A stretch of DNA of 64,000 bases from Brucella grignonensis (GTDB lineage Bacteria; Pseudomonadota; Alphaproteobacteria; Rhizobiales; Rhizobiaceae), in NCBI RefSeq assembly GCF_002252505.1, contig NZ_NNRL01000163.1, positions 501,981 to 565,980 on the forward strand, in the 5' to 3' direction. Positions 1 to 64,000 of the stretch are shown in pieces. Position numbers and translations under genes: made by a program. Position 1 is the stretch's first letter, and each line of letters starts with the position of its first letter. Below the pieces are notes generated by a model. That model was given only the letters and a program-made list of their open reading frames with translations. It was not told where the DNA came from and searched no databases.

Positions 1-545
1 GACACGAGCTTCACTGGAACGCGCTGACCAAGGGGGGTGGCTTCCGTGCGCTGACCGAGTTGCGCGCGGCAGGTAATATCAAGGGCTTTGGTCTTGGTGT
101 GAACGAATGGCAGATCATTCGCGATGCGCTGGAAGAGGCTGATCTTGATTGCTCGCTTCTGGCTGGGCGCTATTCGCTGCTCGATCAGGTTTCTGAAAAA
201 GAGTTCCTGCCGCTGGCGCAAAAGCGTGGCATGGCGCTGGTGATTGCCGGCGTGTTCAACTCCGGCATTCTGGCCGCACCGCGCGGCGGCGAACAGAAGT
301 TCGACTATGCCGATGCACCTGCTGAAATCATTGCACGCACCAATCGCCTGCATGATATTTGCGATGAGTATCATGTGCCGCTCGCCGCTGCCGCCATGCA
401 GTTTCCGTTAAGGCATGAGGCCGTCAGCTCCATTCTGATTGGTGTCCGTTCGCCGGAACAGATCAGGCAAAATGTGGTCTGGTTCGAGCAGTCTATCCCG
501 GATGAATTCTGGCAGACCTTGCACTCTGAAGGTCTTATTTCGTAA
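1..545 (+). CDS. Aldo/keto reductase, C-terminal part (sugar 1-dehydrogenase-like)
   Basis: The reading frame is open to the left edge (first full codon at base 3) and ends with TAA at 543-545, so only about 180 C-terminal residues are visible. They follow the aldo/keto reductase barrel: a VNEWQ strand, the FNSGILA turn, a late IGVRSPEQIRQN segment that in this family lines the NADP site, and a C-terminal helix. The closest family pattern I recognise is the bacterial D-threo-aldose/L-fucose 1-dehydrogenase group. It ends 2 bp before a PfkB sugar kinase, so the two are probably co-transcribed in a sugar-degradation operon. The catalytic Asp-Tyr-Lys-His residues lie outside the window, and the substrate cannot be fixed from sequence. 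Confidence 0.85.
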   Translation, partial: HELHWNALTKGGGFRALTELRAAGNIKGFGLGVNEWQIIRDALEEADLDCSLLAGRYSLLDQVSEKEFLPLAQKRGMALVIAGVFNSGILAAPRGGEQKFDYADAPAEIIARTNRLHDICDEYHVPLAAAAMQFPLRHEAVSSILIGVRSPEQIRQNVVWFEQSIPDEFWQTLHSEGLIS

Positions 546-547
546 TC

Positions 548-1468
548 ATGACGTCCAAGATTCTCTGCGTCGGTGCCCTCACGATGGACACCATTTTCCG
601 CCTCGACACGCTTCCCGAACAGGCGGGCAAATATCTGCCGCGCGAGGCGGTCGAGATTGCAGCTGGCATGGCTTCAAGTGCTGCTGCCGCGATTGCCCGG
701 CTTGGCGGCGATGTGGCGCTCTGGGCTTCTGCGGGGACTGATCCGGTGGGTGATCGTGCCGTCGCAGAACTGGAAGCCGAAGACATTGATTGTTCCTATA
801 TCCGACGGCTGGAAGGTGCGCGCACGGCATTTTCTTCGATCCTCGTCGATGCGAATGGCGAACGCATCATCGTGCCTTTTTATGATCGCAGGCTTGCAAG
901 CCCGGCTCAATTGGTGCCGCCAATCGCGGCCGGAACCTATGCTGCCGTGATGACCGATGTGCGCTGGCCGTGGGCTGCGGAAACGGCGCTGCGCGCGGCT
1001 CGCGATGCAGGCATTCCGGCGATACTTGATGCCGATACGGCACCTGTTGAATTGCTTGAAACGCTGCTGCCGCTTGCAACCCATATTGTTGCGTCAGAAC
1101 CTGCTGCAATCAGCGTCGCGGGCACGCCTGATTTGCGTGAATGTGTCCGCATTCTCAGCAACCGCTATGATGTTTTCACATCTGTCACGGCTGGCGCAGA
1201 TGGCTGCTATTGGACGGAAGGCGCTAATCAGCCTGTTTCCCATGTCGCTGGTTTCACCGTCGATGCTGTGGATACGCTGGCTGCGGGCGATGTGTTCCAT
1301 GGCGCTTTCGCGCATGGTCTGGTGGAAGGAAAGCCGATGACCGACATCATCCGCTTTGCCAATGCAGCCGCTGCAATCAAATGCGCACGCTTCGGCGGAC
1401 GTGCCGGTTCGCCAAGCCATAGCGAAGTTATCAGCTTTATCGAAAGCGGTATCGTTCCCGCTCAATAA
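548..1468 (+). CDS. PfkB-family carbohydrate kinase
   Basis: A 306-residue ribokinase-fold sugar kinase that should phosphorylate a sugar or sugar acid with ATP in the cytosol. The N-terminal strand (KILCVGALTMDTIF) and the glycine-rich AAGMASSAAAAIARLGG segment are typical of PfkB signature 1. Near residue 240 the sequence DTLAAGDVFHGAF is signature 2, with the anion-hole GD and the catalytic Asp; the usual DTxGAGD has Ala in place of one Gly here, a common variant. It starts 2 bp after the aldo/keto reductase and precedes the aldolase promoter by about 50 bp. Ketohexokinase- or 2-keto-3-deoxysugar kinase-like activity would fit the neighbouring aldolase, but the substrate is inferred only. 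Confidence 0.9.
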   Translation: MTSKILCVGALTMDTIFRLDTLPEQAGKYLPREAVEIAAGMASSAAAAIARLGGDVALWASAGTDPVGDRAVAELEAEDIDCSYIRRLEGARTAFSSILVDANGERIIVPFYDRRLASPAQLVPPIAAGTYAAVMTDVRWPWAAETALRAARDAGIPAILDADTAPVELLETLLPLATHIVASEPAAISVAGTPDLRECVRILSNRYDVFTSVTAGADGCYWTEGANQPVSHVAGFTVDAVDTLAAGDVFHGAFAHGLVEGKPMTDIIRFANAAAAIKCARFGGRAGSPSHSEVISFIESGIVPAQ

Positions 1469-1515
1469 ACATCGAAACGCTCTTCCAAAAAGTGCAATTG
1501 CGCACTGAACTCGAA

Positions 1516-1544
1516 TTGACTCTTTACTAACATGTTAGTATGTG
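1516..1544 (+). promoter_or_regulatory. Promoter with embedded 16-bp palindromic operator
   Basis: TTGACT (1516-1521) and TATGTG (1539-1544) form a -35/-10 pair with a 17-bp spacer. The perfect palindrome TACTAACATGTTAGTA fills 1525-1540, almost exactly the spacer. A protein bound there would block RNA polymerase, so this reads as a repressor operator. The GntR/FCD regulator encoded just downstream is the natural candidate; FCD-type GntR proteins bind short palindromes of this size. Confidence 0.7.
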
Positions 1545-1578
1545 CAAACTTAAAGTTCAAATTTGGGAGGAGCCAGTT

Positions 1579-2481
1579 TTGGCACACAATAATTCTGGTC
1601 AGGAGCGCTTTGGGCTCTCTGCAGCGCTTACGACGCCATTCGATGCAGATGGCAAAATCGATGTCAGCCGTGCGCTGAAGCACGCACGCGCACGCCTCGA
1701 CAGCGGCTGTTCAAGCGTAACCTTGTTTGGCACCACTGGCGAAGGGTCATCGATTGCCGATGCTGAGCGCGTAGCGCTTCTCGATGCCTTCATCGCGCAG
1801 GGTTTCCCGGCTGCGAACATCGTTGTCGGCGTCATGGAAAATTCGATTGCCGATGCGGTCCTGCAGTCGGCCGATGCGCTGCGTCGCGGCTGCAAGGCTA
1901 TTCTTCTGGCACCGCCTTCCTATTTCAAGAATCTCTCCGACGAAGGTCTGTTCAACTGGTTCTCGGCAGTCTTCAAAGGTCTGGGCAGCAATGCCCGCAG
2001 CGTCATTCTCTACAATATTCCATCTGTGACTGCAGTTGAGCTTTCGGTCGATCTCATTGGTCGTCTGCGCGCAACTTTCGGTGACATCATCATTGGCGTG
2101 AAGGATTCGTCCGGCAACTGGGCCTATACGGAAAAGCTGCTTACAGCCCACAAGGACATTGCGATCCTGATCGGCGATGAGCGCGATCTTGCAGCCGGCG
2201 TACGCCTCGGTGGGCAGGGTGCAATTTCCGGCATGGCCAATCTGTTCCCGGATCGCCTTCTGCGCATGATCAATGATGGTCAGGACGATGCCGAACTGGT
2301 CGGCGCAGTACAGCAATTGCTGAACTATCCGGTAACGCCTGCGGTCAAGGCCATGGTGGCGCGTCATACGGGTGACAAGGAGTGGCGTCGCGTACGCGCA
2401 CCGCTGATTTCACTGAATGATGCGGATTTCGATGCAATCGGCAGTGTATTTGACCGTTTGCATATGGCAAAAGCGGCCTGA
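1579..2481 (+). CDS. Dihydrodipicolinate synthase-family aldolase (DapA/KDG-aldolase type)
   Basis: A TIM-barrel class I aldolase of the DHDPS/N-acetylneuraminate lyase superfamily, about 300 residues. Seen in sequence: the GTTGEGSS motif that binds the keto-acid carboxylate, the tyrosine of YNIPS, and the Schiff-base lysine in IIGVKDSSGNW. The TTG at 1579 is chosen as start because GGGAGG at 1565-1570 sits 8 bases upstream; an in-frame ATG at 1540 lies inside the promoter. In a sugar operon with a kinase, a dehydrogenase and a GntR regulator this is more likely a 2-keto-3-deoxy sugar acid aldolase or dehydratase than the lysine-pathway DapA. Exact substrate unknown. Confidence 0.85.
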   Translation: MAHNNSGQERFGLSAALTTPFDADGKIDVSRALKHARARLDSGCSSVTLFGTTGEGSSIADAERVALLDAFIAQGFPAANIVVGVMENSIADAVLQSADALRRGCKAILLAPPSYFKNLSDEGLFNWFSAVFKGLGSNARSVILYNIPSVTAVELSVDLIGRLRATFGDIIIGVKDSSGNWAYTEKLLTAHKDIAILIGDERDLAAGVRLGGQGAISGMANLFPDRLLRMINDGQDDAELVGAVQQLLNYPVTPAVKAMVARHTGDKEWRRVRAPLISLNDADFDAIGSVFDRLHMAKAA

Positions 2482-2513
2482 TGACTTCATAAGCTTTGAT
2501 AGCAAAAAAGGGA

Positions 2514-3182
2514 ATGGCTTTGGCGGACGATCATAATGAACCGGTAAAATTGCGGGATAAGGCTTATCAGAGCTTCACCCAGCATTTGCTGGCGCGTGAT
2601 TTTCATCCGGGCCAGTTCGTCTCGCAGCGCCAGCTCGTCACCATGACGGGCTTGCCACTGGGGGCGATCCGCGAATTGATCCCGCGCCTTGAAGCGGAAG
2701 GTCTTATCAAGACCGTACCGCAGCGCGGGCTTCAGATCGCTCATATCGACCTCAATCTGATCCGCGAAGCGTTTCAGTTCCGCCTTTTCATCGAAAAGGA
2801 GTCGATTGCGATTTTCTGCCAGTCGGCTTCCGACGAGCTGTTGCGTTCGCTGCGTGCCGAGCATGAAGAGACGCTCAATCGCGCAATGAGCGAAGGTGAA
2901 ACGCCGGAGTTGGAACAGCAGGCGCAGAATATCGACTGGAGCTTGCACGATACGATTGTCGGCTCGCTCGACAATGAAATTATCTGGCGCGCCTATCAGA
3001 CCAATACGATCAAGATGCGCCTGATCAATCAGGAACGCTTCCGCATCACCGGGCGCGTTATCCCGGTCATGCAGGAGCATCTCGCTGTCCTTGCTGCAAT
3101 CGAAACACGCGATCAGCAGACAGCCATGGATGCCATCGCCGTTCACATCAACAATGCACGGAAGCTGGCTTTGCAGATTTAA
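2514..3182 (+). CDS. GntR-family transcriptional regulator (FCD domain)
   Basis: About 222 residues: an N-terminal winged helix (residues about 10-75, with SQRQLVTMTGLPLGAIRELIPRLEAEGLI as recognition region) and an all-helical FCD ligand domain with the pattern FRLFIEKESI. FCD domains bind small carboxylates or sugar acids through a metal. The start is uncertain: a TTG at 2496, this ATG at 2514, and a TTG at 2520 are all in frame; AAAGGGA at 2507-2513 would best serve the TTG at 2520. It lies between the aldolase and the transporter and most likely controls both, through the palindrome at 1525-1540. Confidence 0.85.
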   Translation: MALADDHNEPVKLRDKAYQSFTQHLLARDFHPGQFVSQRQLVTMTGLPLGAIRELIPRLEAEGLIKTVPQRGLQIAHIDLNLIREAFQFRLFIEKESIAIFCQSASDELLRSLRAEHEETLNRAMSEGETPELEQQAQNIDWSLHDTIVGSLDNEIIWRAYQTNTIKMRLINQERFRITGRVIPVMQEHLAVLAAIETRDQQTAMDAIAVHINNARKLALQI

Positions 3183-3258
3183 CAACCAGGGTCGGGCAAG
3201 AGGAGTTGCCGGGCCGGAAGAATGATAGGGCCAAGAAGCCATAGGGGAGGAGTATGTA

Positions 3259-4593
3259 ATGAATCTATTACGTCCAACACGTCGTCAGTTTCTGGCGGGA
3301 ACAGCGGCCATCGCCGCCTCGGGTGTCACGGGCATCAGCCCATCTTTCGCGCAGTCGAGTGTCGACTGGAAGAAGTATGCTGGCACCACGCTTGAAGTAA
3401 ACCTCATCAAGAGCCCGCGCGGCGAAATCCTTCAGAAATATCAGAAGGAATTCGAAGAGCTCACCGGCATCAAGGTCAATTCCGAACAGATGCCGGAACA
3501 GCAGCAGCGCCAAAAGGCGGTGATCGAGCTGACGTCTGGCCGTCCGAGCTTCGATGTCATTCACATCAGCTATCACGTTCAGAAGCGTCAGTTTGAAAAG
3601 GGTGGCTGGCTTGCCGACCTCAACCCGTTTCTGAAAGACCCGACGCTGACCGATGCATCACTCACAGAAGATGATTTTGCAAGCGCCGGTCTGACCTTCG
3701 CGAAGGATGCCAATGGCCGCTTTGGCGCGCTGCCTTTCTCGGTTGATTACTGGATCATCTACTGGAACAAGGAACTCTTTGCCGCCAAGGGCATCGAATT
3801 CCCGAAGACTTTTGAAGAATTGGTTGCCGCTGCAGAAGCGCTGACCGACCCATCAACCAGAACCTATGGTTTTGTCGCACGCGGCATGAAGAATGCCAAT
3901 GCGCCGGTCTATACCAGCCTTCTGCTCGGCTATGGCAAGCAGTCGGTTGACGCAGACGGTAATCTGCAGACGGATTCGGCTGAAGGCATTGAAGCCGCCA
4001 AGCTCTATCAGCGCCTGATGACCAAATCGGCACCTCCCGGCGTTGCGGGCTTTAACTGGGCTGAATGCCAGTCGAACTTCCTGCAGGGCCGTGTCGGCAT
4101 GTGGCTCGACGGTATCGGCTTTGCGCCACCGCTCGAAGACCCGAACAAGTCGCGCGTTGTCGGTAAGGTTGGCTATGGCGTCATGCCAGCTGGCCCGAAT
4201 GCACAGGCAGCACCAACCACCGGCGACGGTATCGGCGTGACCGAAGCTTCCAAGAACAAGGAGGCTGCATATCTCTATTGCCAGTGGGCCATTTCCAAGG
4301 AAATGGGCGCTCGCCTGTTGCAGTCGGGATCGGGTGTTCCGTTCCGCAAGTCGGTCATCGATGATGAAGCCGTGCGCAAGGGCGTCACCATGCCAGCGGG
4401 CTGGGTGGAAGCTCTGTCAAAATCCGCACCAATCAGCCAGCTCTGCCTGCCGGTCATCGTACCTGTCACGGAGTTCCGCGACATCATCGGTGTCGGCCTC
4501 ACCAATCTGTTGAATGGTGCTGACGCAGAAACTGAAATGAAACGCGCGACGGAAGAATTCCGTCCGGTCCTCGCACGGAGCGAAGGAAAATGA
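3259..4593 (+). CDS. Sugar ABC transporter substrate-binding protein (Tat-exported)
   Basis: A 444-residue family-1 extracellular solute-binding protein (maltose-binding type). The N-terminus has the twin-arginine pattern TRRQFLAG followed by an Ala-rich hydrophobic stretch and an SFAQSS cleavage region, so export folded through Tat to the periplasm is likely. The body has the typical lobe features (FDVIHISYHVQ, YWIIYWNKELF, GRVGMWLDG, GDGIGVTEASKNKEAAYLYCQW). GGGGAGG at 3243-3249 precedes the ATG. It is the first gene of a four-gene importer and overlaps the first permease by 4 bp. By context it binds the sugar degraded by genes 1-2481; identity unknown. Confidence 0.9.
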   Translation: MNLLRPTRRQFLAGTAAIAASGVTGISPSFAQSSVDWKKYAGTTLEVNLIKSPRGEILQKYQKEFEELTGIKVNSEQMPEQQQRQKAVIELTSGRPSFDVIHISYHVQKRQFEKGGWLADLNPFLKDPTLTDASLTEDDFASAGLTFAKDANGRFGALPFSVDYWIIYWNKELFAAKGIEFPKTFEELVAAAEALTDPSTRTYGFVARGMKNANAPVYTSLLLGYGKQSVDADGNLQTDSAEGIEAAKLYQRLMTKSAPPGVAGFNWAECQSNFLQGRVGMWLDGIGFAPPLEDPNKSRVVGKVGYGVMPAGPNAQAAPTTGDGIGVTEASKNKEAAYLYCQWAISKEMGARLLQSGSGVPFRKSVIDDEAVRKGVTMPAGWVEALSKSAPISQLCLPVIVPVTEFRDIIGVGLTNLLNGADAETEMKRATEEFRPVLARSEGK

Positions 4594-5528
4594 CATCTGC
4601 CGCCCCGATAGGTGCAAAAACGGAAGCTGCTGCCAATGCAGCTTCCTCCACCAAGACAGGCAAGAGCCGCTTGCGGCCAAGTTACTGGCCATTTGTTCTT
4701 CCAGCCTTGATCACCGTCGGGGCGGTGATTGTCTTCCCATGGGTGTTTACACTCTGGATGAGTGCAAACCAGTGGCAGCTCGGCGGTGAGCAGAGCTTTG
4801 TCGGCTTCGACAACTATCTGCGTCTTGCCGCCGACATGCGCTTCTGGGAATCCATGTGGCATACGCTTGTTTATACGGTTCTCTCGGTCGTGGCGCCGAT
4901 GATATTGGGCACGATTGCAGCGCTGGTCTTCGACAGCAAGCTGCCAATGCGCGGACTGTTGCGCGGTATTTTCGTCATGCCGATGATGGCAACGCCGGTG
5001 GCGGTCGCCCTTGTCTGGACCATGATGTATCATCCGCAGCTGGGCGTGTTGAACTATCTTCTCTCGCTGATCGGCATTGGCCCACAGGAATGGATCTTCA
5101 ACCAGAGCACGGTTATCCCGTCGCTGGTGGCTGTTGAAACCTGGCAATGGACGCCGCTGGTTATGTTGATTGTGCTGGGTGGCCTTGCCTCCATGCCGCG
5201 CGATCCGTTTGAAAGTGCGGAAATCGATGGCGCCAATGGCTGGCAGAAATTCCGCTATATCACGCTTCCGATGATCCTGCCGTTTATCATGGTGGCTGTT
5301 ATCATCCGCTCGATTGATGCGCTGAAAAGCTTCGACATCATCTATGCGATGACGCAGGGCGGTCCCGGAACGGCATCGGAAACCATCAATATCTATCTCT
5401 ATAACGTGGCGTTTTCCTATTACGACATTGGCTATGGATCGGCGATTGCCGTGGTGTTCTTCATTGTCATTATCGCCATGTCGATGATCCTTCTGGCTCT
5501 GCGCCAGCGGACCAAGTGGAACTCGTGA
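4590..5528 (+). CDS. Sugar ABC transporter permease (MalF/UgpA type)
   Basis: A 312-residue inner-membrane permease with six predicted membrane segments. After a Lys-rich cytoplasmic N-terminus come RPSYWPFVLPALITVGAVIV (first helix) and, near residue 210, the EAA loop SAEIDGANGWQKFRYITLP that docks onto the ATPase. The ATGA overlap at 4590-4593 couples its translation to the binding protein. It pairs with the next gene to form the heterodimeric channel. Confidence 0.92.
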   Translation: MTSAAPIGAKTEAAANAASSTKTGKSRLRPSYWPFVLPALITVGAVIVFPWVFTLWMSANQWQLGGEQSFVGFDNYLRLAADMRFWESMWHTLVYTVLSVVAPMILGTIAALVFDSKLPMRGLLRGIFVMPMMATPVAVALVWTMMYHPQLGVLNYLLSLIGIGPQEWIFNQSTVIPSLVAVETWQWTPLVMLIVLGGLASMPRDPFESAEIDGANGWQKFRYITLPMILPFIMVAVIIRSIDALKSFDIIYAMTQGGPGTASETINIYLYNVAFSYYDIGYGSAIAVVFFIVIIAMSMILLALRQRTKWNS

Positions 5529-5537
5529 GGACCGACC

Positions 5538-6356
5538 ATGGCACGCAAGTCAATTCTATCCAAGCTTGGCACGGCACTCATGGTTTTCGTGATCGTGTCG
5601 CCCGCAATCTTCTTCTTCGTCTGGATGCTGTCGCTTTCGTTGAAATATGAAATCGACAACGGCGCCTATCCGCCTATCCTGATTCCTGACCGCATAGCGT
5701 GGTCGAACTATAGCGGAATTTTCGAGACCAACGATTTCCTGCTCTATTTCTGGAACAGTATTCTCGTGACCGGAACCGCCACTTTGCTGGCATTGCTGGT
5801 CGGTGTTCCGGCAGGTTACGGCATCGCACGTCTGCGCGCCAACAAATCGGCAATCGTCATCATGATTGCGCGTATGACGCCGGGCCTGTCCTATCTGATC
5901 CCGCTGTTCCTGCTGTTTCAGACGCTGGGACTGCTCGGTACGCTCTGGCCGCAGATCATCATCCATCTGGTTGTGACGGTTCCCATCGTGATCTGGATCA
6001 TGATCGGCTATTTTGAGACAACACCGTTGGAGCTTGAAGAAGCCGCCATTATCGATGGCGCATCCTCGTGGCAGGTGTTCATGAAGGTGGCACTTCCAAT
6101 CGCCAAGCCCGGCGTTGTGGTGTCGCTCATCCTTGCGGTGATCTTCTCATGGAACAATTTCGTTTTCGGCATCGTGCTTGCAAGCCGCGAGACACGCACT
6201 CTGCCGGTCGCAGTTTACAACATGCTGTCCTTTGAACAGGTCAGCTGGGGTCCACTTGCTGCCGCAGCACTCGTGGTCACATTGCCGGTCCTGTTGCTAA
6301 CCGTATTCGCACAGCGCCAGATCGTTGCAGGTCTGACAGCAGGCGCCGTCAAATAA
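5538..6356 (+). CDS. Sugar ABC transporter permease (MalG/UgpE type)
   Basis: A 272-residue inner-membrane permease, second half of the channel. Predicted helices include ALMVFVIVSPAIFFFVWML at the start and the EAA loop LEEAAIIDGASSWQVFMKVALP near residue 170. The signature of the short MalG subfamily, no long periplasmic P2 loop, is seen. GGAC upstream of the ATG at 5538 is a weak ribosome site and the 9-bp gap to the preceding stop suggests re-initiation. The next gene encodes the ATPase. Confidence 0.92.
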   Translation: MARKSILSKLGTALMVFVIVSPAIFFFVWMLSLSLKYEIDNGAYPPILIPDRIAWSNYSGIFETNDFLLYFWNSILVTGTATLLALLVGVPAGYGIARLRANKSAIVIMIARMTPGLSYLIPLFLLFQTLGLLGTLWPQIIIHLVVTVPIVIWIMIGYFETTPLELEEAAIIDGASSWQVFMKVALPIAKPGVVVSLILAVIFSWNNFVFGIVLASRETRTLPVAVYNMLSFEQVSWGPLAAAALVVTLPVLLLTVFAQRQIVAGLTAGAVK

Positions 6357-6371
6357 GAGTTGAGGTTCAAG

Positions 6372-7430
6372 ATGGCATCTGTATCCATCCGAAATGCAAT
6401 CAAGAAATATGGCAATGTCGGCGTATTGCACGGCGTGTCCGTGGATATTCAGGACGGCGAATTTGTCGTGCTGGTCGGCCCGTCAGGCTGCGGCAAGTCA
6501 ACGCTTCTGCGCATGATCGCAGGGCTTGAGGAAATCAGCGACGGCGAAATCGCCATCGGCCCCCGCGTGGTCAATGACCTGCGCGCTAAAGAGCGCGATA
6601 TTGCTATGGTGTTCCAGAATTATGCGCTCTATCCGCATATGACGGTGGCCGACAATATGGGCTTTGCGCTCATGCTGAAAAATGCACCGAAGGAAGAACG
6701 CGACAGCCGTGTCAATCGTGCGGCGGAAATTCTCGGCCTCAACAAGCTGCTCGACCGCTTCCCGCGCCAGCTTTCGGGTGGTCAGCGCCAGCGTGTGGCC
6801 ATGGGCCGTGCGATTGTTCGCGATCCGCAGGTGTTTCTGTTTGACGAACCGCTCTCCAATCTCGACGCTAAATTGCGCGTGCAGATGCGCGGCGAGATCA
6901 AGGGCCTGCATCAGCGTCTGAAGACCACCACGATTTACGTGACCCACGATCAGATCGAAGCCATGACCATGGCTGATAAGATCGTCGTCATGCGCGATGG
7001 TCTGGTGGAGCAGATCGGTGCGCCGCTCGATCTTTATGACCGTCCGGCCAATATGTTTGTGGCTGGCTTTATCGGTTCGCCATCGATGAACTTCGTCAAC
7101 GGCAAGATCGAGGAAGGCTCGTTCGTGGCTGATGGTGGCTTCCGCATGGCCCTGCCGGAAGGCGATTATGCAAGTCTTTCGGGCAAAGCGGTTTACGGCA
7201 TGCGCCCTGAGCATATGAAGATCGCAGAGCAGGGCGTTCCGGTCACGGTCGAAATCGTTGAGCCAACCGGCTCGGAAATCATGGTTATGGGCAAGCTCGG
7301 CGATCAGCCGATTACCTGCCTGTTCCGCGAGCGCCTGACCGTGCGTCCGGGCGATGTGCTGACCATTGCGATTGATCCAGCAACAAGCCATGTGTTCGAG
7401 CCGGAAAAAGGCAAACGCGTCAGCCGCTAA
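6372..7430 (+). CDS. Sugar ABC transporter ATP-binding protein (MalK/UgpC type)
   Basis: A 352-residue ATPase that energises the importer. Walker A GPSGCGKS, Q-loop VFQNYALYP, signature LSGGQRQR, Walker B VFLFDEPLSNLD and the switch His in YVTHDQIEA are all intact. The C-terminal 110 residues form the TOBE/MalK regulatory region (GMRPEHMKI, EPTGSEIMV). ATG 6372 is preferred over an in-frame TTG at 6360 because GAGG at 6362-6365 sits 6 bases upstream of it. This is the last gene of the locus; a bidirectional terminator follows. Confidence 0.93.
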   Translation: MASVSIRNAIKKYGNVGVLHGVSVDIQDGEFVVLVGPSGCGKSTLLRMIAGLEEISDGEIAIGPRVVNDLRAKERDIAMVFQNYALYPHMTVADNMGFALMLKNAPKEERDSRVNRAAEILGLNKLLDRFPRQLSGGQRQRVAMGRAIVRDPQVFLFDEPLSNLDAKLRVQMRGEIKGLHQRLKTTTIYVTHDQIEAMTMADKIVVMRDGLVEQIGAPLDLYDRPANMFVAGFIGSPSMNFVNGKIEEGSFVADGGFRMALPEGDYASLSGKAVYGMRPEHMKIAEQGVPVTVEIVEPTGSEIMVMGKLGDQPITCLFRERLTVRPGDVLTIAIDPATSHVFEPEKGKRVSR

Positions 7431-7451
7431 AAACTCAATATTAAAAAGAAA

Positions 7452-7480
7452 ACGCCAGGCTTTTGCCCGGCGTCTTTGTT
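7452..7480. terminator. Bidirectional terminator between sugar importer and preA
   Basis: ACGCCAGGC (7452-7460), a TTTT loop, and GCCCGGCGT (7465-7473) form a 9-bp stem with one mismatch on the plus strand (a G-U pair on the minus strand). A T-rich tract follows on the plus strand and an A-rich tract precedes it, so it can serve both convergent transcripts. Confidence 0.8.
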
Positions 7481-8791
7481 TTATTCCGCGGCCTCTTTCA
7501 CGGCCATCGGATTGTTCGGATGTGTGGTCCAGTTGGCATATTGTGCCGGGATCGGTGCCTTGGTGCGCGGATCGAAATCGCCGATCTGCTCCATGGTGAT
7601 GCAATCCTCGACCGGGCAGACATTGACGCAGAGATTGCAGCCAACGCATTCCTCATCGATCACCTCAAAGTGGCGCGCACCGTTCACGAGACTGGTGATG
7701 GCCTGATGCGAAGTATCTTCACACGCAATATGGCAACGACCGCATTTGATGCAGGAATCCTGATCGATCCGTGCCTTGGTAACATAATTGAGGTTGAGAT
7801 ATTGCCAGTCGCTGACATGTCCCACAGCCATGCCACGGAAATCATCCAGCGTCTGATAGCCCTTGGAGTCCATCCAGTCGGAAAGACCGTCGATCATTTC
7901 CTCAACGACCTTGAAGCCATAGGTCATTGCAGCCGTGCAGACCTGAACCGTGCCACAGCCAAGTGCAATGAACTCAGCTGCATCGCGCCAAGTGGTGATG
8001 CCGCCAATGCCTGAAATCGGTAGGCCATAGGTCTCAGGATCGCGTGCAATTTCCGCCACCATGTTAAGCGCTATTGGCTTGACCGCTGGTCCGCAATAGC
8101 CGCCATGGCTGCCGCGACCGTCAATGGACGGAACCGGCGACATGCTGTCGAGATCGACTGACACAATCGAATTGATCGTGTTAATCAGCGATACCGCATC
8201 GGTGCCGTTTTCTTTCGCGCCACGCGCTGGCTTGCGAATATCGGTGATGTTTGGCGTCAGCTTGGTAATCACCGGCATGCGGCTATATTGCTTGCACCAT
8301 TTCACAACCATGCCGACATATTCCGGCACCTGGCCAACAGCCGCACCCATGCCGCGCTCGCTCATGCCGTGCGGACAACCGAAGTTCAGCTCAATGCCGT
8401 CAGCTCCGGTTTCTTCCACCAGAGGCAGGATGGCTTTCCACGCTTCTTCTTCGCATGGCACCATGATCGAAGCGATCAATGCGCGGTCGGGCCAGCGCAT
8501 TTTCACTTCTTTCATTTCACGCAGGTTCACTTCGAGCGGCCGGTCGGTGATCAGCTCGATATTGTTAAGACCCAGCAAGCGCCGGTCAGCACCATGGATC
8601 GCGCCATAGCGTGGACCATTAACATTGACCACCGGCGGGCCTTCGGAACCCAGCGTTTTCCAGACCACGCCACCCCAGCCAGCCTTGAAAGCCCGCTCGA
8701 CATTATAAGCTTTGTCAGTCGGCGGAGCCGAAGCCAGCCAGAACGGGTTTGGAGACTTGATGCCGAGGAAGTTCGTTGAAAGATCAGCCAT
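7481..8791 (-). CDS. preA: NAD-dependent dihydropyrimidine dehydrogenase, subunit PreA
   Basis: A 436-residue flavoprotein that with PreT interconverts uracil/thymine and their 5,6-dihydro forms, the first step of reductive pyrimidine degradation. The N-terminal 300 residues form a DHOD-like FMN barrel with the active-site cysteine in ELNFGCPHGM. The C-terminus carries two 4Fe-4S motifs, CIKCGRCHIAC and CVGCNLCVNVCP, as in the ferredoxin part of mammalian DPD. The gene follows preT by 11 bp. The usual partners (dihydropyrimidinase, beta-ureidopropionase) are not adjacent in this window. Confidence 0.93.
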   Translation of the reverse strand: MADLSTNFLGIKSPNPFWLASAPPTDKAYNVERAFKAGWGGVVWKTLGSEGPPVVNVNGPRYGAIHGADRRLLGLNNIELITDRPLEVNLREMKEVKMRWPDRALIASIMVPCEEEAWKAILPLVEETGADGIELNFGCPHGMSERGMGAAVGQVPEYVGMVVKWCKQYSRMPVITKLTPNITDIRKPARGAKENGTDAVSLINTINSIVSVDLDSMSPVPSIDGRGSHGGYCGPAVKPIALNMVAEIARDPETYGLPISGIGGITTWRDAAEFIALGCGTVQVCTAAMTYGFKVVEEMIDGLSDWMDSKGYQTLDDFRGMAVGHVSDWQYLNLNYVTKARIDQDSCIKCGRCHIACEDTSHQAITSLVNGARHFEVIDEECVGCNLCVNVCPVEDCITMEQIGDFDPRTKAPIPAQYANWTTHPNNPMAVKEAAE

Positions 8792-8802
8792 GTTTACTCT
8801 CC

Positions 8803-10305
8803 TCAGCCCTGTTCCTGGCCCAATGGCACACTGCGGTCTCGCGAAGCAGACGGGGAGGGCGCATGAAGTGCGCCGCCCGACAACACTGCATCGGCAAAGC
8901 CTTCAATCGCTTCGGGACGTTTTGTCAGCGTCGCATGGATGGATTCAGCGGCAACCTTGCCGTCTTCCACCGATGCAACGGTCAGATCCTGACCGCCCGC
9001 AACGCAGTCGCCCCCCGCCCATATGCCCTCAACGGATGTGCGACGATCTTCATCGACGCTGATGCGTCCTTTGGAAAGCCCGATGCCAGACCCGGCAATT
9101 GGTTCGGGTTCAAACTTCTGGCCGATAGCCTTGAAGACCTGATCGGCTTCAAGAAGGAGATATTCGCCGGTGCCGGAAAGCTTGCCGTGCTCAGCAGCGG
9201 TATATTCAAAGACCACGGCATTGACCGTGCCGTCTTCGTTCCGCTCAAGGGCATGCGGCTGCAACCAATGACGGATCACCACGCCATGAATCTGCGCCAG
9301 TTCCTGCTCATAGGCGCTGGCATTCATGTTTTCCTGACCGCGACGATAGACGATGGTGACGTTTTCAGCGCCAAGCTTCTTGGTCTGAATGGCAACGTCT
9401 ACCGCCGTCATGCCGCCGCCGATCACTACCACATTGCGGCCAACGGGGAGGGACGAGAGGTCTTTTGCCTGACGCAGATTGGCGATGTAATCGACCGCAT
9501 CGATCACGTTGGGCGCATCTTCGCCCGCAAGCGCCAGATCGTTGACGCCTGGCATGCCCATGCCGAGGAAAACTGCATCATAGCCAGCCTTCAGCGCTTC
9601 AATGGTGATGTCCTGACCGAGCGTCTGGTTATATTCGATATTGATCGCGCCGATTTTCAGCACGAATTCAAGTTCGCGCTGGGCGAAATTATTGACTGTC
9701 TTATAGGCGGCAATACCATATTCATTGAGACCGCCGCCCTTGGGCCGCGCCTCAAAAATCGTCACCTGGTGCCCATACATCGCAAGGCGATGTGCAGCGG
9801 AGATACCTGCCGGGCCCGCGCCAACGATTGCGATGTACTTGCCGGTTTCGGGTGCGCGCTTGAATGGATGATTGCCGGTTTCCATCAGAACATCGGTGGC
9901 ATAGCGCTGCAATTCGCCAATCTTGACCGGCTTGCCTTCCGAAGTTTCGCGAACACACACTTCTTCGCAGAGCGTTTCGGTCGGGCAGACGCGGGCGCAC
10001 ATGCCACCCAGAATGTTTTCTGAAAGAATGGTCTTTGCGGCACCGATTGCATTGCCCGTGTTAATTTGGCGAATGAAACGCGGAATATCGATGCTGGTCG
10101 GGCATGCATTCATGCAGGGCGCATCATAGCAATAATAGCAGCGGTCGGATTCAACGAGGGCTTCATGCTTGTTCAGCGGCGGATGCAGATCATCGAAAAC
10201 ATGCGCATAGTCGGCCTTCTCAAGCCGCGAGCCGTGAATATCAGGCCCGTTCGCATGTCCCGGATTATCGACTGCATCAATAGGCAAATTCTCTGCTGAT
10301 CTCAT
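8803..10305 (-). CDS. preT: NAD-dependent dihydropyrimidine dehydrogenase, subunit PreT
   Basis: About 500 residues, the NADH-oxidising FAD/Fe-S subunit, homologous to the glutamate synthase small chain. Seen: N-terminal cysteine clusters CYYCYDAPCMNACP and CARVCPTETLCEEVC for two 4Fe-4S centres, the FAD fold IVGAGPAGISAA, the NAD fold VVVIGGGMTAVDVA, and the late AGGDCVAGG FAD contact. The start at 10305 (MRSAENL) is chosen over in-frame starts 9 and 51 bases upstream because GGGAG lies 9 bases before it. It leads the preTA operon. The C-terminal 30 residues look low-complexity and poorly conserved. Confidence 0.92.
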   Translation of the reverse strand: MRSAENLPIDAVDNPGHANGPDIHGSRLEKADYAHVFDDLHPPLNKHEALVESDRCYYCYDAPCMNACPTSIDIPRFIRQINTGNAIGAAKTILSENILGGMCARVCPTETLCEEVCVRETSEGKPVKIGELQRYATDVLMETGNHPFKRAPETGKYIAIVGAGPAGISAAHRLAMYGHQVTIFEARPKGGGLNEYGIAAYKTVNNFAQRELEFVLKIGAINIEYNQTLGQDITIEALKAGYDAVFLGMGMPGVNDLALAGEDAPNVIDAVDYIANLRQAKDLSSLPVGRNVVVIGGGMTAVDVAIQTKKLGAENVTIVYRRGQENMNASAYEQELAQIHGVVIRHWLQPHALERNEDGTVNAVVFEYTAAEHGKLSGTGEYLLLEADQVFKAIGQKFEPEPIAGSGIGLSKGRISVDEDRRTSVEGIWAGGDCVAGGQDLTVASVEDGKVAAESIHATLTKRPEAIEGFADAVLSGGALHAPSPSASRDRSVPLGQEQG

Positions 10306-10489
10306 CGATCGCATCTCCCATTTTTGCTTGTTAAGGCGCGGGTTCCCTTTGCGCACCTTGAACTCTGTTCCGGGCTGCGATCTTTGCCGTCGCGTGGTGC
10401 CCGTTAATGACAGGATGACAGATTTTTACGGAAGGTCAAATTTTTTATCATCTGGTCAATTTATGAGGATTCCACACTACAAATGCAGA

Positions 10490-10519
10490 AAAGGCCCGGC
10501 TGTTAAAGCACGGGCCTTT
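10490..10519 (-). terminator. Hairpin terminator after the EamA gene
   Basis: AAAGGCCCG (10490-10498) and CGGGCCTTT (10511-10519) form a perfect 9-bp stem with a 12-base loop. It lies 23 bp past the EamA stop on the minus strand. The following U-tract on that strand is short, so termination may be weak. Confidence 0.6.
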
Positions 10520-10541
10520 AACATTCAGCTAAAACGCGAAA

Positions 10542-11474
10542 TCAAAGAGGATCGGACTTGAGACCGCCCGGTGTTGCTTCCGAAGCGGGGAACGTTTGGA
10601 CTTCTTTAGGCAGTGCGGGGCGTGAACTCAGCACCAGAGCGCAGCCCGTAATGATGACAGCAGCACCGACAAACTGGATTAGGGAAAGCTGTTCTTTGAG
10701 GAACACGGCACCGACCAGAACCGCGATGACTGTTACCACGAATTCAACGCTGATGGCTTTTGTCGGCCCGACATTTCCAACCAGTTTGAAATAAAGCACA
10801 TAGGTGAGGGCGCTCATGACGCAGGCAGAGATCAGCAGATATACAAAATCAATCATCCCCGGCATGGCTGGCACGGGAACGGCGAAGATCAGTGGCAGAC
10901 TCAATACGCCGCCAAACACGAAAGCGCCGATGGTGGTTTCCCATGAGCCGGTGCCGGAAAGACGACGGCTGGCATAATTGCTGCCGAAAGCTGCCGAGAA
11001 ACACGAGAAAAGCACCGCAACACAGCCCATCACGAATGCAGGCGTAACCGCAACAGCCGGGAAGCCGACCAGAAGCACAATGCCGGTCACGCCGAGGAGC
11101 AGACCGATCAGGCCACGCGAGGTGATGCGTTCAAGACCCCAAAGCTGGCTGATGACCATCGAGAAAAGCGGAATGGATGCGACGCAGATCGCGGCCATTG
11201 CGGTGCCGATCAGCGGCGTGCCGTAGGAAAGGCCGATCAGCTGGCCCGCAACCGTGGTTGCACCGACGACGGCGAAGGGTTTCCAGCCGGCATGAAAATT
11301 GAGCCTGCGTCCGGAGAGTTTCGCGATTGCAAAAAGCGTTCCGGCGGCAATGAAGGAGCGGAATGCAACCGCACCAGCCCAGCCAAAGGCTTCGACCACG
11401 CGCAGTACCACGAGGAACGAAAGCCCCCATGCTACGGCAAGAAAAATATAAGTCGCGACGTCTCTGGGTTTCAT
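10542..11474 (-). CDS. EamA/DMT-superfamily membrane transporter
   Basis: A 310-residue inner-membrane protein with ten predicted helices arranged as two EamA repeats (about residues 8-140 and 150-285). The pattern FRSFIAAGTLFAIAKL in the first repeat and EFVVTVIAVLVGAVFLKEQLSLIQFVGAAVIITGC in the second, with its conserved Glu before a helix, is typical. Members export metabolites, amino acids or drugs; nothing in sequence or context shows the substrate. It is a single gene with its own hairpin terminator. Confidence 0.85.
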   Translation of the reverse strand: MKPRDVATYIFLAVAWGLSFLVVLRVVEAFGWAGAVAFRSFIAAGTLFAIAKLSGRRLNFHAGWKPFAVVGATTVAGQLIGLSYGTPLIGTAMAAICVASIPLFSMVISQLWGLERITSRGLIGLLLGVTGIVLLVGFPAVAVTPAFVMGCVAVLFSCFSAAFGSNYASRRLSGTGSWETTIGAFVFGGVLSLPLIFAVPVPAMPGMIDFVYLLISACVMSALTYVLYFKLVGNVGPTKAISVEFVVTVIAVLVGAVFLKEQLSLIQFVGAAVIITGCALVLSSRPALPKEVQTFPASEATPGGLKSDPL

Positions 11475-11588
11475 GCCGATAGGCCTTAATAATGCTGTTG
11501 GATTATCGACTATCTCATAAGGGCGAAAAGCAAAAACCTTTTCACACTGCTTCCGATGCCATTTTGGCCAATATTAACTATATTGAAA

Positions 11589-12062
11589 TTATGCCGTTTT
11601 TGCAGCGGCATTTTCTGCCGCTTTTTGGGCGGCCGCAGCACCGATATTGGCAAAGAAACGATCCGCGACCTTGCGGGCAACCGAGCCGAGCAGTTTCGAG
11701 CCGAGCTGGGCGATCTTGCCACTCGCATCACCCCTGATTGAGTAAGTGAGGATCGTGCCGTCGCCGTCTGTGGTCAGCGTCACGTCCGTATCACCATGGG
11801 CGAAGCCCGCAATGGAACCTTCACCGCGTCCAGAGATCGTATAGGAGGCGGGCGGGTTCATGTTGGAAAGTTCGAGCATGCCGTGAAAGCGAACTTTAAG
11901 CACGCCGAGACTGACTTTCAGCGCTGCCCGTATTTCCGTGTCCGACAGACGTTCGAGATCTTCGCAGCCTGGAATGCAGTTTTTCAGCGTCTCAATGTCG
12001 TTGAGCGCGTCCCAAACGGCCTGCCGGGGGGCTGCAATTCTCTCTTCTCCGACGAGGTCCAT
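11589..12062 (-). CDS. CoxG-like SRPBCC-domain protein
   Basis: A 157-residue protein of the CO dehydrogenase subunit G family. It has the START/Bet v1 fold pattern GEERIAAPRQAVWDALNDIETLKNCIPGCEDL at the N-terminus, then FHGMLELSN and a C-terminal helix with an Ala-rich tail. CoxG proteins help maturation or membrane anchoring of molybdenum hydroxylases, but no CoxSML-type hydroxylase genes are near, so this copy is an orphan and its role is unknown. A single gene between EamA and pgi. Confidence 0.85.
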   Translation of the reverse strand: MDLVGEERIAAPRQAVWDALNDIETLKNCIPGCEDLERLSDTEIRAALKVSLGVLKVRFHGMLELSNMNPPASYTISGRGEGSIAGFAHGDTDVTLTTDGDGTILTYSIRGDASGKIAQLGSKLLGSVARKVADRFFANIGAAAAQKAAENAAAKTA

Positions 12063-12215
12063 GTTTTAATCTCGCTCCTATCAATCTAAATTGATCAATA
12101 TGCGTATATGGAGCTGCATCCAAATGAAAAATTTCTGTAATTTAATTGGTGCACTTCTCCACTAAAATGCTCTATTAAGACAATTAAATCGATTTGATTG
12201 ACCGGGAGTACCATC

Positions 12216-13865
12216 ATGGCAAGAGACGCGGCGAAGCTTGAAGCAACGGTCGCAAAGCTGAAAAAGCACTGGACGGACACTGCACCAAAGGACATGCGTG
12301 CTGCATTCAAAGCCGATCCTGGCCGTTTTGAGCGTTATTCGCTTGTCCTCGATGATCTTTTGTTTGACTGGTCGAAAGCTCGTGTCAATGACGAGACGGT
12401 TGCGCTTCTGACTGAAGTGGCCAAGGCCGCTGATGTGGAAGGTCGTCGCGCTGCAATGTTTGCAGGCGAGCACATCAACAACACCGAAGATCGCGCTGTG
12501 TTGCATGTTGCCCTTCGCGACACCACGTCCAAGGAAGTGCTGGTCGATGGCCATAATGTCCTGCCGGATGTGAAGGAAGTGCTCGACCGTATGGCCGCCT
12601 TCTCCGATGGCATCCGTTCAGGCTCGATCAAGGGTGCGACCGGCAAGAAGATCACGGATATCGTCAATATCGGTATCGGCGGTTCAGATCTTGGCCCGGT
12701 CATGGCAACGATCGCGCTTTCGCCTTACCATGATGGCCCACGCGCCCATTATGTCTCGAACATCGACGGCGCACACATTGCCGACACGCTGAATGCGCTT
12801 GATCCGGCAACGACGCTCATCATCGTCGCCTCCAAAACCTTCACCACCATCGAAACCATGACCAATGCGCAGACCGCGCGCAAATGGATTGCCGATGCAC
12901 TGGGTGAAGACGCAGTTGGCGCGCATTTTGCTGCCGTCTCGACCGCTCTTGATAAGGTTGCAGCATTCGGTATCGGCGAAGAACGCGTCTTTGGCTTCTG
13001 GGACTGGGTTGGCGGTCGCTATTCGGTGTGGTCGGCCATTGGCCTGCCGGTGATGATCGCGATTGGTGCAGACAATTTCCGCAAATTCCTTGCGGGCGCG
13101 CATTCGATGGACGTGCATTTCCGAGACGCACCGCTGGAAAAGAACCTGCCAATCTGGCTCGGTCTTATCGGCTACTGGCACCGCGCAATTTGTGGCTATG
13201 GTAGCCGCGCAGTCATCCCTTATGATCAGCGTCTGGCGCGTGTTCCAGCCTATCTCCAGCAGCTCGATATGGAATCCAACGGCAAGAGCGTGACGGTTGA
13301 TGGCAAGCCTGTTTCCGGCCCAACGGGTCCGGTTGTCTGGGGTGAGCCTGGTACCAACGGCCAGCACGCTTTCTTCCAGCTTCTGCATCAGGGCACAGAC
13401 ACTATTCCGCTCGAATTCATCGTTGCGGCAAAGGGCCATGAAAAGCACCTCGACCATCAGCACGAAATGCTGCTCGCCAACTGCCTTGCGCAGTCGGAAG
13501 CGCTGATGAAGGGCCGCACACTGGATGAAGCGCGTGCGCAGCTCAAGGCCAAGAACCTGCCCGATGCGGAAGTCGAGCGCATTGCACCGCACCGCGTGTT
13601 CTCGGGCAATCGCCCATCGCTGACACTTGTTCATGACAAGCTGGACCCGTTTGCATTTGGTCGCCTGATCGCCCTCTACGAACATCGCGTGTTCGTGGAA
13701 GCGCAGATTTTCGGCATCAATGCATTTGATCAGTGGGGCGTGGAGCTTGGCAAAGAACTGGCAACCGAGCTTCTGCCGGTGGTTTCCGGCGCTGAATCTG
13801 CTGAAGGCAAAGATGCTTCGACAATAGGTCTCGTTGCCCATTTGCATGCACGCCGCAAAGCCTGA
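12216..13865 (+). CDS. pgi: Glucose-6-phosphate isomerase
   Basis: A 549-residue cytosolic enzyme interconverting glucose-6-phosphate and fructose-6-phosphate, full length for the bacterial family. Motifs seen: GIGGSDLGP (phosphate binding), the signature [29 protein letters not shown], catalytic Glu in [19 protein letters not shown], and the C-terminal [10 protein letters not shown] with the catalytic Lys. ATG 12216 is preferred because GGGAG at 12203-12207 sits 8 bases upstream; an in-frame ATG-like start 18 bases earlier has no such site. Followed by a strong terminator, so monocistronic. Confidence 0.97.
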
Positions 13866-13890
13866 TACTACAAACAGGTGGATAAGGATA

Positions 13891-13919
13891 AAGCCGGGTT
13901 TCACACCCGGCTTTTTTTT
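13891..13919 (+). terminator. Rho-independent terminator of pgi
   Basis: AAGCCGGGT (13891-13899), a five-base loop, ACCCGGCTT (13905-13913) and a run of eight T bases. It lies 25 bp after the pgi stop codon. Confidence 0.92.
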
Positions 13920-13983
13920 CGGCTAGGAATAACATTCTGGCCTGATGTGCTGCCTAATGTACTGAATGAAAATGGGAACTGAA

Positions 13984-15045
13984 ATGAAGACCGAGATTAT
14001 CAAATTTGCCGGCGACGTACCGGGTAACGCCATTGAACTGCGTGTGCTGCGTTTTGCAGGCAAAGACAGTGATGCGCCGACCGCCTATCTGCAATCCTCG
14101 CTGCATGGCGGTGAATTGCCGGGACAGGCCGCTTTGCATTTTCTCGTGCCGATGTTGAAAAAAGCATCTGACGAAGGTCGCATTCTCGGCAATGTCACGG
14201 TTGTCCCACAGGCGAATCCGATTGGCTCGAACCAGTGGCAGGCACATCAGCATCTTGGTCGCTTCGAGTTTTTCTCGGCGGTCAATTTCAACCGCGCTTT
14301 CCCGCTTCTGCCGGATTTCAACACAAGTGAGTTGCCGGGCCCGGATGCCCCTGTTTCTCTTGCACAGCGCCTCAAGGGTACACTTCTCAAGCTTGCCCTT
14401 GAAAACGATATCGTGCTTGATCTCCATTGCGATGATGAAAGCGAAAACTACGTCTATATCGCAAAGGAATTCGTGGAAGACATGAAGGATCTGGCCGTGG
14501 CGCTCGGTTCGACCGCGATCCTTGCATGGGACACGACAGCAGACGCTGCGTTCGAGGAAGCCTGTGCGCATCCGGTTCTGCAAATGCCTGCTGACAAGCG
14601 CAATATGAAGCGCCGCGCTGTAACCACAGTTGAATTCCGTGGCTTGAGCGATGTCTATGCTGATATGGGCAAAGGTGACGCGGAAGGTCTTTACAAGTTC
14701 CTCGTTTATCGTGGCGTGATTGTCGATGAAAGCGTGAAACTCGATCTCGATTATAAGGGGTTGATTACGCCGCTGGAAAACGTGGAAATGCTGCGTGCGC
14801 CGGAAGGCGGCATGGTGCTTTATCACGTCGTTCCGGGTGATGTGATTGAAGCAGGTGCAAAGCTCGTCACTGTCGTCACGAAGCCGGGCGAGCCGGAAGG
14901 CGACATCACATTGACCGCACCGCAGGCAGGTCGCATTCTCACCCGCCGTTCGCTGCGCTATGTTCGCCGTGGCGACGATCTTCTGAAACTGCTTGCGGCC
15001 AAGCCGTCGGCAGTCAAAAAGCGCGCCGGCGCGCTCGAAGCATGA
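13984..15045 (+). CDS. Succinylglutamate desuccinylase/aspartoacylase-family hydrolase
   Basis: About 353 residues, a zinc-dependent M14-type deacylase. Zinc ligands are seen in SSLHGGELPGQAA (H..E) and later in DLHCDDES; a VEFRG segment carries a likely catalytic Glu. The C-terminal part (PEGGMVLYHVVPGDVIEAGAKLV) resembles a biotinyl-lipoyl-like beta barrel found in this family. The start could also be an ATG 12 or 18 bases upstream. It overlaps the following HAD phosphatase by ATGA, so the two act together; substrate (an N-acyl amino acid) is inferred at family level only. Confidence 0.85.
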   Translation: MKTEIIKFAGDVPGNAIELRVLRFAGKDSDAPTAYLQSSLHGGELPGQAALHFLVPMLKKASDEGRILGNVTVVPQANPIGSNQWQAHQHLGRFEFFSAVNFNRAFPLLPDFNTSELPGPDAPVSLAQRLKGTLLKLALENDIVLDLHCDDESENYVYIAKEFVEDMKDLAVALGSTAILAWDTTADAAFEEACAHPVLQMPADKRNMKRRAVTTVEFRGLSDVYADMGKGDAEGLYKFLVYRGVIVDESVKLDLDYKGLITPLENVEMLRAPEGGMVLYHVVPGDVIEAGAKLVTVVTKPGEPEGDITLTAPQAGRILTRRSLRYVRRGDDLLKLLAAKPSAVKKRAGALEA

Positions 15046-15770
15046 GTGCTGCGTTTGGCTCAGAAAAGCTGAAAGCGATCCGTGCCATCCTGTTCGACAA
15101 GGATGGCACTCTGATCGATTTCGACCGCACATGGTTTGCCATATCGTGGAACCTCGCACAGCGCACCGCCAATGGCGATGAGCATCGCGCGCGCTCGTTA
15201 CTTGATGCTGGTGGTTATGACTGGAAAGCTTCGCGTTTTCGCGCCAATTCGGTGATTGCAGCCGGAACGATCGAAGACATCGTGCAGCTCTGGCATCCAG
15301 ATCTTGATGAGGCCGGTTTCAGGGCCAAGATTAGCGAATTCGACGCTTATACAGTTGCCGAAGGTGCCCGTTCTGCTGTGGCGATTGAAGGCTTGCGGGA
15401 AACATTGGAAACCCTGCGCGAAATGGGGTTCATCCTTGGCATCGCTACCAATGATTCTGAAGCGGGTGCTCATGCAACCGCAAAGGCCTTAGGCATTGAT
15501 CACTTCTTCGATGTGGTGATTGGTTATGATACAGCTGCACGTCCCAAGCCTTATCCAGATCCGCTGCTCTATTTTGCAGAAAAAGTCGGCCTTGAACCAA
15601 GCGCCATCGCGATGGTCGGCGACAATCTGCACGATCTTGAAACGGCACAGGCTGCGAAGGCCGGTCTTGCTGTCGGTGTTCTTTCCGGCAACAGCCCGCG
15701 CGAAGCACTGGAGCCTCACGCCGATGTGGTGCTTGACTCCATCGCAGGCTTGCCCGACTTGCTCAAATGA
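15042..15770 (+). CDS. HAD-family hydrolase (phosphoglycolate phosphatase-like)
   Basis: A 242-residue haloacid dehalogenase-fold phosphatase. Motif I is LFDKDGTLIDFD (nucleophile Asp), motif II is GIATND, motif III the Lys in ARPKPYPDP, and motif IV AMVGDNLHDLETAQAAKAG. The helical cap between motifs I and II places it in subfamily I (Gph/PGP type). It is translationally coupled to the preceding deacylase by a 4-bp overlap. Its 3-prime end overlaps the convergent alpha/beta hydrolase gene by 55 bp. The substrate is not predictable. Confidence 0.88.
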   Translation: MSAAFGSEKLKAIRAILFDKDGTLIDFDRTWFAISWNLAQRTANGDEHRARSLLDAGGYDWKASRFRANSVIAAGTIEDIVQLWHPDLDEAGFRAKISEFDAYTVAEGARSAVAIEGLRETLETLREMGFILGIATNDSEAGAHATAKALGIDHFFDVVIGYDTAARPKPYPDPLLYFAEKVGLEPSAIAMVGDNLHDLETAQAAKAGLAVGVLSGNSPREALEPHADVVLDSIAGLPDLLK

Positions 15771-16624
15771 TCCTTACTGGATGGTGAAATGCCATCCAGC
15801 AGCCATTCTGTCATTTCCGGCCACAGACTTTGTGTAAATCGTGAACGGAAAAAGCCAAGATGACCGATCGGCTGGCCGCCGGTATCTGCTGGTGAATACC
15901 AGCGCTGCTCAATCGGCGCGCTGGTGTGATAGTTGAGAAAGTGGCTGACCGCACGCCGCGTTCCCCACGGATCGTCTTCCAGCCCTATGGACAGAATGGG
16001 TATTTTGACCTGAGCAACAAGATCGGCAGCACCAAGTTGCGGATCATCAAAAAAATAGTTTTTCATGCGGCACCACCGCGCCCAATCCCGGAATACCGAG
16101 CCTGGAATTGGCTCGCCATTCATCCAGCGCGGCATACTAGGTGTGAGATAGGAGACCGGCACGCCGACAATGTTCATGCGCGGCCAGGCCCACCTATCAT
16201 CCAGAAGATGCATTGCACCCGACATGGTAGCCACCATGCCATAGCGCGAAAAGGCGTCGGAGCTTCCAGACACGCCGAGTGCCTGTCCGCCGAAGGATTG
16301 GCCTATGCCGACCATTTCATGTCTCGGCGCAACAGCTTGCAAACGATGGAGTGCTGCGGGGAAATCCTGTATGGCCCAATCCCTGAAACGGATCTCGGGC
16401 ACTGCCTTGCGGGCACGCCGCGAAGCTGCGACACCACGATAATCATAGGTGAGAACCGCGCGTGCACCTTTGGCAATCAGGTGCTTGGCGAAGGCTGCAT
16501 AAAAACCTTGCGGCACGGCTGTTGCCGATGAAATCAGCACCAATGGCTTCGTGCCAGCGCCATGAAAAAGCTGTCCGGAAAGCGGAAAGCCATCACTGGC
16601 CTCGAAGGTGATTTCTTCGATCAT
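15716..16624 (-). CDS. Alpha/beta hydrolase
   Basis: About 302 residues, alpha/beta-hydrolase fold. Seen: YDYRGVAASRR after an early strand, the nucleophile elbow GIGQSFGGQALG (Ser), a late acidic residue in SIGLEDDPWG, and a C-terminal His in GHLGFFRS. The family includes poorly characterised YheT/esterase-like proteins; the role is unknown. ATG 16624 is chosen because AAGGA lies 9 bases upstream; an upstream in-frame ATG at 16690 would add 22 poorly conserved residues. Its last 55 bp overlap the convergent HAD gene. Confidence 0.8.
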   Translation of the reverse strand: MIEEITFEASDGFPLSGQLFHGAGTKPLVLISSATAVPQGFYAAFAKHLIAKGARAVLTYDYRGVAASRRARKAVPEIRFRDWAIQDFPAALHRLQAVAPRHEMVGIGQSFGGQALGVSGSSDAFSRYGMVATMSGAMHLLDDRWAWPRMNIVGVPVSYLTPSMPRWMNGEPIPGSVFRDWARWCRMKNYFFDDPQLGAADLVAQVKIPILSIGLEDDPWGTRRAVSHFLNYHTSAPIEQRWYSPADTGGQPIGHLGFFRSRFTQSLWPEMTEWLLDGISPSSKDHLSKSGKPAMESSTTSA

Positions 16625-16708
16625 CGGTCCATTTCCTTCGACACAATGCTCCACCAGCTGCGGCTCGGCAGAGCCGCAGCTTGCGATCATCTAAAGTCTT
16701 GAGACTGT

Positions 16709-18436
16709 TTAATCTCTCAGTTCACGACGCAGAATCTTTCCGACATTGGTTTTCGGCAATGCATCGCGGAATTCCACTTCGCGTGGACGCTTGTAATTGG
16801 TGAGACGCTGGGCGCAGAAAGATTTCACATCTTCTTCTGTGAGGTTCGGATCGCGACGCACAACGTATAGCTTCACCACTTCGCCTGAATGCTCATTTGG
16901 GATGCCAACGGCAGCCGATTCCACAATGCCGGGATGCTCCGCAGCCACTTCTTCGATCTCATTTGGATAGACGTTGAAGCCGGAAACAAGGATCATGTCC
17001 TTCTTGCGGTCCACAATTTTGGTAAAACCGTTTTCATCCATGAAGCCCATATCGCCGGTGCGGAAGAAGCCGTCGGCCATGATGGCACGTTCGGTTTCAT
17101 CAGGCCGGTTCCAGTAGCCGAGCATAACCTGCGGACCACGCACACAGATTTCGCCGACCTCGCCGAGCGGCAGATCCTTGCCGTCATCATCGCGAATGAC
17201 GATATCCGTTGATGGCATTGGCAAGCCAATCGTGCCGCTGAATTCTGTCGCATCGAGCGCATTGGCGGAGGCAACGGGCGATGTTTCGGAAAGCCCATAA
17301 CCTTCCGTGATGTGACAGCCGGTCATTTCCTGCCAGCGTTCAGCAACGGGACGTTGCACAGCCATGCCGCCGCCGAGCGTGAGAATAAGCGGTTTGAAGT
17401 TGAGCGCCTTGAAATCGTCGTTGTTCATCAAACCGTTGAACAGGGTATTGAGGCCTGGAAAGATATGGAACGGATATTTTTGCAATTCTTTTACGAAGGC
17501 CGGAATATCGCGCGGGTTCGGAATGAGAATATTACGCGCACCAAGTTTGATGCCGATCATCGCGTTCACGGTGAGAGCAAAGATGTGATAGAGCGGCAGG
17601 GCGCAGACGAAGTTGAGTTCCTTCGGCTTACCTTTATTCTGGAATGCGACATCCATCCAGATATGCATCTGTTCGACATTGGCGAGAATATTGTTGTGGC
17701 TCAGCATCGCGCCCTTGGACACACCAGTTGTACCACCGGTATATTGCAGGAAGGCGAGATCGGAATTATTGACTGGAACCGGATTAAAAGACTTGCCGCG
17801 CCCCTGAGCCAGTGCATCCTTGAAGCGGACATGGTTTGGAATATTCCAGGCCGGCACCAGCTTTTTCACTTTGCGTACCACAAAATTGATGATGTGGCCT
17901 TTCAATCCATGCATATCACCCATGGAGGCAACGATAATGTTCGGCACATGAATTGAAGCGAGTGACTTCTGGACGGTCGCGGCAAAATTTTCGAGCACGA
18001 TCAGCGCTTTAGCGCCTGAGTCATTTAGCTGATGCTGAAGTTCGCGTGGCGTGTAAAGCGGATTGACGTTCACGACGACGAGGCCCGCCCGCAGGATTGC
18101 TGTAATCGCAATCGGATACTGCAGGATATTGGGCATCATCACTGCAACGCGATCGCCCTTGACCAGTCCCCGTGATTGAAGCCATGCGGCGAGCGCGCGG
18201 GAGTTTTCGTCCAGATCCTTATAGGACAGATCCTTGCCCATACAGGTAAAGGCTGGTCTGTCAGCGAACTGGCGGCACGCGGCGGAGATCATGTCACCAA
18301 TCGATGTGGCTTTGCTCAGATCAATCTCATGCGGCACGGCTTTCGGATAAGATTTCAGCCAAATCTTATTTGGTGCAGGCACAGTGGCTGTTGCCTCACT
18401 CGACGTGTTTTTAGTTTCGGTTGCTTTTTTCGCCAT
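16709..18436 (-). CDS. fadD: Long-chain fatty acid-CoA ligase (FadD type)
   Basis: A 575-residue acyl-activating enzyme that turns free fatty acids into acyl-CoA with ATP. It has the P-loop LQYTGGTTGVSKGAML, the motif GYGLSETSP, the hinge region FFRTGDMGFMDENGFTKIVDRKKD and the C-terminal catalytic Lys in KTNVGKILRREL. An N-terminal tail of about 25 Thr/Ala/Lys-rich residues precedes the conserved core. GGGGAGAAGG just before the ATG is a strong ribosome site. A single gene with a 290-bp upstream region; it feeds beta-oxidation or phospholipid synthesis at the inner membrane. Confidence 0.92.
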   Translation of the reverse strand: MAKKATETKNTSSEATATVPAPNKIWLKSYPKAVPHEIDLSKATSIGDMISAACRQFADRPAFTCMGKDLSYKDLDENSRALAAWLQSRGLVKGDRVAVMMPNILQYPIAITAILRAGLVVVNVNPLYTPRELQHQLNDSGAKALIVLENFAATVQKSLASIHVPNIIVASMGDMHGLKGHIINFVVRKVKKLVPAWNIPNHVRFKDALAQGRGKSFNPVPVNNSDLAFLQYTGGTTGVSKGAMLSHNNILANVEQMHIWMDVAFQNKGKPKELNFVCALPLYHIFALTVNAMIGIKLGARNILIPNPRDIPAFVKELQKYPFHIFPGLNTLFNGLMNNDDFKALNFKPLILTLGGGMAVQRPVAERWQEMTGCHITEGYGLSETSPVASANALDATEFSGTIGLPMPSTDIVIRDDDGKDLPLGEVGEICVRGPQVMLGYWNRPDETERAIMADGFFRTGDMGFMDENGFTKIVDRKKDMILVSGFNVYPNEIEEVAAEHPGIVESAAVGIPNEHSGEVVKLYVVRRDPNLTEEDVKSFCAQRLTNYKRPREVEFRDALPKTNVGKILRRELRD

Positions 18437-18727
18437 GCCTTCTCCCCGGATTGCTCCGTCCTTTGTTTGAGTAGCAAGCCCGCCACCCTTCTCCCAATGC
18501 TGCCTGGTCCAGAAAGACCGTTAGGCGCGCTCCTCAGAAATTAATGTGGGCGACTTTCGTCGTAATCGCAAGAGTTACATTGACGTAAGCGTAAATTAAA
18601 ATGCTGTTGGCCGTCTTTCCCAACTTGTTGGGTCAGGGTGTCGGTGCGCACAACGAACGCTCTGTTTCGGTGAACTTGTCCTCACTCTTCATTGGTAGGG
18701 CTGTCCCATCCCAATATCAGGTGGCTA
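18437..18727. other. Intergenic region upstream of fadD, with a small palindrome
   Basis: This 291-bp gap holds the fadD leader on the minus strand. CCCAAC-TT-GTTGGG (18619-18632) is a perfect inverted repeat that could be an operator about 185 bp upstream of fadD. No small ORF or RNA gene is evident. Confidence 0.4.
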
Positions 18728-19357
18728 TCAGCTAACAGCAAATTGTGCGCTGCGCATAGACTGTATCATTGTTTTGATAGCTTTGCTGCCTGAACCGACA
18801 AGATCGAAACTGCGCTCGCTTTTGAGCCACTCATTGAGCAGCCCACCCAGGATAGCAAGCAGAATTTGCGCTGCCGTGAAAGATGTCCATTCCCTGGAAA
18901 GTTCTCCACGACGTTCTGCGACTTCAAGCAATCCTATGAAAAGAGACAGTACATTGGTACGCGCTTCGTTCAGATGCTCAATGACCGGGGCATTCTCGCC
19001 AACATATTCGCAGCGCTGGTGAATGATGGTGAAAACATTCTGCTGCCGTTCATTGGTAATGAAGAGTTCTATCGCTGTTAGGATTGATTGTTCAAGGACA
19101 TAAAGAGGATTAGGGTGGTCACAGGCCGCCGCTTGTAGCATAATCTCCTCGTGTGGAAAACGAGTACGACTGATAAGCGCTTGAAAAATGTCGAGTTTGT
19201 CGTGAAAATGAAAATAGATCGCACCCCGTGTCACACAGGCATGACTTGCGATTTCCATTAATGTGGACTGAGTTACGCCGCGTTCCAGAAAAACATGCTC
19301 GGCGGCTGTGAGAATGGCTTCACGTGTTTCCGCGGCCTCGGCTTTGGTCCTGCGCAT
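18728..19357 (-). CDS. bepR: TetR-family repressor of the RND pump (BepR/AcrR type)
   Basis: A 209-residue TetR regulator: N-terminal helix-turn-helix (residues about 10-57, TLMEIASHACVTRGAIYFHFHDK) and a C-terminal AcrR-like ligand domain. It diverges from the RND adaptor/permease genes, as bepR does from bepDE in Brucella, and an AcrR-like operator lies in the shared region. It most likely represses the pump and responds to hydrophobic compounds. The ATG follows a modest GAAAGAA ribosome site. Confidence 0.88.
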   Translation of the reverse strand: MRRTKAEAAETREAILTAAEHVFLERGVTQSTLMEIASHACVTRGAIYFHFHDKLDIFQALISRTRFPHEEIMLQAAACDHPNPLYVLEQSILTAIELFITNERQQNVFTIIHQRCEYVGENAPVIEHLNEARTNVLSLFIGLLEVAERRGELSREWTSFTAAQILLAILGGLLNEWLKSERSFDLVGSGSKAIKTMIQSMRSAQFAVS

Positions 19358-19458
19358 ACGGGTTCTTTCGATATCCTAAGGTGAAAAGTATCCAAAACCT
19401 CTTCGGGTTTTTACTTTGAAATTGGGATAACTCATTCGTGATATGTAACATTAGGTGA

Positions 19459-19508
19459 TTGACTATAACACGGTAGTTCGTATTTACAAACATTCGTGTA
19501 TGTTTATT
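19459..19508 (+). promoter_or_regulatory. bepDE promoter with AcrR-like operator
   Basis: TTGACT (19459-19464) and TATTTA (19481-19486) form a possible promoter with a 16-bp spacer. Over and after the -10 lies TACAAACATTCG (19485-19496) continuing TGTATGTTTATT (19497-19508). Its arms AAACAT/ATGTTT form a 6-6-6 inverted repeat, and the whole resembles the E. coli AcrR operator (TACATACATT..GTGAATGTATGTA). The likely ligand is the TetR protein encoded divergently. Confidence 0.72.
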
Positions 19509-19544
19509 CGGCCGCACCGTGCGACATCAAGGGCAATTCCCATT

Positions 19545-20747
19545 ATGACCATGAACCGTTCTATTCGGCTTTTTGCGGCGGGAGCCGCATTTTTCATCAT
19601 TGCAGGACAGTCTGCGCTCGCGCAGGCCCCGGGAGGCGCTACGCCACCTCCCCCTCCAGTCACTGTCACAGAAATCAAGGCACAGAACGTTTCCGTTCCT
19701 TATGAATATGCTGCTCGTGTGAGTGCATATCGTGATGTTCAGGTTCGCGCTCGTGTCGGTGGTATTCTCCTGCACCGCAATTTCATAGAGGGCACTAAAG
19801 TCAAAGCGGGTGACGTGCTTTTCGAGATTGATCCGGCACCGTATGAGGCCGAGCTGGCTCGTGCGCAGGCACAGGTCGCTCAGGCTGAAGCACAGTATCA
19901 GCAGTCGATCCGCGATGCAGAACGTGCCGAACAGCTCGTTCAGCAGAAGGTGCAAAGTACGGCTGCCCGCGATACGGCTTTTGCAACCCGTGATCTCAAC
20001 AAGGCCGCTGTCGCAGCCACCAAAGCACAGTTGCGGACAGCAGAACTCAATCTGAGCTATACCAAAGTCACTGCGCCGATCAGCGGCATCACCAGCCTTG
20101 AACAGGTTTCTGAAGGCAGCCTTATCGGCACAGATTCAACATCAAGCCTGTTGACCTCGATTACCCAGATCAATCCGGTCTATATCAATTTCTCCTTCAC
20201 CGACACGGAAGCTGCGGAAATCCGCAAGCTGCGCGAGGCGAGGGGGGCAACGGGCCAGGATGCCGATCGTCTGCGCATCAGGATTCTGTTTGGTGACGGA
20301 CAGGCTTATGATCATGAAGGCACAATTGACTTCACGTCTTCATCGCTCGATACGGAAACGGGCACGCTGGGTGCTCGCGCTGTCGTGGAAAACCCCGATC
20401 AGCGTTTGATCCCCGGTCAGTTTGTGCGCGCTGCCATTCTTGGCGTTACCATCGACAATGCAATTCTGGCTCCAAAAGCAGCATTGATGCAGAGCGCACA
20501 GGGACAGTTCGTCTATGTTGTGAACAAGGACAACGTTGCGGAAGTTCGTCCGATCACTGTATCACGCGAATTGAAAGACACCTGGATTGTAAGCGACGGT
20601 TTGCAGGCAGGTGACCGCATCATCACCGAAGGCGTGATTAAAGCTGCTCCAGGCAAGACGGTTAAGCCGGTTGACGCTTCGGCTGAAAAGGCTGCAGGCG
20701 CTGCTGGAGCAGAGGCTGGTAAAGAACAGGCGGCAGACAAGAAATGA
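19545..20747 (+). CDS. bepD: RND efflux periplasmic adaptor (BepD/AcrA type)
   Basis: About 400 residues: the membrane-fusion subunit linking the RND pump to an outer-membrane channel. Signal sequence at residues 1-25 ([20 protein letters not shown]), a Pro-rich linker, lipoyl half-motifs around the alpha-helical hairpin ([14 protein letters not shown] coiled coil), and the beta-barrel and membrane-proximal domains. The ATG at 19545 is preferred because the longer frame from 19455 would start inside the promoter; AAGGG lies 11 bases upstream. No lipobox cysteine is seen. It overlaps the permease gene by 4 bp. Confidence 0.92.
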
Positions 20748-23700
20748 ATAGATTCTTTGTCGACCGTCCGGTTTTCGCGGCGGTTATCTCCATCATCATT
20801 GTGCTGGCGGGCCTCATCTCGATGCGGATCCTGCCTATCGCACAATATCCTGAGCTGACGCCGCCACAGGTGGTCGTCAGTGCAACCTATCCGGGCGCAA
20901 GCGCGGAAACGGTGACGCAGACCGTTGCTGCGCCGCTTGAGCAGCAGATCAACGGCGTCGAGAACATGCTCTATATGCAGTCCTCGAGCCTTGGCAGCGG
21001 CACTATGCAGCTGACCGTGACTTTTGCTCTGGGTACCGATCCGGATCAGGCGACCATCAATGTCAACAACCGTGTGCAGCGTGCAACGTCGTCCCTGCCT
21101 CAGGAAGTGCAGCGTCTCGGCGTGACCGTCGATAAGCGTTCCAGCACTATTCTCGGCATGGTGGCGATGTTCGCCACCTCCGACCGTTATGACCGTACTT
21201 ATGTCGGTAACTATGCACTTCTGAACGTCATTGACGATCTCAAGCGTCTGACGGGTGTGGGTGACGTTCAGCTTCTCGGCAACATAGATTATTCGATGCG
21301 TGTCTGGCTGCGCCCTGATAAGCTTGCACAATATAATCTGACGCCTTCAGATGTTCAGACAGCTATTCAGGAACAGAACGCGCAGTTCGCAGCGGGCCGT
21401 TTTGGTGATCAGCCTGACCCACAGGCGGGGCCATTCACCTATACTGCGACAACGCAAGGTCGTTTGCCTGACGCATCAGCATTCGAGAATATCATTCTTC
21501 GTTCCGACAAGAATGCTGCAACGCTTCGGCTCAAGGATGTTGCACGTGTAGAACTGGGGACGGAAAGCTATCTCGTCGACAGCGCTCTCAATGGCACACC
21601 GGCAGTTCCGATTGCAATCTATCTGCAGCCCGGCGCCAACGCGCTGAATACGATGGAACTCATTCAGAACCGCATGGCGGAGCTGAAGACGAGCTTTCCC
21701 GAAGGTATCGACTATTCGGTTCCATTCGATACGACCAAGTTCATTAAGGTCTCCGTCGAGGAAGTGGTCCATACCTTCATCGAAGCGATTATCCTCGTGG
21801 TTCTGGTGGTCTTTATCTTCCTTCAGAACTGGCGTGCAACGCTTATTCCGGTTATCGCCGTTCCGATCTCGATCATCGGTACATTTGCGGGCATGTATGT
21901 GCTTGGCTTCTCCATCAACCTGCTGACATTGTTCGGTCTGGTTCTCGCCATCGGTATCGTCGTGGACGACGCTATCGTTGTGTTGGAAAACGTCGAACGT
22001 ATCATGACGACCGAAAAGCTGCCGCCGCGCGAAGCTGCCATCAAGGCAATGAGCGAAGTAACCGGCCCGGTTGTCGCGATTGTTCTCGTGCTTTGTGCGG
22101 TGTTTATTCCGGTCGCCTTCATGGGCGGTCTGGTCGGCGAAATGTATAAGCAGTTTGCTGTTACGATCGCGATTTCGGTGACGATCTCCGGTATTGTGGC
22201 TTTGACGCTCACGCCTGCATTGTGCGCGCTGATCCTCAAGCCAGGCCATCATGAGCCAATACTGCCGTTTCGCATCTTCAATCGTTTCTTTGATCGGTTG
22301 ACGCACGGTTACACCAGTGGTGTGCGCTTCTTCCTGAAACGGGCTTCCATCGGTTTGCTTATTTTCGCAGGTCTGTTGGGCGGTACATATTATCTCTTCA
22401 ACAAAGTGCCGGGTTCGCTTCTGCCGGATGAAGATCAGGGCTTCCTGTTCAGTGTGGCCATCCTGCCGCCAGCGGCATCGCTGGAACGCACGACGGCAGT
22501 GCTTCATGAGGCCAGCGGCAATATTCGCAAGCATCCTGCCGTCGAAAGCGTGTTTGAAGTCTCCGGCTTCGATCTGCTCTCGGGTGGTCTGAAGACCAGT
22601 GCCGGTACAATGTTCATCATGCTCAAGGACTGGAAAGAACGCACGACGCCTGATGTCGACGCGCGTAATCTGCCCGGTGCCATCATGGGTATGAATGCGG
22701 GCATTCAGGACGGTCTGGTTCTGGCATTCAATCCGCCTCCGATCATGGGACTGAGCACGACCGGCGGTTTCGAACTCTATGTACAGGATCGTACGGGCGG
22801 TGGTGTTGAATCGCTGACCAATGCGACCAAGCTCCTGACGGATGCTGCGGCCAAGCGCCCGGAACTGACAGGCGTGCGTACAACATTCGATCCGAATGTG
22901 CCGCAATATGACATTCAGCTTGACCGCGAAAAAGCCAAGGCGATGGGTGTGCCGATCAACTCGGTATTCACCGCGATGCAGGCGACCTTCGGTAGTGTTT
23001 ATGTCAATGACTTTACGCTCTACGGCCGCAACTATCAGGTCAACTTGCAGTCGGAAGCTGAGTTCCGCCGCGACCCGAGCGATTTGAAGCATGTATTTGT
23101 GCGTGCCGACTCTGGCAGCATGATCCCGCTCAGCGCATTGGTGACGGTAAAGCGTGTTGTCGGCCCTGATCAGCTCGAACGATTCAATGCGTTCAATGCT
23201 GCAAAGGTCACTGGCAATCCGGCACCGGGTTACACGTCGGGTGACTCTATCAAGGCCATGCAGGAAGTGGCTGCTGAAGTGCTTCCGCAGGGCTACCAGA
23301 TTGCCTGGACGGGCTCGGCCTATCAGGAAGTCACGACGAGCGGTAGCGGCAGTCAGGCGATGATCTTCGGTTTGATCATGGTGTTCCTGATCCTGGCTGC
23401 CCAGTATGAACGCTGGAGCTTGCCGCTGGCTGTTATCACGGCTGTGCCATTCGCTATCTTCGGTGCGCTCCTTGCGACCGATCTGCGCGGCTTGACCAAC
23501 GACGTTTACTTCCAGATTGGTCTGGTGACGCTCATAGGCCTTGCGGCAAAGAATGCGATCCTGATCGTGGAGTTTGCGGTGTTGCAACGTGAAGAGGGCA
23601 AGTCGGCCATTGAGGCGGCTGCTGAAGCTGCGCGTCTGCGTTTCCGCCCGATTGTGATGACGTCGCTGGCGTTCATCCTTGGTGTGGTTCCGCTGGCAAT

Positions 23701-23911
23701 TAGTGCCGGTGCAGGTTCTGCAAGTCGTCACTCGATCGGTACAGGCGTTATCGGTGGTATGTTGGCTGCGACCTTTATCGCAACCTTCTTCATCCCGATG
23801 TTCTACAGCCTGATCGCTCGCAAGCCGCCTAAGAAGCGTCCTGACGATGTGGCCGCCACTCCAGCTCCGGTGCAGACTGCTCCGGGTGAGGAAAATGGCC
23901 CGGTTCACTGA
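20744..23911 (+). CDS. bepE: RND multidrug efflux permease (BepE/AcrB type, HAE1)
   Basis: A 1055-residue inner-membrane proton/drug antiporter with 12 membrane helices and two large periplasmic loops, full length for HAE1. The first helix starts [20 protein letters not shown]; the proton-relay aspartates are in [16 protein letters not shown] and the relay Lys in [14 protein letters not shown]. With BepD and an unlinked TolC-like channel it should export dyes, detergents and antibiotics. ATGA overlap with bepD couples translation. No outer-membrane factor gene follows, as in Brucella bepDE. Confidence 0.94.
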
Positions 23912-23940
23912 TCCGGGCCCCACAGACCTTAGATCGTGCC

Positions 23941-24025
23941 GTGCGCCCCGTGGGGCGCACAAAGGTTGCTCCAAGAGCTGAATTTGCTGAATAGTTTCTC
24001 CTTAAACTGGTTCGGGTTTAAGGAG
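23941..24025 (+). other. Two hairpins downstream of bepE
   Basis: GTGCGCCCC (23941-23949) pairs with GGGGCGCAC (23952-23960) across a 2-base centre, and CTCCTTAAAC (23998-24007) pairs perfectly with GTTTAAGGAG (24016-24025) across 8 bases. Neither is followed by a T-run. They could protect the bepDE mRNA 3-prime end or be pieces of repeats. Confidence 0.5.
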
Positions 24026-24065
24026 TTAAGCAGTAAGATACATTAGACGGCCAAGACCGAAAAAG

Positions 24066-24095
24066 AAAAGCCCCGCTCTCAGGCGGGGCTTTTTG
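24066..24095 (+). terminator. Rho-independent terminator downstream of bepDE
   Basis: AAAAGCCCCGC (24066-24076), loop TCTCAG, GCGGGGCTTTT (24083-24093) with a T-run. It lies about 155 bp past bepE. Confidence 0.9.
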
Positions 24096-24264
24096 TTGAA
24101 CTACAGACGACATGCTTTACTTCCAGTGGCATCAACACATATTTGGATTAGTATTGCGAGCAAGCTTCTCCAGACGCCGCCCGCGCCTTCCCATTAGGGC
24201 TCAACACAATCCAAAGACCGTTGCTTGACGCCTCGGCACCATACAGTGAGATTGCCCGGCCTTT

Positions 24265-24429
24265 CTAGAAATGCGTCATTACACTTTGAGCGATTGCCCA
24301 AAGAATGATTGCTGCGGGAACTGTCAGGCACGCCAAAAAGATACCGAAGAACACATAGGTTGCTTCATTCGGTGACCGTTGGGTCTGTGCAGGAGTCTTG
24401 TGCCAATGAGTGCTGATGCCTTGGTACAT
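24265..24429 (-). CDS. Small single-pass membrane protein, 54 residues, unknown
   Basis: A short gene with a strong ribosome site (GGAGGAAT about 6 bases before the ATG). The product begins MYQGISTHWHKTPAQTQRSP, polar with two His and likely cytoplasmic, followed by one hydrophobic helix with the pattern YVFFGIFLACLTVPAAIILW and ends MTHF. It stands alone beside AT-rich DNA, on the opposite strand to bepE. I do not recognise the family. A subunit- or regulator-like role for a membrane complex is possible but not shown. Codon use looks ordinary for the genome. Confidence 0.65.
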   Translation of the reverse strand: MYQGISTHWHKTPAQTQRSPNEATYVFFGIFLACLTVPAAIILWAIAQSVMTHF

Positions 24430-24851
24430 GTATAATTCCTCCTTCTCCTCGATTTTGATTATCGATTAAAAGAAGAAATCTTCAAGCTTAAATAAATATC
24501 TGGATTTATTGAGAGAATATGATAAAAGCGACACGAAAATTAAGAGGATTCGAGCGAAATCGAACCAAAATTCTCAATAAAATCCATCCAATATTTTGAT
24601 TTCAAATAATTTTACTTGTATACTGTAAGTATCGAATAATCGGAAATTTCAAAAATCACTGAAAATTCAGTTTGTGGTGCACACTTTGGTGCGACAAAAT
24701 GGCACGAGATCGGCTCGTGTTCGGACAGGCTTGGCTTTGGCAATGGCGCATTTCCGGATCAACCAGCTTAATTTAAGTTAGCTGCTGAACGGCGCATTCA
24801 GCGCGAGTCGGGGAGAATGATTCCAATTAAGGCCGAGCTGTCAGGAATGCT
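24430..24851. other. AT-rich intergenic region, no gene seen
   Basis: About 420 bp, markedly AT-rich between 24460 and 24660 with many T-A steps. It contains the upstream region of the 54-residue membrane protein and the 3-prime side of the solute-binding gene. No RNA gene or convincing terminator was found. It may bind a nucleoid silencer such as MucR. Confidence 0.5.
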
Positions 24852-25697
24852 CTAATAAAAGCTATTTGGAAAATAGCGCAGATAAAGCTCTGTGAGTTTG
24901 CCCTGCTGTTGCAGTGACTGAAGCGCACTGTTGAAAGCGCTTGCCAGAGAAGCGTTCTTAGGTGTCACAGCTATACTCAAGCCGGGTCCAAGGTATTGCG
25001 GCGCAAGATAAGGCCCATCGACAAAGCTGCAGCAATCATTGGCCTGATCACTCTCCAGCCAGAACGATAGAGCCATTCCGTCATCGAATGCTGCATCCAC
25101 TTCGCTTTTTTGCAATGCGGTCAGTAGTGCTGCGCGATCGGGATAAGGTTTGGCGAGGGCTTGCGGAAAATAAGCTTTGAGAAGCTGCTCGTGTGCCGTT
25201 CCTGCAATGACGCCGACATTTTTGCCGCTCACAGCGATGGAAGCGGGCTCAGAGAAACGGTTTGCTTTGATTGTAGCGAAGCGAGCAGGGAGTCGCATAT
25301 AAGCGCGGGTGAAGGTAAACTTCTCCCGGTTTTCTGGATTGGCACTTAAACCTGCAATGATTGCCTCTGCATCTCCGCTTTCAAGCTTGGCTTCAAGCTC
25401 GTTCCACGGCACAGCTTCAATCTGGCAGATGTCACTCAATTCCATCTGGTCGCAAAGCGCTTTGGCGAGATCAATATTATAACCAGAAAGCTGACCGGCC
25501 TCGTTCAGTGCATTAAAGGGCGGAAAGTCGAGTGTCGTTACAAAACGAAGCCTGCTGAGACCCTGTAGAGACGGCAATGCCAGCCTTTCCTTCTGATTGA
25601 AGAAGTCAGGTGCCTTGGGTGCGGATTGTGCGCCAGCGGGAAGGCTGTTCAAAAGCCAAGAAGCTGCAACCGCTATGCTCAAAAGATGCCGTTTCAT
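24852..25697 (-). CDS. Family-3 extracellular solute-binding protein (amino-acid type)
   Basis: A 281-residue periplasmic protein with a Sec signal (SIAVAASWLLNSLPAGAQS, cleavage after AGA/AQS). The core is a family-3 binding protein: RFVTTLDFPPFNALNEAGQLSGYNIDLAKALCDQM at the start, GVIAGTAHEQ in the hinge and DAAFDDGMALSFWL near the end. Two Cys pairs (LCDQMELSDIC; NDCCSF) are unusual. No permease or ATPase genes lie nearby, so it is an orphan. It is flanked by AT-rich DNA on both sides. Ligand unknown. Confidence 0.85.
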   Translation of the reverse strand: MKRHLLSIAVAASWLLNSLPAGAQSAPKAPDFFNQKERLALPSLQGLSRLRFVTTLDFPPFNALNEAGQLSGYNIDLAKALCDQMELSDICQIEAVPWNELEAKLESGDAEAIIAGLSANPENREKFTFTRAYMRLPARFATIKANRFSEPASIAVSGKNVGVIAGTAHEQLLKAYFPQALAKPYPDRAALLTALQKSEVDAAFDDGMALSFWLESDQANDCCSFVDGPYLAPQYLGPGLSIAVTPKNASLASAFNSALQSLQQQGKLTELYLRYFPNSFY

Positions 25698-25978
25698 CGA
25701 TATTTTGTATAAGCGATATCTTATAATTTCGCGTTAATAGAGCCCGTGTGGAAAATTAAGCAATTATTTTGAATGGGTTAGTGAAAATGACCACAAAAAT
25801 AAAATAACTTCTATTTGTGGCGAATAATTCTGTTTCTATTTTAAATAGAATGAAATAAATATCTATATGTGGGATTATTTAATAAATACATAAATTAGCA
25901 TAATAAATAAACCACATCGTGAATTGAATTAAATATTAGTAATAATTGAAAATAATCCAGTAGTAGTGCGGGGGTACT
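25698..25978. other. Strongly AT-rich divergent intergenic region
   Basis: 281 bp between the solute-binding gene and the glycosyltransferase, visibly poor in G and C compared with the rest of the window. It contains TTCTATT-N3-AATAGAA (25834-25850) and many A/T runs. It should hold both divergent promoters. The composition suggests a silencer-bound regulatory region. Confidence 0.55.
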
Positions 25979-27874
25979 ATGAGTAACGGATCGATTGCGT
26001 TCGATCTGGGGATATGCTCTGCCATATCCGCCAGGTTGGAACGTCGCGGTGTGCCGCGTGATTGCCTGAAGCAGGCATATGAAGCAGCTATCATAAACGG
26101 GACAAGTTTCTGCGATGAAGTCGCACACCAGCAGGGTGTTTCAGAAGAAATGCTCTTTGAAGCGATCGCCGATTATCTTGAACTGACATTCACAGAAGAG
26201 GTTCTATCGTCCCGGATCTTCGTTACGGGCGAAGAGACATCGGCTATTTTTACTGAGCCCGGCCAGCTTATGGTGCTCGGTCGAGATGGCACTTCCTATC
26301 TTTATCTTGCGCCAACTGAAAACCGTATCGCGAAATTGCGGGATCATATTCGTCAATCGCCGGACCTGCGGGATCGTATCAGGATTTGCACGCCCTCATT
26401 CATCAAAAGAATTCTGCGGCAGCGCCATCAGAAAGATCTCATTGCACGAGCACATGCGATGACGCCGCAGCTTTTTTCTGCTTCCCGTGTTCTTGAGACA
26501 CCTCAGGCATTCATCATAGCGATGGGGCTTTATGCATTTATCGCCAGTATCGTGAACTGGCCGACAATGACCATTCTGGTATTGCATGTGTGTTTGACAC
26601 TGTTCTTTTTCGGCTGTGTGCTTATTCGCCTTTTTGCAGCCGTGGGCAGCCGACGTTTGCGCTTTCCCGAAATTATGCCTTTCAAACGAAGCGACTTGCC
26701 GGTTTACTCCGTTCTGGTGCCTCTCTATCGCGAACAGGCCGTGGTTGGGCAGTTGCTTACCTCGCTTGAGCGGCTCAATTGGCCACGCAGCAAGCTCGAT
26801 ATCAAGCTCGTATGCGAGAAGGATGATTTTGATACGATTGCTGAGATCAGAGGAAGGACGCTGCCTTCCAATTATGAACTGGTTCTCGTGCCCTCAGGCG
26901 GGCCGCGTACCAAGCCTAAGGCGTTGAACTACGCCCTTCAATTTGCGCGTGGAGAAATCATTGCCGTTTTTGACGCGGAAGATCGCCCGCATCCGGACCA
27001 GTTGCTTGAGGCATGGCAGGCATTTCAGCGCGGCGGCAAGCAACTTGCTTGCGTTCAAGCACCGCTCATTATTGGAAATTTTCGACAGAATTTGCTCACG
27101 CGTATGTTTGCGTTTGAATATGCAACGTTGTTCCGGGGCTTGCTGCCATGGCTCGCCTCGCAGGGGCTTGTCATTCCATTAGGCGGCACCTCCAATCATT
27201 TTCGCCGCTCCTGTCTCGATCAGGTTGGTGGATGGGACGCGTATAATGTGACGGAGGATGCCGATCTTGGCATGCGGCTCGCCCGCTTTGGTTATCGTAT
27301 CGATGTCATCACCCGGGGCACTGTTGAGGATGCGCCGGTGGATTATTCCGTCTGGCACAAACAGCGGACGCGGTGGATCAAGGGATGGATGCAGACGTGG
27401 CTTGTGCATGGCCGAAATCCTTATGCAACCTGGCGTGAGCTCGGCTGGTGGCGCTTTGTGGTCAACCAGATTTATACGCTTGGCATTATCGGTTCGGCGC
27501 TTCTGCATCCATTCATGCTTATGACGGTGACCGTACTCGTAGCCATGATGCTCGTCGGACCGCTCGGTTCAGAAAATCTGTGGCTGTTGCGTATTGATCT
27601 CGTCAATATCATGTTGGCCTATCTGAGCTTTTATGTGCTTGGTTCCAGAACGATGGAGCCGACGGAATTGGGGGGCTATGCCTATATTCTGGCCATACCT
27701 GCCTATTGGGTTTTGATTTCTATTTCAGCCTGGCGCGCGCTGTGGCAGCTGGTGCGAAAGCCGCATCACTGGGAGAAAACTCCGCACCAGCCAAGTGTGT
27801 TCTATTTATTGGAGGATGAGGGCTGTGGTGTTTTGGATGCGAGGAACTCGGCCCCACGCCCGATAATGGATTGA
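25979..27874 (+). CDS. Membrane glycosyltransferase GT2 with N-terminal MshEN/GspE-N-like domain
   Basis: A 631-residue protein. Residues about 20-140 look like the small helical MshEN/GspE-N domain ([43 protein letters not shown]). Two helices around residues 180-225 precede a GT2 domain with the usual order: [18 protein letters not shown] (D-x-D type), [10 protein letters not shown], and the acceptor motif [10 protein letters not shown] (QxxRW-like). Three to four membrane helices follow. Processive or flippase-like polysaccharide synthesis at the inner membrane is likely, product unknown. MshEN domains bind cyclic-di-GMP in other proteins; this is inference here. GCGGGGG lies close before the ATG. 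The 3-prime end overlaps ppk2 by 73 bp. Confidence 0.85.
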
Positions 27875-28809
27875 TCTTCGGGGCCAATGGCCTCCAGATC
27901 ACGTCCATCATAGGGCAATGTCAACAAAACGCGCCGGATTGCAGCCAGTCTGGCGCGTCGCTTGTCATTGGAACGGATGATTGTCCATGGCGCATAGCCT
28001 GTATCGGTGCGTTCCAGCATCGTATGCAAAGCTGCGGAATAATCATCCCAGCGTGAAATGCCTGCCACATCCATGGGCGAGAACTTCCAGCTCTTGAGTG
28101 GGCTGTGGCGGCGTTCGTGGAAGCGCTTGAGCTGCATTTCCTGACCAATATCAAGCCAGAACTTGAACAGGTGAATGCCTTCAGTAACAACCATGCGCTC
28201 GAAATCCGGTGCTTCAGTCAGGAAAGTTTCAAGCTGTTCTGGTGTGCAGAATTGCATGACGCGTTCAACACCGGCGCGGTTATACCAGGAGCGGTCGAAG
28301 GTGACGAACTCGCCGGTCGTTGGGAAAAGCTGTACGTAACGCTGGAAATACCACTGACCGCGCTCGGTTTCAGTTGGCTTGGGCAATGCGACGTTGCGTG
28401 CAGTACGTGGGTTCATGAACTGACGGATTGTGAAGATCGTACCACCTTTGCCGGCAGCATCACGTCCTTCAAAGACTGAAATTACGCGCCCACCCGTGCT
28501 TTGCAACCAGTACTGCATCTTGACGAGTTCGATCTGAAGACGCTCCAGCGTTTCCTCATATTCCTTCGTTTTCATCTTTTCTGCATAGGGATAGCCACCG
28601 GACTGCAGCGCCCGATCATCTATCCAATCCGGAAGCTTCGGGTCATTGATATCGAACTTGTGCGTCTCACCATCGATTTTGATCTTCAAGGGCTTATCAG
28701 CGGATTTCGAATTGTCCTTTTCTGCTTTCTTTTTGTTAGCTGTCTTTGAACTGTCACCCACGGCAGGCTCCTTTGGTTTATAGAAAAGCACGCTTCGAAA
28801 AGTGCCCAT
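27802..28809 (-). CDS. ppk2: Polyphosphate kinase 2
   Basis: A 335-residue PPK2-family enzyme that transfers phosphate between polyphosphate and nucleotides. A charged Lys/Ser-rich N-terminal tail (residues 1-50) precedes the P-loop-kinase core with Walker [12 protein letters not shown], lid-like [19 protein letters not shown], Walker [16 protein letters not shown] and a conserved Arg-rich C-terminal helix. This length and motif set match the one-domain PPK2 enzymes. Its last 73 bp overlap the glycosyltransferase gene tail to tail. Single gene. Confidence 0.93.
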
Positions 28810-28929
28810 ATCGCATTATGCATGATATGGGCTGTTAGTAAGCCGCGTAAAGGATGGTTTGTTCCTACGGGAACAATCGCCTGCGTCAGTTACATTGCTT
28901 GTGCGTTGCAGTAAGTGAGAGATGCCAGA

Positions 28930-30219
28930 ATGAGTGAAAACAGCAACCAGCCTTCGCCCGGTTCCGAGCCAGAGGAAACCCTCTTCGCTCCGCTTCTCAG
29001 GGTCAAAGGCGTGCTCATTGCCAGCATGGTGCTGGTGGTGTGTATCATGGTGCTGGAATTGCCGTTATGGTTCCGTATCGCTTTGATGGTTCTGATCATC
29101 ATAGGTGCCATCTGGGTTGCCAGTGCGACGCGAGAAGATGCCGTTGAGGATAAGCCGCAAGGCGTGCATGCCATCAATGAAATGGCTGATGTTTCGGGTG
29201 AGCGGCTGGCCGAACTGCTGACCGATCCGATGATCGTTTTCGATCAGCGCGGAACCGTGCTTTTTGCCAATGCTGCCGCTCTCGATGCATTCCAGTCTCT
29301 TGAAAAGGACACAGGTCTTTATCTGCGTTTTCGTGCCCCGGAAATGCACGCGCTCATCCAGGGTGTGATTGCAGACGGTGAACCGCGCAGCATTGACTAT
29401 TTTGAGCGTGTGCCGATTGATCGCTGGTATAAGGCTATGGTCAAGGCGTTGCGGGATGCCGATGGCAAGCCAGAGCTGTTCGTTCTTCTTTTCCGCGATC
29501 AGAGCGAAACACGGCGTATTGACCGTATGCGTTCGGACTTCATTGCCAATGCCAGCCACGAACTGCGCACCCCGCTTGCCTCACTGCTGGGCTTCATCGA
29601 AACTCTGCAGGGGCCTGCGCGCAACGATGCAGCAGCACGTGACAGGTTTCTCGTGATCATGCAGAAACAGGCTGAGCGCATGTCGCGCCTGATAGATGAC
29701 CTCCTGTCATTGTCGCGCCTTGAGATGCGTGCCCACCTGGCTGTGAATGAATGTGTGGATATGACAGCCGTGCTCAACCATGTGGCGGATACGCTAAGCC
29801 CGCTGGCTGCTGGGTTGGATGTCGCGATTGAACGCCATTTGCCGGATCATCCAGTCAATGTGACGGGGACGCGTGATGAACTGATCCAGGTGTTCCAGAA
29901 TTTGGTTGAGAATGCCTGCAAATATGGGCAGGGCGGGAAGCGCGTCATTCTGAGGCTGGATGAAGAGAATAATGACGGCGCATCCGAGGCTGTGGCTTCG
30001 ATACAGGATTTTGGCCCGGGCATTGCCGCTGAGCATCTGCCGCGTCTCACAGAGCGCTTCTATCGTATCGATGTCGAAACCAGTCGAGCGCAAAAGGGAA
30101 CAGGTTTGGGGCTTGCGATCGTAAAGCACATTCTCGCGCGCCATCGCGGCCGACTGGTTGTGCGCTCGCAGTTGGGCGAAGGCTCAACCTTTTTGGTGCG
30201 CCTGCCTAAGCGAGCTTGA
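28930..30219 (+). CDS. phoR: PhoR-type sensor histidine kinase
   Basis: About 429 residues. A short N-terminal region is followed by two close membrane helices (about residues 25-65), a PAS-like domain (LTDPMIVFDQRGTVLFANAAAL), the HisKA box SHELRTPLASLLGF with the phospho-His, and an ATPase with the N-box FQNLVENACKYG, the G1 box DFGPGI and GTGLGLAIVKHI. The arrangement matches PhoR, the sensor of phosphate limitation; here no phoB or pst genes are in the window, so the name rests on architecture alone. ATG 28930 is chosen over a GTG 15 bases upstream. Confidence 0.78.
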   Translation: MSENSNQPSPGSEPEETLFAPLLRVKGVLIASMVLVVCIMVLELPLWFRIALMVLIIIGAIWVASATREDAVEDKPQGVHAINEMADVSGERLAELLTDPMIVFDQRGTVLFANAAALDAFQSLEKDTGLYLRFRAPEMHALIQGVIADGEPRSIDYFERVPIDRWYKAMVKALRDADGKPELFVLLFRDQSETRRIDRMRSDFIANASHELRTPLASLLGFIETLQGPARNDAAARDRFLVIMQKQAERMSRLIDDLLSLSRLEMRAHLAVNECVDMTAVLNHVADTLSPLAAGLDVAIERHLPDHPVNVTGTRDELIQVFQNLVENACKYGQGGKRVILRLDEENNDGASEAVASIQDFGPGIAAEHLPRLTERFYRIDVETSRAQKGTGLGLAIVKHILARHRGRLVVRSQLGEGSTFLVRLPKRA

Positions 30220-30222
30220 ATT

Positions 30223-30324
30223 AGAGCATTTCCAGCAAAACTGCGAAGCGGTTTTGCGCAGGATAATGCGACGAAGCAAATGCTTAGAGCGCATCCCGAA
30301 AAATGTGACACGGTTTTCGGGATG
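30223..30324. repeat. Palindromic intergenic repeats (two elements in tandem)
   Basis: Element A: AGAGCATTT at 30223 to AAATGCTT at 30285, with inner arms GCAAAAC (30235-30241) and GTTTTGC (30251-30257). Element B: CATCCCGAAAA (30292-30302) and TTTTCGGGATG (30314-30324), preceded by AGAGCG. Copies or fragments of both recur at 39545, 40197, 55356 and 56320. They are like the RIME-type mobile palindromes of Rhizobiales. Confidence 0.8.
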
Positions 30325-30371
30325 ATCTCTGGATCGAAATACACTCCAAGGCCCAATAGCCGCTGCAAACG

Positions 30372-30404
30372 AAAGCCCCGGCAGCGTTTCCGCTCCGGGG
30401 CTTT
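30372..30404. terminator. GC-rich hairpin after gcrA
   Basis: AAAGCCCCGG (30372-30381) and CCGGGGCTTT (30395-30404) with an inner AGCG/CGCT helix and one bulged C. It lies 26 bp past the gcrA stop on the minus strand and after the phoR repeats on the plus strand, so it may stop both. T-runs are short on both sides. Confidence 0.7.
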
Positions 30405-30429
30405 AGCTTCTTCCAATTTGGCTGATCGT

Positions 30430-30984
30430 TCAGCGTGCCCGGCGACGTTCTGCCGTTGGCTGGAAAGCCATTTTCGAATGATATCCGCAATAGGGGCTGG
30501 ATTCACCGGATTCACTGCCGCAGAAGTGGAAATCTTCATTGAGAGGGTCGCCGATTGGCCACTTGCAGGTGCGTTCGCTAAGCTGCAGCAAGGTCAGCTT
30601 GCGGGAAATAGGTACAACAACGTCCGAAGCTGGCCTTACGACCCGTTCAGTCACCGCATCAGCCACATATTCCATCTGAAGCGCAGTTGCGCCAACGGTT
30701 TGGGTAACGGTTGCAGTGCGGATGGTCGTTGTCGCCTGAGGGCGGCTGACACCGGCATTCGTCTGGGCTGCAGCAGGACGTGGAGTAGCTGCAACAGTAT
30801 TAACTTTTTTGCTGCGTGGAGCAGCCGTGGTGGTCTTGCCACGGCCCGAAAGCTTCAAACGATGCACTTTGCCGATCACTGCATTGCGGCTCACGCCACC
30901 AAGCTGTGCTGCGATCTGGCTTGCGCTCAAGCCCTCGTTCCATAATTTCTTCAGCAGTTCGACGCGCTCATCTGTCCAGTTCAT
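30430..30984 (-). CDS. gcrA: GcrA cell-cycle regulator
   Basis: About 184 residues. The N-terminal 45 residues (NWTDERVELLKKLWNEGLSASQIAAQLGG then SRNAVIGKVHRLKLSGRG) are the GcrA DNA-binding helix-turn-helix, the part that recognises GANTC sites methylated by CcrM. A Thr/Ala-rich linker leads to the C-terminal domain (TCKWPIGDP..FHFCGSESGESSPYCGYHSKMAFQP) that contacts sigma-70 in Caulobacter. ATG 30984 is used because GGAG precedes it by 9 bases; an extra in-frame ATG lies 15 bases upstream. It controls cell division and polarity genes in alphaproteobacteria. Four GANTC sites lie upstream. Confidence 0.95.
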   Translation of the reverse strand: MNWTDERVELLKKLWNEGLSASQIAAQLGGVSRNAVIGKVHRLKLSGRGKTTTAAPRSKKVNTVAATPRPAAAQTNAGVSRPQATTTIRTATVTQTVGATALQMEYVADAVTERVVRPASDVVVPISRKLTLLQLSERTCKWPIGDPLNEDFHFCGSESGESSPYCGYHSKMAFQPTAERRRAR

Positions 30985-31414
30985 CGCCCTGGGCTCCAAT
31001 CAATTTTCGTTATCCGGAATCCACCAGTGCTCCCGGATTACTCCAGGCACAAACACCATATCTATCCGGGTGACTAGGTCCGTCGCACGAAATGTAGTTT
31101 TTTGCTTTAAATAGAAACTACATTAATGAACGACTCCATGACAAGGGATAGCCCTGTCAGGCGGATTCCATTTTTATGGTTTTCCCCAACTTGGGTGCTA
31201 AAGACGGTTTTTCTGAGTCAGCTTCGGGTATTTCGCGGTAGCTTTTCAGGGTGACATCCCGTCAGGGAGAACATCTGGCGTCTATATATCGACCCGATCT
31301 GCAAAATGCCACCCCTGCAACTGCATAGGTGCCATCTTAATCCAGCTCTTTATAATGTGAGCTTCCCGCATGAACTCATGCATAAAGATGCATGATTATC
31401 CGAGCGCGCTTTGA
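30985..31414. promoter_or_regulatory. Long intergenic region between gcrA and argD with GANTC cluster
   Basis: GANTC sites are seen at 31017, 31132, 31164 and 31215, all upstream of gcrA. A hairpin TCATGCAT/ATGCATGA lies at 31376-31383/31388-31395. TATAAT at 31351-31356 lacks a good -35. No ORF with support was found. Confidence 0.5.
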
Positions 31415-31443
31415 TTGACATTTTTTTTGTGAACGCCAATATA
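31415..31443 (+). promoter_or_regulatory. Predicted argD promoter
   Basis: A consensus -35 TTGACA (31415-31420), a 17-base spacer rich in T, and AATATA (31438-31443) as -10 (TATACG at 31440-31445 is an alternative with 19 bases). Transcription would start near 31450, just before the terminator-like hairpin. Confidence 0.6.
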
Positions 31444-31462
31444 CGCGCGGGATTAAATATTG

Positions 31463-31484
31463 CCGCCCTGAGGGCGGTTTTTTA
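31463..31484 (+). terminator. Intrinsic terminator-like hairpin in the argD leader
   Basis: CCGCCC (31463-31468), loop TGA, GGGCGG (31472-31477) and TTTTTTATTT. It lies only about 15 bases after the predicted argD transcription start and about 150 bases before the argD ATG. It may end an upstream transcript or attenuate argD. Confidence 0.75.
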
Positions 31485-31636
31485 TTTCCGCCGGGAGGAT
31501 CGTGCAAAGACATGTGATCCCCGCCCCGCCTGCAACGATTGCGTTCATGTGCGGGACATCAACACAATGGGAAACGCTGCCTGACCGGCTTGGCCGGGGG
31601 TGCTGCATTTACAAGGCTTATGGAGGCCTGACTGCA

Positions 31637-32848
31637 ATGACCGACGTTACGACTGTGCAACCGCTCTACGACACCTATAATCGTGCGGCTCTGCGCTTCG
31701 AGCGAGGTGAGGGCATCTGGCTGATTACCGAAGGCGGCGACCGTTATCTTGATTTTGCTGCAGGTATTGCAGTCAATTCGCTGGGCCATTCCCATCCGCA
31801 TCTGGTCAATACACTCAAAGATCAGGCCGACAAGTTGTGGCATCTGTCCAATCTCTATGAGGTTCCGGGACAGGAGAAGCTCGGTCGCCGTCTGGTTGAG
31901 GCGACCTTTGCGGATAAAGTGTTCTTTACCAATTCTGGTGCCGAAGCTCTGGAATGCGCGATCAAGACCGCGCGCCGTTATCATTATGTCAACGGCAATC
32001 CTGAGCGCTTCCGCGTCATCACTTTTGAGGGAGCATTCCACGGCCGCACCTTGGCTACGATCGCTGCTGGCGGTCAGGCCAAGTATCTCGAAGGTTTCGG
32101 CCCTAAGGTTGACGGCTTCGATCAGGTGCCATTTGGCGATGAAGCAGCACTGCGTGCCGCGATCACCGGTGAGACCGCAGCAATCCTGCTCGAGCCTGTT
32201 CAGGGCGAGGGTGGTCTGCGCGGCTTCCCGGAAGAGTTCATGCGTCTTCTGCGCAAGATCTGCGATGACAATGGTCTTCTTCTGATCCTCGATGAAGTGC
32301 AGACAGGTGTTGGCCGTACCGGCAAGCTTTTCGCCCATGAATGGTCGGGTATTACGCCAGACATTATGGCCGTCGCGAAGGGCATTGGCGGTGGCTTCCC
32401 GATGGGCGCCTGTCTTGCAACGGCTGAAGCTGCCAAAGGAATGACTGCTGGCGTTCACGGCACGACCTATGGTGGCAATCCGCTGGCCATGGCTGTGGGC
32501 AATGCCGTGCTTGATGTCGTGCTGGCTGATGGCTTTCTCGAAAACGTGCAGGAAACTGCATTGACCATGAAGCAGGGTCTTGCGTCGATCATTGATCGCT
32601 ACCCAGGTGTCGTGTCCGAAGTTCGTGGCCGCGGCCTTCTGATGGGCATCAAGTGCGTTGTGCCAAACGTGACACTTATTCAGGCTCTGCGCGACGAGCA
32701 TTTCCTGAGCGTTGGCGCTGGTGACAACGTCATCCGACTTCTTCCGCCATTGGTCACGACGCCTGAAGAGGCTCGTGAAGCATTGAAGCGTATTGAGATG
32801 GCCGTAGAGCGGCTTGCAATCGCAAATCCGACCAGCAAGACGGCGTGA
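31637..32848 (+). CDS. argD: Acetylornithine aminotransferase
   Basis: A 403-residue class III PLP aminotransferase that makes N-acetylornithine in arginine synthesis. It starts [16 protein letters not shown], typical of rhizobial ArgD, and has [20 protein letters not shown], the PLP-binding [11 protein letters not shown] and the Schiff-base Lys in [19 protein letters not shown] at 31622-31626 supports this ATG. The same frame is open upstream to a GTG at 31502 that has its own strong ribosome site, giving a possible 45-residue extension. argF starts 4 bp after its stop. Confidence 0.94.
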
Positions 32849-32852
32849 GATT

Positions 32853-33791
32853 ATGGCGAACAGTAACGGTATCAAGCATTTCATCGACCTTTCGACTGTG
32901 CCAGCCGGCGAACTCCGCGCCATTATGGAAGATGCCAAGGCGCGCAAGGCGCGCCTGAAGGCTGGAGAAATCGAAAAGCCTTTTGCCGGTAAGGTGCTGG
33001 CGATGATTTTCGAGAAGCCGTCCACACGTACCCGCGTTTCATTTGATGTTGGTATGCGCCAGCTTGGTGGTGAGACGATCATGCTCACGGGTTCAGAAAT
33101 GCAGCTCGGTCGCAGCGAAACCATCGCGGACACCGCAAAGGTGCTTTCGCGCTATGTCGATGCGATTATGATCCGCACAACTTCGCATGATCGTATGCTG
33201 GAATTGGCCGAATATGCGACCGTTCCTGTAATTAATGCACTGACCGACGATACGCACCCTTGTCAGATCATGGCCGACGTTCTTACATATGAGGAACATC
33301 GCGGCTCGATCAAAGGCAAGACCTTTGCCTGGATGGGGGACGGTAACAACGTTCTTCATTCGCTTGTGGAAGCTGCGGCGCGTTTTGATTTCAACGTCAA
33401 TATCGCAACGCCGGAAGGCAGCGAGCCGAAGCAGCAATATATCGATTGGGCAAAGGCAAACGGCGCGAACATCATGTCCACAGTGGACCCGGATAAGGCG
33501 GTGCGCGGTGCAGATTGCATCGTCACCGATACTTGGGTTTCGATGGGGCAGGAAGATCATGCTCGTGGCCATAATGTTTTCATGCCCTATCAGGTTAATG
33601 CTCGTCTGATGGCCAATGCTGACCCTAAGGCACTTTTCATGCACTGCCTGCCCGCGCATCGCGGTGAGGAAGTGACCGACGAAGTGATCGACGGCCCACA
33701 ATCGGTCGTATTCGATGAAGCTGAAAACAGGCTCCATGCCCAGAAGGCCATTCTGGCATGGTGTCTGCAAGGCGGCGAATTGGGAGCATAA
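32853..33791 (+). CDS. argF: Ornithine carbamoyltransferase
   Basis: A 312-residue enzyme that makes citrulline from ornithine and carbamoyl phosphate. Motifs seen: [13 protein letters not shown] (carbamoyl phosphate), DDTHPCQ, and [13 protein letters not shown] (ornithine site Cys). ATG 32853 follows the argD stop by 4 bp. A TTG-started chaperone gene follows by 1 bp, so the three form one operon, the argD-argF-hslO order common in Rhizobiales. Confidence 0.97.
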
Positions 33792-33792
33792 T

Positions 33793-34815
33793 TTGTCTGA
33801 CAAGATCAGCAATGAGCAAATCGAAGTCGAAGACATCCAGATCGCTCTGGAAGACCTCGACTTCGCCGGCGACGATGCCGTTGTGCCCTTCCAGGTGGAG
33901 GGGCTCGACGTGCGTGGTCGCGCCGTACAATTGGGCGACAGCATTGACGCTATTCTGAAGCGCCACGACTATCCGGAACATGTCGCGCGCCTTCTGGCGG
34001 AAGCAACGGTTCTGACTGTTCTTCTTGGCACGTCTTTGAAATTCGAGGGCAAGTTTATCTTCCAGACCCAGTCCGATGGTCCTGTCGATATGCTGGTCGT
34101 GGATTTCCGCACGCCACGGTCCATACGTGCCTATGCGCGTTTTGATGCTGAACGCGTCAAGGAAGCGGTCGCGGCGGGCGAAACTCGTCCTGAAGAACTG
34201 CTCGGTCGTGGCACGCTTGCCTTTACGGTCGATCAGGGCGCGCATACACAACGCTATCAGGGCATCGTTGCGCTTGATGGATCGACGCTGGAAGAGATCG
34301 CACGCACCTATTTCCGCCAGTCGGAGCAGATCGCAACCGACATGAAGCTGAGCGTTGCGAAGCTTGTCGAACGGGGTAGCGATGGCAAACTGGTCGAGCG
34401 TTGGCGCGCTGGTGGTCTGATGATTCAGTTTTTGCCAGAATCTGAAATACGCTCGCGCATGCCGGACCTTCCGGGCGGTGATGGTGACGAGAACACTGCT
34501 ATTCTTGGCCCTGAAGACGACGGCTGGGATGAAGCGCGTTCGCTGGTCGGAACGATCGAAAGCTCGGAACTGACCGATCCACAGGTCGGCTCGGAACGCT
34601 TGCTCTATCGTCTGTTCCACGAACGTGGCGTGCGCATCTATGAAGCGATCCGCGTTGAGGATGATTGCTCATGCTCGCGAGATAAGATCGAAGGCGTGTT
34701 CAATAATTTCTCGGCTGAAGAAATTCAGGATAGCGTTAAGGACGGCAAGATTTCGGTGACATGCGAATTCTGCTCCACGACCTATGAGTTCGATCCCGAG
34801 CAGTTTGCGAAGTGA
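33793..34815 (+). CDS. hslO: Hsp33 redox-regulated chaperone
   Basis: A 340-residue holdase that is switched on by oxidation and binds unfolding proteins in the cytosol. The C-terminus holds the zinc redox switch: CSCS near residue 290 and CEFCS near residue 325, four Cys in the C-x-C and C-x2-C arrangement. The start is TTG 33793, with GGGAG at 33782-33786 six bases upstream; the longer ATG frame would overlap argF by 77 bp. The first residues are MSDKISNEQIEVEDIQIALED. Followed by a 15-bp-stem terminator. Confidence 0.95.
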   Translation: MSDKISNEQIEVEDIQIALEDLDFAGDDAVVPFQVEGLDVRGRAVQLGDSIDAILKRHDYPEHVARLLAEATVLTVLLGTSLKFEGKFIFQTQSDGPVDMLVVDFRTPRSIRAYARFDAERVKEAVAAGETRPEELLGRGTLAFTVDQGAHTQRYQGIVALDGSTLEEIARTYFRQSEQIATDMKLSVAKLVERGSDGKLVERWRAGGLMIQFLPESEIRSRMPDLPGGDGDENTAILGPEDDGWDEARSLVGTIESSELTDPQVGSERLLYRLFHERGVRIYEAIRVEDDCSCSRDKIEGVFNNFSAEEIQDSVKDGKISVTCEFCSTTYEFDPEQFAK

Positions 34816-34817
34816 TG

Positions 34818-34851
34818 AAAAAAAGGCGCTTCTTTTGAAGCGCCTTTTTTT
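34818..34851. terminator. Strong bidirectional terminator between hslO and apaG
   Basis: A perfect 15-bp stem: A7 then GGCGCTTC (34818-34832), loop TTTT, GAAGCGCC then T7 (34837-34851). Symmetric, so it serves both convergent operons. Its last base is the last base of the apaG stop region. Confidence 0.95.
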
Positions 34852-35243
34852 CAGTTCAGTGTGCGGCGTGTTTCGGGAATATCGAGCGAGAAGGCCGGAA
34901 TATCGACTTCAAAAGCGTTTCCATCGGAAGCCTGCATCTGATAGCGCCCGACCATCACACCGGATGTGGTGGTGAGTGGGCAGCCTGAGGAATACTGATA
35001 GGAGTCGCCTGGGTTCAGCGTTGGCTGATCACCAATAACGCCATCTCCTTGCACTTCTTCTATATAGCCATTCCCATCGGTGATCTGCCAGTAACGCGAA
35101 CGCAACTGCACGGTATCCGAAGAATTATTGGCGATCGTGATCCGGTAACCCCAGACATAGCGGTTTTCTTCAGGCTCAGACTGATCTTCTAGATAAAAGG
35201 GTTCAGCTGTTACTTCAATGCCCCGCGTTACCGCTCTGTACAT
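34851..35243 (-). CDS. apaG: ApaG-domain protein
   Basis: A 130-residue fibronectin-type-III-like protein. Seen: [31 protein letters not shown] and [17 protein letters not shown], the ApaG consensus. Its role is uncertain; in Salmonella, CorD/ApaG mutants are affected in cobalt resistance and magnesium efflux. ATG 35243 is used because AAAGGCGGG lies upstream at good spacing; a GTG 6 bases earlier is possible. Confidence 0.93.
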
Positions 35244-35335
35244 ACGCACCCGCCTTTGAATCGCATCAAATCCACTTCACAAAGCTATCGCCAAAGTTGC
35301 GCCGGAGGTCAACGATTTGAAGCGGACAATTGCGC

Positions 35336-35365
35336 CGCAATTGCCGAAATGTTCCGGCAATTGCG
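35336..35365. other. 11-bp hairpin between metZ and apaG
   Basis: CGCAATTGCCG (35336-35346) and CGGCAATTGCG (35355-35365) pair perfectly over 8 bases. It lies 50 bp past the metZ stop on the minus strand and could be its transcript end, but it lacks a U-run. Confidence 0.5.
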
Positions 35366-35415
35366 TTGTTTATGCATCATTTTGCGATCAAAAGACGCTG
35401 GATCAGAAAAAGGTG

Positions 35416-36609
35416 CTAGCGAACAGCCTTTAGCGCTTCCAGGACATCCTCAACCAGATCGTCCGTATCCTCAAGCCCGACGGAAATGCGCAACATACCG
35501 TCAGAAATACCGAGTTCTGCACGGGCTTCATCGGTGAGGCTCTGATGCGTGGTCGTGGCCGGATGGGTGATGATGCTCTTTGCATCGCCCAGATTGTTGG
35601 AAATGCTGAAGACTTGCAGCGCATTTTCGAACTTGAAGGCTGCTTCCTTGCCGCCTTCCAGTTCCAGTGCAATCAGCGTCGAGCCACCGGTCATCTGCTT
35701 GGCGATAATGTCGGCCTGTGGATGGTCAGCGCGGCCCGGATAAATAATCTGCTTGATTCCTGCCTGACCAGAAAGCGCATCAGCAACGGCTGCAGCCGAT
35801 TGTGTCTGCTGGCGAACGCGCACGCCGAGCGTTTCAAGACCCTTCAGCATGATCCAAGCGTTGAACGGGCTCATGCCCGGACCGGTATGACGGAAATAAG
35901 GCTGGAGAACTTCTTCGGTCCATTCCTGATCGGAAAGGATGATACCGCCAAGACAGCGCCCCTGACCGTCGATGTGCTTGGTTGTGGAATAGACGACGAT
36001 GTGAGCGCCGAGTTCCAGCGGCTTCTGGTAAAGCGGTGTCGCAAATACGTTGTCTACGATCAGTTTCGCACCGATCTCGTTGGCAATCTCTGCCACAGCT
36101 GCAATATCGATAACTTCAAGCGTCGGGTTCGACGGGCTTTCGAGTAGCATGACCTTGGTGTTCGGACGGACGGCAGCTTTCCAGTTTTCGATCTTCGCGC
36201 CATCAATGATAGAGAATTCGACGCCATAGCGTGGCAGCAAGGTTTCTATAATATAGCGCGACGATCCGAAGACGGCGCGTGCACAGATGACGTGCTCGCC
36301 TGCCTTTACCTGACAAAGAATGGAGGCAGCAACCGCTGCCATGCCGGAAGTGAAGGCGCGTGCATCTTCCGCACCTTCCAGTGCGCACATGCGCTTTTCA
36401 AACATATCGGTCGTTGGGTTGGCATAACGCGAATAGATGAACCCCGGGTCTTCGCCTGTGAAGCGGGCTTCGGCGGCTTCTGCCGTCGGGTAGAGGAAGC
36501 CTTGCGTCAGATAAAGGGCTTCGGACAACTCCGCGAAACCCGAACGCAGTGACCCTGCATGAACGAGTTGAGTTGCCGGGCGAAACTTGCGGGTAGTCTT
36601 ATTCGTCAT
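35416..36609 (-). CDS. metZ: O-succinylhomoserine sulfhydrylase
   Basis: About 397 residues, a Cys/Met-metabolism PLP enzyme that makes homocysteine from O-succinylhomoserine and sulfide. The PLP Lys lies in VYSTTKHIDGQG (SxTK), with YSRYANPTTDMFEKRMCALEGAEDA and the C-terminal ISNNLGDAKSIITHPATTTHQSL. The SAM-II riboswitch and terminator in its leader support the methionine role; cystathionine gamma-synthase (MetB) is the alternative. ATG 36609 (MTNKTTRK) is preferred; the longer frame would run back over the riboswitch. Confidence 0.92.
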   Translation of the reverse strand: MTNKTTRKFRPATQLVHAGSLRSGFAELSEALYLTQGFLYPTAEAAEARFTGEDPGFIYSRYANPTTDMFEKRMCALEGAEDARAFTSGMAAVAASILCQVKAGEHVICARAVFGSSRYIIETLLPRYGVEFSIIDGAKIENWKAAVRPNTKVMLLESPSNPTLEVIDIAAVAEIANEIGAKLIVDNVFATPLYQKPLELGAHIVVYSTTKHIDGQGRCLGGIILSDQEWTEEVLQPYFRHTGPGMSPFNAWIMLKGLETLGVRVRQQTQSAAAVADALSGQAGIKQIIYPGRADHPQADIIAKQMTGGSTLIALELEGGKEAAFKFENALQVFSISNNLGDAKSIITHPATTTHQSLTDEARAELGISDGMLRISVGLEDTDDLVEDVLEALKAVR

Positions 36610-36666
36610 TTTTTCCAACCTGTCGAAAGCTGGTCGGCCGGGGCACGGAAGCGCCTCGGCGGCCAA

Positions 36667-36702
36667 TAAAAAACCGGCCTTGCGAAAACGCAAAAGGCCG
36701 GT
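36667..36702 (-). terminator. Attenuator terminator of the SAM-II riboswitch
   Basis: On the minus strand ACCGGCC-TTTTGCG, loop TTTT, CGCAA-GGCCGGT, then TTTTTTATT. It sits between the aptamer and metZ and provides the off state for premature termination. Confidence 0.85.
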
Positions 36703-36714
36703 AACGAACCGCGG

Positions 36715-36770
36715 CCTCATTTAGCGAATTCTTTAACGTGGCTGCAAGCCGGCCGGCCAAATCACCACGG
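36715..36770 (-). promoter_or_regulatory. SAM-II riboswitch upstream of metZ
   Basis: On the minus strand CGTGG (36769-36765) pairs with CCACG (36741-36737) as P1. Between them is TGATTTG then GCTTGCAG, and after P1 comes TTAAAGAATTCGCTAAATG. These match the SAM-II (metA element) pattern: the conserved GAUUU loop, GCUUGCA, and the A-rich tail with GCUAAA that forms the pseudoknot. SAM binding should favour the terminator downstream and lower metZ expression when S-adenosylmethionine is plentiful. Confidence 0.88.
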
Positions 36771-36972
36771 AACACTTTTTCCTTATGCCTCTTGAGCGGG
36801 GTCGTCAATGCTTGGAACATCAGTTTTCAGGAAAACGCCTGCCTGCCAAAGCTCTGATAGCTGTGATTCCTGCGGAAAACCCACAAACTGCGGGGTTTCA
36901 GGGTTGGCATTGGTGTCGGGAGCGGTCAATGGTCATAGACCAAAATTTAAGTAAGTCACGGAGTTCAGTGTT

Positions 36973-38064
36973 ATGACGCAGAGGGATGCAGGAATTCTGG
37001 CAGATGCGGATATTGCCGCGCTGTTTGAAAGCGATTTGCTCAAATCTGCGCGTCCATTAGATGTGGATCAGATTCAGCCTGCCAGCCTTGATCTGCGGTT
37101 GGGTGCGAAAGCCTATCGTGTGCGTGCATCCTTCATGCCCGGCCCTGGTACACCAGTTATCGACAAGCTCGAACGCCTCAAGCTGCACGAGATTGATCTG
37201 ACCGCTGGTGCCGTTCTTGAAACGGGCTGTGTCTACATTGTGCCATTGCTCGAAAGCCTGTCGCTTTCGCCGGAATTATCGGCTTCCGCCAATCCGAAAA
37301 GCTCGACCGGACGCCTTGATATCTTCACCCGCGTCATTGCCGATGGTGCGCAGGAGTTCGACAAGGTCCCGGCTGGTTATAAAGGCCCGCTTTATCTCGA
37401 AGTCAGCCCGCGGACTTTCCCGATTGTGGCCCGCACCGGGTCACGCCTGTCGCAAATCCGTTTCCGCAAGGGTCGTGCGCAACTGAGCGAAGCAGAACTC
37501 GCGACCCTTCATCAGAATGAAACGCTGGTTGCTTCTGAAATGCCGAATATTTCAGGTGGTGGTATCGCACTTTCGGTGGATCTATCAGGTGGTGAAGACA
37601 AGCTTATCGGCTATCGCGGTAAGCACCATACGGCTGTTGTGGATGTCGATAAGCGCGCCGCGCATGACGTGCTGGATTTCTGGGAGCCTATCTATGATCG
37701 CGGGTCACGAGAGCTCGTGCTCGACCCGGACGAATTCTACATCCTCGTTTCGCGTGAAGCCGTGCATGTGCCGCCGCTTTTCGCAGCTGAAATGACGCCT
37801 TTCGACCCGCTGGTCGGTGAATTCCGTGTGCATTATGCGGGCTTCTTTGATCCAGGTTTCGGTCACAGCTCCGCTGGTGGCACCGGAAGCCGTGCGGTTC
37901 TGGAAGTGCGCAGTCATGAAGTCCCGTTCATTCTCGAACATGGCCAGATTGTCGGCCGTCTTGTTTATGAGCATATGTTGAATCGCCCGAAGGCGCTTTA
38001 CGGTATCGATCTTGGATCGAACTATCAGGCGCAGCAACTCAAGCTCTCCAAGCATTTCCGGTGA
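36973..38064 (+). CDS. dcd: 2'-deoxycytidine 5'-triphosphate deaminase, long form
   Basis: A 363-residue protein of the long dCTP-deaminase family found in alphaproteobacteria. The N-terminal half has IQPASLDLRLGAKAYRVRASF and later NPKSSTGRLDIFTRVIADG; the second half (residues about 200-363) repeats the same dUTPase-like fold with AEMTPFDPLVGEFRVHYAGFFDPGFG. It should make dUTP from dCTP for thymidylate synthesis. It is almost twice the usual Dcd length (about 190), consistent with an internal duplication. It diverges from the metZ leader. Confidence 0.85.
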   Translation: MTQRDAGILADADIAALFESDLLKSARPLDVDQIQPASLDLRLGAKAYRVRASFMPGPGTPVIDKLERLKLHEIDLTAGAVLETGCVYIVPLLESLSLSPELSASANPKSSTGRLDIFTRVIADGAQEFDKVPAGYKGPLYLEVSPRTFPIVARTGSRLSQIRFRKGRAQLSEAELATLHQNETLVASEMPNISGGGIALSVDLSGGEDKLIGYRGKHHTAVVDVDKRAAHDVLDFWEPIYDRGSRELVLDPDEFYILVSREAVHVPPLFAAEMTPFDPLVGEFRVHYAGFFDPGFGHSSAGGTGSRAVLEVRSHEVPFILEHGQIVGRLVYEHMLNRPKALYGIDLGSNYQAQQLKLSKHFR

Positions 38065-38122
38065 TTGCACTCTTCCTGATCCCGCCTTTATAAATTAGGG
38101 ATGAGTGGAGGAGACCGGAAGA

Positions 38123-39121
38123 GTGAAGCATGGGAAGGATCAGGTGCGGGAAAACACGATAGACGTGTCAAAGCAGCGTCTATTGGTGGGTATTGTTGCG
38201 CTGCCGGGCTTTACACTGACAGCACTCAGTCTGTTTCTTGATCCGTTTCGGCTGGCAGCCGATGACCGTGATAAAAGCCGTCAGATCCGATGTGGGTGGA
38301 AAATCTGCACATTGTCGGGCGATCCGGTCACGTCCAGTTCCGGCATGGTCATTGAGCCGACCGCTCCCATCGGTGAACTTGATGAATGTGACTATGTGGC
38401 GGTGGTCGGCGGTTTGCTCGCGCAATATCGACCACGTCAGCAGGCGCTGATTGATCTTATCAAGCGGGCTGACAAACGTGGAAAGACGGTGGTCGGCCTT
38501 TGCACGGCAGCTTTCCTGCTTGCCGAAGGCGGGATACTTGATGATCGCAATTGCTGCGTAAGCTGGTTTCACCGCGACGATTTTCTTGATCTTTTCGACG
38601 GCCACACGGCTGATACGACCAGCCTTTTTCATCGTAGCGGTCGACACTATACCTGCGCAGGCGGACTGGGCGCAGCGTCACTTTCACTTTCGATCATTCA
38701 GAATGAAATCTCGGAGGAACTGGCGCGCAAAAGTGCGTCCATCCTGATGATCCCTTACGAGCTGGTGCGATCGGAGCAGCCAGCACTCAGCTTCAACGGC
38801 GTCCGCTCGCCGATGATCCGCAAGGCGATCCGCATTTTCGAGGAAACCCTGGAAGAGCCTGTGCCGATGATCGATGTGGCACGCAAGCTTGGCATTTCTG
38901 TACGCCAGATGGAGCGTGGCTTCCGCATGGCAGTGGGGCGTACTGCTTTCGAGGTGCGGGAGGAATTGCGGGTTAAGAAGGCGCGGGAATTGTTATCGGA
39001 AACCGGGCTGTCGCTTCTGGAAGTGGCCGTTGCCAGCGGCTTTACCGATACACGCAGCATGAACCGTTCGTTTATCAGGCAGAAGCAGAAAGCTCCGCGC
39101 GAATATCGTAAACAGCACTGA
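38123..39121 (+). CDS. GlxA/AraC-family regulator with DJ-1/PfpI domain
   Basis: About 332 residues: an N-terminal DJ-1/PfpI amidotransferase-like domain (LLVGIVALPGFTLTALSLFLDPFRLA; nucleophile-elbow Cys in VGLCTAAFLLAEGG) and a C-terminal AraC helix-turn-helix pair (VPMIDVARKLGISVRQMERGFRMAVG and LSLLEVAVASGFTDTRSMNRSFIRQ). GlxA-type proteins often control amine or glycine-betaine/carnitine catabolism. The start is GTG 38123, with GGAGGAG nine bases upstream. The gene follows dcd by 58 bp and is probably separate. Targets are not evident. Confidence 0.88.
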   Translation: MKHGKDQVRENTIDVSKQRLLVGIVALPGFTLTALSLFLDPFRLAADDRDKSRQIRCGWKICTLSGDPVTSSSGMVIEPTAPIGELDECDYVAVVGGLLAQYRPRQQALIDLIKRADKRGKTVVGLCTAAFLLAEGGILDDRNCCVSWFHRDDFLDLFDGHTADTTSLFHRSGRHYTCAGGLGAASLSLSIIQNEISEELARKSASILMIPYELVRSEQPALSFNGVRSPMIRKAIRIFEETLEEPVPMIDVARKLGISVRQMERGFRMAVGRTAFEVREELRVKKARELLSETGLSLLEVAVASGFTDTRSMNRSFIRQKQKAPREYRKQH

Positions 39122-39275
39122 ATTCCCGAGATAACTTGCGAATCCCACACTGACCTCCTATTTTCCGCGACGAAACTGCCGCTCTGGCAGAAGATGAAGC
39201 TTTCGTTTTTTACGCATGTCTTAACGGAAAACCGTTCCCACTTTTCCGAGATATGCTTTGACGCAGGAGATTTGC

Positions 39276-39542
39276 ATGTCTGATGGTGTGAACCGTTTTC
39301 TTGGCGATACGCCAGCGCGTGTACTGATCAAGCTTGTGCTGATCTCGCTTGTGGTTGGCGTGGTAATGAGCGCATTCCATTGGACACCGTATGATATTCT
39401 TTACGGCATCCGCGATTTCGTGCTGCGTCTGTGGAATATGGGCTTCTCAGCAATTGCCGGTTTTGCTGATTATCTCATTCTTGGTGCGGCAGTCGTCATT
39501 CCTGCCTTTATTTTGCTCCGTATCCTGAGTTACCGGAAATAA
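39276..39542 (+). CDS. Small membrane protein (DUF6460-like)
   Basis: An 88-residue protein with two predicted membrane helices (ARVLIKLVLISLVVGVVMSAF and ADYLILGAAVVIPAFILLRIL) separated by an amphipathic WTPYDILYGIRDF region. AGGAGAT sits 6 bases before ATG 39276. The sequence fits the rhizobial DUF6460 family, of unknown function. It ends with a basic SYRK tail. No operon partner is clear. Confidence 0.8.
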   Translation: MSDGVNRFLGDTPARVLIKLVLISLVVGVVMSAFHWTPYDILYGIRDFVLRLWNMGFSAIAGFADYLILGAAVVIPAFILLRILSYRK

Positions 39543-39544
39543 TC

Positions 39545-39593
39545 AGAGCATTTGAGCCAAAACTGCGATGCATTTTTGTGTCGACCAATGCTT
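39545..39593. repeat. Degenerate copy of palindromic repeat element A
   Basis: AGAGCATTT (39545-39553), GCCAAAACTGCGA inside, AATGCTT (39587-39593). It matches the 30223-30285 element at its ends and in the AAAACTGCG core; the right inner arm is decayed. Confidence 0.6.
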
Positions 39594-39621
39594 CAATTTG
39601 AATCGCTCAGAAACCGGAAAA

Positions 39622-40104
39622 ATGCAGCAGAACGAGACGTTTATTCTTTCCCGGCGTGGTTTTTTGACCCTCGCCGGTGGTGCGCTGGCTTTTGCCGCCT
39701 TACCTGCAGGCCTTGCAGGTGCCGCAGCAGACGTCGACCCGACAGACCTGTTCAATCAAATCCGCAAAGCCAACGGCCTGTCGTCGATGGCAACCGATAG
39801 CAAGCTCGAACAGGCAGCGCTTTATCAGGCACGGCGCATGGCGAGCTACGGCAAGATCGGCCACTCGGTTGGCTGGGGCAATGGCTTCGTGTCACGGCTG
39901 AAACAGGCAGGCATTCGCGGTCCCGCTGCGGAAAATGTCGCCGCTGGTCAGCCCAATACACAAACCGTCTTCGATGCCTGGATGAAATCGCCCGGTCATC
40001 GTAAAAACATGCTTGATCCGACTTTTCAGCATTACGGTCTCGCCTGGGCAACACCTGAAAATAATCCGCGTCGCATTTACTGGGCGATGATGTTGGGGCT
40101 TTAA
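39622..40104 (+). CDS. Tat-exported CAP-domain protein
   Basis: About 160 residues. The N-terminal SRRGFLTLAGGALAFAALPAGLAGA is a twin-arginine-like signal. The rest is a CAP/SCP domain: LFNQIRKANGLSSM, GHSVGWGNGF, AAENVAAG and WMKSPGHRKNMLDPTFQHYGLAW, with the conserved His and Glu residues present. CAP proteins of bacteria are periplasmic or secreted and their function is mostly unknown. ATG 39622 gives the best signal peptide; the 18-residue extension before it lies in repeat DNA. Confidence 0.85.
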   Translation: MQQNETFILSRRGFLTLAGGALAFAALPAGLAGAAADVDPTDLFNQIRKANGLSSMATDSKLEQAALYQARRMASYGKIGHSVGWGNGFVSRLKQAGIRGPAAENVAAGQPNTQTVFDAWMKSPGHRKNMLDPTFQHYGLAWATPENNPRRIYWAMMLGL

Positions 40105-40196
40105 CCCTACTGACATAATGCTGTCAGGCCTGCGACAATGCGGTGGCCGATTTCGCTGTCGTTTTGAATGATTCCAGAATAGAGCTTTTCCAATTA

Positions 40197-40240
40197 GCGC
40201 ATCCCGAAAAGTGAGGACCGGTTTTCGGACAAGATGCGCG
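40197..40240. repeat. Palindromic repeat, element B copy
   Basis: GCGCATC (40197-40203) and GATGCGC (40233-40239) as outer arms, CCGAAAA (40204-40210) and TTTTCGG (40222-40228) as inner arms. Same family as 30287-30324 and 55356-55402. It sits just before the MATE gene. Confidence 0.82.
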
Positions 40241-40271
40241 TTAGAATAATGACCAATATTCGGGGAAAGCC

Positions 40272-41645
40272 ATGGATCAGATGCCGCACGAAAAGAGCAT
40301 CGTTTCCAGACCATTTGAAGTGACCAATCGCATGGTGATGATGATCGCCGTGCCGATGACACTTGCTGCCGTTACTACGCCTTTGCTGGGCCTTGTCGAT
40401 ATGGGCGTGGTCGGGCAGATGGGACAGGCCGAACTGATTGGCGGACTTGCAATTGGCGCGCTGGTTTTCGATTTTCTGCTGACGATGTTCAGCTTCCTGC
40501 GTTCCGGCACGACCGGCCTTGTGGCACAAGCAATGGGTGCAGAGGATAAGGCGGAAGAACAGGCGATTTTCTGGCGCGCAATCATCATTGCAATCGTCGC
40601 TGGTGGGCTGATGATCCTGAGCCTGCCGCTTGTTCTCACTGTCGCTTCTGATTTTATTCATCCAACGCCTGCAACACAGGCAGCGATGGTGAGCTATGTT
40701 TCCATCCGCATGTTGTCGGCACCCGTCGCGCTGATCAATTATTCCGTGCTTGGTCTGCTGCTCGGTCGGGGGCAGGGCGTGCTCGGATTGAGCCTTCAGG
40801 TGCTTATCAATGGCATCAACATTGTGCTCTGCATCGTGCTCGGTCTGGAACTGGGTTGGGGTGTCGAAGGCGTTGCCTGGGCGACAGTGACCGGCGAAAC
40901 GGTGGCCGCTATTGTCGGGCTGTTTCTTGTCATGCGGCATTTCCACAGGCAAACGGGACGCCACCCGGATATCCGGAACATTCTGCACAAGGCTGGCATT
41001 GTGCGGATGATCGCGCTCAATCGCGACATCATGATCCGTTCGATCCTGCTTTTGACGGCTTTTGCTTTCTTCACGCGCGCGGGCTCGGAGCTTGGACCTG
41101 TGACGCTTGCAGCAAATGCGGTGCTGATGAATTTTTTCCTCATCTGCGGTTTCTTCCTCGATGGAATGGCCGCAGCTGTCGAGCAGATTGTTGGGCGTTC
41201 GGTCGGTGCGCGTCACAGCCCCGCTTTCGTGCGCGGCGCCAAGCTGACCTTTGTCTGGGGGCTGGTCATGGCCAGCGTGATTGCACTAATCCTGATGGTG
41301 TTCGGTGATGCCATTATCGGTCTGCTGTCAAAGGCTGCGGACGTGCGCGATGAGGCAATCAAATATCTGCCGTGGGCGGCATTGACGGGCCTCACGGGCC
41401 TGCTCGCCTTTCATATGGACGGCGTCTATATCGGTGCAACATGGTCGCGCGACATGCGCAACATGATGTTCTTCTCGCTCATATTTTTTCTGGCAGTGCT
41501 TTATGCAGCAAAGCCCGTGATGGGTAATCACGGGCTTTGGCTGGCAATCAATCTGTTTCTGTCGATCCGCGGTATAACACTTCTGACGCTGCTGCCGCGC
41601 AGATACAGGTCTGAATTTTTTGGAGCTTGCTCAAGCAAAGTTTAA
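40272..41645 (+). CDS. MATE-family efflux transporter (DinF-like)
   Basis: A 457-residue inner-membrane protein with twelve predicted helices in two related bundles. Typical motifs: TNRMVMMIAVPMTLAAVTTPLLGLVDMGVVGQMG, RSGTTGLVAQAMGAED and LLGRGQGVLGLSLQVLINGINIVLCI. Exports drugs or metabolites in exchange for Na+ or H+. The 3-prime end overlaps pyrD (convergent) by 4 bp, and a 13-bp perfect inverted repeat lies in its last 140 bp. Confidence 0.9.
   Translation: MDQMPHEKSIVSRPFEVTNRMVMMIAVPMTLAAVTTPLLGLVDMGVVGQMGQAELIGGLAIGALVFDFLLTMFSFLRSGTTGLVAQAMGAEDKAEEQAIFWRAIIIAIVAGGLMILSLPLVLTVASDFIHPTPATQAAMVSYVSIRMLSAPVALINYSVLGLLLGRGQGVLGLSLQVLINGINIVLCIVLGLELGWGVEGVAWATVTGETVAAIVGLFLVMRHFHRQTGRHPDIRNILHKAGIVRMIALNRDIMIRSILLLTAFAFFTRAGSELGPVTLAANAVLMNFFLICGFFLDGMAAAVEQIVGRSVGARHSPAFVRGAKLTFVWGLVMASVIALILMVFGDAIIGLLSKAADVRDEAIKYLPWAALTGLTGLLAFHMDGVYIGATWSRDMRNMMFFSLIFFLAVLYAAKPVMGNHGLWLAINLFLSIRGITLLTLLPRRYRSEFFGACSSKV
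41509..41539. other. 13-bp perfect inverted repeat inside the MATE gene
   Basis: CAAAGCCCGTGAT (41509-41521) and ATCACGGGCTTTG (41527-41539), loop of five. On the minus strand it lies about 100 bases past the pyrD stop. It may act as pyrD transcript end hidden in an opposing gene, though it has no U-run. Confidence 0.55.
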
Positions 41646-42736
41646 TCAGGAAGGCGGCGTTCGGCCCACTCTTTGGTGTCGCGGTCACGCAACGCGGCAA
41701 TGTTGGTGACACCTTCGGCTTTTACGGCTTTGGAAAGCCCGCGCAGGATTTCTGATGCGAGACCCGGACCGCGATAGATCATGCCGGTGTAAAGCTGCAC
41801 CAGATCGGCACCAGCCTTGATCTTGGTGAGTGCGGTTTCGGCGCTGTCGATGCCACCCACGCCGATCAGAGGCATGTCAGGGCCGATGCGTTCGCGCATA
41901 CGGGCCAGAATAATGGTCGAACGCTCAAAAAGCGGTGCGCCGGAAAGGCCGCCGGTTTCTTCGCGGTTCTCTGTGCTTTTCAAGCCTGCGCGTGAAAGCG
42001 TGGTGTTGGAAACGATGATGCCGTCGAGCTTCTGCTCCGTGGCTTCGGCTGCAATATCGTCCAACTCTTCATCACTGAGATCGGGTGCGATCTTGAGGAA
42101 GACGGGTCGTTTCAGCGTGCACATCTCGCCTTCTTCGTCCCGTGCTTCAAGGACGCGCGAAAGCAATTCGCGCAGCGCCTCACGCGACTGAAGGTTGCGC
42201 AAGCCCGGCGTGTTGGGCGACGAAATATTGACGGTAAAATAACGCGCAAGCTGATAGAACTTGCGGATACCGGCCACATAATCGCCGATACGATCTTCGG
42301 CATCCTTGTTGGCACCGATGTTCACGCCGACAATGCCACTTTTGCCTGCACGCTGTGACAGTCGCTTGAAAGCTGCATCATGGCCTTCATTGTTGAAGCC
42401 AAGGCGGTTGATGACGCCGTGATCGTCTACCAGGCGGAAAATACGTGGACGCGGATTGCCGCTCTGTGGACGCGGGGTGATTGTTCCGACTTCTGTGAAG
42501 CCGAAACCAATTTTCAGAAGCGCATCCGGTACTTCAGCATTCTTGTCATAGCCTGCGGCCATTCCCAGTGGATTCGGGAATTGCAGTCCTGCTATCTTGA
42601 CCGAAAGCGCAGGGTCATTGGAGCAGCTGCATGTGACGATACCTGTCTTTAGGCCAGCAATGGACAAACCATGCGCCTGTTCGGCATCGAGCGAGAACAA
42701 TGCACGCCGTCCGATAAGTTCAAAAAGCCCGCTCAT
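41642..42736 (-). CDS. pyrD: Dihydroorotate dehydrogenase (quinone), class 2
   Basis: A 364-residue membrane-associated FMN enzyme of pyrimidine synthesis that passes electrons to quinone. The N-terminal helix (LFSLDAEQAHGLSIAGLKTG), FPNPLGMAAGYDKNAEV, the catalytic Ser in VNISSPNTPGLRNLQ, the Lys in FLKIAPDLSDEEL and the C-terminal GGIDSAETALTKIKAGADLVQLYTG are all class 2 features. Its start codon overlaps the DUF952 gene stop by 4 bp, so the two are coupled. Confidence 0.96.
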   Translation of the reverse strand: MSGLFELIGRRALFSLDAEQAHGLSIAGLKTGIVTCSCSNDPALSVKIAGLQFPNPLGMAAGYDKNAEVPDALLKIGFGFTEVGTITPRPQSGNPRPRIFRLVDDHGVINRLGFNNEGHDAAFKRLSQRAGKSGIVGVNIGANKDAEDRIGDYVAGIRKFYQLARYFTVNISSPNTPGLRNLQSREALRELLSRVLEARDEEGEMCTLKRPVFLKIAPDLSDEELDDIAAEATEQKLDGIIVSNTTLSRAGLKSTENREETGGLSGAPLFERSTIILARMRERIGPDMPLIGVGGIDSAETALTKIKAGADLVQLYTGMIYRGPGLASEILRGLSKAVKAEGVTNIAALRDRDTKEWAERRLPD

Positions 42737-43086
42737 TTATCCTCAAGCTCCGGAAAGATATGGAGACCATCTTTGTCGAGTGGCAATGGCTCAACTTTCG
42801 TGACTGCCGACATTGGCAGCACCGCATAAAGATGCGGAAACAGCGCCCCGCCGCGCGAGGTTTCATATTTCAGCGCATCGCCTAAGGCGGCCACATCCAC
42901 GCTTACCAGCAGCAGATCCGTTTGCCCGGCAAAATGTTTGGCGGCTGTTTCGCGCACCTGTTCATAGGTGGAGAAATGGATATAGCCATCGGCAATATCA
43001 ACCGGTGCCCCGGTAAAAATGCCAGCCTCTTCTGCCTGCGCCCAGAGATCGCGCGGGGCGATCTTGTAGATGGTCGTTTTGGTCAT
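42733..43086 (-). CDS. DUF952 family protein
   Basis: A 117-residue protein that matches the DUF952 pattern: IYKIAPRDLWAQAEEAGIFTGAPVDIADGYIHFSTYEQVRETAAKHF and then LLLVSVDVAALGDALKYE, with ALFPHLYAVLPM. This fold is related to ADP-ribosylation-type or small-molecule-binding proteins; function unknown. It precedes pyrD in the same operon with a 4-bp overlap. Confidence 0.9.
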   Translation of the reverse strand: MTKTTIYKIAPRDLWAQAEEAGIFTGAPVDIADGYIHFSTYEQVRETAAKHFAGQTDLLLVSVDVAALGDALKYETSRGGALFPHLYAVLPMSAVTKVEPLPLDKDGLHIFPELEDK

Positions 43087-43201
43087 GGCTGCTCTCTAGA
43101 CCGAATTAACTAGAAAATCAAAGCATGACATGTTCGTTTTTCTTTCATAGTTCCCATATGTTGGGTGGACGCTTTAAACGTGCTCTGAAGGAGATCGAAC
43201 C

Positions 43202-43651
43202 ATGTCTGGCAAAACCATGCCTCTATTTCGCACATTAGCAGCCGTTTCATTGCTTGGTACAAGCTTTGTTGCAAGCAGTGCTTATGCTGAGGATAATGGG
43301 CGTTATCGCCTTGAAGGCACCGAAACAGGCTATGTTCGGCTCGATACGCGCACCGGTGCGCTGTCGGTTTGTAACGAGCAACAGGGACAGCTTATCTGCA
43401 AGATGGCGACCGAGGATCGGGAAGCTTACGAAAATGATATTGCTGATTTGCAGGATCGGGTGAAGAAACTCGAGGACAAGGTTACAGCCCTTGAAGCAGG
43501 CGGCGCGTCCGCGACAGCGTCCAAGCTGCCAACAGATGCGGAGTTTGAGCAGTCTCTTGGCTATATGGAACGTTTCATGCGCCGTTTCATGGACGTTGCG
43601 AAGAGTTTCGACAGTGAATCGGAGAAGTCAACGGGTGGCGCTCAACAGTGA
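43202..43651 (+). CDS. Exported coiled-coil protein, unknown
   Basis: A 149-residue protein. The signal peptide (RTLAAVSLLGTSFVASSAYAE) implies periplasmic location. Residues 35-60 hold a short YRLEGTETGYVRLDTRTGALSVC segment and a Cys pair (SVCNEQQGQLIC). A coiled coil follows (YENDIADLQDRVKKLEDKV). The C-terminus is polar and Ser/Glu-rich. The GAAGGAGA ribosome site is good. I know similar small exported proteins in Rhizobiales but no function. It precedes the large hybrid kinase by 106 bp. Confidence 0.75.
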   Translation: MSGKTMPLFRTLAAVSLLGTSFVASSAYAEDNGRYRLEGTETGYVRLDTRTGALSVCNEQQGQLICKMATEDREAYENDIADLQDRVKKLEDKVTALEAGGASATASKLPTDAEFEQSLGYMERFMRRFMDVAKSFDSESEKSTGGAQQ

Positions 43652-43757
43652 TCATTTGATATTTTAGTAGCCCTTGCGCGCTGCCTATGAAAATGCTTGC
43701 CTTCCCATGTTTGCTTCCTCCAATTAGTGGGAAATAACAGGGGAGGATGGTCCGGCA

Positions 43758-46700
43758 ATGCAGGGCTGGGGAATTATAGGCGCGGCCTTTTTATATCTGT
43801 TGATGCTGTTTGCTGTTGCAAGCATCGGCGACAGGCGCACCGCGCGCTGGAGTAGCGCTCCACGCCCCTACATTTACGCACTCAGCCTCGCGGTTTACTG
43901 CACGTCATGGACATTCTTCGGTTCGGTTGGCCTCTCGGCGCAGCGTGGGCTCGAGTTTCTGGGCATCTATATCGGTCCAATTCTGGTCTTCACGCTCGGC
44001 AATCGCCTGTTGCGCCACATCGTGCGATTGGCGAAGTCAGAACACATTACCTCCATCGCTGACTTTCTGGCTGCCCGTTATGGCAAGAGCTTTGGTGTGG
44101 CCTCGCTTGCTACCTGTATCGCAGCTGTCGGCTCCATTCCCTATATCGCGCTGCAACTTAAAGCCGTTTCCGGCAGCGTCGGGCTGGTGATGGAGCATTA
44201 TGGCTCGGCCTTTGATCCGTCCTCGTTTGTCTTTGGCGATATTTCCCTGCCGGTGGCTGCCGTTCTGGCAGTCTTCGCCATTCTGTTCGGCACGCGTCAC
44301 ACGGATGCGACCGAACATCAGAACGGCCTTATACTGGCGGTTGCACTTGAATCAGTCATCAAACTTTCCGCATTTCTTGCAGTTGGTTTTGCCTGCACCT
44401 TCTTTGTTTTTGGCTCGCCGGGAGAATTGATCGAGAAGATTTCGCAATCGCCAGCAGCCCTTGATGCCTTTCACTATGAAACCTCAATCGGTACGTGGAT
44501 CGTGCATACGACGTTAAGTGCCGCCGCCATCATCATGCTGCCGCGCCAGTTTCATGTGACGGTTGTTGAAAGCCGCAGCGAGAAAGAACTGCGTACCGCC
44601 TCATGGCTGTTTCCGCTTTATCTGATCCTGATCAATATTTTCGTTTTCCCGATTGCACTCATCGGCGTCATGACGCTTGGCAATACAGTCAGTGGTGATC
44701 TTTACGTGCTGGCGCTACCACTATCTGCCGGCGCTCACGGACTGGCGTTGATAGCCTTTCTCGGCGGGCTTTCTGCGGCGACGGCGATGGTCATCGTGGC
44801 TTGCGTGGCGTTGGCGGTCATGATCTCCAATCACCTTGTGCTGCCGCTTATCATCCGCAGGCTTGCTGTTCGCCATCCGACTGAACAACGCGACCTGACG
44901 ATGATCATTCTCAATACGCGACGATTGACGATCATCGGCATTCTGGCGCTGGCATTCGTCTACTACCGTATGGCTTCGAATAATATTCATCTCGCATCCA
45001 TCGGTCTTATATCTTTTGCAGCCATTGCACAGTTCATGCCCTCGTTCATCGGTGGGTTGTTCTGGCGCAATGCCAATGGACGTGGCGCAATGCTCGGCCT
45101 GTCTGCTGGCTTTCTGATCTGGGCCTATACGTTGCTTCTGCCGACCATGGCTCCGGAAGACGCTGAGATCCTGCGCGAAGGCTTTCTTGGTTTTACTGCA
45201 TTAAGACCTGAGGCCTTGTTCGGCACTGATGCTTTGCCTTTGACCAATGGCGTCATGTGGAGCCTTGCGGCTAACACCTTGTTTTACGTTCTTGGCTCAC
45301 TTTCGCGTGCTTCCACACCGCTTGAACGTATTCAGGCGAGCATTTTCCTACCGCGCTATTTCATTGGCACACCGACTCTCAAGCGCTTTCGGACAACGGT
45401 TACGGTCGCAGAGCTCAAAGCAACCATGGCCCGCTATCTCGGAGCCGAACGTGTTGAGCGGGCTTTCCTGCGTTTTGAAGGGCGTGAGCAGCGTAGGCTT
45501 GATCCCGGCATGACGGTGGACACACCATTGATCCGCTATGCGGAGCAATTGCTGGGCACTGCAGTCGGTTCCTCGTCGGCGCGGCTTGTCCTGTCGTTGC
45601 TTCTCCAACGCAACGACGCCTCTGCGCGCGACGCACGGCAATTGCTTGATGATGCGTCCGTCGCCCTGCAACAAAACCGCGATCTTTTGCAAATCGCGCT
45701 CGATCAGATGGATCAGGGCATAACGGTGCTCGATAAGGATCTGCGGCTGACATGCTGGAACCGTCAGTTCCGCACTCTCTTTGATCTACCTGATGAAGTG
45801 ATGCAGGTCAGTATTCCGGTGTCCGAAATCGTGGAACATCTGGCCAGCAGCGGCGATCTTGCCGTCAACGCACAGAATTCAGTCATACGATCTCTTGCAA
45901 CGCTCAGACAGCCATGGCGCATGACGCTGAAATCGACCGGGAAGGTCTTGGAGATCAATTCCAATCCCATGCCGGATGGGGGGCTTGTCGCAACTTATAC
46001 AGATATTACTGCCGAAGTTGAGGCCGATCTGATGCGCCAGAAGGCGGCCGAAGTTCTTGAACAGCGCGTCGCGGACCGTACTGCCGAGCTGACGCATGTG
46101 AACCAGAAGCTCGCGAAGGCGCAATCCGCTGCTGAGGAAGCCAACCTTGGCAAGACACGGTTTCTGGCCGCAGCTGGCCATGACATTTTGCAGCCGCTCA
46201 ATGCTGCAAGGCTTTACAGCACGGCGCTGACAGAAAAGCTGGGCCGTGCAGAAACGAGCCAGCTCGCGCGTAACATCGATTCTTCACTTGAATCGGTCGA
46301 GGCGATCCTGGGCATGGTGCTCGATATATCGCGGCTCGATACGGGCGCACTCAAGCCGGAAGTTTCGGTTTTCCGTCTTGATAAGCTTCTAAGTCAGATT
46401 GCAACGGATTTTACGCCGATGGCGCGCAAAAAAGGGCTTAAACTCCGCGTGGTGCCATCGAGTATCGTGGTGAAGACAGATCGCAACATGTTGCGACGTC
46501 TCATCCAGAATCTGGTTTCAAATGCAATCAAATATAGCCGCAAGGGTGGCATTCTGTTCGGTGTTCGCCGACGTGGCGATTTTATTGAATTGCAAGTGCT
46601 TGATACCGGTATTGGTATCCCGCAACAGAAACTGAAACTGGTTTTCCGCGAGTTCACCCGTCTTGATGAAGGCATGCGTGAGGCGGAAGGCCTTGGCTTA

Positions 46701-47273
46701 GGCCTTTCCATCGTTGATCGTATTGCACGTGTATTGTCGTTACCCCTGACACTATCCTCAACGCCGGGGAAAGGCAGCGTTTTCACACTGCACATTCCAA
46801 TCAGCGCAGCACCTGCTCCTGTGGAAGAGGTTGCAAGCCGCAAGGGCATGAAGCGCGCATCCAGCCTCACCGGCCTTGATGTGCTTTGTATCGACAACGA
46901 CGCCAATATTCTGGCCGGGATGGAAACCCTTCTGATTGGTTGGGGGTGCAATGTAACCATGTTACGCGGTGGTTCCGGTTTGAAGGTTTATTGCGTGGAG
47001 CGGGAAGTTCCGCCTGACATTATTGTCGCCGACTATCATCTCGATAATGAAAACGGGCTGGATATGATTGGTTTTGCGCGGGAAAGTTTCAAACAAGAAA
47101 TTTCGGCTATTCTGCTGACAGCCGACCGCTCCAAGGAAGTTCGCAAGCGGGCTGACGATGAAAATGTCATCGTCCTGCACAAGCCATTGCGCCCTGCAGC
47201 GTTGCGCTCGCTTCTATCGAGCGCTCTGCATCAGCGTGAAGTCGCTTCCAGCCGCTCAACAGCCGCAGAGTGA
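43758..47273 (+). CDS. Hybrid sensor histidine kinase with Na+/solute symporter-like sensor domain
   Basis: A 1171-residue protein. The first about 550 residues form 12-13 membrane helices like the SSS/SLC5 family (SIADFLAARYGKSFG; GLSAATAMVIVACVALAVMISNHLV). A PAS domain near 650 (LLQIALDQMDQGITVLDKDLRLTCWNRQFR) and a coiled linker lead to HisKA (TRFLAAAGHDILQPLNAARLYS), an ATPase (LVSNAIKYSRKGG, DTGIGIPQQ, GLGLGLSIVDR) and a C-terminal receiver (VLCIDNDANIL, VADYHLDNENGLD, LHKPLRP with the Lys). It resembles NahK/CrbS-like kinases that use a transport module for sensing. A LuxR-type response regulator follows on the opposite strand. Confidence 0.92.
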   Translation: MQGWGIIGAAFLYLLMLFAVASIGDRRTARWSSAPRPYIYALSLAVYCTSWTFFGSVGLSAQRGLEFLGIYIGPILVFTLGNRLLRHIVRLAKSEHITSIADFLAARYGKSFGVASLATCIAAVGSIPYIALQLKAVSGSVGLVMEHYGSAFDPSSFVFGDISLPVAAVLAVFAILFGTRHTDATEHQNGLILAVALESVIKLSAFLAVGFACTFFVFGSPGELIEKISQSPAALDAFHYETSIGTWIVHTTLSAAAIIMLPRQFHVTVVESRSEKELRTASWLFPLYLILINIFVFPIALIGVMTLGNTVSGDLYVLALPLSAGAHGLALIAFLGGLSAATAMVIVACVALAVMISNHLVLPLIIRRLAVRHPTEQRDLTMIILNTRRLTIIGILALAFVYYRMASNNIHLASIGLISFAAIAQFMPSFIGGLFWRNANGRGAMLGLSAGFLIWAYTLLLPTMAPEDAEILREGFLGFTALRPEALFGTDALPLTNGVMWSLAANTLFYVLGSLSRASTPLERIQASIFLPRYFIGTPTLKRFRTTVTVAELKATMARYLGAERVERAFLRFEGREQRRLDPGMTVDTPLIRYAEQLLGTAVGSSSARLVLSLLLQRNDASARDARQLLDDASVALQQNRDLLQIALDQMDQGITVLDKDLRLTCWNRQFRTLFDLPDEVMQVSIPVSEIVEHLASSGDLAVNAQNSVIRSLATLRQPWRMTLKSTGKVLEINSNPMPDGGLVATYTDITAEVEADLMRQKAAEVLEQRVADRTAELTHVNQKLAKAQSAAEEANLGKTRFLAAAGHDILQPLNAARLYSTALTEKLGRAETSQLARNIDSSLESVEAILGMVLDISRLDTGALKPEVSVFRLDKLLSQIATDFTPMARKKGLKLRVVPSSIVVKTDRNMLRRLIQNLVSNAIKYSRKGGILFGVRRRGDFIELQVLDTGIGIPQQKLKLVFREFTRLDEGMREAEGLGLGLSIVDRIARVLSLPLTLSSTPGKGSVFTLHIPISAAPAPVEEVASRKGMKRASSLTGLDVLCIDNDANILAGMETLLIGWGCNVTMLRGGSGLKVYCVEREVPPDIIVADYHLDNENGLDMIGFARESFKQEISAILLTADRSKEVRKRADDENVIVLHKPLRPAALRSLLSSALHQREVASSRSTAAE

Positions 47274-47283
47274 CTTTACAATT

Positions 47284-47934
47284 TCAGCTGGCTTCTGAGG
47301 TAAAGGCCTCGTTGCCGATCCGTGATAAAAGAATGACGGCCTGTGTACGACTATCAACGCCGAGCTTTTGCAGGACGGCAGAAACATGGGCCTTGACCGT
47401 TGCCTCTGATACATTCAGTTCATAGGCGATCTGCTTGTTGAGCAGACCTTCGGCAAGCATGGTCAACACGCGCGTCTGCTGAGGTGTGAGTGTTCTTATC
47501 TTGTTGATGAGCGCTTCGATTTCGGGGTCATGTGCTTGATCAAGATCGATATCGGATGGTGTCCAGATATCGCCTGCGATCACCGCGTGCACGGCCTCAC
47601 CAATGGTTTCCATGCTCGCGGATTTCGAGATGAAGCCTGATGCACCAAGTTCGACCGCGTGCTTGATTGTTGCTGCGTCATCGGTGCCTGATACAATAAT
47701 GATCGGCAATGCAGGTTGAAGTGCTTTCAACGTGACCAAGCCAGAAAGACCAGTCCCGCCAGGCATGGTCAGATCAAGCAAAAGCAAATCGATATCGTCG
47801 CGTTCTACAACGAGCTTTTTCGCTGCGTCGAAATCGCCGACTTCAAGGATTTTGGCTTCATCAGGAAGGCTCGACAGAACCTGCCGCAGCGCACCTCTGA
47901 ATAGCGGGTGGTCGTCAGCGATAATGAATTGCAT
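47284..47934 (-). CDS. LuxR/NarL-type response regulator
   Basis: About 216 residues: a receiver domain (FIIADDHPLFRGALRQVLSS; phospho-Asp in LLLDLTMPGGTGLSG; Lys in GFISKSASM) and a C-terminal GerE/LuxR helix-turn-helix (LTPQQTRVLTMLAEGLLNKQIAYELNVSEATVKAHVSAVLQKLG). It is convergent with the hybrid kinase, 10 bp between stops, and is its likely partner (CrbR/EraR-like). The own ribosome site of ATG 47934 is weak; a short out-of-frame ORF with a good site overlaps it. Confidence 0.92.
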   Translation of the reverse strand: MQFIIADDHPLFRGALRQVLSSLPDEAKILEVGDFDAAKKLVVERDDIDLLLLDLTMPGGTGLSGLVTLKALQPALPIIIVSGTDDAATIKHAVELGASGFISKSASMETIGEAVHAVIAGDIWTPSDIDLDQAHDPEIEALINKIRTLTPQQTRVLTMLAEGLLNKQIAYELNVSEATVKAHVSAVLQKLGVDSRTQAVILLSRIGNEAFTSEAS

Positions 47935-47950
47935 AAATCTTGCACGCCAT
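47915..47950 (-). other. 11-codon leader ORF overlapping the response-regulator start
   Basis: ATG 47950 has GGGGAGGA at 8-10 bases upstream and encodes MACKIYAIHYR then TGA at 47917-47915. The response-regulator ATG (47934) lies inside it in another frame. The arrangement could couple or limit translation of the regulator. Confidence 0.4.
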
Positions 47951-48159
47951 TCTGAAAGTCCTCCCCATGCGCTGTACTTTATATGCAGCTCTTCCGTTTT
48001 ATGCTGATTTTCGTTCCGGGCAACCAAAAATAGCGTTGCTTAGTTGGATTCATATGTCGCATTGCCGCCTTCTGGCCGCATTATGTGCTAATTTCAGTGA
48101 TGAACGAGAGCCTTCCCAGCAAAGCGGGGAATGTTCTAGCGGGAATGAAAAGGCATTAT

Positions 48160-49110
48160 ATGACGCGCAATACGCTTTATCCGGAAATCCAGCCCTTCAA
48201 GGAAGAGATGCTGCAGGTTTCGTCATTGCACCGCATCCATGTCGAGCAATGCGGCAATCCTGATGGCAAGCCTGTTATCATGATCCACGGCGGGCCGGGC
48301 GGCGGCATCACGCCCGCCATGCGTCGCCTGCATGATCCCGAGAAATACCGCATCATCCTTTTTGACCAGCGCGGCTGCGGTCGCTCGACACCACATGCGG
48401 AGTTACGCGAGAACACCACCTGGGATCTCGTAGCCGATATGGAACATATTCGCGCGCATCTGGGTATTGAGAAGTGGCAGGTTTTCGGTGGCTCATGGGG
48501 CTCGACGCTGGGGCTTGCTTATGCGGAAACTCATCCAGAACGCGTGTCGGAAATCGTCTTGCGTGGCATTTTCATGGTGCGCCGGTTTGAAGTGGACTGG
48601 ATGTATTCCAACGGTGCGAGCATCATTTTCCCCGATCACTTCGAGGCTTATCAGGAGCATATCCCTGAAGACGAACGCGGCGATATGATCGCGGCTTATT
48701 ACAAGCGTCTGACTGACCGCGATCCGCAGGTGCAGCTTGCAGCCGCTCGTCTGTGGGCGCGATGGGAAGGTTCCGTTCTCTCGGTACAGCCCGATCCCGC
48801 TCGCGTTGAAGCTTTTGGAGAAGATCATCACGCCATCGCCTTTGCGCGTATCGAATGCCACTACTTCCAAAACGGTGGCTTCCTGGAAAGTGACGACCAG
48901 CTTCTGCGGAATGTTGAACGTATCCGGCAGATTCCGGGCGTGATCGTTCATGGCCGCTATGATATCTGCACGCCATTCATCAATGCATGGCAGCTCAAGA
49001 AGATGTGGCCGGAAGCCGACCTTAAAATCGTTGAAGACAGCGGTCACGCGGTGACCGAGCCCGGAATTACGCATGAGTTGATAGAAGCAACCAAGCGGTT
49101 TGCTGCTTAA
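48160..49110 (+). CDS. pip: Prolyl aminopeptidase (proline iminopeptidase)
   Basis: About 316 residues, an S33 alpha/beta-hydrolase releasing N-terminal proline from peptides in the cytosol. Seen: MIHGGPGGG, FDQRGCGRSTPHAE, nucleophile GGSWGSTLGLAYA, later Asp in VHGRYDICTPF and His in EDSGHAVTEPG. ATG 48160 (MTRNTLYPEIQPF) gives the usual family length; in-frame starts at 48085 and 48145 are possible. A hairpin lies 10 bp after the stop. Single gene. Confidence 0.94.
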   Translation: MTRNTLYPEIQPFKEEMLQVSSLHRIHVEQCGNPDGKPVIMIHGGPGGGITPAMRRLHDPEKYRIILFDQRGCGRSTPHAELRENTTWDLVADMEHIRAHLGIEKWQVFGGSWGSTLGLAYAETHPERVSEIVLRGIFMVRRFEVDWMYSNGASIIFPDHFEAYQEHIPEDERGDMIAAYYKRLTDRDPQVQLAAARLWARWEGSVLSVQPDPARVEAFGEDHHAIAFARIECHYFQNGGFLESDDQLLRNVERIRQIPGVIVHGRYDICTPFINAWQLKKMWPEADLKIVEDSGHAVTEPGITHELIEATKRFAA

Positions 49111-49120
49111 GTTTGTTTTA

Positions 49121-49143
49121 GGAGGCGCATCTTTTGCGCCTCC
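49121..49143 (+). terminator. Hairpin after pip
   Basis: GGAGGCGCA (49121-49129), loop TCTTT, TGCGCCTCC (49135-49143). No T-run follows, so it is a possible weak or Rho-assisted terminator. Confidence 0.5.
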
Positions 49144-49360
49144 GGCTCCAAAACATTAGCAAACTCAAAAAAAGACACTTCTAAACAGTGCATTTTGCAT
49201 AGTTCACCTTTTCTTCGATTGTTTTAGCCTACAAACTAGCGAGTGAACATTTGTGATCATCCCTGATCGCATCGGTTCACAACGAGAAATTTATCTGGCG
49301 AACCTTATCCGCAGCAAAGACGGCCCGGTTTAAGTTCGTGTTCGAGAGGGATACAGGCTA

Positions 49361-49783
49361 ATGTTGAAAGAATTCAGAGAATTTGCTCTCAAGGGCAATA
49401 TGGTCGATCTGGCCATCGGTGTTATCATTGGCGGGGCTTTCGGTGGCCTCGTTAATTCCATTGTCAATGACATTATCATGCCGATCATCGGTTTGTTGAC
49501 GGGTGGTATCGATTTCTCCAACATGTTTATTCAGCTTGCTGGCGATCCGAAAACCACGCTGGCTGCCGCCCGTGAAGCTGGTGCGACCATTGCTTACGGC
49601 AACTTCGTCACACTGCTCATCAATTTCCTGATCATTGCATGGGTTCTGTTCCTCGTCGTCAAGGGCATGAACAGGCTCAAGAAGAAGGAAGAAGCCAAGC
49701 CAGAAGCTCCTGCGGAGCCTCCACGCGAAGAAGTATTGCTGGGTGAGATCCGCGATCTTCTCGCCAAGCAGAGCAAAGCCTGA
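49361..49783 (+). CDS. mscL: Large-conductance mechanosensitive channel MscL
   Basis: A 140-residue inner-membrane channel that opens on osmotic downshift. The N-terminus [28 protein letters not shown] with TM1 and TM2 ([24 protein letters not shown]) is full length. The C-terminal helix carries the usual Lys/Glu-rich bundle. GAGAGGG precedes the ATG by about 10 bases. Single gene followed by a strong terminator; upstream 250 bp has no other feature. Confidence 0.97.
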
Positions 49784-49807
49784 TATTTCGCAGAATAATC
49801 AACAAAG

Positions 49808-49836
49808 AACGGAGCCTTCATGGCTCCGTTTTTTTG
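49808..49836 (+). terminator. Rho-independent terminator of mscL
   Basis: AACGGAGCC (49808-49816), loop of five, GGCTCCGTT (49822-49830) and a T-run. It lies 25 bp after the stop. Confidence 0.92.
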
Positions 49837-49970
49837 TGCGCGCCTTCCCAAGTTGAGAACCGGTTTAATCCATCAATGCGGTTGATCGGATTATCACAAA
49901 ATGCCACGTGATTTCATGATTGCTCCTTGCTAAGCAAGTGCGAACAAAATCGAATTTTATGTGGGAACAA

Positions 49971-51137
49971 ATGACGCTTATCGCCAATCTTCGCCGTGAA
50001 GCAGCCCAGTCACCTGAAAGCGGTATCGTTGCCGTTGCCAATCACGGTCGAGGCAAAGAAGGTCTGATTCCGTTGTGGGTTGGTGAGGGTGATCTTTCTA
50101 CGCCGGATTTTATCCGCGATGCAGCCCAGAAGGGAATTGCCGATGGCGAAACCTTCTATACATGGCAGGCTGGTATTCCGGATCTGCGCGAGGCGCTTGC
50201 TCGCTACCATGCGCGCCATTTTCCGCAACCCTTCAAGCCAGATAATTTCTATGTCACAGGCTCGGGCATGCACGCCATTGAGATGGCGCTGAAGGCAACA
50301 ACGGGTGCAGGTGAAGAAGCGATTTATCTTTCACCGGCCTGGCCCAATTTTGTTGGTGCAGCTGGCCTTGCGGGTGCGCTACCGGTGCCGGTCGAGCTTG
50401 AGTTTGGAGCCAATGGCTGGGTGCTCGATCCTGAGAAGATCGCCGCCGCCATCACCCCACGCACCCGTGCGATGTTCATCAACACGCCATCCAACCCGAC
50501 CGGCTGGACCGCCGATATTGAAACGCTGCGGTACATTCTTAATCTAGCGCGCACAAAGGGCATCTGGATTATCGCCGACGAGATTTATGCCCATTTCTAC
50601 TATGGCGGTGGGCGCGCACCATCTTTCATGGACATCATGGAGCCAGATGATCGCATTATTTTCGTCAATTCATTTTCCAAGAACTGGGCGATGACCGGCT
50701 GGCGCGTGGGCTGGATGACGGTGCATCCGTCGCTTGGTCCCGTTATAGAAAACATGATCCAGTATTCCAATTCCGGCGTGGCGCAGTTTATGCAGCGCGG
50801 CGCGGTGGCGGCCCTTGATCATGGCGATGATTTTATCGCAATGCAGGTCGAACGCGCACGTTCAACGCGGGATCGTCTTTGCGCAACCTTGCAGGAAACA
50901 GGCAAGGTACGCCTGACGCCGCCGCAGGGCGCATTCTATCTTTTCTTCGGTGTTGACGGCATCACGGATTCGGTCAAAGCGGCCATTGATATGGTCGATC
51001 ACGCCAATGTCGGGCTTGCTCCGGGCAGTGCTTTTGGTGTTGGCGGCGAGGGCTATTTCCGTCTTTGTTTCTGCCGCGATCCAAAGCAGATCGATGAAGC
51101 CGCATCAAGACTGGTTCAATGGATCGATAAGATATGA
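49971..51137 (+). CDS. PLP-dependent class I/II aminotransferase
   Basis: About 388 residues, fold type I aminotransferase of the aspartate aminotransferase family. Seen: LWVGEGDLSTPDFI, YTWQAGIPDLREAL, VTGSGMHAIEMAL, NTPSNPTGW, ADEIYAHFYYGG and the PLP Lys in SFSKNWAMTGWRVGW with the distal Arg in FRLCFCR. ATG 49971 follows GGGA by 6 bases; an in-frame ATG 12 bases earlier is possible. Substrate is not clear; a broad aspartate/aromatic or alanine-type specificity is likely. Single gene. Confidence 0.9.
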   Translation: MTLIANLRREAAQSPESGIVAVANHGRGKEGLIPLWVGEGDLSTPDFIRDAAQKGIADGETFYTWQAGIPDLREALARYHARHFPQPFKPDNFYVTGSGMHAIEMALKATTGAGEEAIYLSPAWPNFVGAAGLAGALPVPVELEFGANGWVLDPEKIAAAITPRTRAMFINTPSNPTGWTADIETLRYILNLARTKGIWIIADEIYAHFYYGGGRAPSFMDIMEPDDRIIFVNSFSKNWAMTGWRVGWMTVHPSLGPVIENMIQYSNSGVAQFMQRGAVAALDHGDDFIAMQVERARSTRDRLCATLQETGKVRLTPPQGAFYLFFGVDGITDSVKAAIDMVDHANVGLAPGSAFGVGGEGYFRLCFCRDPKQIDEAASRLVQWIDKI

Positions 51138-51223
51138 ATAAGTAGCGCACGACAGGTCATGATCGGACAAATCAACGCTGCTGCCACTTTTTGACAGCAG
51201 CGTTATGCGATAGATTTCGGACC

Positions 51224-51919
51224 ATGTCCCGCTCAGAGCGCCTTTTTGAACTGTTACAGGCATTGCGCCGCCACCGCCGGCCGGTGAGTGGCAAAACGCT
51301 TGCCTCGGAAACCGGCGTTAGCATCCGCACCCTTTATCGGGATATTGCGAGCCTTCAGGCGCAGGGTGCGGAGATTGAAGGCGAACCGGGCGTTGGCTAT
51401 GTTCTCAAACCCGGCTTTTTGTTGCCGCCGCTGATGTTTCGGCCTGATGAGATTGATGCGCTGGTCTTAGGTGCGCGCTGGGTGGCAGATCGAACCGACC
51501 ACAGGCTGCGTGATGCCGCTAAAACGGCGCTTGCGCGCATCAGCGCGGTTTTACCCGATGAACTACGCGCAACACTTGATACATCTACCCTTTTGGTTGG
51601 CCCGAGCGCAAAGCTGCCAACGGATGGTATTGATACAGCAATTCTTCGCGAAGCGATCAGACATGAACGCAAGCTTTTGATCGACTACCGCGATGGCAGT
51701 GGCGAAATGACAAAGCGCGTCATCTGGCCTTTCGCGCTTTCATTTTTTGATGATGCACGGGTTCTTGTTAGCTGGTGCGAGTTGCGCGAGAGCTTTCGGC
51801 ATTTCCGCACCGACCGCATTGCGGCAGTTGAAATGCAAGACTCGCGCTATCCAAGACGCCGCCAGACTTTGCTGCGTGAATGGCGTGAGGCAGAGGGAAT
51901 TCGCCCACGCGAATTATGA
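51224..51919 (+). CDS. YafY/PafC-type regulator with WYL domain
   Basis: A 231-residue regulator: an N-terminal winged helix (RLFELLQALRRHRRPVSGKTLASETGVSIRTLYRDIASLQAQG) and a WYL-type ligand domain (AILREAIRHERKLLIDYRDGSGE, ALSFFDDARVLVSWCELRESFRHFRTDRI). WYL domains sense nucleic acid or small ligands. Such regulators are often next to the VOC gene they control; here one follows by 68 bp on the same strand. ATG 51224 gives the usual start MSRSERLFELL. Confidence 0.9.
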   Translation: MSRSERLFELLQALRRHRRPVSGKTLASETGVSIRTLYRDIASLQAQGAEIEGEPGVGYVLKPGFLLPPLMFRPDEIDALVLGARWVADRTDHRLRDAAKTALARISAVLPDELRATLDTSTLLVGPSAKLPTDGIDTAILREAIRHERKLLIDYRDGSGEMTKRVIWPFALSFFDDARVLVSWCELRESFRHFRTDRIAAVEMQDSRYPRRRQTLLREWREAEGIRPREL

Positions 51920-51987
51920 TGCTGCCATAAACTGGCAGTGTGTCGTTGTAGATTGCCGATGTTCACATTTTGACGGAGGTTATCTTC

Positions 51988-52356
51988 ATGATAGACAAGA
52001 ACAGCATTTTGCTTTTCATCACCGATACCGAAGAAAGCATTGGCTTTTACACGAAGCTGCTCGGACAAGAGCCGGTGGAAGCCAGCCCAACATTTGGCAT
52101 GTTCATTCTGCCGTCTGGTCTTGGCCTTGGCCTTTGGAAAAAGACAGGCGTTGAACCCGCATCAACTGCTGCGGGCGGTGGTTGCGATGTGGGTTTCCAT
52201 GTGCCGGAACACGCAATGGTCGATACAATTTATGATGACTGGAAAGCTAAAGGGGCTGACATACTCATGCCGCCGACTGATCTTGATTTTGGACGCAGTT
52301 TTGTTGCCGTCGATCCTGATGGGCATCGCCTTCGGGTCTATACGGTTGATAATTAA
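51988..52356 (+). CDS. VOC-family (glyoxalase/bleomycin resistance-like) protein
   Basis: A 122-residue vicinal-oxygen-chelate protein: two beta-alpha-beta-beta-beta modules (SILLFITDTEESIGFYTKLLGQEP; GFHVPEHAMVDTIYDDWKAKGADI; FGRSFVAVDPDGHRLRVYTV). The C-terminal Arg-x-Tyr replaces the usual metal Glu, and an N-terminal His is missing, so a metal-free or binding role (PhnB/YafY-partner type) is likely. GGAGGT lies 7 bases before ATG 51988. It is probably under the WYL regulator. Confidence 0.85.
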   Translation: MIDKNSILLFITDTEESIGFYTKLLGQEPVEASPTFGMFILPSGLGLGLWKKTGVEPASTAAGGGCDVGFHVPEHAMVDTIYDDWKAKGADILMPPTDLDFGRSFVAVDPDGHRLRVYTVDN

Positions 52357-52362
52357 CAAACA

Positions 52363-52388
52363 AAAAGGCCGGTTTAAACCGGCCTTTT
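52363..52388. terminator. Perfect 26-bp palindromic terminator (VOC gene / hemA)
   Basis: AAAAGGCCGGTTT joined directly to its reverse complement, at 52363-52388. With A-rich and T-rich flanks it should end both the VOC gene and hemA. Confidence 0.92.
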
Positions 52389-52411
52389 CAATAGGTTATA
52401 AGCTGAACTGA

Positions 52412-53689
52412 TCAGCCGCCTGCTTTGGAAACCATTAGCGGAATGATGCGGTCAGAATTTGCAGCCTTTGGTGCATCTGGTTCAGAGAACCGAATCCCCA
52501 GCGTGTTCCATACTTCCAGCAGCGCATCTTTCAGGCCGTCGATCAGCACATCGTCATGCAATGGCGATGGCGTGATGCGCAGACGCTCCGTGCCGCGTGG
52601 CACAGTCGGATAGTTGATCGGCTGAATATAGATGCCATGCACATCGAGCAGACGGTCGCTGGCTTTTTTGCAAAGCTCAGGATCACCGACCAGAATTGGC
52701 ACAATATGCGTTTCCGACGGCATGACCGGGAAACCGGCTGCGGACAAAACATCCTTGGCGCGCTGCGCCTGACGCTGCTGGCCATCGCGCTCGACCTGCG
52801 AAACCTTCAGGTGACGGATCGCAGCGGTAGCGGAAGCGGCAACTGCTGGCGGCAGCGACGTCGTGAAGATGAAGCCCGGCGCATAGGAGCGAACGGCATC
52901 AATGATGGCGCGTGAACCGGTAATATAACCGCCCAGTGCCCCAAATGCCTTGGCAAGCGTGCCTTCGATAATATCCATGCGATGTGCAAGGCTATCGCGT
53001 TCGGTGATGCCACCGCCGCGCACGCCATACATGCCAACTGCATGAACTTCATCGATATAGGTCATGGCGTTATACTTGTCGGCCAGATCGGCAATCTTCT
53101 CGATCGGCGCAATGTCGCCATCCATCGAATAGACGGATTCAAACACGATCAGCTTGGCGCGGGAATGGTCCGCAGCTTTCAGAAGCTGTTCCAGATGCTC
53201 GACGTCATTGTGACGGAAAATCTTCTTTTCTGCACCCGAACGACGCACACCTTCGATCATCGAAGCGTGGTTCAGTTCGTCAGAAAGGATCAGGCAGTTT
53301 GGAAGCAAACGTGCAATGGTCGAAATCGAGGCTTCGTTGGACACAAAACCGGACGTGAAGACGAGGCCAGCTTCCTTACCATGCAGGTCAGCAAGTTCGG
53401 TTTCAAGTTCTACAAGTGGGTGATTGTTGCCCGAAATATTGCGGGTGCCGCCTGCGCCGGAACCGGTGGAGTTGGCGGTATCGCACATCGCCTGAATAAC
53501 ATCAGGATGGTGCCCCATACCCAGATAGTCGTTCGAGCACCAGACGGTGATCTCACGTGCAATGCCATTGTTGCGCCAGGTAGCTCGGGGGAAACGTCCA
53601 ACAATGCGTTCAAGATCGGCAAAAACGCGGTAACGCTTCTCGGCGTGCAGCTGGTCGATCGCTTCTTCAAAAAACCGGCGATAGTCCAT
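52412..53689 (-). CDS. hemA: 5-aminolevulinate synthase
   Basis: A 425-residue PLP enzyme condensing glycine and succinyl-CoA to start haem synthesis, the Shemin route used by alphaproteobacteria. Seen: the start [50 protein letters not shown], the [10 protein letters not shown] strand and the PLP Lys in [14 protein letters not shown]. Full length. It shares a palindromic terminator with the upstream VOC gene. The promoter lies in the 144-bp gap upstream. Confidence 0.97.
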
Positions 53690-53833
53690 TATACGCTCCT
53701 TGTTAATGCTCTAGTACCGCTTTTGCGTGATTGCGTCCATGGCGCAATGGCGGGCAATTTGCCACGCTTTCGTGAAGCTGCATTGATCAAAATCAAATAA
53801 ATAACCGGTTTTCAGCGCTTGAATAGAAAAAAG

Positions 53834-54544
53834 CTATCGCGTCATGAGACGGAAAATGAATTTGGGTGCCATATCTCTGCGGCGGACATAGACGCGCGGC
53901 ATACCGAAAGGATCGTCGCCCGCCCGCGCTCGTGCATGCACGGTTGTTGTTGCAGTTTTAAAGCCGGCTTCGCGGCACATGTCGCGATGGATCTGGTGAT
54001 TCCCACCATAGGGATAAGCGAAATTTGTCACTTCCGATCCAAGCATGTCTTCAAGCATGGCCTTGGATTGTACGATCTGTCGGCGAGCTTCTTCTTCTGG
54101 CGTTTTTTCCAGATTAACATGGTCGACCGTATGCGCGCCGACTTCATGACCCAAGGCCGCCCATTCGCGCATCTGTGTCACCGACATGCAGGGTGTCGAG
54201 GGAACACCCATGGCTTGATCCCAAATATTGCTGCCGCCAACCTGATTTGCGACGAAGTAATTGGTTGCGGTAAAGTTGAACTCCGCAAGAACCGGCAGGG
54301 CATTCTCATAATTATTGAGAAACCCGTCATCGAAGGTGATGACTGCAACCTTCCCGGTCTTCTCGCCCTTGATATAGGGCATGGCGTTTTGCAGCGAGAG
54401 GCCCTGATAACCGAGCCGCTTCAGCCATGCCATCTGGCTCCGAAACTTGTCCGGATGAACCCAAAGTCCGCGAAACGGGATCTTCTTGTGCGGCAGAGGT
54501 GCAATCTGGTGATAAAGAAGAACAGGGACCGCCATATGTCTCAC
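53834..54544 (-). CDS. Polysaccharide deacetylase
   Basis: A 236-residue NodB-type carbohydrate esterase (family 4). The catalytic motif 1 VITFDDGFLNNYENALPVL (TFDDG) and motif 2 GAHTVDHVNL (H-T-x-x-H) are seen, with AYPYGGNH near the end. It lacks a clear signal peptide, so it may act on the cytoplasmic side. It is translationally coupled (4 bp overlap) to a GT25 gene and belongs to a three-gene carbohydrate cluster. It should remove acetyl groups from a GlcNAc-containing glycan, possibly lipid A core, O-antigen or exopolysaccharide. Confidence 0.9.
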   Translation of the reverse strand: MRHMAVPVLLYHQIAPLPHKKIPFRGLWVHPDKFRSQMAWLKRLGYQGLSLQNAMPYIKGEKTGKVAVITFDDGFLNNYENALPVLAEFNFTATNYFVANQVGGSNIWDQAMGVPSTPCMSVTQMREWAALGHEVGAHTVDHVNLEKTPEEEARRQIVQSKAMLEDMLGSEVTNFAYPYGGNHQIHRDMCREAGFKTATTTVHARARAGDDPFGMPRVYVRRRDMAPKFIFRLMTR

Positions 54545-55266
54545 TTCGATCTTGAGGAGAAGCCGCGCACACGCATCCGGTAGATAGGGCGCAAGATTTC
54601 CCTTTTTAGCTTATCGGAAAGGGATTTCTTGTGCTGAATGGTCGTGCCGCCAAGCTGCGCAGAAATTTCTTTCACGCCACCAGGAATGACTGCGAGTGGC
54701 TGTAAATCAGTAACCCAACGCATCTGGATTGTCGTGTCGACAGGACGATCAAATTGTTCTGTGATTGCAAGCAGCTTTTTAGCAGCATCGAAACTTACAA
54801 GCTGTGCGACCATGCCAAGCCCAATCGGGTTTGGAATGATGATACGCACCTGATTGTTACGGAAAACTTCGCGTCCATCCTCGCGGTCATCGCGGAATGT
54901 AAAGCGTACGAAACTGCCGGGCTCAAAATGATTGCTGACCGCATGGAAGGCAGCATTGAAAACATCAGTGAGTTCAATATCGTCTTCAATGACGAAGCCT
55001 GCGTCCAACTGTTGGTCGACGATGGCCTGCCATGCTTTGCGATGGGACAAGAAGCAGGCAATTTCGTTCTTGCTAAGCTCAAACGGATAGCGCGGCGCAT
55101 GAAGTTTCGGTTTGTAGACGCGGCCTATCTCAGCGTCTGTGAGAGCGCGGCTATCAACAGCATCGATTACTTCCGTTTTTACCGGCAGTTCGTGAATGAG
55201 TTTTTCCACTTGCGGCTTGCGGTCAGTCGAGCGCGCCAAATGAATGATGAAAGCCTTGATGTTCAT
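54541..55266 (-). CDS. Glycosyltransferase family 25 (LPS-type)
   Basis: A 241-residue cytoplasmic glycosyltransferase of family 25. Typical features: FIIHLARSTDRKPQVEKLI at the start, EIACFLSHRKAWQAIVD in the middle, FVIEDDIEL (D-x-D) and a C-terminal basic tail. Such enzymes add galactose or related sugars to LPS core. It overlaps the deacetylase by ATGA, so both probably act on the same glycan. Single start at 55266. Confidence 0.9.
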   Translation of the reverse strand: MNIKAFIIHLARSTDRKPQVEKLIHELPVKTEVIDAVDSRALTDAEIGRVYKPKLHAPRYPFELSKNEIACFLSHRKAWQAIVDQQLDAGFVIEDDIELTDVFNAAFHAVSNHFEPGSFVRFTFRDDREDGREVFRNNQVRIIIPNPIGLGMVAQLVSFDAAKKLLAITEQFDRPVDTTIQMRWVTDLQPLAVIPGGVKEISAQLGGTTIQHKKSLSDKLKREILRPIYRMRVRGFSSRSK

Positions 55267-55355
55267 GTATAACCCGAGCGCGCAAAAAGTAATTTCAGCC
55301 GAAGCGACATTCTATATCTGTCATGCGCATGATTTTCGCAAGTCGCACTTATTAG

Positions 55356-55455
55356 AGCGCATCCCGAAAAGTGTGAAACGGCTTTCGGAAAAGATGTGCG
55401 TAAAAACAAATGATTAGAGCGCCGATCTGATCCAATCAGATCGAAACGCGCTCTA
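55356..55455. repeat. Composite palindromic repeat (element B plus element C)
   Basis: Element B: AGCGCATCCCGAAAA at 55356 with AAGATGTGCGT at 55392-55402, partly decayed. Element C: TAGAGCGC (55415-55422) and GCGCTCTA (55448-55455) as outer arms, CGATCTGAT (55423-55431) and ATCAGATCG (55435-55443) as inner arms, with an AAAC bulge. Element C covers the TAG stop codon of the GT29-like gene (minus 55455-55453). Confidence 0.82.
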
Positions 55456-56067
55456 GCTTACTTTATGGAGACGCCCTGCGGCGATCTTTTCTGCAATCCA
55501 TTTTCGTTCGGCATTCCAGTCATGGCGCTTCCAGCCTTCCCAGCTGAAACCGCAAATCTTGATATCCCACTCAGGCTGCGAGTATTTGCGTAAAGCCAGC
55601 CAGATGCCGAAAAATCCAGTGCTAGGGAAAACCTTTTTCATCTGATCGGCGCTGATACCTAGCTCGTCGCAAACAGCAAAATAGTCCTGCGATGGCATGA
55701 TGCGGATTTTCTTGCCGGCCCGGCCGAAATAGTCAATCGCCTCACTGGTCCAGTCGGCGCGGCGCCCCTTGAGCCGTGACAGAATGTTTGGCTGGTGATG
55801 AAACCGTTTGATGATGCTCGGGTGGAAGGCAAACAACATTTCCGGGGTATTGCGAACAATTTCCGAATTGATGAAGGCTGGATCTTTGATCCACTGTTCC
55901 ATCTGCTTGCTCGAGGTGGCGAGCATGAGCATGTCGGTTTTTGTACCACTCATTCCAAGAGAGACGCGAGGTTCATTGAAACGAAGGACGAGATCGGCAG
56001 CATCAATTTCAGCGGATAAATCACGGTCGAGAGGGCCATTGCCGACAATAAATATCGTTTTGTTCAT
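55453..56067 (-). CDS. Glycosyltransferase family 29-like (sialyltransferase-motif) protein
   Basis: A 204-residue protein. The start TIFIVGNGPL..EIDAADLVLRFNEP resembles the sialyl-motif-L pattern of eukaryotic-type family 29 sialyltransferases, and FPSTGFFGIWLALR with ICGFSWEG..HDW resembles motif S and the later His motif. In bacteria such proteins occur near surface-glycan genes. No signal or membrane helix is seen. The acceptor and donor are unknown; CMP-sialic or CMP-Kdo-type donors are possible. It is separated from the GT25 gene by 186 bp of repeat DNA, so it may be a different unit. Confidence 0.65.
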   Translation of the reverse strand: MNKTIFIVGNGPLDRDLSAEIDAADLVLRFNEPRVSLGMSGTKTDMLMLATSSKQMEQWIKDPAFINSEIVRNTPEMLFAFHPSIIKRFHHQPNILSRLKGRRADWTSEAIDYFGRAGKKIRIMPSQDYFAVCDELGISADQMKKVFPSTGFFGIWLALRKYSQPEWDIKICGFSWEGWKRHDWNAERKWIAEKIAAGRLHKVS

Positions 56068-56364
56068 ACGTTAGGGAATCTTATCCTGTTAAACCAGACG
56101 AGTAGATTTAATTTAAACTGAAAGATTACAAGTTTTGAAGCGTTTTCTAGCCGATATGAAATCTGTTTTAACGATCACTTTTTCGCGCAAGACAACGAAC
56201 TGCGTTACCTATGTACTCTTTTAAGGTGGCGGGTTTGGCATTGCAGCCATGCAGTTTATGCACTTCTCAAAACGATTAAAAAGGCCGAAGCTTCGTATCG
56301 GGAGGAAGGTAAAAAGCACAGCGCATCCCGAAAAGAGGTGTGCGGCACATAAGGGGATACCACC
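56068..56364. other. 297-bp intergenic region with truncated repeat
   Basis: Holds the leader of the DUF1127 gene. A half copy of the element B left arm, AGCGCATCCCGAAAAG, is at 56320-56335. The first 150 bp is AT-rich. I see no RNA gene. AAGGGG (56351-56356) is the ribosome site of the next gene. Confidence 0.5.
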
Positions 56365-56514
56365 ATGAGCAACCTTCGTACCCAGTTTTCCCGTTGGATG
56401 CAGTATCGCGAAAACCTGCGCGAACTCAACGGTTGCAGCGACCGCGAGCTTTATGATCTCGGCCTGTCACGCACGGATATACGCCGTGTCGCACGTGAGG
56501 CAGCCTTCGCCTGA
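56365..56514 (+). CDS. DUF1127 small protein
   Basis: A 49-residue basic protein, MSNLRTQFSRWMQYRENLR then ELNGCSDRELYDLGLSRTDI, the DUF1127 signature (LxxLsDreLyDLGLsRxdI) seen in YjiS-like proteins. Arg-rich. AAGGGG precedes the ATG by 8 bases. In Rhodobacter a DUF1127 protein (CcaF1) is co-transcribed with CCUCCUCCC-motif small RNAs and binds RNA; one such small RNA is encoded 2.5 kb downstream here. The link is suggestive only. Confidence 0.88.
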   Translation: MSNLRTQFSRWMQYRENLRELNGCSDRELYDLGLSRTDIRRVAREAAFA

Positions 56515-56549
56515 TCTCTCAGGCGAGACCTTCTCCGCGTCTTCAGGAT

Positions 56550-56735
56550 TCAAACGTCACCTGGTCGCTTAAAGCGAATGTGGATGTTGTCGTCGGCAAG
56601 ATCAAAGCCAGCATAGTTTCGCTGGAAGGCGATGAGTGCGTCGTTGACGCCTTTTGAATAATCGTCTTCCTGCACCTCAACGTGGTGCCGGTAAATGATC
56701 CTGTCGCCCTTATAGAATATAACCTGACCTTCCAT
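56550..56735 (-). CDS. Small hypothetical protein, 61 residues
   Basis: A short cytosolic protein with no signal or membrane helix (QVIFYKGDRIIYRHHVEVQ..NIHIRFKRPGD). It has a good ribosome site (GGAGG at 7 bases). Its end is close to that of the convergent DUF1127 gene (36 bp). Unknown family; the charged beta-strand pattern could be a small sheet or a nucleic-acid-binding fold. Not clearly linked to any neighbour. Confidence 0.65.
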   Translation of the reverse strand: MEGQVIFYKGDRIIYRHHVEVQEDDYSKGVNDALIAFQRNYAGFDLADDNIHIRFKRPGDV

Positions 56736-56832
56736 GATGGCCTCCTCTTAAAGCCCTATGGGTGATGGGTGCTTTATAGAGCTCCCTTTAGCGTCGGTGT
56801 ATTCAATTGAGATAGGCGCGCGGGAGTGGGTT

Positions 56833-57723
56833 TCAAGCCTTGTGATGGGTGTTTTCGTGCTTGCATAGCGTGAGCCAGGCTCGTGCGGCATGGGATAAAA
56901 ACGCACCCTTTCGCCATATCAGGGCCATGTCCCAGTTCAGTTCCGCGCCTTTGATCTTATGGATGCGGACATCGGGGTGCTTGCGCTGTTCAACAATCAT
57001 TTGTGGCAGAAAGCCAATACCCATACCGGCGGCTACCAGTTCCACGATAAAATCGATCTGGCTGGAACGCATGGCAATGTTCGGGGACAATCCGTGCTGA
57101 TGGCATGCATCGAGAATAATATGATTAAGGGCGAAACCGCTTTCAAACAGAATGAAGGGTAGACTGGCAATGTCTTGCAAAGGGATGCCGCCATTGTCGG
57201 CGAAGGTGTGGCTGGCAGGAAGCAGTGCCACCACCGGCTCCCGACGCACCGCCTGCCATTCAAAATTGCTTTCGAGCGACAGAAGCGAAGCGGCAAGTTC
57301 GATATCGCCTGCAAGAAGCAATTCCTCCAGCCGCCTGCTACCATGCTCGACGAGCTGAATGTCGATATCCGGGTAAAGTTTGGTAAAGGTCGCAAAGACC
57401 GGGGCGAACAATACACTCGAACCGATGGGTGGCAATCCGAGGCGCAAAAGACCGCGCTTCAGCCCGCGCAACTCGCCAAGCTCAGTCAGCATGTCGTCCT
57501 TTTCCGTCAGCATGGCCAGTGCACGCCGATAGACGATTTCGCCAGCGCTTGTCAGACGGGGAGGGGTGGCTTCGCGGTCCAGCAGAATGATTTCGAGTTC
57601 GTCTTCGAGCTGCCGCACCGTCTTGCTGACGGTGGATTGTGTGGCATTGATGGTACGGGCTGCGGCGGAAAAGCCGCCTTGCCGTACCACTTCCACGAAT
57701 GCCTGAAAGCCGCGTAAGTTCAT
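56833..57723 (-). CDS. LysR-family regulator of lrgAB (CidR-like)
   Basis: A 296-residue LysR protein: N-terminal helix-turn-helix (NLRGFQAFVEVVRQGGFSAAARTINATQSTVSKTVRQLE) and a two-lobed ligand domain with PFILFESGFALNHIIL and FLPQMIVEQ. It diverges from lrgA by 103 bp, and two ATTC-N7-GAAT boxes lie in between, the first touching its own start. This matches CidR, which activates cid/lrg holin-type genes in response to acetate/pyruvate in Gram-positives. The effector here is unknown. Confidence 0.88.
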   Translation of the reverse strand: MNLRGFQAFVEVVRQGGFSAAARTINATQSTVSKTVRQLEDELEIILLDREATPPRLTSAGEIVYRRALAMLTEKDDMLTELGELRGLKRGLLRLGLPPIGSSVLFAPVFATFTKLYPDIDIQLVEHGSRRLEELLLAGDIELAASLLSLESNFEWQAVRREPVVALLPASHTFADNGGIPLQDIASLPFILFESGFALNHIILDACHQHGLSPNIAMRSSQIDFIVELVAAGMGIGFLPQMIVEQRKHPDVRIHKIKGAELNWDMALIWRKGAFLSHAARAWLTLCKHENTHHKA

Positions 57724-57724
57724 A

Positions 57725-57794
57725 AGCTATTCTATAATGGAATAGCTGCAATGAAATCAATTCATTTCTGGAATATCGATTCCGCGCCTATAGT
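57725..57794. promoter_or_regulatory. Two LysR boxes and the lrgA promoter
   Basis: Box 1: AGCTATTC-N7-GAATAGCT (57725-57747). Box 2: ATTC-N7-GAAT (57760-57774). Their ATTC starts are 31 bp apart (three helical turns), the LysR recognition/activation layout. A -10 TATAGT (57789-57794) with a weak -35 near 57766 lies under box 2, as expected for an activated promoter. Box 1 abuts the regulator start codon, allowing autorepression. Confidence 0.72.
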
Positions 57795-57826
57795 GTTTTC
57801 ACAAATACCAGCATTGGAACACAATC

Positions 57827-58234
57827 ATGAATGCCCATAACCTGATGATCCGCTTTCGCTATGCGCTGCACCACAGCCGCTTGATGCAGATTGCGACGCT
57901 GGTCGGCTTCTGGTTGGCCGGAGAAGCTTTTGTTCGCTTGAGCGGTCTGCCGCTGCCGGGTGGCATTGTTGGTATGGCGCTGGTTCTGGCGTTGCTTCTG
58001 AGTGGCCGTGTAAGCCTGTTCAGCATGAAGCGCGGTGCTGAATGGTTTCTTGCTGAAATGCTGCTGTTCTTTGTGCCTGCAGTTCTGGCAGTTCTGGAAC
58101 ATCAGGAATTGCTCGGTATGCTGGGTGTGAAGATTATGGCGGTCATTCTGGTTGGTACTCTGACCGTTATGACTGTGACAGCACTGACTGTAGACTTCTG
58201 CTATCGCCTGAGCGCTCGCTATGCCACTAAGTAA
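57827..58234 (+). CDS. lrgA: LrgA/CidA family holin-like protein
   Basis: A 135-residue membrane protein with four predicted helices (MQIATLVGFWLAGEAFVRLSGLPLPGGIVGMALVLALLLSG; AEMLLFFVPAVLAVLEHQELLG). The pattern GLPLPGGIVGMALVLALL is the LrgA/CidA signature. Such proteins form holin-like or pyruvate/3HP-type exporters with LrgB. Divergent from a LysR gene and overlapping lrgB by 14 bp. Confidence 0.92.
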   Translation: MNAHNLMIRFRYALHHSRLMQIATLVGFWLAGEAFVRLSGLPLPGGIVGMALVLALLLSGRVSLFSMKRGAEWFLAEMLLFFVPAVLAVLEHQELLGMLGVKIMAVILVGTLTVMTVTALTVDFCYRLSARYATK

Positions 58235-58916
58235 CCCCTATGTGGCGACACTGTTCTGGTCGGCTGCCACGATCCTTCTCTATCTTGCTGCAAAGCGCGT
58301 TTATCGCCGCTTTCCCATGTGGTGGCTGACGCCGCTTGCGATCACACCACTGCTGCTGATGGCCTTGCTTATTGGCCTTAATGAAAACTACCGTGGCTAT
58401 TTCAGTGCAACGCATTGGCTGGTCGCACTGCTTGGCCCCGCGACGGTAGCCTTTGCCATCCCCATCTATCAGCAGCGCGCAACTATTCGTCGTTACTGGC
58501 CGGTTCTGCTGGTTGGTGTTGTGGTTGGCAGTTCTTCTGCGATGCTTTCGGCCTGGGGGCTTGCGCATCTTCTTGGATTGAATGACGCTATAAGCCTCAG
58601 CCTGATGCCGCGCTCCATGAGTACGCCTTTCGCCATGACGGTTTCCGGCGATATTGGTGGCACGCCCGATTTGACAGCCATCTTCGTCGTGCTGACCGGT
58701 GTATTCGGTGCAGCACTTGGTGAGGTAATGCTCAACTGGTTGCCGCTTCGCTCGGCTCTCGCACGCGGCGCGCTGTTCGGTATGGGTGCGCATGGAGCCG
58801 GTGTTGCCAAGGCTCATCAGATCGGCAGCGAGGAAGGATCGATTGCCGGTCTCGTCATGGTTCTGGTTGGTTTGGTCAATGTTTTGGCCGCACCGTTCAT
58901 TGCCCAGCTTCTCTGA
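58221..58916 (+). CDS. lrgB: LrgB/CidB family protein
   Basis: A 231-residue inner-membrane partner of LrgA with about six helices. Typical: FSATHWLVALLGPATVAFAIPIYQQ, LSLMPRSMSTPFAMTVSGDIGG and GALFGMGAHGAGVAKA. The start is an ATG at 58221 within the lrgA 3-prime end. The pair is thought to export small acids and to affect murein hydrolase activity. Expression is probably controlled by the adjacent LysR protein. Confidence 0.93.
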   Translation: MPLSNPYVATLFWSAATILLYLAAKRVYRRFPMWWLTPLAITPLLLMALLIGLNENYRGYFSATHWLVALLGPATVAFAIPIYQQRATIRRYWPVLLVGVVVGSSSAMLSAWGLAHLLGLNDAISLSLMPRSMSTPFAMTVSGDIGGTPDLTAIFVVLTGVFGAALGEVMLNWLPLRSALARGALFGMGAHGAGVAKAHQIGSEEGSIAGLVMVLVGLVNVLAAPFIAQLL

Positions 58917-59069
58917 TGCGCTGATTTTTCAGCATATTTTGTTCAACGTGCTTATAATATAAGCATATTATGCACGTCTGTGTTTCTGCAACAATCTTAA
59001 GCATCGGCGTATTTGCATAACTGATATGCGTTATTGACCGTTGTTGAATAATGAGGCTGCAGGTAATTA

Positions 59070-59186
59070 TTGGTCATCGGGTTCACTCCTCCTCCCAGAA
59101 CCCGATGCGGGATACGGCACTCCTCCTCCCAGCCGTATTCAAGATCAGGCCGCGCATCCTCCTCCCGCGCGGCCTTTTTCTTTTTC
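59070..59186 (+). ncRNA. Small RNA with three anti-Shine-Dalgarno hairpin loops (alpha-r14/NfeR1-like)
   Basis: Three hairpins in series. H1: CATCGGGTTC (59075-59084)/GAACCCGATG (59098-59107). H2: GGATACGGC (59110-59118)/GCCGTATTC (59132-59140, one G-U). H3: GGCCGCGC (59048+100 = 59148-59155)/GCGCGGCC (59167-59174) followed by TTTTTCTTTTTC, an intrinsic terminator. H1 and H2 have the same 13-base loop ACTCCTCCTCCCA; H3 has ATCCTCCTCCC. All three loops are complementary to Shine-Dalgarno sequences. This matches the rhizobial alpha-r14 family (NfeR1 of Sinorhizobium), which represses mRNAs by pairing to ribosome sites. The 5-prime end is approximate; no ORF covers it. Confidence 0.85.
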
Positions 59187-59347
59187 TACTCTTCCCGAAA
59201 ACACATGCTGATCTGTTAACAGTGCGTCGCCGCATAGCCCCCATGGGCATTCGAGCCAATGTGAACTATCTCTCGGGTAACTTCACATTTGCGGTGATTG
59301 TCTCTGTCTGAGAGACTTGCCGTTACGAAACGCGGGAGATTGCAATC

Positions 59348-60898
59348 ATGACCAGTGGCATCCATCACCTCACGCTGATTACGCGCAAGGTTCAGGCCAA
59401 TGTCGATTTCTATGCTGGCTTTCTTGGCTTGCGTATTGTCAAGCGGACAGGTGGTTTTGAAGATGCGGAGCAACTGCACCTGTTCTATGGCGACCGTTCT
59501 GGAACGCCGGGATCTCTGATCACTTTCCTCGTTTGGGAAGATGGTGCAAGGGGCCGTGTCGGTCATGGTCAGGTTAGCGAAATCGCTCTTGCGATCGACC
59601 GCACCTCGGTCGGCTTTTGGCTGGAGCGGGCATTGCGCTATCACGTGCAGTCTGAAGGTCCGGTGCAGGAGTTTGGTGAGCCGGTGCTTCGCTTGCGTGA
59701 TCCAGATGGCGTTATCGTCAAGCTGGTCGGCTGCGATCTTACTGCCAATGATGCATGGGTTTCAGACGATATTCCTGCGGAACATACTGTGCGTCGGATA
59801 CGCTCGGCGACCATTTTGTCTGAGGCACCAGAGCAGACTGTGGGCTTCATCGAACGTTATTTCGGTTTCCGCGCTCAGGCCAAGGAAGGCACAATAGATC
59901 GTCTGGTCTCTGATTCAGGCGATGTGATTGACGTTCGCGATGCAAGCGGCTTCTGGCCGGGTATTCCCGGAACAGGCATTGCTGACCACGTGGCATTTCG
60001 TGCGGCTGTAACGGATGATGTGACAAAGCTTGAGAAGGAGCTTTCAAAGCTTAACTCCAGTGAAGTCAACGTACATGACCGTAAATACTTCACGTCGCTC
60101 TATGTCCGTGAGCCGGGTGGAACCCTGTTTGAATTTGCCACCGATGCTCCCGGCTTTACCCTGGATGAACCAGTGGAATCGCTGGGTCGAGTTCTGTTCG
60201 TGCCACCGGGCAACGGGCAGCAGGCGGATGCGATCCGATCCCGTATGCCGCAATTTGGCTTGCCGGGTGAGGAAAGGGTGATCTATCGCGATTTGCCTTT
60301 TGTGCATCGTATCCATCAGCCGGAAAATCCGGATGGCAGTACGCTTGTTCTGCTGCATGGCACCGGCGGCAATGAAAACGACCTCATGCCGCTTGCTCGT
60401 CTGGCTGCACCGCGTGCAACGCTTCTGGGTGTTCGGGGGCGCAGCACGGAAGAGGGCATTCAGCGCTGGTTTCGCCGTTTCGATCTGAAACGGTTCGACC
60501 AGGAGGACATTCGGTCTGAGGCAGAGGCTTTCGAGGCTTTTGTCGAAGGTGCAATTGCTGCCTACGCTATTGATCCAGAACGGACTGCGTTCATTGGAAA
60601 CTCCAATGGCGCCAATCTGCTTGCGGCCTTTATGCGGCTTCATCCACATGTCGTGAGCAAAGCCGTGTTGTTGCGTGCGACGGACGTTTTGGAAGAGCAG
60701 CCGGTTGCTGACCTTTCTGATGCTGCCATCCTGTTGCTCAACGGGATTGGCGATCCGTTTGGCGATGCATCCGGCAAACTGGAACAAGTCTTGCGGGCGG
60801 ATGGTGCAGAACTTGATGTCCGCTCCGCCGAAGGTGGTCATGGACTGACGGACGAAGATGTCCGTTTGGCTGGCGAATGGTTACAGCAAAAGCTCTGA
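59348..60898 (+). CDS. Fused VOC ring-cleaving dioxygenase and esterase (MhqO-MhqD-like)
   Basis: A 516-residue protein with two parts. Residues 1-310 form four VOC modules of the MhqO type (GIHHLTLITRKVQANVDFYAGFLGLRIVKR; metal His near residue 7; GIADHVAFR; Glu in GTLFEFATDAPGF). Residues 320-516 form a phospholipase/carboxylesterase (MhqD type): LLHGTGGNENDLMP, nucleophile FIGNSNGANLL, Asp in GIGDPFGD, His in EGGHGLTDED. In Bacillus MhqO and MhqD are separate proteins of quinone/hydroquinone detoxification. GGGA precedes ATG 59348. It is convergent with a second MhqO-like gene. Confidence 0.9.
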   Translation: MTSGIHHLTLITRKVQANVDFYAGFLGLRIVKRTGGFEDAEQLHLFYGDRSGTPGSLITFLVWEDGARGRVGHGQVSEIALAIDRTSVGFWLERALRYHVQSEGPVQEFGEPVLRLRDPDGVIVKLVGCDLTANDAWVSDDIPAEHTVRRIRSATILSEAPEQTVGFIERYFGFRAQAKEGTIDRLVSDSGDVIDVRDASGFWPGIPGTGIADHVAFRAAVTDDVTKLEKELSKLNSSEVNVHDRKYFTSLYVREPGGTLFEFATDAPGFTLDEPVESLGRVLFVPPGNGQQADAIRSRMPQFGLPGEERVIYRDLPFVHRIHQPENPDGSTLVLLHGTGGNENDLMPLARLAAPRATLLGVRGRSTEEGIQRWFRRFDLKRFDQEDIRSEAEAFEAFVEGAIAAYAIDPERTAFIGNSNGANLLAAFMRLHPHVVSKAVLLRATDVLEEQPVADLSDAAILLLNGIGDPFGDASGKLEQVLRADGAELDVRSAEGGHGLTDEDVRLAGEWLQQKL

Positions 60899-60922
60899 CC
60901 TCTGCACGCTAAACCTAAAAAG

Positions 60923-60950
60923 GGCCGCCGGAGAAATCCGGCGGCCTTTT
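60923..60950. terminator. Bidirectional terminator between the two VOC genes
   Basis: GGCCGCCGGA (60923-60932), GAAA tetraloop, TCCGGCGGCC (60937-60946), flanked by A-run and T-run. It serves both convergent genes. Confidence 0.93.
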
Positions 60951-60953
60951 GCA

Positions 60954-61919
60954 TTAATCAAGCGGCTTCAAGCTCTTTTCAATCGCCTGACGCTTTCCTT
61001 CAAGGAAGGGTGGTAGCGACAGGTTCTCTCCGAGACTTTCAAGTGGTTCATCAACCGCAAAGCCGGGACCATCGGTTGCAATTTCAAACAGCACACCATT
61101 GGGCTCACGGAAGTAGAGCGAGCGGAAGTAATAGCGTTCGACCTCGCCGCTGGACGGAATGCGAAAAGCCCGGAGGCGATCCACCCATTCCTGCATGGTT
61201 TCCTGATCCGGTGTGCGGAATGCAACGTGATGCACGGCACCTGCGCCCTGACCGGCTGGTGATAGATTGGGCTGCACGGCGATATGCAGTTCTGCGCCGG
61301 CACCACCTGAGCCCATTTCAAACACGTGGACATGGCCTTCGCCATCGGGCGAAGCATAGTCACCAGCTTCACGCATGTTCATTACCTTTTCCAGCACGAT
61401 TTTTGTCGGTGCCAAATCAGGAACGCTCAGCGTGATAGGACCAAGGCCACGTATCTGCCGCTCAGCAGGAACCGGACTTTTCTCCCAGCTATGTGCTGCA
61501 CCAGCACCTCCATCATCGGTCAAACGCAGGCGCTGGCCTTCCGGATCCTCAAAATCGAGCACTGCACGACCTGCAACTTCGAATATATCGCCGGTTTCGA
61601 TGCCCTTTTCCTTGAGGTGGTTACGCCACCAGTCGAGGCTCTCAACGCCGTTTACGCGCAATCCGGTACGGGAAACGCTATGCGTTCCACGCCGTTCACG
61701 CTGCACGGGCCAGTCAAAGAAGGTGATGTCGGTTCCTGGAGATGCCAGCCCATCGGCATAAAACAGATGGTAGGCGCTGGTGTCGTCCTGATTGACCGTC
61801 TTCTTGACGAGGCGAAGACCGAGCGTGTCGGTGTAGAAGCGTCTGTTGCCAGGTGCATCTGCGGTGATGGCTGTCAAATGATGCAGCCCTGTGAGTTGTG
61901 GGGTAAGGTCTGAAGTCAT
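60954..61919 (-). CDS. VOC-family ring-cleaving dioxygenase (MhqO-like)
   Basis: A 321-residue protein with the same four-module VOC layout as the N-terminal half of the convergent gene: GLHHLTAITADAPGNRRFYTDTLGLRLVKKTVNQDDTSAYHLFYAD, GAVHHVAFRTPD and EPNGVLFEIATDGPGFAVDE, with His and Glu metal ligands intact. It likely cleaves hydroquinone-type substrates. No esterase part is fused. A paralogue of 59348-60898 facing it. Confidence 0.9.
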   Translation of the reverse strand: MTSDLTPQLTGLHHLTAITADAPGNRRFYTDTLGLRLVKKTVNQDDTSAYHLFYADGLASPGTDITFFDWPVQRERRGTHSVSRTGLRVNGVESLDWWRNHLKEKGIETGDIFEVAGRAVLDFEDPEGQRLRLTDDGGAGAAHSWEKSPVPAERQIRGLGPITLSVPDLAPTKIVLEKVMNMREAGDYASPDGEGHVHVFEMGSGGAGAELHIAVQPNLSPAGQGAGAVHHVAFRTPDQETMQEWVDRLRAFRIPSSGEVERYYFRSLYFREPNGVLFEIATDGPGFAVDEPLESLGENLSLPPFLEGKRQAIEKSLKPLD

Positions 61920-62165
61920 TTTGTGTCCTCCTGCGCATAAGTGGAATTGTTTGCGCTGTTGGCTTCAATATTGGGCGCAAGAGGCGTTTCGGAAAGTCTC
62001 GGTTCCGAAAACAGTGTGTAACCGAGAAGCCGCAGCGCCAGCATCTTTCCACAGGTCTCGACAATTAGGGCTTGGCATATCCTCTCAGGTAAAGAATATA
62101 TTAACCGCGCGCCTCGCCTTGGATCGGCGTTTTTCGGGTTTGGGTTTTGTCAGGAGAGTTGGCTT

Positions 62166-63407
62166 TTGCGGAGCATCATTCGTCGTACTGCCCCGGCATT
62201 GCTTATCTGCCTGACCTTGATTGCTGGCTGCGCCAGCCGTCCGGACGGTGTGCTCATTCCTATTGCGGAAAGTGCGCCAGGCGCATCCAAGGTTGATCTT
62301 ATGGTGGCGACGACCCGCGCACCATCCGGCAATCCCGGAACCTTGTTTTCCGGTGAACGTGATCAACAAGTTAGCCTGACGGAGATTATGGTCTCCATCC
62401 CGCCTGAAAAGAACCGCAAGGTCGGTGAAGTTCAGTGGCCTAAAAAGCTGCCAGCCAATCCGTTGAAGGATTTCACGACCGTTGAAGTAAAAGCGATCAA
62501 CACGGAAACCGGCGCGCGCCAATGGCTTAATCATAGCCTGCCGAAATCCCGTCGGGTCATGGTTTTCGTTCATGGCTTCAATAATACTTACGAGGACTCG
62601 GTCTATCGTTTTGCGCAGATCGTGCACGATTCTGGCGCTGAAGTAGCGCCCGTCATCTTCACGTGGCCGTCGCGCGGTAGCGTGTTCGATTACAATTACG
62701 ATAAGGAAAGCACGAATTATTCGCGCGATGCGCTGGAAACGACCTTGCGCAAACTCGCCGAAGATCCGCGTGTGAAAGACATCACCGTCATGGCCCACTC
62801 CATGGGCAGCTGGCTGACGGTTGAGGCGCTGCGTCAGATGGCGATCCGCGATAAACGGGTTAATCCAAAGATTTCCGACGTCATTCTTGCGTCGCCTGAT
62901 CTTGATGTGGATGTTTTCAGTCAGCAGTTCCGCGCCATGGGCAAGGATCACCCGCGTTTTACATTGTTTACTTCACGCGATGATCGCGCTCTCCGAGCCT
63001 CCCGCTTCATCTCGGGTAATGTTGATCGACTGGGCCAGATCGATCCTTCGGTTGAACCCTACCGTTCGCAGCTTGAAAAGGCGGGGATCACGGTCATTGA
63101 TCTTACGCAGCTTAAAGCTGGCGATAGGCTCAACCACGGCAAGTTTGCGTCAAGTCCTGAGGTTGTTCAGCTGATCGGTAAACGTCTCGTAACGGGTCAG
63201 ACCATCACCGATTCTGATATCGGGTTGGGCGAGCGGCTGGGTGCTGTTGCACTTGGTACTGCGCAAGGCGTGGGCAGTGCCGCCTCGCTCGTCGTCAGCG
63301 CGCCGATTGCAGTCTTCGATCCGAACACCCGTAGAACCTATAATGAGCAGATTGATCGGTTCGGTAGAACGGTTGGCAATACGGTGAGCGGCACAGTCGG
63401 GAACTGA
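62166..63407 (+). CDS. DUF900-type alpha/beta hydrolase lipoprotein
   Basis: A 413-residue protein. The start is TTG 62166 with AGGAG nine bases upstream. A lipobox LIAGC at residue about 21 makes it a lipoprotein. The body has the DUF900 pattern: VMVFVHGFNNTYEDSVYRFAQI, FTWPSRGSVFDYNYDKEST, nucleophile MAHSMGSWLTVEAL and the later DLDVDVF. Members are poorly known esterase-like proteins of proteobacteria. The C-terminal 80 residues are low in conservation. Single gene. Confidence 0.88.
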   Translation: MRSIIRRTAPALLICLTLIAGCASRPDGVLIPIAESAPGASKVDLMVATTRAPSGNPGTLFSGERDQQVSLTEIMVSIPPEKNRKVGEVQWPKKLPANPLKDFTTVEVKAINTETGARQWLNHSLPKSRRVMVFVHGFNNTYEDSVYRFAQIVHDSGAEVAPVIFTWPSRGSVFDYNYDKESTNYSRDALETTLRKLAEDPRVKDITVMAHSMGSWLTVEALRQMAIRDKRVNPKISDVILASPDLDVDVFSQQFRAMGKDHPRFTLFTSRDDRALRASRFISGNVDRLGQIDPSVEPYRSQLEKAGITVIDLTQLKAGDRLNHGKFASSPEVVQLIGKRLVTGQTITDSDIGLGERLGAVALGTAQGVGSAASLVVSAPIAVFDPNTRRTYNEQIDRFGRTVGNTVSGTVGN

Positions 63408-63568
63408 GGTGCGTACTGCCTTCCCGATATTCATTAGCAAAAGTGCTGTTGTTATATCTGAGGGAGCGCTATAGGACTGCTGTTCGTTTATTTTGTTAGA
63501 GCGTCATGAATCTTGTCGGTGCATGGCGCCCAAACGGCCAAATCTGGTTGTTGTCGGGAAAGACTCTC

Positions 63569-64000
63569 ATGCAGATCATCCATACGATTGAAGATTTGCG
63601 GCAGGCGCTTGGCGTGGCACGCAAGAGCGGTAGAACCATCGGCCTCGTACCGACGATGGGTTATCTTCACAAAGGGCATCTCGAACTTGTTCGTCGCTCA
63701 CGCGCGGAAAACGATGTCACTGTCGTGTCAATCTTCGTCAATCCGCTGCAATTTGGCGCTAATGAAGATCTCGATAAATATCCGCGCGATCTCGAACGCG
63801 ATGCGGGCCTGCTGCGCCATGCAAATGTGGATTTCCTTTTTGCACCTGCCGTGTCGGATATGTATCCGCGCCCGATGCAGACCGTGGTTGATGTACCAAC
63901 GCTTGGCAACCAGATGGAAGGTGAGGCGCGTCCAGGCCATTTTGCAGGCGTCGCAACCGTTGTGAGCAAGCTTTTCAATATCGTGGGTTCTGACGCTGCT
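63569..64000 (+). CDS. panC: Pantoate-beta-alanine ligase (partial)
   Basis: The first 144 codons of a pantothenate synthetase that joins pantoate and beta-alanine with ATP. Seen: [15 protein letters not shown] (HIGH-like), [20 protein letters not shown] and the late [17 protein letters not shown], all PanC consensus. The start ATG 63569 follows CGGGAA; an in-frame ATG at 63506 would add 21 residues. The gene runs past the right edge. In Brucella panC is followed by panB; that part is outside the window. Confidence 0.95.

What the first reader, a model, noticed from the sequence alone, without database searches (positions are those of the whole stretch)
59070..59186. Small RNA with three tandem CCUCCUCC-loop hairpins
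Three hairpins in a row each present the same anti-Shine-Dalgarno motif in the loop; two loops are identical over 13 bases although their stems differ. Only the last hairpin carries a terminator. The conserved loops with changing stems show selection on loop sequence. It resembles the alpha-r14/NfeR1 family and the Rhodobacter CcsR (cuckoo) RNAs. It could target any mRNA with a GGAGG site, including strong-SD genes here (argD, the 54-residue protein, the 61-residue protein).
Basis: partly seen in the sequence, partly recalled or inferred. Interest (0 to 1): 0.75.

Follow-up and report, generated by a model that had tools for sequence, protein, structure and literature searches.

The report
Known three-hairpin anti-ribosome-site small RNA
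This is an ordinary member of a known family of bacterial small RNAs that stick to ribosome-binding sites of messenger RNAs, probably for nutrient uptake; less expected is that it and its sister copies in this genome all seem to sit under one and the same regulator.

Summary
In detail: three hairpins at 59075-59175 (+), each with CCTCCTCCC in the loop, only the last followed by a T-run. The element matches Rfam ar14 (RF02344, the NfeR1 family) over the full model, 84.3 bits against 58.8. The genome is a Brucella of the former Ochrobactrum group with five ar14 copies. This copy with its promoter region matches strongly in 34 of 35 genus genomes; loop cores are fixed while stems change and stay paired. 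Beyond the finding: a box fitting the published VtlR/LsrB motif lies 45 nt before the likely start, and 7 of the 29 such boxes in the genome lie before the five ar14 copies, an ar15 RNA and three short DUF1127 genes. Genes whose leaders carry GGGAGGAG are rich in solute-binding proteins, clearly in one genome, not significantly in the window's own. The ntrB target is not supported. No expression data.

The parts
59015..59029 (+). VtlR/LsrB-type binding box GCATAACTGATATGC
   Evidence: Fits published GCAT-N3-TG-N3-T (PMC7486931, passage) and CAATGCAGCCATGCA read on the other strand (PMC12595884, passage); nearly invariant in 30 aligned orthologues; position; such a box lies 39-44 nt before 14 of the 26 ar14 copies examined. 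Binding not tested
59040..59045 (+). possible -35 element (GTTGTT)
   Evidence: inference from conserved CCGTTG in the orthologue alignment; a sigma-70 consensus scan found nothing
59063..59068 (+). possible -10 element (GTAATT), 17 nt after the -35
   Evidence: inference from conserved TA; not found
59069..59180 (+). ar14 (NfeR1-type) small RNA; transcript probably about 59075 to 59185
   Evidence: Rfam RF02344, 84.3 bits, model 1-123 of 123; start and end of the transcript are inferred
59075..59107 (+). hairpin 1, loop 59085-59097 with CCTCCTCCC
   Evidence: stem change GGGTTC/GAACCC to GAGTTC/GAACTC in orthologues
59110..59140 (+). hairpin 2, loop 59119-59131 with CCTCCTCCC
59147..59175 (+). 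hairpin 3, loop 59156-59166 with CCTCCTCCC; stem of the terminator
   Evidence: identical in all 30 aligned orthologues
59176..59185 (+). T-run of the intrinsic terminator
   Evidence: sequence; the scan does not report it (it takes loops of 3-8 only)
56238..56252 (-). second VtlR/LsrB-type box in the window, upstream of a DUF1127 gene
56365..56514 (+). short DUF1127 gene (49 aa), likely in the same regulon
   Evidence: Pfam PF06568 50.2 bits against 23.3; genome search
3245..3261 (+). leader with GGGAGGAG before the start codon of a solute-binding protein gene (start 3259): best candidate target found in the window
   Evidence: SBP_bac_1; the 98% identical gene in G303 (L204) also has GGGAGGAG

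Best explanation
It is a stand-alone trans-acting small RNA of the ar14/NfeR1 family. Shown here: sequence, predicted structure, family match, conservation of loops and of the upstream box. Inferred: the LysR-type regulator VtlR (LsrB in rhizobia) binds the box at 59015-59029 and switches on transcription from about 59075; the roughly 110-nt RNA ends at the terminator of hairpin 3. Each of the three loops can pair with a GGAGG-type ribosome-binding site, so one RNA has three equivalent binding sites. Pairing blocks translation, most strongly where the leader carries the longer complement GGGAGGAG, which in this genus is often a gene for a periplasmic solute-binding protein. It would act together with four sister copies and an AbcR (ar15) RNA to tune nutrient uptake.
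For: RF02344 over the full model, 84.3 bits. Five copies over the cut-off in the genome; 35 of 35 genus genomes, own included, with a match over the cut-off; 103 of 297 genomes of the order, own included, with a match and 55 of 297 over the cut-off. The window copy with its promoter region matches strongly in 34 of 35 (the 35th, 72% complete, only weakly, at a sister copy). In 106 distinct three-loop copies stems keep 6.36, 6.76 and 6.95 of 7 pairs for hairpins 1-3, against 4.93, 5.05 and 5.44 when the 3' arm comes from another copy. A VtlR-type box within 600 nt upstream of 24 of 26 ar14 copies in six genomes, about 0.003 expected per copy. A LysR gene next to thioredoxin reductase (TIGR01292 over its cut-off), the published neighbour of vtlR, about 5.5 kb from the ar15 RNA (PMC12595884, passage). 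Mechanism and redundant loops shown for NfeR1 in S. meliloti (PMC10746234, sections 3 and 8). Solute-binding proteins in 4 of 20 and 12 of 23 GGGAGGAG genes against 2 of 24 and 2 of 23 genes with a control leader; Fisher p 0.0011 for 16 of 43 against 4 of 47.
Against: No RNA data. In the window's own genome the solute-binding enrichment is not significant (4 of 20 against 2 of 24, p 0.25), and the two genomes share some of these genes. The box pattern was first written down from copies in this genome and another genus, so its count there is partly circular; only the boxes before the two DUF1127-linked copies and the window's DUF1127 gene were found afterwards. The box is not strongly over-represented everywhere: 118 against 28 reversed-control hits in five other genomes, only 21 against 9 in G303, so most boxes may be chance. 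Two of 26 copies have no box, and 5 of 31 had no listed position and were not tested. The LysR protein reaches no NCBIfam cut-off and was not tested as VtlR beyond its neighbourhood. No sigma-70 consensus found. The NfeR1 target ntrB has no GGAGG leader here.
Confidence: 0.85

Rival explanations
1. The element is an ar14-type RNA but acts mainly as a sponge or general damper of strong ribosome-binding sites, or by binding a protein, without specific mRNA targets.
For: GGAGG-type sites are generic; three near-identical loops suit titration; five copies in the genome; target enrichment in the own genome alone is not significant.
Against: Leaders with the long complement are not a random set of genes in G303 (12 of 23 solute-binding, control 2 of 23); repression of ntrB by loop pairing is shown for NfeR1 (PMC10746234, section 8).
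Confidence: 0.1
2. The hairpins are only a terminator region, for example of lrgAB upstream, and not a separate RNA.
For: Third hairpin is an intrinsic terminator; lrgB ends 150 nt upstream.
Against: A terminator-like hairpin lies directly behind lrgB at 58920-58933; a conserved box lies between lrgB and the RNA; in distant genus members only about 58995-59187 is alike; the family is an independent transcript in S. meliloti (PMC10746234).
Confidence: 0.03
3. The region codes for a small protein (open frames of 56 and 86 codons cover it).
For: Mechanical open frames 59041-59211 and 59051-59311.
Against: Orthologues differ by single-base insertions and deletions within and between the hairpins, which shift these frames; changes follow stem pairing.
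Confidence: 0.01

Closest known systems
NfeR1 of Sinorhizobium meliloti, founder of the alpha-r14 family (PMC10746234)
   Same: Three hairpins with CCUCCUCCC loops and differing stems; LsrB-type box before the promoter; solute-binding protein mRNAs as likely targets. That paper also says that an earlier promoter alignment with Brucella homologues showed a conserved upstream 29-nt stretch
   Different: NtrC site not convincing (TGC-N11-GCA at 58949-58965, where relatives have a hairpin, and the pattern occurs 45 times in the window; the paper too found no NtrC signature in Brucella); ntrB leader lacks the complement
SmelA075/SmelA099 families (three or four aSD hairpins; PMC3927594, section 2.7 read)
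   Same: Same motif, hairpin number and multi-copy nature, described for Rhizobiales in 2011
   Different: No difference noticed for this copy; their models were not run
[quoted passage not shown] PMC8625941, passages)
   Same: Two sister copies here lie behind DUF1127 genes. aSD loops of the Rhodobacter RNA: from PMC3927594 under the name RS0680a; that this is CcsR is recalled
   Different: The window copy has no DUF1127 gene in front of it
AbcR1/AbcR2 (Rfam ar15)
   Same: VtlR/LsrB control and transporter targets in the literature (PMC8844928, PMC7486931, passages); the ar15 copy seen here has the same box
   Different: Another Rfam family, one such loop in the copy seen; bound by Hfq, NfeR1 not (PMC8844928, passage)

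Membership tests
ar14 (RF02344) / NfeR1 | Match to the covariance model above the gathering score | tested here: met
   84.3 bits against 58.8, model 1-123 of 123
ar14 (RF02344) / NfeR1 | Three hairpins each with CCUCCUCCC in the loop, stems variable, last one a terminator | tested here: met
ar14 (RF02344) / NfeR1 | Independent transcript of about 115-123 nt | not testable with these tools
   no expression data
NfeR1 (regulation) | LsrB-type box upstream of the promoter | tested here: met
   GCATAACTGATATGC 59015-59029; only the sequence was tested, not binding
NfeR1 (regulation) | NtrC site TGC-N11-GCA at about -116 to -101 | tested here: inconclusive
   One at 58949-58965, about -126 to -110, where relatives have a hairpin; a second at 58987; the pattern is common (45 in the window)
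NfeR1 (targets) | Pairing with the ntrB start region | tested here: not met
   ntrB leader in this genome has no GGAGG; -10.5 kcal/mol, between the 5% point (-12.5) and the median (-6.6) of random pieces; only one loop sequence was tried
CcsR (RNAs from a DUF1127 3' UTR) | Located directly behind a DUF1127 gene | tested here: not met
   lrgB lies in front; the nearest DUF1127 gene found is 2.5 kb away

The most novel reading that the evidence does not exclude
In this Brucella-group genome the core of the VtlR regulon is a set of anti-Shine-Dalgarno RNAs: every ar14 copy over the cut-off (three with a box directly in front, two as tails of DUF1127 transcripts) plus an ar15/AbcR RNA and three short DUF1127 genes are switched on together. 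If the same holds in classical Brucella, the VtlR-activated DUF1127 mRNAs reported there would carry or accompany such RNAs, which gene-based arrays and RNA-seq tables may not count, and this could help explain why adding back the three DUF1127 genes and AbcR2 did not restore the vtlR mutant (PMC12595884, passages). Classical Brucella genomes were not examined here.
Probability: 0.5. Interest if true: 0.55.

Novelty: new member of a known kind. Interest (0 to 1): 0.33.

Why it matters
By itself it adds one well-supported member to a family known since 2011. Its use lies in the wider pattern: one regulator box before all five ar14 copies of a genome ties NfeR1-type RNAs, CcsR-like DUF1127 transcripts and AbcR into one candidate circuit for nutrient uptake in plant symbionts and animal-associated relatives, and makes that checkable in existing RNA-seq data.

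Tried and rejected
NtrB as target: not supported in this genome. NtrC site: not convincing. Small protein: rejected. Plasmid records: no match to 58000-60500 (near records may be left out). L007 (18.6 bits, E 0.62) overlaps the end of an apparent coding sequence (by eye) and was dropped; L006 (24.5 bits) is ar15. One search used E up to 1, at which 3 of 14 control genomes also ring, none over the cut-off; at E 0.001 none of 14 does. The genome was not searched for further ar15 copies.

Genome-wide duplex prediction was not possible, so targets were sought by a leader motif. Both leader motifs exceed their reversed versions, GGGAGGAG 26 to 2 and 36 to 7, the control AAAGGAGA 35 to 3 and 43 to 4, so this alone shows only ribosome-binding sites. 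Of the hits, 25 of 26, 30 of 36, 30 of 35 and 30 of 43 were held as loci, in list order, not drawn at random; ORFs under 70 codons were dropped, leaving 20, 23, 24 and 23. The grouped Pfam tables show 25 of 38, 27, 37 and 37 families; the 16 solute-binding proteins were confirmed one by one. Of the 47 controls, 10 with a likely signal peptide were rescanned singly and none is a solute-binding protein; the others rest on the grouped tables. Box counting used 26 of 31 ar14 copies of six genomes, those with listed positions. The set was chosen by having the loop motif, so it tests the stems, not the loops. A pair count on the MAFFT alignment was not made, because gaps fall into the stems. Literature: searches listed no paper on this copy or on VtlR control of ar14 in Brucella; only passages or sections of ten papers were seen, and most subscription papers are not held.

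Full report
What is there. At 59069-59180 (+), between lrgB (58221-58916) and a gene for a glyoxalase-type domain joined to an MhqD-like hydrolase (59348-60898; the hydrolase part is below the family cut-offs), three hairpins follow one another, each with CCTCCTCCC in the loop; a T-run follows the third. None of 200 shuffles folds as well (z -3.42), and all three CCTCCTCC sites of the 64-kb window lie within these 78 bases.

What it is. Rfam's ar14 model (RF02344) matches over its full length with 84.3 bits, cut-off 58.8. The genome has five ar14 copies over the cut-off; a weaker sixth hit is an ar15 (AbcR) RNA. A 29-base piece of hairpin 3 finds 25 named contigs: 23 titled Brucella, Ochrobactrum or Falsochrobactrum and two titled Rhizobiales bacterium. 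The closest whole genome, G307 (94% over 58910-59360), has a first contig of the same length as the B. pituitosa record, so the window is from a Brucella of the former Ochrobactrum group. In a sample of the order 103 of 297 genomes have a match and 55 of 297 one over the cut-off; in the genus 35 of 35; own genome included in each.

Conservation. The window copy with its upstream region matches strongly in 34 of 35 genus genomes; G318, 72% complete, matches weakly at a sister copy. In the more distant members only about 58995-59187 is alike. In 30 aligned orthologues (those held as loci) the CCTCCTCCC cores do not change, though some have an extra base at the edge of loop 1 or 2; hairpin 3 is identical in all 30, hairpin 1 changes from GGGTTC/GAACCC to GAGTTC/GAACTC, and TTTGCATAACTG followed by ATGC upstream is nearly invariant. 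Over 106 distinct three-loop copies from several genera, native stem arms keep 6.36, 6.76 and 6.95 of 7 pairs for hairpins 1, 2 and 3, against 4.93, 5.05 and 5.44 when arms of different copies are combined.

Control. The upstream box GCATAACTGATATGC (59015-59029) fits the VtlR box GCAT-N3-TG-N3-T given for Brucella abortus and Agrobacterium (PMC7486931, passages) and CAATGCAGCCATGCA (PMC12595884, passages). NfeR1 is activated by the VtlR orthologue LsrB through a related box, and a conserved upstream stretch that includes Brucella homologues was already reported (PMC10746234; abstract, sections 3, 8, 13 and passages). GCATNNCTGNNNTGC occurs 29 times in the genome, its reversed control 4 times; in five other genomes 118 times against 28. 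Seven of the 29 lie before the five ar14 copies, the ar15 RNA and the DUF1127 gene in the window. In six genomes 24 of the 26 ar14 copies with listed positions (31 exist) have a box within 600 nt upstream, where 0.003 per copy is expected: 14 at 39-44 nt, 10 at 294-486 nt. In the window's genome the two copies of the second kind have a DUF1127 gene in between, like CcsR behind ccaF1 in Rhodobacter (PMC8625941, passages); in the other genomes this was not checked. Three of six DUF1127 genes in the genome have the box; three DUF1127 genes are the main VtlR targets reported in Brucella, and a fourth without the motif is not activated (PMC12595884, passages). A LysR gene next to thioredoxin reductase, as published for vtlR, lies about 5.5 kb from the ar15 RNA. 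I wrote the pattern after looking at three ar14 copies of this genome, the ar15 RNA and copies of another genus, so part of this count is circular; the boxes before the DUF1127 genes were found only afterwards.

Targets. Leaders with GGGAGGAG 3-10 nt before ATG: 26 in the own genome and 36 in G303. Among the ORFs of 70 codons or more that were held, solute-binding proteins are 4 of 20 and 12 of 23; for a control leader AAAGGAGA in the same genomes 2 of 24 and 2 of 23. The own genome alone is not significant (p 0.25); G303 is (p 0.0015), and so are both together (p 0.0011), though the two share some genes. NtrB, the S. meliloti target, has no such leader here.

Judgement. For ar14, both features that could be tested are met. 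Of the features particular to S. meliloti NfeR1, the LsrB-type box is met, the NtrC site is inconclusive and the ntrB target is not met. The repeated aSD loops with changing stems were described in 2011 (PMC3927594, section 2.7 read). The finding is right but ordinary. What goes beyond it is the shared regulator box before all five copies, for which my searches listed no report in Brucella; it rests on sequence alone.

Noticed in passing
window 56238-56514: A 49-aa DUF1127 gene (56365-56514, +) with a VtlR-type box upstream (56238-56252, -), 2.5 kb from the ar14 RNA; no CCTCCTCC hairpin follows it.
   Followed up: partly
window 36699-36778 (-): SAM_alpha riboswitch (RF00521), 81 bits.
   Followed up: no
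L004 (G000:C67:249133-249250, -): This ar14 copy has a further CCTCCTCCC hairpin just upstream of the Rfam match (by eye), so it may be a four-hairpin (SmelA099-type) RNA behind a DUF1127 gene.
   Followed up: no
G105, G136, G069, G265, G209, G229, G248: Two or three ar14 copies in a row within a few hundred bases in seven genomes of one genus of the family.
   Followed up: no
window 58949-58965: Perfect dyad TGCTTATA-A-TATAAGCA where more distant genus members have a G+C-rich inverted repeat (by eye); could be a worn hairpin or a protein site.
   Followed up: partly
L005 2336-2420 (+): Glycine riboswitch near another ar14 copy.
   Followed up: no
L173 and L202: DUF779 genes with GGGAGGAG leaders in both genomes searched; possible conserved target.
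   Followed up: no
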